Positions 1 to 23,578 of a stretch of DNA of 23,578 bases are shown here, piece by piece. The first letter of the stretch is position 1; every line of letters starts with the position of its first letter. Location of the stretch: the IMG/VR virus record IMGVR_UViG_3300035698_005020, positions 1-23,578 of that record. One strand, 5' to 3'. Source of the DNA: a virus. Below the pieces are notes generated by a model. It did no database searches. It had not been told where the DNA came from and saw nothing but the letters and a program-made list of their open reading frames with translations. The position numbers and the translations under genes are program-made.

Positions 1-93
1 GCAGCGGCTTCGAATAGTAGTTTATACTATTCAAGTGATGCAGCTAAGTTAGTTTGGAAAGATTCAGGAGGAACGGTTAATAATTTATACTAA
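1..93 (+). CDS. 3' end of a tail/fibre-like structural protein (partial)
   Basis: Frame 1 is open from the window edge to the TAA at 91-93, giving 30 C-terminal residues rich in Ser, Ala and Asn and ending in KDSGGTVNNLY. From memory, this kind of ending (LVWKDSGGTVNNLY) is common at the C-terminus of Bacteroidota phage fibre or structural proteins; that resemblance is my only functional evidence. The next gene starts one base after the stop, so the two are probably co-transcribed. The start and all domains lie outside the window, so the length cannot be judged. Confidence 0.6.
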   Translation, partial: AAASNSSLYYSSDAAKLVWKDSGGTVNNLY

Positions 94-94
94 A

Positions 95-463
95 ATGAGC
101 AAGGTAATAGCAACCATAAGAACAAAATCAGCCCAGACAATTGATGGGCCAAAAGGTGAATCAAAACAGGTATATTTTGAGTTGAATCATTGGAGCAGAA
201 ACGGAGAAGCATATCAATCGAATGTAGTTCATTATTGGATTGAAACAGTCGATGAGGTTGATGTTAAACATTATCTAACAAGATTGTTTAATCCTGTTAC
301 AAATATCCCATTCGCAACGGTTAATTATTTGGCACAAATTGTTTCATCGAACGAAACTGATTATGTAGCAAAAGAAACGGAATTATTAAAGCAAGGCTTT
401 TTACTTCAAATCGCTTCCAAGGGTTATTGGGGATTAGATTCGAGTGGATACGAATTTGTATAA
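95..463 (+). CDS. Conserved-looking phage protein of unknown function, 122 aa
   Basis: A 122-residue soluble protein with no signal peptide or membrane segment. The ATG lies one base after the stop of the upstream structural gene (TAAAATG), with an A-rich leader and no Shine-Dalgarno. The sequence alternates polar and aromatic residues (NHWSRNGEAYQ, HYWIE, GYWGL), suggesting a small mixed alpha/beta or beta fold. I recognise no catalytic motif. Its position directly behind a tail/fibre-like gene is compatible with a small virion or tail-assembly protein, but this is only context. It reads without interruption in the dominant strand and frame pattern, so I am confident it is a real gene. Confidence 0.8.
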   Translation: MSKVIATIRTKSAQTIDGPKGESKQVYFELNHWSRNGEAYQSNVVHYWIETVDEVDVKHYLTRLFNPVTNIPFATVNYLAQIVSSNETDYVAKETELLKQGFLLQIASKGYWGLDSSGYEFV

Positions 464-484
464 AACACTAATTAAATAATCAAA

Positions 485-745
485 ATGAAATCAAATCAAC
501 AAGTACAAATCAAAGATTTAACTGACGCTCAGTTAAACGGGGAACAGTTAAATGCATTCAGGAACAGAGAGCATGCTATTTCGGACCAACGACAGCTAAA
601 CGAATCTATTGAAAGTCTTAGTCGGGTAATCGACGCCATCAACATTGAGCTGAATGAGAGGACTAATACCATGGATCAACCTGATTCCGAAACTGAAGGG
701 GGGAATTCGGAAGAAAGGGCTCCTAAGCCGAGAAAGCAATCATGA
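485..745 (+). CDS. Small charged helical protein of unknown function, 86 aa
   Basis: An 86-residue hydrophilic protein. Residues about 10-60 are rich in Gln, Asn, Glu and Leu with a heptad-like pattern (LNESIESLSRVIDAINIEL), so a helix or short coiled coil is likely. The last 25 residues are an acidic, Gly/Ser/Pro tail ending in a basic stretch (PKPRKQS). The start has the AATCAAAATG leader seen before several other genes here. The stop overlaps the next start (ATGA at 742-745), so it is translationally coupled to the cell-wall hydrolase behind it. No family is recognised. Confidence 0.75.
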   Translation: MKSNQQVQIKDLTDAQLNGEQLNAFRNREHAISDQRQLNESIESLSRVIDAINIELNERTNTMDQPDSETEGGNSEERAPKPRKQS

Positions 746-1239
746 AAAAAATTAGTTTCCATTTTTTCGACAAAGACCTATTTGTAACTCAATCCATTGA
801 GAGGCTAACAGGAAGGGGAAACAAATCCCATGTTGTTATAGAATTTGAAGAGGACCACTACTGCATTGAAGCAATAGGTGGTAGAATATTCGGCACAAAT
901 GGTGTTGTATCATCCACAGATCCATTGACGTACCACCAAGGTCGACTAAAACCAAAACACCACTACACTTTATCACTAGAGATTTCCGATGAATTATATC
1001 GCAAATCATTGAATTATGCCAAATCGTGTGAAGGCTATGGATATGGATATGGTGGTATTGCTCCGTTCGTTATTAGATTTTTAAGACCAAGCGGAAAAGG
1101 AAAGTACTGCTCGCAATTGGCGAAAGAGATTTACGAAATAGCAGTTGGGCACAGATTATCTATCGCCCAATCTCCTAACTCATTGTTTGATGTCATTGGA
1201 GCATACATAAAGGGACTTTATAGGGAGCCAGTACGATAA
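742..1239 (+). CDS. Permuted papain-fold (NlpC/P60, YiiX-like) cysteine hydrolase, candidate endolysin
   Basis: A 165-residue protein with the layout of circularly permuted NlpC/P60 (YiiX-like) enzymes. A catalytic His comes early in SHVVIEF (H30), a Glu follows one strand later (CIEA, E43), and the nucleophile lies late in GKYCSQLAKEIYE (C123), in the usual Y-C-S-x-L-x-x-x-x-Y helix context. Family members cut amide bonds in peptidoglycan stem peptides or act on lipids. In a phage cluster with other probable envelope genes, a cell-wall amidase or endopeptidase is the most likely role. There is no signal peptide, so export would need a holin or another route. The ATG overlaps the upstream stop (ATGA), and the stop overlaps the next start by one base. 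The fold assignment is an inference from motifs; substrate unknown. Confidence 0.7.
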   Translation: MKKISFHFFDKDLFVTQSIERLTGRGNKSHVVIEFEEDHYCIEAIGGRIFGTNGVVSSTDPLTYHQGRLKPKHHYTLSLEISDELYRKSLNYAKSCEGYGYGYGGIAPFVIRFLRPSGKGKYCSQLAKEIYEIAVGHRLSIAQSPNSLFDVIGAYIKGLYREPVR

Positions 1240-1658
1240 TGATAGGAAGTAACATCGATTCAATGATAGACACTTTATCGTCGGCACTAAAAACCTCGGT
1301 AACAAAAGCGGACTACATGCCCAACATGTGGGGGCTTTACAAGGATCTATTAGGGAGTGATAATGTTGCATATTTCCAAGTCACGATAGATCACCACGGG
1401 GCTGCGGTATCCAATGTGAGTCCAAATTTTGAAACGGTCACAGGATTGGCTATTGATAAGGTTCTAGGCAGAGACATGAAGGACGTTCCAGGCGCTACTT
1501 ACCCATCAAACGACGAGATATTCAAGCATGTATCTAAGGGGTTGACAGGGATTAAGAATTGGGAATATAATGGAGTAAAATGTACAGGACTTATTTGGAG
1601 AGAATCTTATAATACCTTTGGAGAACTTCTTATAAGAACAAGCGATGCCAATAAGTGA
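1239..1658 (+). CDS. PAS-like domain protein (first of two)
   Basis: A 139-residue soluble protein. From about residue 40 it reads like a PAS fold: a beta strand with a polar turn (YFQVTIDHHGAAVSNVS), a helix with the typical F-x-x-x-T-G-L spacing (NFETVTGLAIDKVLG), then GRDMKD, as in the G-R-x pattern of PAS domains. A weaker C-terminal half (GLIWRESYNTFGELLIRT) sits where the last PAS strands and the RD-type ending usually lie. PAS domains bind small ligands or cofactors (haem, flavin, metabolites) or mediate dimerisation. There is no kinase, cyclase or DNA-binding part, so this would be a stand-alone sensor or adaptor. The ATG overlaps the hydrolase stop (TAATG), and the 3' end overlaps the next gene by 14 bases. 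Fold call is moderate; ligand unknown. Confidence 0.6.
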   Translation: MIGSNIDSMIDTLSSALKTSVTKADYMPNMWGLYKDLLGSDNVAYFQVTIDHHGAAVSNVSPNFETVTGLAIDKVLGRDMKDVPGATYPSNDEIFKHVSKGLTGIKNWEYNGVKCTGLIWRESYNTFGELLIRTSDANK

Positions 1659-1989
1659 GTGGAGTAATGTAATCGACGTACTAAAAAACGCAGGGCTACT
1701 AGGCAGTGGAGGGGTAGCCTACGCTGCTATTAATCGATACTATAAGAGATCTGATAGAAAAAGCGATAAGGAGGATAAAAAGAATGATGACATCGACTCA
1801 TTCTTCCAAATAAAATACGAGGAAGTTCTGAAGGATAATCGAGAATTAACCGATACACTAAGTAAAACACAAATTGCATTAAGCGAATCTGAGCAACTTC
1901 TAAGAGTCGCTTTGACTGTTGTGGATGAAGCAAAAAACACAGACTTAGTGAAACTATTAAGGAATAGAAGTGGAGAAATTAAAGACTGA
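1645..1989 (+). CDS. Small protein with a possible membrane segment and a coiled coil
   Basis: A 114-residue protein in two parts. Residues about 8-32 hold a Gly/Ala-rich, weakly hydrophobic stretch (AGLLGSGGVAYAAINRYY) followed by a strongly charged linker (KRSDRKSDKEDKKNDD). Residues 50-105 have heptad-like spacing (YEEVLKDNRELTDTLSKTQ) and should form a coiled coil. A short N-terminal anchor followed by a basic patch and a coiled coil would suit a membrane-tethered scaffold. It could be a holin-like or accessory lysis protein, but the hydrophobic stretch is too weak to call. It is nested between two PAS-like genes, overlapping the first by 14 bases and the second by 20, so the three are probably made together. 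Confidence 0.65.
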   Translation: MPISEWSNVIDVLKNAGLLGSGGVAYAAINRYYKRSDRKSDKEDKKNDDIDSFFQIKYEEVLKDNRELTDTLSKTQIALSESEQLLRVALTVVDEAKNTDLVKLLRNRSGEIKD

Positions 1990-2371
1990 TGTAGTCGACT
2001 TAGTATTTTCTATTTGTGATTTAGATGTAAATCCCAATTGTTTGTGGGATTTCGAAGGTCGTTTTATTTATTGCAATAAATTATTTGCTGACCTACTGGG
2101 ATATCGGAGAAGAGAAATAATAGGAACCGAGTTTGTTAAATTGATGCATCCAGGAGATGTAAAAAGGAGCATTGATGTGTACGACAGTAACACAGAAAGT
2201 GGAGTTAATCTTGTATATAACTTCTATAATCGTTATTATCGTAAAGACGGAACAGTAATATTCATGTGTTGGTTGAAGGGTTGGAACAATTCTAAATTCA
2301 AAATTGGGGGTGGCCAAGCAAAAGAGGTTACTGAGTCCGAATATAAAAAACAAGGTTTAAATATTGATTGA
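1970..2371 (+). CDS. PAS-domain protein (second of two), stand-alone sensor
   Basis: A 133-residue protein that is almost entirely one PAS domain of the PAS_3 type. The first strands read CLWDFEGRFIYCN, the helix is KLFADLLGYRRREIIG with the classic L-G-Y-x-x-x-E-I-I-G spacing, TEFVKLMHPGD matches the H-P-x-D element, and NFYNRYYRKDGTVIFMCWLKG is the final hairpin with R-x-K-D-G. The only sensible start is a GTG at 1970, 20 bases inside the upstream gene, because the next Met is residue 58, beyond the first half of the fold. No output domain follows; the last 20 residues are a charged tail. Such a protein would sense a ligand or redox state and act through a partner. Cys residues near the strands (C16, C24, C35) could matter for redox sensing, but that is speculative. 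Confidence 0.8.
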   Translation: MEKLKTDVVDLVFSICDLDVNPNCLWDFEGRFIYCNKLFADLLGYRRREIIGTEFVKLMHPGDVKRSIDVYDSNTESGVNLVYNFYNRYYRKDGTVIFMCWLKGWNNSKFKIGGGQAKEVTESEYKKQGLNID

Positions 2372-2372
2372 T

Positions 2373-2957
2373 ATGGATACGAACGTTAAATCATATACGG
2401 ATGTAGAACTTCTCGGAAAGGTAAGTGGATTAGATTCATTCAAAGGAATACCAGAAGATTATTGGATTATTGGCGTCCAGTCTAAAGAGGACGGATTTAA
2501 CATATTCGATGACAAATTTTACCTCTACAAAGGAGTTAAGTTCGTATCCGCAGTTAGTGGAACTACAAATGCAGGAGCATCGGGATTACATGATTTCCAA
2601 CGATATAACGTTAATGGATGTGCGATAATTAAGGCTGACGAATGGTATCACGATCTGTGGTCGCCAGGATACCATAAAGGGAAAATGAAAGCGTTTCGCC
2701 AAGTTTCTCCAATAAAATACTATCGAGACAAGAACAGAAACAACAAGGCCGAGCAAGAAGGTAAGGTTCACGAGGGCATTATTGGAATAAATTTCCATAC
2801 TGCTACATATCTAAATAAACCGGGCTTTATAGCTAGATTTATCGGAGGATGGTCTGTTGGATGCCAAGTGGTCAATAATATTGACGACTATTATTGGATA
2901 CTCGGAATAGTTGGGGATCAAAAAAGGATTTCTTATTGCTTAATAAATGAGTTTTGA
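2373..2957 (+). CDS. YkuD-like (L,D-transpeptidase-type) candidate peptidoglycan enzyme with H...SxGC motif
   Basis: I start this gene at the ATG at 2373, one base after the upstream stop, giving 194 aa; a TTG at 2364 would add only three residues. The C-terminal half carries GINFHTA (H142) and, 19 residues on, WSVGCQV (S161-V-G-C164). This reproduces the His plus S/T-x-G-C nucleophile arrangement of YkuD-like L,D-transpeptidases. Upstream blocks (KGVKFVSAVSGTTNAG, YHDLWSPGYHKGKMKAF, YYRDKNRN) fit a phage family I recall that ends in the same signature. A role in cutting or modifying host peptidoglycan at exit is likely, but catalysis is inferred. There is no signal peptide. The stop overlaps the next start (TTGA). 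Confidence 0.65.
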   Translation: MDTNVKSYTDVELLGKVSGLDSFKGIPEDYWIIGVQSKEDGFNIFDDKFYLYKGVKFVSAVSGTTNAGASGLHDFQRYNVNGCAIIKADEWYHDLWSPGYHKGKMKAFRQVSPIKYYRDKNRNNKAEQEGKVHEGIIGINFHTATYLNKPGFIARFIGGWSVGCQVVNNIDDYYWILGIVGDQKRISYCLINEF

Positions 2958-3175
2958 AAAGGCAAGAGATACTGCAATGGACGCAAATAGTGGGGATAGG
3001 CATATTGATAGGAATCCAAAGCCTAAAGCCGCAAGTGGTTCAACCGTTACCCATAGTAGTCAAGACCGAAAAACAGATAAAACATGAGATTATCGAAAAA
3101 CTTGATAGTGTTGCTCATGCTTCTGATACCGTTACAAGTATTGAGCAAGCAATTGATATACTCAACACCCCCTGA
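2954..3175 (+). CDS. Small membrane protein, candidate inner-membrane spanin partner
   Basis: A 73-residue protein with one N-terminal membrane segment (about residues 9-24, WTQIVGIGILIGIQSL), a Pro/Val-rich stretch, and a charged, probably helical C-terminus (EKQIKHEIIEKLDSV). The start is a TTG whose last two bases form part of the upstream stop (TTGA at 2954-2957); there is no other Met in the protein, so the TTG or a start by coupling is required. N-in/C-out topology, small size and an out-of-frame overlap of 92 bases with the next membrane gene recall the Rz/Rz1 spanin pairs of phages of Gram-negative hosts. The role is inferred from layout only. Confidence 0.55.
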   Translation: MKRQEILQWTQIVGIGILIGIQSLKPQVVQPLPIVVKTEKQIKHEIIEKLDSVAHASDTVTSIEQAIDILNTP

Positions 3176-3407
3176 TACCATTTGTTTTGATACTGCTACC
3201 GTCATACGATGGGCAAAGGAGAAGACGGCAACGAAGAGTCAAGTTGATTACTTGATTGCATCTTTGACTGATGAAATCAAGACGCACTCAATGACAAGGC
3301 TTAAGTTAAATGCAAGCATCACCGAGAATGAAAGACTGAAAGGCGTAGCTCGCAAGCAGATAGTAATTACTGCGATAGTGGGGTTGGTTGTAGGTCTTAT
3401 TATTTGA
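3084..3407 (+). CDS. Secreted/membrane protein with N- and C-terminal hydrophobic segments, candidate spanin
   Basis: A 107-residue protein. Residues 5-21 form a strong hydrophobic signal or anchor (LIVLLMLLIPLQVL) ending in SKQ. The middle is helical and charged (WAKEKTATKSQVDYLI, NASITENERLKGVARK). The last 15 residues are a clear membrane segment (IVITAIVGLVVGLII). A periplasmic helix held by hydrophobic ends at both termini resembles unimolecular spanins, which fuse outer and inner membranes at the end of lysis. However, a lipobox Cys is missing and the only Cys is near residue 34 (DTICFD), so the outer-membrane anchor is not obvious. It begins inside the upstream gene in another frame. 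Bacteroidota phages often carry small DTICF-type proteins like this near their lysis genes. Confidence 0.65.
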   Translation: MRLSKNLIVLLMLLIPLQVLSKQLIYSTPPDTICFDTATVIRWAKEKTATKSQVDYLIASLTDEIKTHSMTRLKLNASITENERLKGVARKQIVITAIVGLVVGLII

Positions 3408-3415
3408 TACCTTTG
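3384..3415 (+). promoter_or_regulatory. Bacteroidota-type promoter (TTG ... TACCTTTG)
   Basis: TACCTTTG at 3408-3415 matches the TAnnTTTG (-7) box of the Bacteroidota primary sigma factor. TTG triplets at 3384-3386 and 3388-3390 lie 21 and 17 bases upstream, in the expected range for the -33 box. It sits in the short gap before the gene at 3431 and would give a leader of about ten bases. It probably starts the unit that runs into the fibre and packaging genes. Confidence 0.6.
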
Positions 3416-3430
3416 TGAAAATTTAATCAA

Positions 3431-3667
3431 ATGAGTAAGAAATTAACAGTAAAAGAATTAGATGAGTCAAAGCGACTCAGGACTGAGTTAATGAGCACAA
3501 AAGCTAGGCTTGGCGAAATCGAGATGCACAAGCACGCATTGTTCAATGACTTAACCAAACTAAAAGAAGAGTTCGCGAGTCACGAGGCTTTATTGTCTAA
3601 GAAGTATGGCGAGAACGCTGTGGTAAATATCGCAACAGGAGAAGTTAGGGACGAAAAAGAAAAATGA
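3431..3667 (+). CDS. Short coiled-coil phage protein of unknown function, 78 aa
   Basis: A 78-residue protein. Residues 5-60 are a continuous charged helix with heptad spacing (LRTELMSTKARLGEIEMHK), followed by KKYGENAVVNIATGEV. The ending K-Y-G-x-x-x-x-N-x-x-T-G-E is one I associate with small coiled-coil proteins widespread in Bacteroidota and marine phages, usually of unknown function. It is the first gene behind a good promoter, has the AATCAAATG leader, and its stop overlaps the next start (ATGA). Small size and position before a fibre gene could suit a chaperone or structural helper, but no role can be shown. Confidence 0.8.
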   Translation: MSKKLTVKELDESKRLRTELMSTKARLGEIEMHKHALFNDLTKLKEEFASHEALLSKKYGENAVVNIATGEVRDEKEK

Positions 3668-4614
3668 GCAAAATAAACACTTACCGTATTGATAGAGGAG
3701 TTTCTATAGACGACTATGTTATTGGCACTAATGACGATAACATGGACGAGACTGTAAACTTTTTGGTAAGTGACTTGATTGCTCTTGTTCCACTAGCTCC
3801 TGGTCAGACAAGTACATTACAAGAAGTTACGACAGCAGGTGCCACGAGTACTGTTCCGACAACATTCTCCGATTTATCGGTAGGCATAATCAGATTTGTG
3901 GGTGGTGTGTACGACTCAAATGGAGTCTTGGGTAGCAGTGGAGATGTTCTTACGTCTGATGGATCTGTTACGGAGTGGCTGCCCATTTCGGCACCGACCA
4001 CATACTCCGTCCTAACAGTTACGGATGAATTACACGTAGGTGATAAGCTATACGACTCTAATGACGCTTTAGGGAATAGTGGAGATGTACTTACATCAGA
4101 TGGCACAAAGGCAGAATGGATTCCACCAGCATCAAGCGCTCCGAGTTATTCATTGGTTTTTGATGGATATAGTACTAGTGACCAATACCCTATAGGCATA
4201 TCTACCCAATCTCCTGATGTTATTAATTTTGGGACTAGTTACAGTAATTCTAATGTTGATTACAATGGAATGACTGATGTAATCACATTTATGACAGCAG
4301 GATATTACCTAGTGGAATATACTTTGAATTGGTTTTTCACATCAGGGACTTTATCTTCCGGCACTCTTTTCTTTTGTAAATCGTTGACTGGTGGTATATT
4401 CGACTACTCAAACAGCAAGGCAATAACATTGCAGCCCGACTCCTACGCATCATCATCGGTAACTTCAGGAGTGGTCGCAATTGAAAACCAGACAATGAGA
4501 GTCATTTTTACTAGAGATGACTACTCAGACACTCAAAGCTATTTAAGGTATATCGAAATCGACCAATACTTGTCAATACACTCAGCATCAATGCGGATAT
4601 GGAAGTTGGAGTAA
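3664..4614 (+). CDS. Fibre-like minor structural protein with tandem repeats and beta-sandwich C-terminus
   Basis: A 316-residue Ser/Thr/Gly-rich protein. Residues 1-45 look like an attachment region. Residues 82-107 and 129-154 are two copies of a repeat (x-Y-D-S-N-x-x-L-G-x-S-G-D-V-L-T-S-D-G-x-x-x-E-W-x-P), a pattern seen in phage and bacterial trimeric fibres. From about 165 the sequence is all-beta (DVITFMTAGYYLVEYTLNWFF, then further strands to SASMRIWKLE), resembling a C1q/TNF-like jelly roll, as in many fibre tips. It therefore probably trimerises and binds the host surface, or decorates the virion. Start by ATGA overlap with the upstream gene; the 3' end overlaps the next gene by 16 bases. 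Domain calls are by eye. Confidence 0.7.
   Translation: MSKINTYRIDRGVSIDDYVIGTNDDNMDETVNFLVSDLIALVPLAPGQTSTLQEVTTAGATSTVPTTFSDLSVGIIRFVGGVYDSNGVLGSSGDVLTSDGSVTEWLPISAPTTYSVLTVTDELHVGDKLYDSNDALGNSGDVLTSDGTKAEWIPPASSAPSYSLVFDGYSTSDQYPIGISTQSPDVINFGTSYSNSNVDYNGMTDVITFMTAGYYLVEYTLNWFFTSGTLSSGTLFFCKSLTGGIFDYSNSKAITLQPDSYASSSVTSGVVAIENQTMRVIFTRDDYSDTQSYLRYIEIDQYLSIHSASMRIWKLE
3907..3984 (+). repeat. Fibre repeat copy 1 (26 codons)
   Basis: Codons 82-107 of the fibre-like gene: VYDSN, LGSSGDVLTSDG, TEWLP. Copy 2 follows after a 21-codon spacer. The protein match is strong while third codon positions differ, so the duplication is old or held by selection on protein. Confidence 0.75.
4048..4125 (+). 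repeat. Fibre repeat copy 2 (26 codons)
   Basis: Codons 129-154 of the fibre-like gene: LYDSN, LGNSGDVLTSDG, AEWIP. It matches copy 1 at 18 of 26 residues by eye. Confidence 0.75.
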
Positions 4615-4838
4615 AACTGATACGGAAAATTGCAGTAGGCAGAGACTACAAGAATGCGATGAATTATATCGTAGGGCAAAACGTCCTTGGTAGCAGTCAT
4701 CGAATCCATTTAATTAAGTTCGATCCTGAGTATAGCTCCATTCTTATATACATCGAAAACGATGAAAACGAGGTTATTTTATGGAAGGAGTTCACTGACA
4801 CCATGCCCATATCTATCGAGTACAATATAGATTTTTAG
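4599..4838 (+). CDS. Small conserved phage protein of unknown function, 79 aa
   Basis: A 79-residue protein with a compact mixed alpha/beta pattern: KLIRKIAVGRDYKNAMNYIV, then strands SHRIHLIKF, SILIYIEN and EVILWKEF, ending TMPISIEYNIDF. I recall close relatives as a hypothetical protein repeated across flavobacterial phages and prophages, usually beside tail or fibre genes, with the DYKNAMNYIVGQ and LWKEF blocks kept. The conserved core begins at about residue 6, so the ATG at 4599 is acceptable although it lies 16 bases inside the upstream gene. No catalytic residues can be pointed out. Confidence 0.8.
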   Translation: MEVGVKLIRKIAVGRDYKNAMNYIVGQNVLGSSHRIHLIKFDPEYSSILIYIENDENEVILWKEFTDTMPISIEYNIDF

Positions 4839-4846
4839 TAAATTCG

Positions 4847-4854
4847 TATATTTA
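4847..4854 (+). promoter_or_regulatory. Weak -7-like box (TATATTTA) within a small inverted repeat
   Basis: TATATTTA differs from TAnnTTTG at the last base and has no TTG at the -33 distance. It lies in the 35-base gap before the secreted protein gene. The 6-base arms GTAAAT (4838-4843) and ATTTAC (4850-4855) form a perfect inverted repeat over it, which could be an operator or chance. Confidence 0.25.
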
Positions 4855-4873
4855 CGATTCTAATAACTGATGT

Positions 4874-5329
4874 ATGAAAAACCTTTTAATGCTACTGTGC
4901 TTAATTCTAGTCACATCAACAGTTAAATCTCAAAGCTCAGAACAAGCAATTCTTCAGGCAGGATTAAATGCTCGAACAGACAACTTCTTTGCAGTTATCG
5001 GACTGCAGAAGATGTTCCGAGAAAAGAACGTAGTAATGGTCGGCCGAGTCAGGTATGGATCCGGGGTCCTATATCGAGAGCGCGAAATCAACGTGCAGTT
5101 CGGAATGGGACTAAAGGTGTCTGATGATGTGGATGTGATTCTGTATCCATTTTGGTTTAATGGAAAGCCTGACGAGGAATCAGAGAATACGCCTACTACA
5201 ATTACTTGTTCGATGCTAATACCTACAACCAAAGAGTCCAGAATCGACTTCGGATTAACTCTAATAAATAATCAAATCAGGCCAACAATAACAGTGGCCA
5301 TAGCTTTAATCAAATTTAATGATTTATGA
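4874..5329 (+). CDS. Secreted protein, probable small outer-membrane beta-barrel, phage-encoded
   Basis: A 151-residue protein with a textbook signal peptide: MK, a hydrophobic core (LLMLLCLILVTSTV), then KSQ followed by SSEQ, the cleavage style of flavobacterial secreted proteins. The mature part is a run of amphipathic strands joined by short charged turns (QAGLNARTDNFFAVIGL, VVMVGRVRYGSG, INVQFGMGLKV, DVILYPFWFNG, TITCSMLIPT, RIDFGLTLINN, PTITVAIALIKF). Seven or eight strands suit a small outer-membrane barrel. A phage could use it to block superinfection or alter the host envelope, but no family is recognised. It sits in a late structural region, with ATGA overlap to the next gene. Reading of the barrel is inference. 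Confidence 0.65.
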   Translation: MKNLLMLLCLILVTSTVKSQSSEQAILQAGLNARTDNFFAVIGLQKMFREKNVVMVGRVRYGSGVLYREREINVQFGMGLKVSDDVDVILYPFWFNGKPDEESENTPTTITCSMLIPTTKESRIDFGLTLINNQIRPTITVAIALIKFNDL

Positions 5330-5889
5330 AATCACCATTTTACTTCATCGCAAAGCCTGTAAACGGTAGGCGATATGATAATCTTAGAGACATAGGCGGT
5401 GTAGAGTTCGTTACTAGTACATCTGAAGAGGACCATTTAGCCTCGAATAGATTTGCGGAGGTTGTAGAGTTGCCAATATCATACAAAGGGCCTGTAAGAA
5501 TAGGAGATATACTGCTCGTGCATCACAATGTATTCAAATTTTACAATGACATGCAGGGGCGAATAAAGAGTGGCAAGAGTTTCTTTCGTGATGACAAATT
5601 CTTTATTGAAAACGACCAATTCTTCATGTATCTAAGTGATGGAGATTGGCATGCTCACGATAGATATTGCTTTGTTGAACCCGCAAAAGCTGAAGAATCA
5701 ATTATATTCAAACCATTTACTGACGAGCCATTGGTGGGAATAATGAGATATCCGAACAAGTACTTAACATCAAAAGGGATAATGCCAGGTACGAAAGTGT
5801 CATATCGTCCCAACAGCGAATATGAGTTTGTTGTTGATGGAGATATACTCTATAGGATTTTTGATCATCAAATCACAATGGCACTATGA
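5326..5889 (+). CDS. GroES-like co-chaperonin candidate with two GroES-type halves
   Basis: A 187-residue protein. Residues about 42-105 (RFAEVVELPISYKGPVRIGD, ILLVHHNVFKFY, then a long loop and a strand) resemble the GroES barrel core, with x-V-x-x-x-P followed by V-x-x-G-D-x-x-x-x-H. A second, shorter half (about 133-187: LVGIMRYPN, GIMPGTKVSYRPNSEYEF, DILYRIFDHQITM) repeats the pattern of G-x-V, a turn with G-x-x-V, and a final strand. Phages of several groups encode GroES-like proteins that help fold the capsid protein with host GroEL; a place just before terminase and capsid genes fits. The match is by pattern only and it is longer than GroES (about 95 aa). Overlaps both neighbours by ATGA. 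Confidence 0.5.
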   Translation: MKSPFYFIAKPVNGRRYDNLRDIGGVEFVTSTSEEDHLASNRFAEVVELPISYKGPVRIGDILLVHHNVFKFYNDMQGRIKSGKSFFRDDKFFIENDQFFMYLSDGDWHAHDRYCFVEPAKAEESIIFKPFTDEPLVGIMRYPNKYLTSKGIMPGTKVSYRPNSEYEFVVDGDILYRIFDHQITMAL

Positions 5890-6209
5890 AGACAAAGGAG
5901 AGTCCGGAGGAACTGAAGCAAATGATTATCAATGCAGGTTATAATGCTGTCAAGCAGTTGATTAAAGTTGCCGAAGAAAAGATAATAAAGCCTGCGAGCA
6001 GGGGTGATAATGAAGAGGATGACCATCTAGCTGCCGACAGGCTGAAGAATGCTGCAGCAACAAAGAAATTAGCCATATTTGACGCCTTCGAAATCCTCAC
6101 TAGAATAGGTGCAGAGCAAGAGGCGATTGATACCTCAAAAGACGATGGTGGATATACTAAAGGATTAGGTAATGGAGGTTTTGCAGAAAGAGAAGCAGGC
6201 AGGAAGTAA
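5886..6209 (+). CDS. Probable terminase small subunit or packaging helper
   Basis: A 107-residue acidic and basic helical protein. Residues 5-33 form one amphipathic helix (ESPEELKQMIINAGYNAVKQ), followed by an acidic loop (DNEEDDHLAADRL) and a second long helix (KNAAATKKLAIFDAFEILTRIGAEQE). I remember A-A-D-R-L-K-N-A-A-A-T-K-K-x-A-I-x-D-A-F-E-I-L in small genes directly before TerL in several marine phages, where the small subunit usually lies. There is no clear helix-turn-helix. The last 38 bases overlap TerL in another frame, so the two are probably translated in a coupled way. Small subunit is the most likely role by position and size; not proven by motif. Confidence 0.5.
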   Translation: MKTKESPEELKQMIINAGYNAVKQLIKVAEEKIIKPASRGDNEEDDHLAADRLKNAAATKKLAIFDAFEILTRIGAEQEAIDTSKDDGGYTKGLGNGGFAEREAGRK

Positions 6210-8439
6210 ACTGTACAGAGTCCTTGAGGGGCATGTCCCGAATAATGTTCTTGCTTTTAAGAATAAAAAACAGGCATGGACTTACGGGTATGACGAGAAG
6301 CACGACATGGTCGTTATTTCCAGGTCGGGCAAAATTGGGGAGGTTGTCGAAATACAGAATCTAAAAATTGCGCTACCTCTATATGAGGGGAATGCAATAA
6401 AGAGGAGTACTAAAAAGTATGAGCAATATTGGGAGAGAGAAGAGATTCCTGTTCCTCTTAAAAAAATAAAAACAATCTTCGGATGGAGAGAGAAGTCCAC
6501 AACATTTAGGAATAAGTGGGTAGGATATATCGAGGATCAGTTCGATAAAAGAGACGAGGGATTGTTCTTCATGAAAAAAGGAGTGCCGACATACATAACG
6601 GGCGCTCACTTTATGTATCTAGCACATGCACGTATAGATGTTGGGTTCCCTGACTTTCGGGAGGCCAATCGGATATTGTATCTTCATTTACAGGCGTGCT
6701 ATGCTGACGATCGATGTTTTGGACAATCATACTTAAAGATTCGACGCTCTGGATTCTCATTCATGGAATCTAGCGAGTGCGTAAATATCGGGACAATAAG
6801 CAACAATGCTAGAATTGGGATTCTGTCTAAATCAGGAGCAGATGCCAAGGGGATGTTCGTAGAGAAGGTTGTTAATATTGCAATGTCATACCCATTCTTT
6901 TTTAAGCCTATACAGGACGGTATGGATAGGCCGAAGACAGAGATATCATACAAAATACCTGCATCGAAGATCACCAAGAAAAGCATGCGGATTATCGATG
7001 ATGATGAGAATGAAGATGAAGGACTCAATACCACTATTGATTATCGGAATACGGCAAATAATTCATATGATAGTCAGAAGCTTAGATTCTTGGCGCATGA
7101 TGAGTCGGCAAAATGGTTGCCACCAAATAATATCTTGGCTAATTGGAGGGTAACAAAAACCTGTCTAAGGCTAGGGAAGAATATTGTTGGCAAATGCATG
7201 ATGGGATCAACGTCCAACAAGTTATCAGAGGGCGGTGATAATTACAAAAAATTATATTACGACTCAGATGCAACCAAGAGGAGTCGTAATGGCCAGACAA
7301 AAAGCGGCCTATATTCACTATTCATCCCGATGGAGATGAATATGGAGGGATTCATTGATTTATATGGAGACCCAGTTCTTCACAACCCTAAGACTCCTGT
7401 GATGGGAATTGACGGAGAGATGATTGACCAGGGGGCTATAGATTATTGGGATGGAGAAGTTGAGGCATTAAAGAATGATCCCGATGCGCTCAACGAACAC
7501 TATCGGCAGTTCCCAAGGACAGAATCTCATGCATTTAGAGACGAGAGCAAACAATCTCTGTTTGACTTGACAAAAATCTATCAGCAGGTCGACTTCAATG
7601 ATTCTCTGATAATGGAGCACCATGTAACTAGAGGCACATTCAGTTGGAGAGATGGCGTAAAGGATACCGAGGTCATATGGACCCCTGATGTAAATGGACG
7701 GTTTTTAACGTCATGGCTACCTCCACCGCAGCTAAGGAATAGGCAGACTAGGAAGAACGACGTTAGATACCCTGCAAACGAGCATATCGGAGCATTCGGA
7801 TGTGACTCCTATGATATCTCAGGTGTTGTTGGTGGTGGTGGGTCTAAAGGATCTCTGAGTGGACTGACTAAATATAACATGGATTTCGCTCCGAGCAATA
7901 ATTTCTTCTTAGAATACATCGCTAGACCTGAGACTGCAGAGATATTTTTCGAAGAAGTACTCATGGCAATCATTTTTTATGGCATGCCGATATTGGTAGA
8001 GAATAATAAGCAAAGGCTACTCTATCACATAAAGAACAGAGGATATCGTGGATTCTCAATGAACAGGCCGGATAAACATTATATCCAATTATCAAAGACT
8101 GAAAAGGAGTTGGGGGGTATCCCTAATTCTAGCGAGGATGTTAAGCAATCTCACGCATCTGCAATTGAGTCGTACATCATAAAGCATGTGGGCTTTGATA
8201 CAGAAGAGAGAAACAGAGATGCTGACGAGATTGGTTCGATGTTATTTAATAGAACTCTTTTAGACTGGGCAGGGTTCGATATCTCAAACCGTACAAAGTT
8301 TGATGCGTCAATCAGCTCCGGACTAGCGATTATGGCGAACCAAAAGCATATGTATTTGGCAGAAAAAAAACAATCAAAAATAAGCGTTAGCTTTGCAAGG
8401 TACAACAACAGTGGTTCTCTGAGCGAAATTATTAGATGA
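6172..8439 (+). CDS. Terminase large subunit (packaging ATPase and nuclease)
   Basis: A 755-residue protein, longer than most TerL but with every core element. ATPase: deviant Walker A K189-I-R-R-S-G194-F-S196, comparable to the lambda gpA P-loop KSARVGYSK where the lysine comes first; Walker B LRFLAHD310-E311 with D-E for magnesium and catalysis; coupling motif GSTSNK (345-350). Nuclease: D545 in FGCDSYD, E610 in ILVENN, D711 in KFDASISSGLA, the three acids of the RNase H-like fold. It cuts concatemers and pumps DNA into proheads at the portal. The N-terminal 120 residues are an extra domain. Start at 6172 overlaps the previous gene by 38 bases; the stop overlaps the portal start (ATGA). Confidence 0.92.
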   Translation: MEVLQKEKQAGSKLYRVLEGHVPNNVLAFKNKKQAWTYGYDEKHDMVVISRSGKIGEVVEIQNLKIALPLYEGNAIKRSTKKYEQYWEREEIPVPLKKIKTIFGWREKSTTFRNKWVGYIEDQFDKRDEGLFFMKKGVPTYITGAHFMYLAHARIDVGFPDFREANRILYLHLQACYADDRCFGQSYLKIRRSGFSFMESSECVNIGTISNNARIGILSKSGADAKGMFVEKVVNIAMSYPFFFKPIQDGMDRPKTEISYKIPASKITKKSMRIIDDDENEDEGLNTTIDYRNTANNSYDSQKLRFLAHDESAKWLPPNNILANWRVTKTCLRLGKNIVGKCMMGSTSNKLSEGGDNYKKLYYDSDATKRSRNGQTKSGLYSLFIPMEMNMEGFIDLYGDPVLHNPKTPVMGIDGEMIDQGAIDYWDGEVEALKNDPDALNEHYRQFPRTESHAFRDESKQSLFDLTKIYQQVDFNDSLIMEHHVTRGTFSWRDGVKDTEVIWTPDVNGRFLTSWLPPPQLRNRQTRKNDVRYPANEHIGAFGCDSYDISGVVGGGGSKGSLSGLTKYNMDFAPSNNFFLEYIARPETAEIFFEEVLMAIIFYGMPILVENNKQRLLYHIKNRGYRGFSMNRPDKHYIQLSKTEKELGGIPNSSEDVKQSHASAIESYIIKHVGFDTEERNRDADEIGSMLFNRTLLDWAGFDISNRTKFDASISSGLAIMANQKHMYLAEKKQSKISVSFARYNNSGSLSEIIR

Positions 8440-10877
8440 AAAAAAACGAGTTAAGAATAAAAGTTGAGCCTGTATATTTCCCTGATGATTCCTTCTCTAA
8501 CGAAGACAAAGAAAGTCTTGAATACGGTCTCAGGATTGGCCAAGCGATACAGCATGAGTGGTTTAAAAAAGATGGAGGGACTGCTCGATACTATCAGAGA
8601 TATAAAAACTTCCACATATGCAGGTTATATGCTCGTGGAGAGCAATCGGTGGCGAAATACAAAAATGAGCTATCTGTAGATGGAGATTTATCTTATCTTA
8701 ATCTCGATTGGACGCCTATACCAATACTACCAAAATTTGTAGACATTGTCGTGAATGGCATGTCGGATAGGTTGCTAAAACCTGTGGCATATGCTCAAGA
8801 CGCATTATCTCAGTCTAAGCGGAGTCAATATCAAGATTTGATACAGGGGCAGATGATTGCCAAGCCTATCTTGGAGAATATCCAAGAACAGACAGGGGCA
8901 GACCCATTTACAATGGACCCTGAAGAATTGCCAGGAAATGAAGAAGACCTTGCACTTCACATGCAATTAAAGTATAAGCCATCTATCGAGATAGCGGAAG
9001 AGGTTGCCATAACGACTTTATTCGACGAAAACCACTATGATGACATAAAAAAAAGGGTCAATTACGATTTAACTGTTATCGGCATGGGAGTGTCTAAGCA
9101 TGATTTTTTAGCCGGAGACGGTGTTAAGATATCATACGTAGACCCTGCATGTTACGTACACAGTTATACAGAAGACCCATATTTCGGTGATGTTTTCTAC
9201 GACGGAGAGGTAAAGACTGTCGCAATGACGGAGCTATTAAAAATAGACCCAACTCTAACTGGTGCCGAATTGGATGAGATATCTCAATACTCATCATCAT
9301 GGTACAAAGACTACAATGTAGATCAATTTTATTCTGACGACATATTCTCAAAGGACACAACAACACTTCTTTACTTTGCCTACAAGACAACAAAAAAGTT
9401 TGTCTACAAGAAAAAGATATTAGAAGGAGGAGCAAAAAGGCTGTCATTAAAGGACGAAAAGTTCAATCCACCGCAAGAGATGCTCGACGAAGGTCGATTC
9501 GAGAAGGTTGAGAAAACAATTGATGTGTGGTACGATGGTATTATGGTCATGGGTACCAATATTATGCTAAAGTGGGAGCTTGCTGAAAATATGGTTAGGC
9601 CAGAGTCGGCAACTCAGTACGCAGTGTCAAACTACGTAAAGACCGCTCCAAGAATGTATAAAGGGGTTATTGAGTCTTTGGTTCGAAGATGTATCCCGTT
9701 CATCGACCTAATACAAATTACCCACCTAAAGCTACAACAAGTAATATCTCGCGTTGTACCTGACGGTGTTTTTATTGACGCAGATGGATTAAATGAAGTC
9801 GACCTTGGAACAGGTGCTGCATACAATCCGGAGGATGCGCTAAGATTATACTTCCAAACAGGTAGTGTAATTGGGCGATCTGCAACACAGGAGGGCGAAT
9901 TTAATCATGCTAGAATACCAATACAGCAACTAACATCAAATTCAGGCGCATCGAAGACGCAGATGTTGCTCGGGGCATACAATCACTACTTAGACCAAAT
10001 TAGAGCCGTTACGGGGCTGAATGAGGCTAGTGACGCGAGCACGCCTGACCCTAAAGCATTGGTGGGTCTGCAGAAAATGGCCGCATTAAACTCCAACACT
10101 GCTACGAGGCATATATTGGACGGGAGTATATTTATCTACAGGAGCCTAGCTGAGGGTCTAGCTTGTAGAATCTCAGACATACTAGAGCACGCTGACTTCA
10201 AGGAAGAGTTCATAAATAAAATCGGGAAGTACAATGTTGGTATTCTTGAAGACATCAAGAACCTTTATATCTATGATTTTGGCATTTTTATTGAAATTTC
10301 TCCTGATGTGGAGGAAAAGGCGCAACTAGAGTCCAACATCCAGGCTGCACTAAATAAAGAAAACATTAACCTTGAGGATGCAATTGATATACGAGAGATT
10401 CGAAATATCAAATTGGCGAATCAATTACTTAAAGTCAAAAGAAAGGCGAAGCAGGATAGAGAGGAGCGAATGGCTATGCAACAGCAAGCAATGCAGGCCA
10501 AGGCACAACAAGAATCTCAGATGATGGCAGCACAAGCAGCCAAACAGGCTCTTCAGATGAAGACTGAATCTGAAATCGAGGTGATTAACGCAACAAGTCA
10601 AGCTGATATTCATAAGATGAGACAAGAGGCGTTGCTCAAGAAAGACCTAATGAGGGAAGAGTTCTCATACCAAATGCAACTGCAGGGTGTAGACGAGTCG
10701 AAACTATCAGAGAGAGAAAAGAGTCGAGAGGACGCTAAGGCCTCTAGGATCAGTCAGCAAAATACGGAGCAATCAAAGTTGATAGACCAAAGACAAAAAG
10801 GATTGCCCCCAATCAACTTCGAGTCTAATGAGGATAGTTTAGATGGGTTTGAGTTCAGTCAGTTTAACCCTCGGTAA
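8436..10877 (+). CDS. Portal protein
   Basis: An 813-residue protein right after TerL, where the portal gene is expected. Portals form the 12-subunit ring at one capsid vertex through which DNA passes. The N-terminal half has wing and stem-like content (YYQRYKNFHICRLYARGEQ, WTPIPILPKFVDIVVNGM, then YDLTVIGMGVSKHDF and VDPACYVHSYTEDPYFGD), a pattern of large podovirus portals. The middle contains helices with FIDLIQITHLKLQQVI and the NEASDASTPD loop. From about residue 665 a Gln/Ala/Met-rich coiled coil (QDREERMAMQQQAMQAKAQ) runs to about 770, likely the barrel or a C-terminal extension inside the head. ATGA overlap with TerL. The call is by position, length and pattern. Confidence 0.85.
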   Translation: MKKNELRIKVEPVYFPDDSFSNEDKESLEYGLRIGQAIQHEWFKKDGGTARYYQRYKNFHICRLYARGEQSVAKYKNELSVDGDLSYLNLDWTPIPILPKFVDIVVNGMSDRLLKPVAYAQDALSQSKRSQYQDLIQGQMIAKPILENIQEQTGADPFTMDPEELPGNEEDLALHMQLKYKPSIEIAEEVAITTLFDENHYDDIKKRVNYDLTVIGMGVSKHDFLAGDGVKISYVDPACYVHSYTEDPYFGDVFYDGEVKTVAMTELLKIDPTLTGAELDEISQYSSSWYKDYNVDQFYSDDIFSKDTTTLLYFAYKTTKKFVYKKKILEGGAKRLSLKDEKFNPPQEMLDEGRFEKVEKTIDVWYDGIMVMGTNIMLKWELAENMVRPESATQYAVSNYVKTAPRMYKGVIESLVRRCIPFIDLIQITHLKLQQVISRVVPDGVFIDADGLNEVDLGTGAAYNPEDALRLYFQTGSVIGRSATQEGEFNHARIPIQQLTSNSGASKTQMLLGAYNHYLDQIRAVTGLNEASDASTPDPKALVGLQKMAALNSNTATRHILDGSIFIYRSLAEGLACRISDILEHADFKEEFINKIGKYNVGILEDIKNLYIYDFGIFIEISPDVEEKAQLESNIQAALNKENINLEDAIDIREIRNIKLANQLLKVKRKAKQDREERMAMQQQAMQAKAQQESQMMAAQAAKQALQMKTESEIEVINATSQADIHKMRQEALLKKDLMREEFSYQMQLQGVDESKLSEREKSREDAKASRISQQNTEQSKLIDQRQKGLPPINFESNEDSLDGFEFSQFNPR

Positions 10878-10895
10878 GCAATGTATTTTTTATAC

Positions 10896-10903
10896 TAACT
10901 TTG
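10896..10903 (+). promoter_or_regulatory. -7 box (TAACTTTG) before the scaffold and capsid genes
   Basis: A perfect TAnnTTTG box in the 42-base gap between portal and scaffold, followed by an A/T-rich leader ending TAATCAAATG. No TTG is seen at the usual -33 distance, so it may be a weak or activated promoter. It would let scaffold and capsid proteins be made in excess of the portal. Confidence 0.5.
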
Positions 10904-10919
10904 CGTAAATTATAATCAA

Positions 10920-12014
10920 ATGGAATTTAAAGTTAAAAGCGTACCAGGACCCGAGGAGAAATCGATCCAAGAAAGACAAGAGGCGGTTGAGCAAAAGGTG
11001 ATTGAAGAACAGAGTCTCAATGCGCCTGCGTTAGAAGAAGTAGAAGTTAAGGCAGAGAAGAAAGAAAACGTAGAACCAGTTGCTCCTGAGATGACCAAAG
11101 AAATGGTTGCTGAGTTTATACATAAGAACTACGGGAAAAGTTCTGACTTGCTTGATGAGTTTATTAACTCAAAAGGAGGGAAAGAAGAGTTGCCAGAAGA
11201 TGTGGCAACGTATTTGAAATATAAAAAAGAAACGGGGCGTGGATTCGATGACTTCGCCAAGATAGGTCGAGACATTGACAAAATTAGCCCCGATAAATTG
11301 CTAAAAGAATATCTGCTTGCAACAGAGGATGGCCTCGACGAAGAGGACATCGGAGTTATGATGGAGGGTTATGTTGTCAACGATGAGTTGATGGATGACG
11401 AAGAAATCAAGCAAGTTAAATTAGCAAGAAAAAAAGAAATTGCAAAGGCCAAAAGGTACTTTGAGTCTGAGAAAGAAAAATACAGAGTTCCTCTTGAGTC
11501 AAGTGGGAGTTCTATTTCTGAGGAAGACGAGAAGGCTTTAGCGGACTATAAGCAATATGTGCAACAGTCAGCTTCTTACGAAGAGGGCGTGAAGCGTAAA
11601 AGTGATTGGTTTTCACAAAAGACCAATGAAGTTTTTAGCGGTGAGTTCAAAGGTTTTGAGTTCGATGTCGCTGATGACAAAAAACTTAGCTTCGCTCCTG
11701 CTGATGCGTCCGAGTTGAAAAAGGCTCAGGAGAACCCACAAAACTTCATCGCTAAATTTTTAGATGAAGATGGTTTAATCAAGGATGCAAAGGGCTATCA
11801 CAAGTCATTGGCTGTGGCAATGAATCCTGAAAAATTTGCTAAGTTCTTTTATGAGCAAGGCATAGCCGAGGCAACCGAAAGCATTGCAAAAGACACGAAG
11901 AACATACAAATGTCTTCGCGTCCTGCTGTTGAGATTGCCGGCAAGGGAGGTTTAAAGGTGAAATCAGTTGGTGATACTTCTGATGGTAGCCTACGTATTA
12001 AAAGTAAAAAATAA
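10920..12014 (+). CDS. Capsid scaffolding protein
   Basis: A 364-residue, highly charged, mainly helical protein just before the capsid gene, the normal place for a scaffold. The first 60 residues are a low-complexity Glu/Val/Lys region (EEKSIQERQEAVEQKVIEEQ). The centre has conserved-looking helices (DIDKISPDKLLKEYLLATED, GLDEEDIGVMM, KKEIAKAKRYFESEKEKY). The C-terminal 60 residues are lighter, and the end is basic (GSLRIKSKK), as in scaffolds that bind the inner capsid wall electrostatically. It shapes the prohead and leaves before DNA entry. The leader ends AATCAAATG behind a -7 box. No protease motif is seen, so exit or cleavage would depend on another gene. Confidence 0.8.
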   Translation: MEFKVKSVPGPEEKSIQERQEAVEQKVIEEQSLNAPALEEVEVKAEKKENVEPVAPEMTKEMVAEFIHKNYGKSSDLLDEFINSKGGKEELPEDVATYLKYKKETGRGFDDFAKIGRDIDKISPDKLLKEYLLATEDGLDEEDIGVMMEGYVVNDELMDDEEIKQVKLARKKEIAKAKRYFESEKEKYRVPLESSGSSISEEDEKALADYKQYVQQSASYEEGVKRKSDWFSQKTNEVFSGEFKGFEFDVADDKKLSFAPADASELKKAQENPQNFIAKFLDEDGLIKDAKGYHKSLAVAMNPEKFAKFFYEQGIAEATESIAKDTKNIQMSSRPAVEIAGKGGLKVKSVGDTSDGSLRIKSKK

Positions 12015-12024
12015 AAATTAAGAA

Positions 12025-13467
12025 ATGGCAGTTTTAGCTTCACCAACGTATGCGTTGCAGCCAAGTGCGCAACAATTACCAACAGCAACAAATTATATTC
12101 CCGACTTCGACTTCTTGACTCAGTATCTTCCAGATACTTATGAGAAGGAGTTCGCACGTTACGGGAATAGAACAATTAACGGATTCATGCGACAAGTGTC
12201 GGCAGAAATCCCCTCCGAATCAGACATGATTAAATGGACTGAGGAAGGACGACTTCACATCAAATACATTGACGTAAATGCAGATAGTGCGGCAGCATCC
12301 GACACTGCTACATTTACTGTTAGTGATACGCTTATCCCAACTCCTAGCACTCCTGCCGCACCGATTGCAATCAGAACGGGTCAAACTGTTATGATTCAAG
12401 ATAATGCAGGCACAGGGTCAAACAAAGCGATTGTTACAGCAGTATCTACTTCTGCAGGAACTTTTACTGTAGCATTTTACGAGGGAGGGGGGCAAGATTT
12501 CGCTCAAAATCAAACTTGTACAGTATTTGTTTACGGTTCTGAGTTCCAAAAAGGAACAGAAGGGATGGATGAGTCTCTTACTGCGGACACTAACTTCTTT
12601 GAAAACACTCCAATTATCTTGAAAGATAAATTTTCTGTGGCAGGTTCCGACATGGCTCAGATTGGATGGGTAGAAGTTGATGGCGATGAAGGCTCAGGTT
12701 ACTTATGGTACTTGAAGTCTCAACACGATACAAGATTACGTTTCGACGATTACCTTGAAACATCAGCAATTGAAGCAGTTCCTGCAGAAGCATCATCGGG
12801 GGCTATTGCGATTTCAAATACCGCAAAATGGGGGAACAAGGGCTCAGAAGGCGTTTTCTACGTTGTAAATAACCGAGGTAACGTTTGGGGCGCAGGGAAT
12901 CCTGATACACTTGCCGAATTTGACACAGTAGTAGCTCGTTTAGACAAGCAGGGTGCTATCGAGGAGAATGTTCTTTTCTTAAATCGTGCATTCAGTTTTG
13001 ACGTTGACGACATGTTGGCTACGTTAAACGGGTACAATGGAGGCTCTGCTTCAGGTGGCGCATCCTTTGGATTGTTTGACAATGATACTGAAATGGCGTT
13101 GAATCTTGGATTTACAGGTTTCCGTAGAGGGTATGACTTCTACAAATCAGACTGGAAATATCTTAACGATCCAACAATGCGCGGTGGTCTTGATATCACT
13201 GCAGGTGGTGGCGCAATCAGTGGACTATTGGTTCCTGCAGGCACCAAAACTGTTTATGACGATGTTTTAGGCAAAAATGCCAAGCGTCCATTCTTGCACG
13301 TAAGATACCGTAAGTCTCAAACTGAGGACAGAAAGTACAAAACTTGGATTACCGGTTCGGCAGGTGGCGCTCAAACGAGCTCTCTTGATGCGATGGAAGT
13401 TCAGTTCCTTTCTGAAAGATGTACTTGTACCATGGGTGCAAACAACTTCTTCTTATTTAGCGCATAA
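12025..13467 (+). CDS. Major capsid protein (HK97-type)
   Basis: A 480-residue protein following the scaffold. The N-terminal arm (LTQYLPDTYEKEFARYGNRT, NGFMRQVSAEIPSESDMIKW) and the P-domain/A-domain content (FDTVVARLDKQGAIEENVLFLNRA, LNLGFTGFRRGYDFYKSDWKYL, then a loop PTMRGGLD) suit a phage capsid of the HK97 fold. The end is typical of these proteins (QFLSERCTCTMGANNFFLF). Residues about 90-175 are a Ser/Thr/Ala-rich beta insertion (TATFTVSDT ... GTFTVAFYEGG), probably an inserted surface or domain-I loop. The A-rich leader (AAAAATTAAGAAATGG) should initiate strongly, and an intrinsic terminator follows 22 bases after the stop, as expected for the most abundant virion protein. Confidence 0.88.
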   Translation: MAVLASPTYALQPSAQQLPTATNYIPDFDFLTQYLPDTYEKEFARYGNRTINGFMRQVSAEIPSESDMIKWTEEGRLHIKYIDVNADSAAASDTATFTVSDTLIPTPSTPAAPIAIRTGQTVMIQDNAGTGSNKAIVTAVSTSAGTFTVAFYEGGGQDFAQNQTCTVFVYGSEFQKGTEGMDESLTADTNFFENTPIILKDKFSVAGSDMAQIGWVEVDGDEGSGYLWYLKSQHDTRLRFDDYLETSAIEAVPAEASSGAIAISNTAKWGNKGSEGVFYVVNNRGNVWGAGNPDTLAEFDTVVARLDKQGAIEENVLFLNRAFSFDVDDMLATLNGYNGGSASGGASFGLFDNDTEMALNLGFTGFRRGYDFYKSDWKYLNDPTMRGGLDITAGGGAISGLLVPAGTKTVYDDVLGKNAKRPFLHVRYRKSQTEDRKYKTWITGSAGGAQTSSLDAMEVQFLSERCTCTMGANNFFLFSA

Positions 13468-13488
13468 TTTTAGTGTAGCAATAATTTG

Positions 13489-13519
13489 GGGGAGGAGTTC
13501 ATGCCCTCCCCTTTTTTTT
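13489..13519 (+). terminator. Intrinsic terminator after the capsid gene
   Basis: A 7-bp perfect GC-rich stem (GGGGAGG at 13489-13495, CCTCCCC at 13505-13511) with a 9-base loop, followed directly by eight T. The strongest classical terminator in the window, placed to separate the abundant capsid transcript from the next gene. Confidence 0.85.
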
Positions 13520-13538
13520 AAAAATTTAATTATATCAA

Positions 13539-14294
13539 ATGAAAATTCAAAAAACAATCGTAGATAAAACCTACAAATTAAAAAATAATAATGCTCCATT
13601 GTCCTACACCATAGGGACTAGGAACAAGCCTAAATACCCTCTCTACTACTTTGATGGAGAGACAAATACAAATCGCGAGCTGAGATACGCGAGCAACCAG
13701 TCCTCTCCATTCGTGGATGAGCAAGACGGAAATTTCATATTATCTCCTGTAACTTTTGTAGACGGCATGCTAACCGTCCCGAAAGAGAAGCAAAGCCTTC
13801 AAAAGTTCCTACATTACCATCCTGGCAATGGGAAAGTATTTTTTGAACTAGACAAAGCCAAGGATGCGCTTGCGATTGTTGAGGATATCAACATTGAGGT
13901 AGATGCATTGGTTGAAGCAAAAGGGATGGATGTCCCACAAATTGAGACCGCATATCGTGTATTATTCAACCGAAACCCTGACTTAGTATCTACAAGTGAG
14001 ATGCGACGAGACGTATTGGTTGAGGCACGCAGGGACCCAAGGAATTTCCTGACGGTATTAAATGATCCAAAACTGAAATTGCAGTCAACTGCTCAAGTTT
14101 TCTTTGACAAAAAGTTCTTGCAATTCAGAAAAAACAACACTGAAGTCTTCTACAATACTTCATCTAACAAATCTAGGATGCTAGTCGTGCCTTTCGGTGC
14201 TGACGCTATGGCTATAGTTACTTCTCACCTATCTAGTGATGAAGGATTGGAATCTTTAAAGATGCTAGAGGCTCTTGTTAGGGACTCGGAATAA
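13539..14294 (+). CDS. Conserved phage protein between capsid and neck genes, 251 aa
   Basis: A 251-residue protein. The N-terminal 90 residues are beta-rich (PLSYTIGTRNKPKYPLYYFDG, VTFVDGMLTVPKEKQSLQKF), followed by helices that include LDKAKDALAIVEDIN and a SAP-like or helical motif with TSEMRRDVLVEARRDPRNFL. I recall the S-x-E-x-R-R-D-V-L-x-x-A-R-x-x-P-x-x-F-L pattern in proteins after the capsid gene of marine and flavobacterial phages; they are typically called structural or hypothetical. It could be a head decoration or completion protein. It follows the capsid terminator, has a TATCAAATG leader, and carries a possible promoter (-33 TTG) within its last codons. Function unknown. Confidence 0.75.
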   Translation: MKIQKTIVDKTYKLKNNNAPLSYTIGTRNKPKYPLYYFDGETNTNRELRYASNQSSPFVDEQDGNFILSPVTFVDGMLTVPKEKQSLQKFLHYHPGNGKVFFELDKAKDALAIVEDINIEVDALVEAKGMDVPQIETAYRVLFNRNPDLVSTSEMRRDVLVEARRDPRNFLTVLNDPKLKLQSTAQVFFDKKFLQFRKNNTEVFYNTSSNKSRMLVVPFGADAMAIVTSHLSSDEGLESLKMLEALVRDSE

Positions 14295-14304
14295 GATATA
14301 TTTG
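14275..14304 (+). promoter_or_regulatory. Promoter candidate (TTG-N19-TATATTTG) ahead of a terminator
   Basis: TTG at 14275-14277 and TATATTTG at 14297-14304 are separated by 19 bases, a full match to the Bacteroidota consensus. Only about 70 bases lie between it and the terminator at 14344-14378, with no gene inside, so it would either drive a very short RNA or work by read-through into the next gene. Confidence 0.5.
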
Positions 14305-14343
14305 TAATCTCTTATAATATATTCTGTTTTCATAATTGTTTGG

Positions 14344-14378
14344 GATGGCTCACAGTGATGTGGGCCATCTTTTTTTTT
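14344..14378 (+). terminator. Intrinsic terminator before the neck genes
   Basis: An 11-bp stem (GATGGCTCACA at 14344-14354, TGTGGGCCATC at 14359-14369, one G-T wobble) with a GTGA tetraloop and nine T. It ends the unit of the 251-residue protein. Confidence 0.88.
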
Positions 14379-14381
14379 AAT

Positions 14382-14389
14382 TATCTTTG
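14382..14389 (+). promoter_or_regulatory. -7 box (TATCTTTG) starting the neck/tail unit
   Basis: A perfect TAnnTTTG, four bases after the T-run of the terminator and 14 bases before the ATG at 14404. No TTG is seen at -33, which would overlap the terminator stem. Terminator followed at once by promoter marks a transcription-unit boundary. Confidence 0.55.
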
Positions 14390-14403
14390 TCGAAACGTCA
14401 ACA

Positions 14404-15360
14404 ATGATAAACACAGTTAGGGGTACGGTTTTGTCTGTGCTTAATAAAAATAACTATGGCTATCTATCGCCATCAGATTTTAATTTACTCGCTAAACAGG
14501 CTCAATTATCAATTTTTGATGACTACTTCTATAAGTACAACTATCAATTAAATAAAGAGAATGCTCGCACATCTGGAACAGGGATTGCCGACATAAAAAA
14601 AGGCATAGAGGAAGCTATAAACACTTTCTCTACCACAAGACACCTATCATCAAATTTTGACAATGTGTATTATGCGCCATCACTCACAACGACAGGCGAT
14701 GAATATCACTTGATGAATAAAGTATTGGTCTACCAGTCGACACTCTATACAGGGGCGACGACATCTTTTGATGGTGGGGGAGATAAGATTATAGACACCA
14801 ATGCTGACTTCGTAACATTAGGAGTCGCTGTTGGGGATATTGTTGCTGTAAGTAATGGCGGTGTTGAGGATGCGAGAGTAGTTGCTATTGATAGCGCGAC
14901 ATCTCTCACAGTATCCATTGCAACGATAGATTCCTCTCCATTGAATTATGCCATCTACGCGAAGGCGACAAAGAAGGAAGAGGCTCCACAAACTTCGCAC
15001 AGCAAGATTACTATGCTGAATAATTCATTGATGACTGCGCCAACATTGTCATGGCCTGCGTATTCTCACGAGGGCGCTAACTTATCGATGTATCCTGACA
15101 CAATTACAGCGTTAGGGCAGGTAACTTGCCAATACTACAGATACCCATTCGACCCGAAATGGACATACCAATCCTTGGTTGGTGGTAATCCTGTATTTGA
15201 TGCGTCTCAATCTGATTACCAAGATTTTGAATTGCCGTTAGAAGATGAAGAGAATCTTATCATAAAAATTCTGCAATATGCAGGGATTTTAATACGCGAA
15301 GGCGAGGTTTACCAATTCGCTCAGAATGAAGAAATACAAGCTAATCAATCAGAAGCATAA
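14404..15360 (+). CDS. Head-tail adaptor-like protein with an inserted beta domain
   Basis: A 318-residue protein. It opens with INTVRGTVLSVLNKNNYGYL, SPSDFNLLAKQAQLSIFDDY, which I associate with head-completion or adaptor proteins following the capsid gene in podovirus-like phages (the form G-Y-L/I-S/T-P-x-x-F-N-L-x-A-x-x-A-Q-x-x-I-F). Residues about 120-172 (GDKIIDTNADFVTLGVAVGD, IVAV, VVAIDSATSLTVS) form a small beta-module seen in many phage structural proteins. The C-terminal part ends FELPLEDEENLIIKILQYAG. It should plug the portal and accept the next ring. Its stop overlaps the next start by one base (TAATG). Confidence 0.65.
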   Translation: MINTVRGTVLSVLNKNNYGYLSPSDFNLLAKQAQLSIFDDYFYKYNYQLNKENARTSGTGIADIKKGIEEAINTFSTTRHLSSNFDNVYYAPSLTTTGDEYHLMNKVLVYQSTLYTGATTSFDGGGDKIIDTNADFVTLGVAVGDIVAVSNGGVEDARVVAIDSATSLTVSIATIDSSPLNYAIYAKATKKEEAPQTSHSKITMLNNSLMTAPTLSWPAYSHEGANLSMYPDTITALGQVTCQYYRYPFDPKWTYQSLVGGNPVFDASQSDYQDFELPLEDEENLIIKILQYAGILIREGEVYQFAQNEEIQANQSEA

Positions 15361-16286
15361 TGGCATATATATCTCAATTTGACTATTACACAAACTCGGA
15401 CACTACGCCAACTGACGCAAATTGGGGAGCATACCAGTATGTTTCTTTGTATGATATCGTCAATAACTTTGAGTTGATGTACAACGACAATCACTCATTG
15501 ATAAACAATACTCCTAGATATAAAATCATATTCCACGCCAAGCAAGCTATTAAGGAGCTTAACTATGATGCGTTCAAGGAGATTAAGGCGCTAGAGTTAA
15601 GTGTTGATGATGCTCTTAGGTTTGTATTGCCGGAGGATTATGTGAACTGGGTTAGAGTCTCTGTGTATATGGATGGTGTATTAAGACCATTGACGGAGAA
15701 TATTCAGCTACAATCATCTAGGGCATACCTTCAGGACAATACAGGAGCGATACTGTTTGATATAAATGGAGGTATCCTGCAGCCCGAGTTCTCTGGAATT
15801 GATTGGGACAGAATAAGCGGTACAAAAAAGAGCATATATTTAAACCCTGACAACCCACGTTTTGATGGCGTTGAGGGATATTACTACGAAGGCAATTGGT
15901 ATTTTGACGTTCAAGTGGGAGCTAGATTTGGTCTAAACACGGAGACGGCAAATGCTAATCCGAGATTTAGAATTGACGCCAAGGCAGGAGTTATAAACTT
16001 CAGTTCTGCAATGGCAGACCAACTGTGTATTCTTGAGTACGTCTCAGACGGCATGGAGAATGGAGATGATTCATTGGTTTCGGTGAATAAGTTATTCGAG
16101 AAATATATCTACGCAGCAATAGAGTACGAGATATTATCCTCTAAGCTAAATGTTCAAGAGTATGTTGTCAACAGAAAGCGAAGAAAAAAAGGCGCATTAT
16201 TAGCCAATGCTAGGATAAGAATAAGCAATATGCACCCTGGTCGATTACTGATGAGCATGCGAGGTAAAGATAAGTGGTTGAAGTAG
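15360..16286 (+). CDS. Neck/tail-tube-like structural protein (T7 gp11-type adaptor candidate)
   Basis: A 308-residue protein. Helical N-terminal part (YVSLYDIVNNFELMYNDNHS, PRYKIIFHAKQAIKELNYDA) followed by a beta-rich centre (ALRFVLPEDYVNWVRVSVYM) and a helical C-terminus (KYIYAAIEYEILSSKLNVQE, then basic VNRKRRKKGALLANARIRIS). A helical bundle whose residues pack against a beta-domain is the usual make-up of podovirus tail adaptors such as T7 gp11. With its position between the adaptor at 14404 and the very large protein at 16288, a ring of the neck or tail tube is likely. Assignment is from order and general pattern; no catalytic residues are expected. Confidence 0.65.
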   Translation: MAYISQFDYYTNSDTTPTDANWGAYQYVSLYDIVNNFELMYNDNHSLINNTPRYKIIFHAKQAIKELNYDAFKEIKALELSVDDALRFVLPEDYVNWVRVSVYMDGVLRPLTENIQLQSSRAYLQDNTGAILFDINGGILQPEFSGIDWDRISGTKKSIYLNPDNPRFDGVEGYYYEGNWYFDVQVGARFGLNTETANANPRFRIDAKAGVINFSSAMADQLCILEYVSDGMENGDDSLVSVNKLFEKYIYAAIEYEILSSKLNVQEYVVNRKRRKKGALLANARIRISNMHPGRLLMSMRGKDKWLK

Positions 16287-16287
16287 T

Positions 16288-17394
16288 ATGGCTAACATTA
16301 CAAGGAATTTTACAGCAGGTAAAATGAACAAGGTTGTCGATGAGCGCCTTGTTCCTAATGGCGAATATATCGATGCCCTGAATATAAGAATGGGCTCCAC
16401 AGAGAAATCTGAGATTGGCGCCATATCAAACTCTAAAGGCAACACGCAGCTCACTACAGTAAGAGTGTCAGGGCAAGCATTAAGCGATGACGCAAGAGTT
16501 ATCGGAGCAATCTCTGACGATACTGAAGAGACGATGTACTGGATGATACATGATCCAAGTTTTGCGATTGGCGCTACAGGTAAGCTAGATTTGATTGTAT
16601 CCTACAGCACGTCAACATTGTCATTGACCTACAACGTGGTCAGTATTGATGATGGTGATGGGGTGGATACTACTTTGAATTTCAATCCTCAGTACTTAAT
16701 CACAGCAATTGACTTGGTAGAGGACTTGTTGATATTCTCTGACAACTACAATCCACCGAGGACAATTAATGTAAGAAAAAATTACGGTCAGCCGATATCA
16801 AATATCGATGTGTTTGAAGCTATTGATATAATGACAATCAAGGCTCCACCAATAGAGTCTCCGTCAATCATACCCATCAGCACGGGAGGGCAGCAGAATT
16901 TTATGTCTGAGAGATATATCTGTTTTGCGTATCGATACGAATACTCCGATGGTGAGTACTCAGCAACGTCTCAATTCAGTGCTCCATCATTTATTCCTAA
17001 CCCATTTAATTTTAGCCCTGATAGTTACTTGAATGAGGGTATGGTGAATTTGACTAATGCGTGCCAGGTTTATTTCAACTCGGGAAGTTCATTGGTTAAG
17101 GGTATTGACTTGTTGTTCAAAGAGGCGGGTAATTCAATAATAAAAGTCATTGAGAGGCTAGATAAAGATGAGCTAGGGTATGCAGACGGAACCGAGTATT
17201 CATATACATTCTCAAACAGCAAAATCTACACGATACTCCCCTCATCTGAAATCCTAAGATTATATGACAATGTGCCTAGATTGGCTCAGGCTCAGACAAT
17301 CATGGGTAATAGGCTTGTGTACGGAAGCTATTTGGAGGGGTATGATTTGGTTGACCTGAACGGCAATACAACAAAACTAGAATTACTCTACTGA
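16288..17394 (+). CDS. Large tail/stabilisation protein, N-terminal fragment (frame-interrupted)
   Basis: A 368-codon frame beginning NITRNFTAGKMNKVVDERLV, PNGEYIDALNIRMGS, the usual N-terminus of very large Bacteroidota and marine phage tail proteins called stabilisation proteins (T7 gp12/nozzle-like position). It should belong to one protein of about 1446 residues together with the reading frame from 17439 to 20630. The frame stops at TGA 17392-17394 just after GNTTKLELLY, in mid-domain. The expected continuation (TELISSDIG) lies in frame +1. The beta-propeller-like stretches (AISDDTEETMYWMIHDPS, LITAIDLVEDLLIFSDNYNP) fit nozzle proteins. A pseudogene, recoding or sequence error are all possible; see the frame-change region. 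Confidence 0.75.
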   Translation: MANITRNFTAGKMNKVVDERLVPNGEYIDALNIRMGSTEKSEIGAISNSKGNTQLTTVRVSGQALSDDARVIGAISDDTEETMYWMIHDPSFAIGATGKLDLIVSYSTSTLSLTYNVVSIDDGDGVDTTLNFNPQYLITAIDLVEDLLIFSDNYNPPRTINVRKNYGQPISNIDVFEAIDIMTIKAPPIESPSIIPISTGGQQNFMSERYICFAYRYEYSDGEYSATSQFSAPSFIPNPFNFSPDSYLNEGMVNLTNACQVYFNSGSSLVKGIDLLFKEAGNSIIKVIERLDKDELGYADGTEYSYTFSNSKIYTILPSSEILRLYDNVPRLAQAQTIMGNRLVYGSYLEGYDLVDLNGNTTKLELLY

Positions 17395-17464
17395 GCTGAT
17401 CTCTTCTGATATCGGGGAATCTGAAGTATCTGACGTAATATTCTTCAGGCAATTACGCAATTAA
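17378..17464 (+). pseudogene. Double +1 frame change in the stabilisation gene
   Basis: Three frames must be joined to keep the protein intact. Frame 1 ends at TGA 17392. Frame 2 is open only between TAG 17378 and TAA 17462, and gives YSTELISSDIGESEVSDV. Frame 3 opens after TAA 17436 and gives YSSGNYAINGAHSSDG. So one base must be skipped in about 17380-17391 and one in 17437-17461. The first fits an extra T in GAATTAC, restoring L-E-Y-S-T-E-L. No slippery run is present at either site. Confidence 0.75.
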
Positions 17465-20400
17465 TGGAGCTCACTCGTCCGATGGCGTTGTAACTTTCGA
17501 TTTAGATGGTATTGATTTGATTGAAGGTGGATCGCTGTCTTTTAATATCAGATTTTCACATGACTCATTCACGGGAGACACGCCTCCGACCGAGACAACA
17601 GGAGACATTGACTTGTCGTTTATATTCACATTGCCAACAACGTACACGAGTGTTTACCAAATGGCAAGCAGTGTTGAATTTACTGCTGCGATAACAGAGG
17701 CTACCCCTGAGCCCGTTGCGACATCTTGCGATGGCAATACACTTACGGACAGGTTTAATTGCGCTATACCGGCTACTTTAGATGCTCTGCTAAAATTCAA
17801 GAGTGGGATATTTGCTGATGACGGAGGTATTGAGATAACGACATCTCCCTCAAGTACAGAGATTGGCCTACAGATATTGGCTATGAGATTTGTCGATGAT
17901 ATCGTAACGCCAACAGTTAATGTTTATGAGTATTATAATATAACTTTAGCGTCCGGGTATTTCCAGGAGATATCTAACCCAAAAAGCCTACACAGCAACA
18001 GAGGATATGAAGTCGGGCTTATCTACATGGATGAGTTTAATCGATCGACAACGACTCTTGTAAGCGAACGCAATACTGTACATGTGCCTTGCTCTGCATC
18101 AAACGACAAGAACTTCATCAAAATAACCATACCGTCGACTCAGGTGGCACCTGAATGGGCGACTCGGTATAAGTTTGTAATCAAGCCTGACAGAGAGGGG
18201 TATAACACAATTTACTCAAATATTTTTGTTGCGGACACAGACACAAATGCCTATTGGTTTTTGCTTGAGGGAGAGAATAGCCAAAAGATTGAGAATGGTG
18301 ATAGGTTGCTCGTAAAGGCTGATACCAATGGCCCCACAAATACATGCGTACACACTACGGTTCTTGATAAAGTAGCTCAATCATATGATTTCTTAGGAAA
18401 CAATGAGCCGGCAGGGACGTACATGAAGATAAATCCGAACAACTTTAACACAGTTGTTGGCGAGAATACAGTGGTCGACTATGGCAAATGGAGTGATTTT
18501 AAGAAGTCTTCGGGGAAATATCCGCAAGTTAACTATCCAATGAGCGTTTGGGATGGCGCTGCTTGGGTAGACTATACGGTACCTGCAGGATCTAGGATAG
18601 TCATGCATCTATATTTTAATAGGAATGGAGGTGATTTATTCTCTTGTGAGCAGAGAACATACACCCTTGATAAGACTTTAATATCTAGGGCAGACTACGA
18701 CAACATGTATGACTGGTTTCTTGGCGACAATATTGCTGAGATTTTAAATGATGGCATAGCTATCGTAGGAGGGTCGGGTCAATGCGACATATTCAATGAG
18801 TTTAACGCTATACTGGAGACGTCTATAATAAACTTGCCGACCAATGTCTGCACAAACCATTATCAGTTTGCAAGAACAGGGACTAATGAGTTGTTCTTGA
18901 TGATAAATGGAACAAAATCATGTCACCGATCGAAAAAGGGAGCTTCATTGCTTGATGTAGCTTTTACTGTGTATCGGGCTGAGGACTTAATTGTATTCGA
19001 GAGTGAGCCACAAGATGCGTCACCTGACGTATTTTATGAGGCTGATTCTTCTTATCCAATCTTAGTCGGTGGAAATCATGGAGGAAACGTACAGGATCAA
19101 GACATAGCAACATCAGTTCCGGCTATAATTGACACCACATTCTTCAATTGTTTTACATTTGGAAATGGGGTTGAAAGCTACAAGATAAGAGACTCCATCA
19201 TTGGGGATGCCTTTAGCTTAGGGAATAGAGCCACAGCAACTCAAGCTAAGGACTACGAAGAAGTGAGGAGATTCGCTGATTTAACATATAGCGGTATCTA
19301 TAATGAGGAGTCAAATGTCAACAGGCTAAATGAGTTTAATCTCGGGTTGCTAAATTTCAAGACACTTGAGCAATCATTTGGGACAACTCAGAAATTATTT
19401 GGCAGGGAAACGGATATCCTGGTTTATCAAGAAGATCGCATATCATATGTCTTAGCAGGGAAGAATTTATTATCAGACGCAGGTACTGGGAATGCACTCA
19501 CATCGGTTCCCGAGGTCTTAGGTACTCAGATAGCTAGGATTGAAGAGTTTGGGATATCTCACAACCCTGAGAGTTTTGCTCAATGGGGTGCAGACAAATA
19601 CAATACAGACGCAAAAAGAGGCGTTGTGTTGCAATTAAAAGGTCAATCATATAATACAGACCAATTATCAATCATCTCCGATAATGGGATGAGTTCTTGG
19701 TTCAGGGATTTATTTATCTCATCATTCAATACTCAGAAGATTGGTGGGTACGATCCATATATGAGAGAGTATGTTTTAACATCAAATAATGTTGAGACGC
19801 CTCAATCAACAGTTTGTACTGCATGTGGTGTTGGTGCCAATGTGCAGCTCGTGGCAGAGCAAATTTTAGATTTTTGTATTGACGAAGGTAGCTTGGTTGG
19901 CGAGGTGACGGTAACGTACAATCTATTATCTGCTAGTGGTCCTGAGTTTACAGTCACTGCTATTTATAATGGATTTTCGTATACATCTGGGCCGGTTACA
20001 ACAAGCGGAACATTTGTGTTCGACAAAGACAAGGTGAACGTGAGCGAGGTTGATATATCAATCACTACTGACGCTGATGTTGAACTAGAGATATTTGCAA
20101 GTTGTCCCGATGCGGAGGAGCTTTCTATTGTTGAGGTGTGTCTTACAAGCGACAGCGATACAGGACAATATATCCACAATGAGTATCGATGGGAGGCAGG
20201 AACATTCACATCACCACTACACACATCGTTCGTGACATTCGCATCGGGCACATCTAATCCTATAATATCATTATATGACACAATATCAGGTCCTCAAGGA
20301 GGTGGAGTGATTCCTACCGATGGATCGACAGTTCGTATGATATCAAACAAGATAGGATTTGACGATTTTGTTTTTGAGTCTTCAAATGATAAGTTTATGT

Positions 20401-20630
20401 ATTTGCGCTCAAATACGCTTTACACAAACACTGAGGCTGATATGGTGTTGCTATTAGCTGCTGCATCTACGGCTACGCCAATTGTTGCAGCCTCGGGGAC
20501 ATTGTACTATGCCGATTTTACAATGCCTGGCACCGGAACATACTTATACTTAATATGGGATTATCGCAACAGCACATCAATTGACTTATGTTTTGATGCT
20601 GATTTATTTGATGCTTGTTGTGGATGTTAA
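17439..20630 (+). CDS. Large tail/stabilisation protein, C-terminal fragment
   Basis: Frame 3 is open from 17439, with a TTG at 17517 and the first ATG at 17661, to the TAA at 20630. It should be the C-terminal three quarters of the split protein. Content is beta-rich with many Asn, Asp, Ser and Thr: FHDSFTGDTPPT-like loops, YKFVIKPDREGYNTIYSNIF, YVLAGKNLLSDAG, LGTQIARIEEFGISHNPESF and a clear GGYDPYMREYVLTSN block. An Ig-like module lies near protein position 770-870 of this frame, flanked by Cys (CTACGVG, FASCPD). The extreme end is DLFDACCGC. If the frame split is real, this part lacks an ordinary start and would depend on recoding or be untranslated. Confidence 0.78.
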   Translation, partial: YSSGNYAINGAHSSDGVVTFDLDGIDLIEGGSLSFNIRFSHDSFTGDTPPTETTGDIDLSFIFTLPTTYTSVYQMASSVEFTAAITEATPEPVATSCDGNTLTDRFNCAIPATLDALLKFKSGIFADDGGIEITTSPSSTEIGLQILAMRFVDDIVTPTVNVYEYYNITLASGYFQEISNPKSLHSNRGYEVGLIYMDEFNRSTTTLVSERNTVHVPCSASNDKNFIKITIPSTQVAPEWATRYKFVIKPDREGYNTIYSNIFVADTDTNAYWFLLEGENSQKIENGDRLLVKADTNGPTNTCVHTTVLDKVAQSYDFLGNNEPAGTYMKINPNNFNTVVGENTVVDYGKWSDFKKSSGKYPQVNYPMSVWDGAAWVDYTVPAGSRIVMHLYFNRNGGDLFSCEQRTYTLDKTLISRADYDNMYDWFLGDNIAEILNDGIAIVGGSGQCDIFNEFNAILETSIINLPTNVCTNHYQFARTGTNELFLMINGTKSCHRSKKGASLLDVAFTVYRAEDLIVFESEPQDASPDVFYEADSSYPILVGGNHGGNVQDQDIATSVPAIIDTTFFNCFTFGNGVESYKIRDSIIGDAFSLGNRATATQAKDYEEVRRFADLTYSGIYNEESNVNRLNEFNLGLLNFKTLEQSFGTTQKLFGRETDILVYQEDRISYVLAGKNLLSDAGTGNALTSVPEVLGTQIARIEEFGISHNPESFAQWGADKYNTDAKRGVVLQLKGQSYNTDQLSIISDNGMSSWFRDLFISSFNTQKIGGYDPYMREYVLTSNNVETPQSTVCTACGVGANVQLVAEQILDFCIDEGSLVGEVTVTYNLLSASGPEFTVTAIYNGFSYTSGPVTTSGTFVFDKDKVNVSEVDISITTDADVELEIFASCPDAEELSIVEVCLTSDSDTGQYIHNEYRWEAGTFTSPLHTSFVTFASGTSNPIISLYDTISGPQGGGVIPTDGSTVRMISNKIGFDDFVFESSNDKFMYLRSNTLYTNTEADMVLLLAAASTATPIVAASGTLYYADFTMPGTGTYLYLIWDYRNSTSIDLCFDADLFDACCGC

Positions 20631-20643
20631 TAGAAATTAATTT

Positions 20644-21564
20644 ATGGCTACATACTACCTAAATGGAACAACATTGTCTGATGCAACAGGCATTTACTCA
20701 GACGCTGCATTAACGACATGTGCTCCTGATGGATTTTACTCAGATGGAGGAATCGTAAGAGAGCAGGTGAGCTGTCTGCTGCTGCCCGAGTCTACATGCC
20801 CATCGTGCGCGACACCTTGCCCTACAGGTCCAATAGGAGTAAGTCCAGGCTCTGTCGGGGCTTACAATATCCAATTCAATACAGGCAGTACTGCCGCTGA
20901 TGTTGGTGCGATAATCATAAAGTTTACTCCATACTCTATCCCCGATGGGATAAGAGTCGGCCTAGGCGCTGCGTCATACAATAAACTCAGCTCGAAAGAT
21001 TATGGATATCTTGGAGCTACGGGAGCGAGCACAGAATTTACTTTCATCGGAAACACTGCTGGTGATTGCGGAATTGTAGCAGGATCTCCCCATGCCCTTA
21101 CTGAATATAATTATGTAGGTGGTGCGTTTGTTGCAACAGGGAATACAGTGAACATAACTGTTGCTGCATCAAATATGTCTCTAACTGCTACTTCCCCGAA
21201 TGACTGCTATATGGTTATACCAAAATTAAACTCATCATCATATATATTATATCTTGAGACTATTGGAGCGTGCTCCGGCACAGCATGGGATATAGAGGTT
21301 AGATGTCCTGTTAGATTGACTGCATATGACTCATCAACTGTTCAGGTTGACTCAGCCACAGCATGTTTAACGTCTCAGACGGTCAGCTACTACAACGCTC
21401 CTGTTACAGGATCAAGCGGTGTGCCTGAGCTGTATGACTGGGTGTTTTATGATGAATTTGGCGAGAATGTTTTGCCTGCAGGTTTTTATAATGTAAAATC
21501 ACCTGACGAGTGGATTGAGGTTGACGCTAATGGCGTTGTTGTCTCAGTAGGAGTTTGTCCATAA
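20644..21564 (+). CDS. Cys-containing virion-like protein with repeated end modules
   Basis: A 306-residue protein starting ATYYLNGTTLSDATGIYSDA, with ALTTCAPDGFYSDGGIVREQ next. This short module (Y-L-N-G-x-x-L-S-D-A-x-x-I-Y-S-D-x-x-L) recurs in Bacteroidota phage tail proteins as I recall. A Cys cluster CPSCATPCP lies at residues 56-64. The centre is a jelly-roll-like beta domain (YNIQFNTGSTAADVGAIIIK, DGIRVGLGAASYN). The C-terminus (VFYDEFGENVLPAGFYNV, WIEVDANGVVVSVGVCP) is a second copy-like module similar in design to the first. A tail spike or decoration is likely. The gene follows the CCGC end of the large protein by 13 bases. Confidence 0.65.
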   Translation: MATYYLNGTTLSDATGIYSDAALTTCAPDGFYSDGGIVREQVSCLLLPESTCPSCATPCPTGPIGVSPGSVGAYNIQFNTGSTAADVGAIIIKFTPYSIPDGIRVGLGAASYNKLSSKDYGYLGATGASTEFTFIGNTAGDCGIVAGSPHALTEYNYVGGAFVATGNTVNITVAASNMSLTATSPNDCYMVIPKLNSSSYILYLETIGACSGTAWDIEVRCPVRLTAYDSSTVQVDSATACLTSQTVSYYNAPVTGSSGVPELYDWVFYDEFGENVLPAGFYNVKSPDEWIEVDANGVVVSVGVCP

Positions 21565-21573
21565 TAGAATAAT

Positions 21574-22362
21574 ATGCCGAATTATACATTAACATATAGC
21601 GATCAAGCACAGGGATTCCCCTCGTTTTACTCATACTATCCGGACTGGATGTTGGGGATGAATAATTACTTCTACACATTTTACCAAGGAAATTTGTATC
21701 GACATAATGTCAACGAAACTAGAAATGAGTTTTATGGTGTGAGTTACGATTCTACATTGAAGAGCGTATTTAATGACGTGCCTCTTGAGAATAAATTATT
21801 TAAGACCTTAAACTTAGAGGGCGATGATTCTTGGGCAGCATTGATGACGACCGACATTCAGGCGTCGGGATATATCGAGAATAGTTGGTTTGAAAGGAAG
21901 GAGCAGAGTTATTTCGCATTCGTGAGGAACTCGGGCACCGTGCCTGCAGAATCAAGCGAGTTTGCTTTGCGTTCTACGAATGGCATTGGCTCAAGCACAT
22001 CGGTTATAACCGGAGCTACGGCAACAATATCATTTCCGATGGCCATAAATTTGGGGAATATCATGAGCGTTGGGGATGTTATGTATTTCATTGAGACAAC
22101 TCCGGACACGAAGCTCGCAGGAGAAGTCACGAGCGTTGTGACAGACTTGCCCAAAGGCATTAATAGAGTTTTGATAGACACGACAATTCCTGGCACCGAT
22201 ACAATTACAACTCAGGATCCATACTTTTTCTACGTGAAAAACGCTGTGGCTGAGTCTCATGGCGTGCTTGGGCACTACTGTATATTTGATCTCACAAATT
22301 CAAATACATCAAAAGTTGAGCTATTTGCGGCTGAGTCCACCATAATGAAAAGCTATCCTTAA
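21574..22362 (+). CDS. Conserved phage structural protein, 262 aa
   Basis: A 262-residue protein with the strong opening YTLTYSDQAQGFPSFYSYYP, DWMLGMNNYFYTFYQGNLYR, HNVNETRNEFYG. I recall this block, and LENKLFKTLNLEGDDSW, from a structural protein widely found in Bacteroidota phages, including crAss-like and flavobacterial phages, next to tail genes. The middle holds WFERKEQSYFAFVRNSG and a beta-rich C-terminal part with a small module resembling the one in the adaptor (GNIMSVGDVMYFIE, GEVTSVV). It is probably a tail component; the specific position in the virion is unknown. Its stop is eight bases before the next -7 box. Confidence 0.75.
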   Translation: MPNYTLTYSDQAQGFPSFYSYYPDWMLGMNNYFYTFYQGNLYRHNVNETRNEFYGVSYDSTLKSVFNDVPLENKLFKTLNLEGDDSWAALMTTDIQASGYIENSWFERKEQSYFAFVRNSGTVPAESSEFALRSTNGIGSSTSVITGATATISFPMAINLGNIMSVGDVMYFIETTPDTKLAGEVTSVVTDLPKGINRVLIDTTIPGTDTITTQDPYFFYVKNAVAESHGVLGHYCIFDLTNSNTSKVELFAAESTIMKSYP

Positions 22363-22369
22363 TTTGTAC

Positions 22370-22377
22370 TATCTTTG
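22370..22377 (+). promoter_or_regulatory. -7 box (TATCTTTG) at the start of the GNAT gene
   Basis: A perfect TAnnTTTG that ends seven bases before the ATG at 22384. The start site would lie about at the ATG, so the transcript would be leaderless or nearly so. No TTG at the -33 distance. Confidence 0.5.
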
Positions 22378-22383
22378 CTCAAT

Positions 22384-22794
22384 ATGGCGCTTGAGCTCAG
22401 ACCACTAATACATTCCGACTATCACGAGTATCTAATAAAATGGTGGAGTGATTGGGGTTGGGACGCTCCATCAAGGGACTTCTTGCCTGAGAATGGTGAG
22501 GGCGGCATAATAATCCTAGACGGAGACATTCCGGTATGTGCAGGCTTTCTGTACGCGACTAATTCCAAAATAGCATGGGTAGACTGGATTATATCTGACC
22601 GCAATTACACAAAGAAGCCGGATAGAGCAGATGCAATTGACCTGCTCATCACAACACTTACAGATATCGCAAAAACTACAGGAGCGACATGCTCGTATGC
22701 ACTGATAAAGCACGGTGGTCTTATTCGGACCTATGAGCGATTAGGCTACAAAGCAGGTGACACATACACTCAGGAAATGATTAAAATACTATAG
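22384..22794 (+). CDS. GNAT-family acetyltransferase-like phage protein
   Basis: A 136-residue protein with GNAT-like order: LRPLIHSDYHEYLIKWWSDW, GGIIILDGDIPVCAGFLYAT, IAWVDWIISDRNY, DAIDLLITTLTDIAKTTG, and an end with LIRTYERLGYKAGDTYTQEM. GNAT enzymes move an acetyl group from acetyl-CoA to an amine. Phages often keep such a protein close to the tail and internal virion genes, as here. The usual acetyl-CoA loop (R/Q-x-x-G-x-G/A) is not clear; the matching place reads KKPDRADAI, so catalysis is uncertain and a structural role is possible. The start is the ATG at 22384; a TTG at 22375 would lie inside the -7 box and is unlikely. Confidence 0.8.
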   Translation: MALELRPLIHSDYHEYLIKWWSDWGWDAPSRDFLPENGEGGIIILDGDIPVCAGFLYATNSKIAWVDWIISDRNYTKKPDRADAIDLLITTLTDIAKTTGATCSYALIKHGGLIRTYERLGYKAGDTYTQEMIKIL

Positions 22795-22796
22795 AC

Positions 22797-23578
22797 ATGG
22801 CAGTAGCAACAGCAACAGCATTAACAGTAGCAGGACTTGTATCGACAGCAACAGGCACAGGGATGTCTTTCGTGCAAGCAGCGAAACAACGTAAGATTGA
22901 GGCCAAGGCAAATGCAGAGGCTGATAAGTACATGGCTGACGCTCGGAAGAAACTAAGCATAAACTTTATGGACGCACTTGGCATCGCCAAGGAGCCATAT
23001 GAATTGCAGAGAGAGCAAATGATGGGAGCTGCAGCGCAGCTTATGGACGCAGGCCAAGAGAGTGAGAGAGGAGTCGGTGCCGTAGCAGGTCGTGTATTGG
23101 CAGCGAATCAGCAAGGCCAAGAATCGATTGCTGCAAAAATGTCAACAGATTTATATAACCTCAACGCAGCAAAAGCAGAAGAATCTGCAAGGCTGAGAGA
23201 TATTGATGCAAATTTAGATTTAAGCACTGTTGAAGGAGCGCAGATTGCTGCGGCAAATGCGAGCAACAGGAACAATAAATACATGAACGATGCAGCAAAA
23301 GGTGTTACGAGTCTTGTGAGTCAAGGTGTCTCAATGGCTCCTTTATACGGTGGTGGCGGTGGTGACCCATCCGGTACTATTCCTATGGGAGGACCGGGTA
23401 CATTGCAAGGAGTAACGGGAGCAGGGATGAACGCAGGTGGAAATTCATTAGTTCCACCTGCGCTATCTACGCAATACAATATGACTCCTTTCCAAAATTA
23501 CAATCCGGTATATGCTCCCCCTAGCAATAGCCCAACATCAACAAATTATAATTTTCTAAATCCCTTTTGGTATAGACC
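22797..23578 (+). CDS. Ala/Gln-rich internal-virion-like protein (partial, cut by window edge)
   Basis: An open frame from ATG 22797 to the window end, 260 codons with no stop, two bases behind the GNAT stop. It begins AVATATALTVAGLVSTATGT, weakly hydrophobic and Ala/Thr-rich, then a long charged helix (QAAKQRKIEAKANAEADKYM, DARKKLSINFMDALGIAKEP), more Ala/Gln helix (EESARLRDIDANLDLSTVEG) and a low-complexity Gly/Pro/Asn tail (YGGGGGDPSGTIPMGGPG). This composition, and position after the tail genes, recalls podovirus internal core or ejection proteins such as T7 gp14. No enzyme motif is seen. The end and any C-terminal domain are outside the window. Confidence 0.65.
   Translation, partial: MAVATATALTVAGLVSTATGTGMSFVQAAKQRKIEAKANAEADKYMADARKKLSINFMDALGIAKEPYELQREQMMGAAAQLMDAGQESERGVGAVAGRVLAANQQGQESIAAKMSTDLYNLNAAKAEESARLRDIDANLDLSTVEGAQIAAANASNRNNKYMNDAAKGVTSLVSQGVSMAPLYGGGGGDPSGTIPMGGPGTLQGVTGAGMNAGGNSLVPPALSTQYNMTPFQNYNPVYAPPSNSPTSTNYNFLNPFWYR

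Follow-up and report, generated by a model that had tools for sequence, protein, structure and literature searches.

Why does a phage carry two small stand-alone PAS-type genes in its lysis region, and could their products have a part in lysis? The first-pass annotation of this DNA read the gene at 1970 as a clear PAS_3 protein and the gene at 1239 as a weaker one. It suggested that the two might exert a sensory control of lysis, perhaps through the coiled-coil protein encoded between them. We refer to these genes as PAS1970 and PAS1239, and call the whole stretch of DNA that was analyzed, a viral record of 23,578 bases, the window.

On its + strand, the window carries a lysis region (about 742-3407), accessory and tail-type genes, a gene of a GroES-annotated family (5326), the terminase gene (6172), and then portal, scaffold, capsid, and tail genes. 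The host is probably a member of the Bacteroidota, because the terminase resembles those of a Manatee Spring phage (66% identity) and of Flavobacterium, Maribacter, Cellulophaga, and Tenacibaculum phages (32-43%). The protein encoded just upstream of the terminase (5326-5889, + strand) takes its name from its relatives, and it had no match in Pfam. Genes of this family, annotated as 'co-chaperonin GroES', lie just 5' of the terminase in many flavophages, and this position is kept among the terminase relatives, where there are 74 matching ORFs (window included). PADLOC returned no match to a defence system.

The lysis region and its genes

The lysis cassette is real and comprises, in order, a hydrolase-like gene (742), PAS1239, the coiled-coil gene (1645), PAS1970, an endolysin-like gene (2373), and two overlapping spanin-like genes. 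The phage exit cluster proposed in the first-pass annotation is thus borne out, since the neighbours are an endolysin-like gene followed by an overlapping membrane-type pair (2954/3084), a coiled-coil gene of the kind found before endolysins, and a weakly permuted-papain-like gene.

The endolysin-like protein (2373-2957, + strand; 194 aa from the ATG at 2373) matches the profiles phrog_3000 (8.9e-21) and phrog_33083 'endolysin' (2.2e-10). Its NxH...SxGC motif (N-H-...-[S]x[G/A]C), which we take to be the pattern of L,D-transpeptidase (YkuD)-fold enzymes, is kept in all 75 distinct homologues, and the family looks like an L,D-transpeptidase-type phage lysin. Relatives were seen in L083-L167, crAss002-type and Pseudoalteromonas phages, and are annotated as hypothetical in the latter two groups. 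Downstream lies a short membrane protein (2954-3175, + strand; hydropathy 1.50 at residues 6-24), a putative inner-membrane spanin in the position of the TM-coil gene that follows the endolysin in locus L088. The next gene encodes a signal-peptide/TM protein (3084-3407, + strand; hydropathy 2.15 at residues 7-25), a putative second spanin component that weakly matches its overlapping counterpart in L088 (E=0.031). The two genes overlap by about 90 nt in different frames, and such pairs are also found 3' of the endolysin in phi18:3, phiSM, and L088. They are probably an overlapping spanin pair.

On the other side of the PAS genes, the 165 aa protein at 742-1239 (+ strand) is a candidate permuted-papain (Peptidase_C92/YiiX-like) protein. 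It has no Pfam match at the reporting level. Among 14 proteins of the window, a Flavobacteriia C92 profile gives it the top score (12 bits vs 3.0 for the next best), with the His of 'SHV' and the Cys of 'YCSQL' aligned, and hhalign to the C92 family gives a score of 29.7 vs a maximum of 18.8 in 40 shuffles. By sequence, the protein weakly resembles this family. Of the two probable peptidoglycan enzymes said to enclose the PAS genes, the downstream one stands as endolysin-like; for the upstream one, the label is not supported.

The PAS proteins and the coiled-coil protein between them

PAS1970 (1970-2371, + strand; 133 aa, GTG start) is certainly a PAS domain, complete, with an N-cap helix, a DIT-like 'EVTE', and a short J helix. 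It passes the cut-offs of three Pfam profiles (PAS_3, E=3.9e-9, 37.1 bits vs a curated cut-off of 25.6; PAS_9, 4e-8; PAS, 4.3e-7) and that of TIGR00229 (E=5.7e-11, 42.6 bits vs 22.9). The AlphaFold2 model (pLDDT 88.6, pTM 0.80) has the canonical secondary structure and full fold of a PAS domain, a five-stranded sheet with helices, and its best match in the PDB is the PAS structure 8px4 (TMt 0.88, rmsd 1.9). The PAS_3 pattern first read from the sequence is thereby confirmed, both by profiles and by the comparison with PAS structures that the first-pass annotation had called for. The closest Flavobacteriia matches are PAS domains within large multi-PAS proteins, with open frames that range from about 370 to 2,150 aa, at 39% identity or less. 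PAS1970 aligns end to end with Flavobacteriia PAS domains, beginning at the N-cap helix and closing with the DIT-like motif, where its 'EVTE' stands opposite 'DITE', and on sequence grounds it belongs to the PAS subclass of these multi-PAS proteins (PAS_3, PF08447 / S-box). It shares with them the fold, the F-x-N-R-Y-x-x-K-D-G-...-W signature, the N-cap helix, and the DIT-like end. Unlike them, the phage PAS proteins stand alone, beside lysis genes, and have no kinase, cyclase, or DNA-binding output. As the first reading had it, neither ORF contains an output domain, and that of PAS1970 is the PAS domain alone.

PAS1239 (1239-1658, + strand; 139 aa) is probably a PAS domain, with N-terminal helices followed by a predicted PAS fold that ends near a DIT-like 'TSDANK'. 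Its profile scores are under the curated cut-offs, both for PAS_9 (0.022, 15.5 bits vs 27) and for TIGR00229 (0.0059, 16.7 vs 22.9). With hhalign, its score to a Flavobacteriia PAS profile is 19.9 vs a maximum of 14.6 in 40 shuffles. The AlphaFold2 model (pLDDT 69.7) has PAS topology, and its top PDB matches listed by Foldseek are PAS or LOV proteins, short LOV/PAS first; since the input alignment was made of PAS rows, the model is not fully independent and gives support rather than proof. The weaker PAS pattern seen in this gene is supported by the comparison with shuffles and by the predicted topology, and falls short of the curated thresholds.

Neither protein qualifies as a LOV photoreceptor: the site of the NCRFLQ-type cysteine reads GTEFVKL in PAS1970, without the photoactive cysteine, and GRDMKDV in PAS1239, which also lacks it. 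Short LOV proteins (PpSB1-LOV, W619_1-LOV), the top structural matches of PAS1239, are likewise small PAS proteins without an output domain; unlike PAS1239 they have the flavin-binding cysteine, and they are not phage lysis genes. Known ligand signatures are absent from the two phage proteins, in which no LOV cysteine or other cofactor motif was identified.

Between the two lies a coiled-coil-type protein of 114 aa (1645-1989, + strand), a putative membrane partner of the PAS proteins. It has a weakly hydrophobic N-terminal segment, with a borderline hydropathy maximum of 1.02 at residues 9-27, and then six K/R and a charged helix. The overlapping start and stop codons noted in the first pass are as described, and the ORFs lie where it placed them: TAATG at 1239, 14 nt at 1645/1658, and 20 nt at 1970/1989, such that gene 1645 overlaps both PAS genes. 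In place and make-up it is like L088 4702-4992, phi38:1 gp082, and Gundel gp085, each of which directly precedes an endolysin gene. This likeness is one of make-up, since phmmer found no homology of 1645 to TM-coil genes of the L087/L088 type. We also considered whether 1239, 1645, and 1970 could be one broken gene, and set this aside, given that all three ORFs have separate starts and a complete domain apiece, and that the pair layout recurs elsewhere with different orders. XhlA-type lysis proteins (PF10779) also combine a short coiled coil with one TM helix in lysis cassettes. Unlike these, 1645 has no XhlA profile match and carries its hydrophobic segment at the N-terminus, and we know of no PAS partner of XhlA-type proteins.

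Distribution of the PAS/TM-coil pair among phages

We scanned viral contigs blindly with respect to gene context, using a DNA pattern for the subclass motif F-x-N-R-Y-x-x-K-D-G followed by a PAS profile filter. The scan yielded five further stand-alone viral PAS ORFs from four lineages, namely L245, L267/L277 (the same protein), L250, and L257, all five records having PAS_3 above the cut-off. A short gene for a coiled-coil-type helix and one TM segment overlaps the PAS gene by 4-23 nt in L245, L267/L277, and L250/L295, beside holin-like, lipoprotein/spanin-like, or endolysin genes. The order in L245 is PAS, coil-TM (ATGA overlap), holin-like gene, and lipoprotein. In L267/L277, PAS precedes the coil-TM gene with a 23 nt overlap, and the pair is divergent from genes for a lipoprotein, a membrane protein, and an M15-type endolysin (phrog_17001, 3.8e-66 in L267); the coil-TM partner in L277 has a weak match to XhlA (E=0.0063). 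In L250/L295, the coil-TM gene comes first, with an ATGA overlap, and the divergent genes encode a membrane protein, a lipoprotein, and a homologue (seen in L295) of a phage 'peptidoglycan-binding protein'. The PAS ORF of L257 (10-258) is truncated by the end of the contig, with baseplate-type genes following about 1 kb downstream and no partner gene visible.

A PAS gene overlapping a short TM/coiled-coil gene beside lysis genes is therefore found in four of the four complete lineages, the window included. By the same loose definition, an overlapping TM-coil neighbour is present for around 2% of the 2,299 genes that the examined phage loci contain. This figure is to be taken as a guide only, because the cases were already in view when the definition was drawn up and because lysis loci abound in the gene set. 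The pair thus recurs beside lysis genes in unrelated phages, and both the pairing and its location in lysis cassettes are well supported.

The closest relatives of the window give a different picture. The first-pass annotation had proposed to look among relatives for the same gene order, which was not recovered: none of 100 phage records sharing the terminase (50) or the endolysin (50) has a PAS domain detectable with PAS_3, and none of the 50 sharing the terminase has one detectable with PAS_9. The PAS_3 search works, as the five PAS-bearing viral records all score with it. Searches of phages and viral contigs with PAS1970 and PAS1239, by tblastn and degenerate patterns, gave no match, and host PAS queries retrieved only Aer/MCP-type or unannotated matches in the phage collection. 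Region 95-3400 as a whole has no counterpart in the terminase relatives. Hence, the PAS genes are a recent or variable add-on and no fixed part of the terminase or endolysin lineage. They must also be dispensable, since the closest relatives do without them.

A further parallel came from structure. Against a viral structure library (Foldseek), the PAS1970 model matched phi19:1 gp108 (E=1.8e-4) and phi18:3 gp090 (E=1.1e-2), the library entries being assigned to gp108 (240 aa) and gp090 (172 aa) through phage name and protein length. Both proteins, which are related to each other, have an N-terminal TM segment, a charged helix, and a PAS-like domain. The gene of gp090 lies two genes before the endolysin. 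Like that of the window, its cassette precedes the terminase, and the two terminases are related (490 bits). The phiSM homologue of gp090 overlaps the endolysin gene, and the family is also present in Ingeline; gp108 is encoded among holin-like and lysozyme genes. These matches suggest that a single-chain TM-coil-PAS-like form exists near the endolysin in cultured Cellulophaga phages. The PAS label of the two proteins comes from structure, since sequence profiles made no PAS call. In addition, the charge pattern suggests that their PAS-like domain is periplasmic, the opposite of the split proteins PAS1970 and PAS1239, which are predicted to be cytoplasmic from their lack of a signal. For both reasons, we regard gp090 and gp108 as a parallel and not as proof of homology. 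A viral scan with the gp090 family retrieved nothing beyond the known Cellulophaga phages and their near copies. TM-coil-PAS-like proteins of phrog_10199/phrog_31932 ('unknown function') were seen in the lysis regions of Cellulophaga phages that belong to different families (L279 39102-39620, L280 8203-8925, and L282 3911-4546).

Possible roles in lysis

The proposed link through the coiled-coil protein gains from these comparisons, given the gene overlaps in three unrelated phages and the single chains near Cellulophaga endolysins. We hold it probable that the PAS proteins pair with 1645. The fuller reading that we favour is tentative, and we put it at a little under even chances: PAS1970, and probably PAS1239, would be small cytoplasmic domains with a sensor or adaptor role, produced in step with 1645 and docked on its coiled coil, so that the lysis cassette would encode a membrane-associated sensor in split form. 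The PAS pocket would read a signal of cell state (a ligand, redox, or energy), and the sensor would speed up or delay lysis by holin, endolysin, and spanins according to it. Physical docking, ligand sensing, and the effect on lysis time are steps that we infer. What counts against this reading is that PAS is missing from the closest relatives, that the hydrophobic segment of 1645 is weak, that the single-chain proteins are called PAS from structure and have a charge pattern pointing to the periplasm, and that known ligand signatures are absent.

The first of these points, taken alone, would favour accidental cargo. In that case the PAS genes would be small accessory genes that came by chance into a hypervariable slot before the terminase and have no lysis role, as the 100 related records without PAS and the lack of a counterpart to region 95-3400 might suggest. 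We consider it quite improbable, since a PAS gene with an overlapping TM-coil gene recurs beside lysis genes in phages that were found blindly to context. That recurrence, in four unrelated lineages, is also what would be left unexplained if the PAS proteins were captured host sensor domains that pair with the PAS domains found in host sensor kinases, whose output would be blocked or diverted; their position among lysis genes would then reflect late expression only. PAS domains do dimerise, and PAS1970 belongs to the subclass of the large multi-domain Flavobacteriia proteins, with which it shares up to 39% identity, and keeps the DIT-like end; even so, such a decoy seems unlikely to us.

PAS folds can also act as dimerisation modules, and the proteins might serve as a ligand-independent interaction fold that assembles or anchors a complex of holin, coil, and endolysin without any sensing. 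The single chains beside endolysins would suit such an adaptor, as would the lack of a LOV cysteine or other cofactor motif. Yet the model gives PAS1970 its full fold, and a single coil is flanked by PAS proteins of two kinds, more than a mere scaffold should require. We think this role, too, has a low probability.

The split sensor, which we prefer, would have one classical precedent in outline. The phage T4 antiholin RI, which acts in lysis inhibition, is a membrane-near sensor protein that sets lysis time from an environmental cue (PMC11413866, PMC6832632). A TM anchor followed by a periplasmic domain would be common to RI and the single-chain Cellulophaga proteins, whereas PAS1970 and PAS1239 have no membrane anchor of their own. 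To our knowledge, RI is not a PAS protein. The first-pass annotation knew of no such phage system, and our search agrees, as none was found in open-access texts: that literature yielded no case in which PAS domains and TM-coil lysis proteins are combined with sensory control of lysis (as in T4 RI, PMC11413866), although all three are known separately.

With the PAS/TM-coil pairing present in three further, unrelated phages, it may be that certain phages gauge the condition of the host cell ahead of lysis. A broader idea, which we regard as rather doubtful, is that several unrelated lineages independently built ligand-gated lysis timers, with a PAS sensor on a membrane coiled coil, split or in a single chain (Cellulophaga), that reads host metabolism. 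A PAS sensor in lysis is testable, as there are culturable Cellulophaga phages that seemingly have the single-chain form (phi18:3, phi19:1, phiSM, Ingeline, and Nekkels). Accounts of lysis timing usually centre on the holin as a clock, and few sensory inputs to it are known, the classical case being lysis inhibition of the T4 type. With a PAS sensor built into the lysis cassette, phage release would be set by the metabolic state of the host, and ligand-gated PAS timers, if true, would be a class of phage decision-making apart from T4-type lysis inhibition and arbitrium-type signalling.
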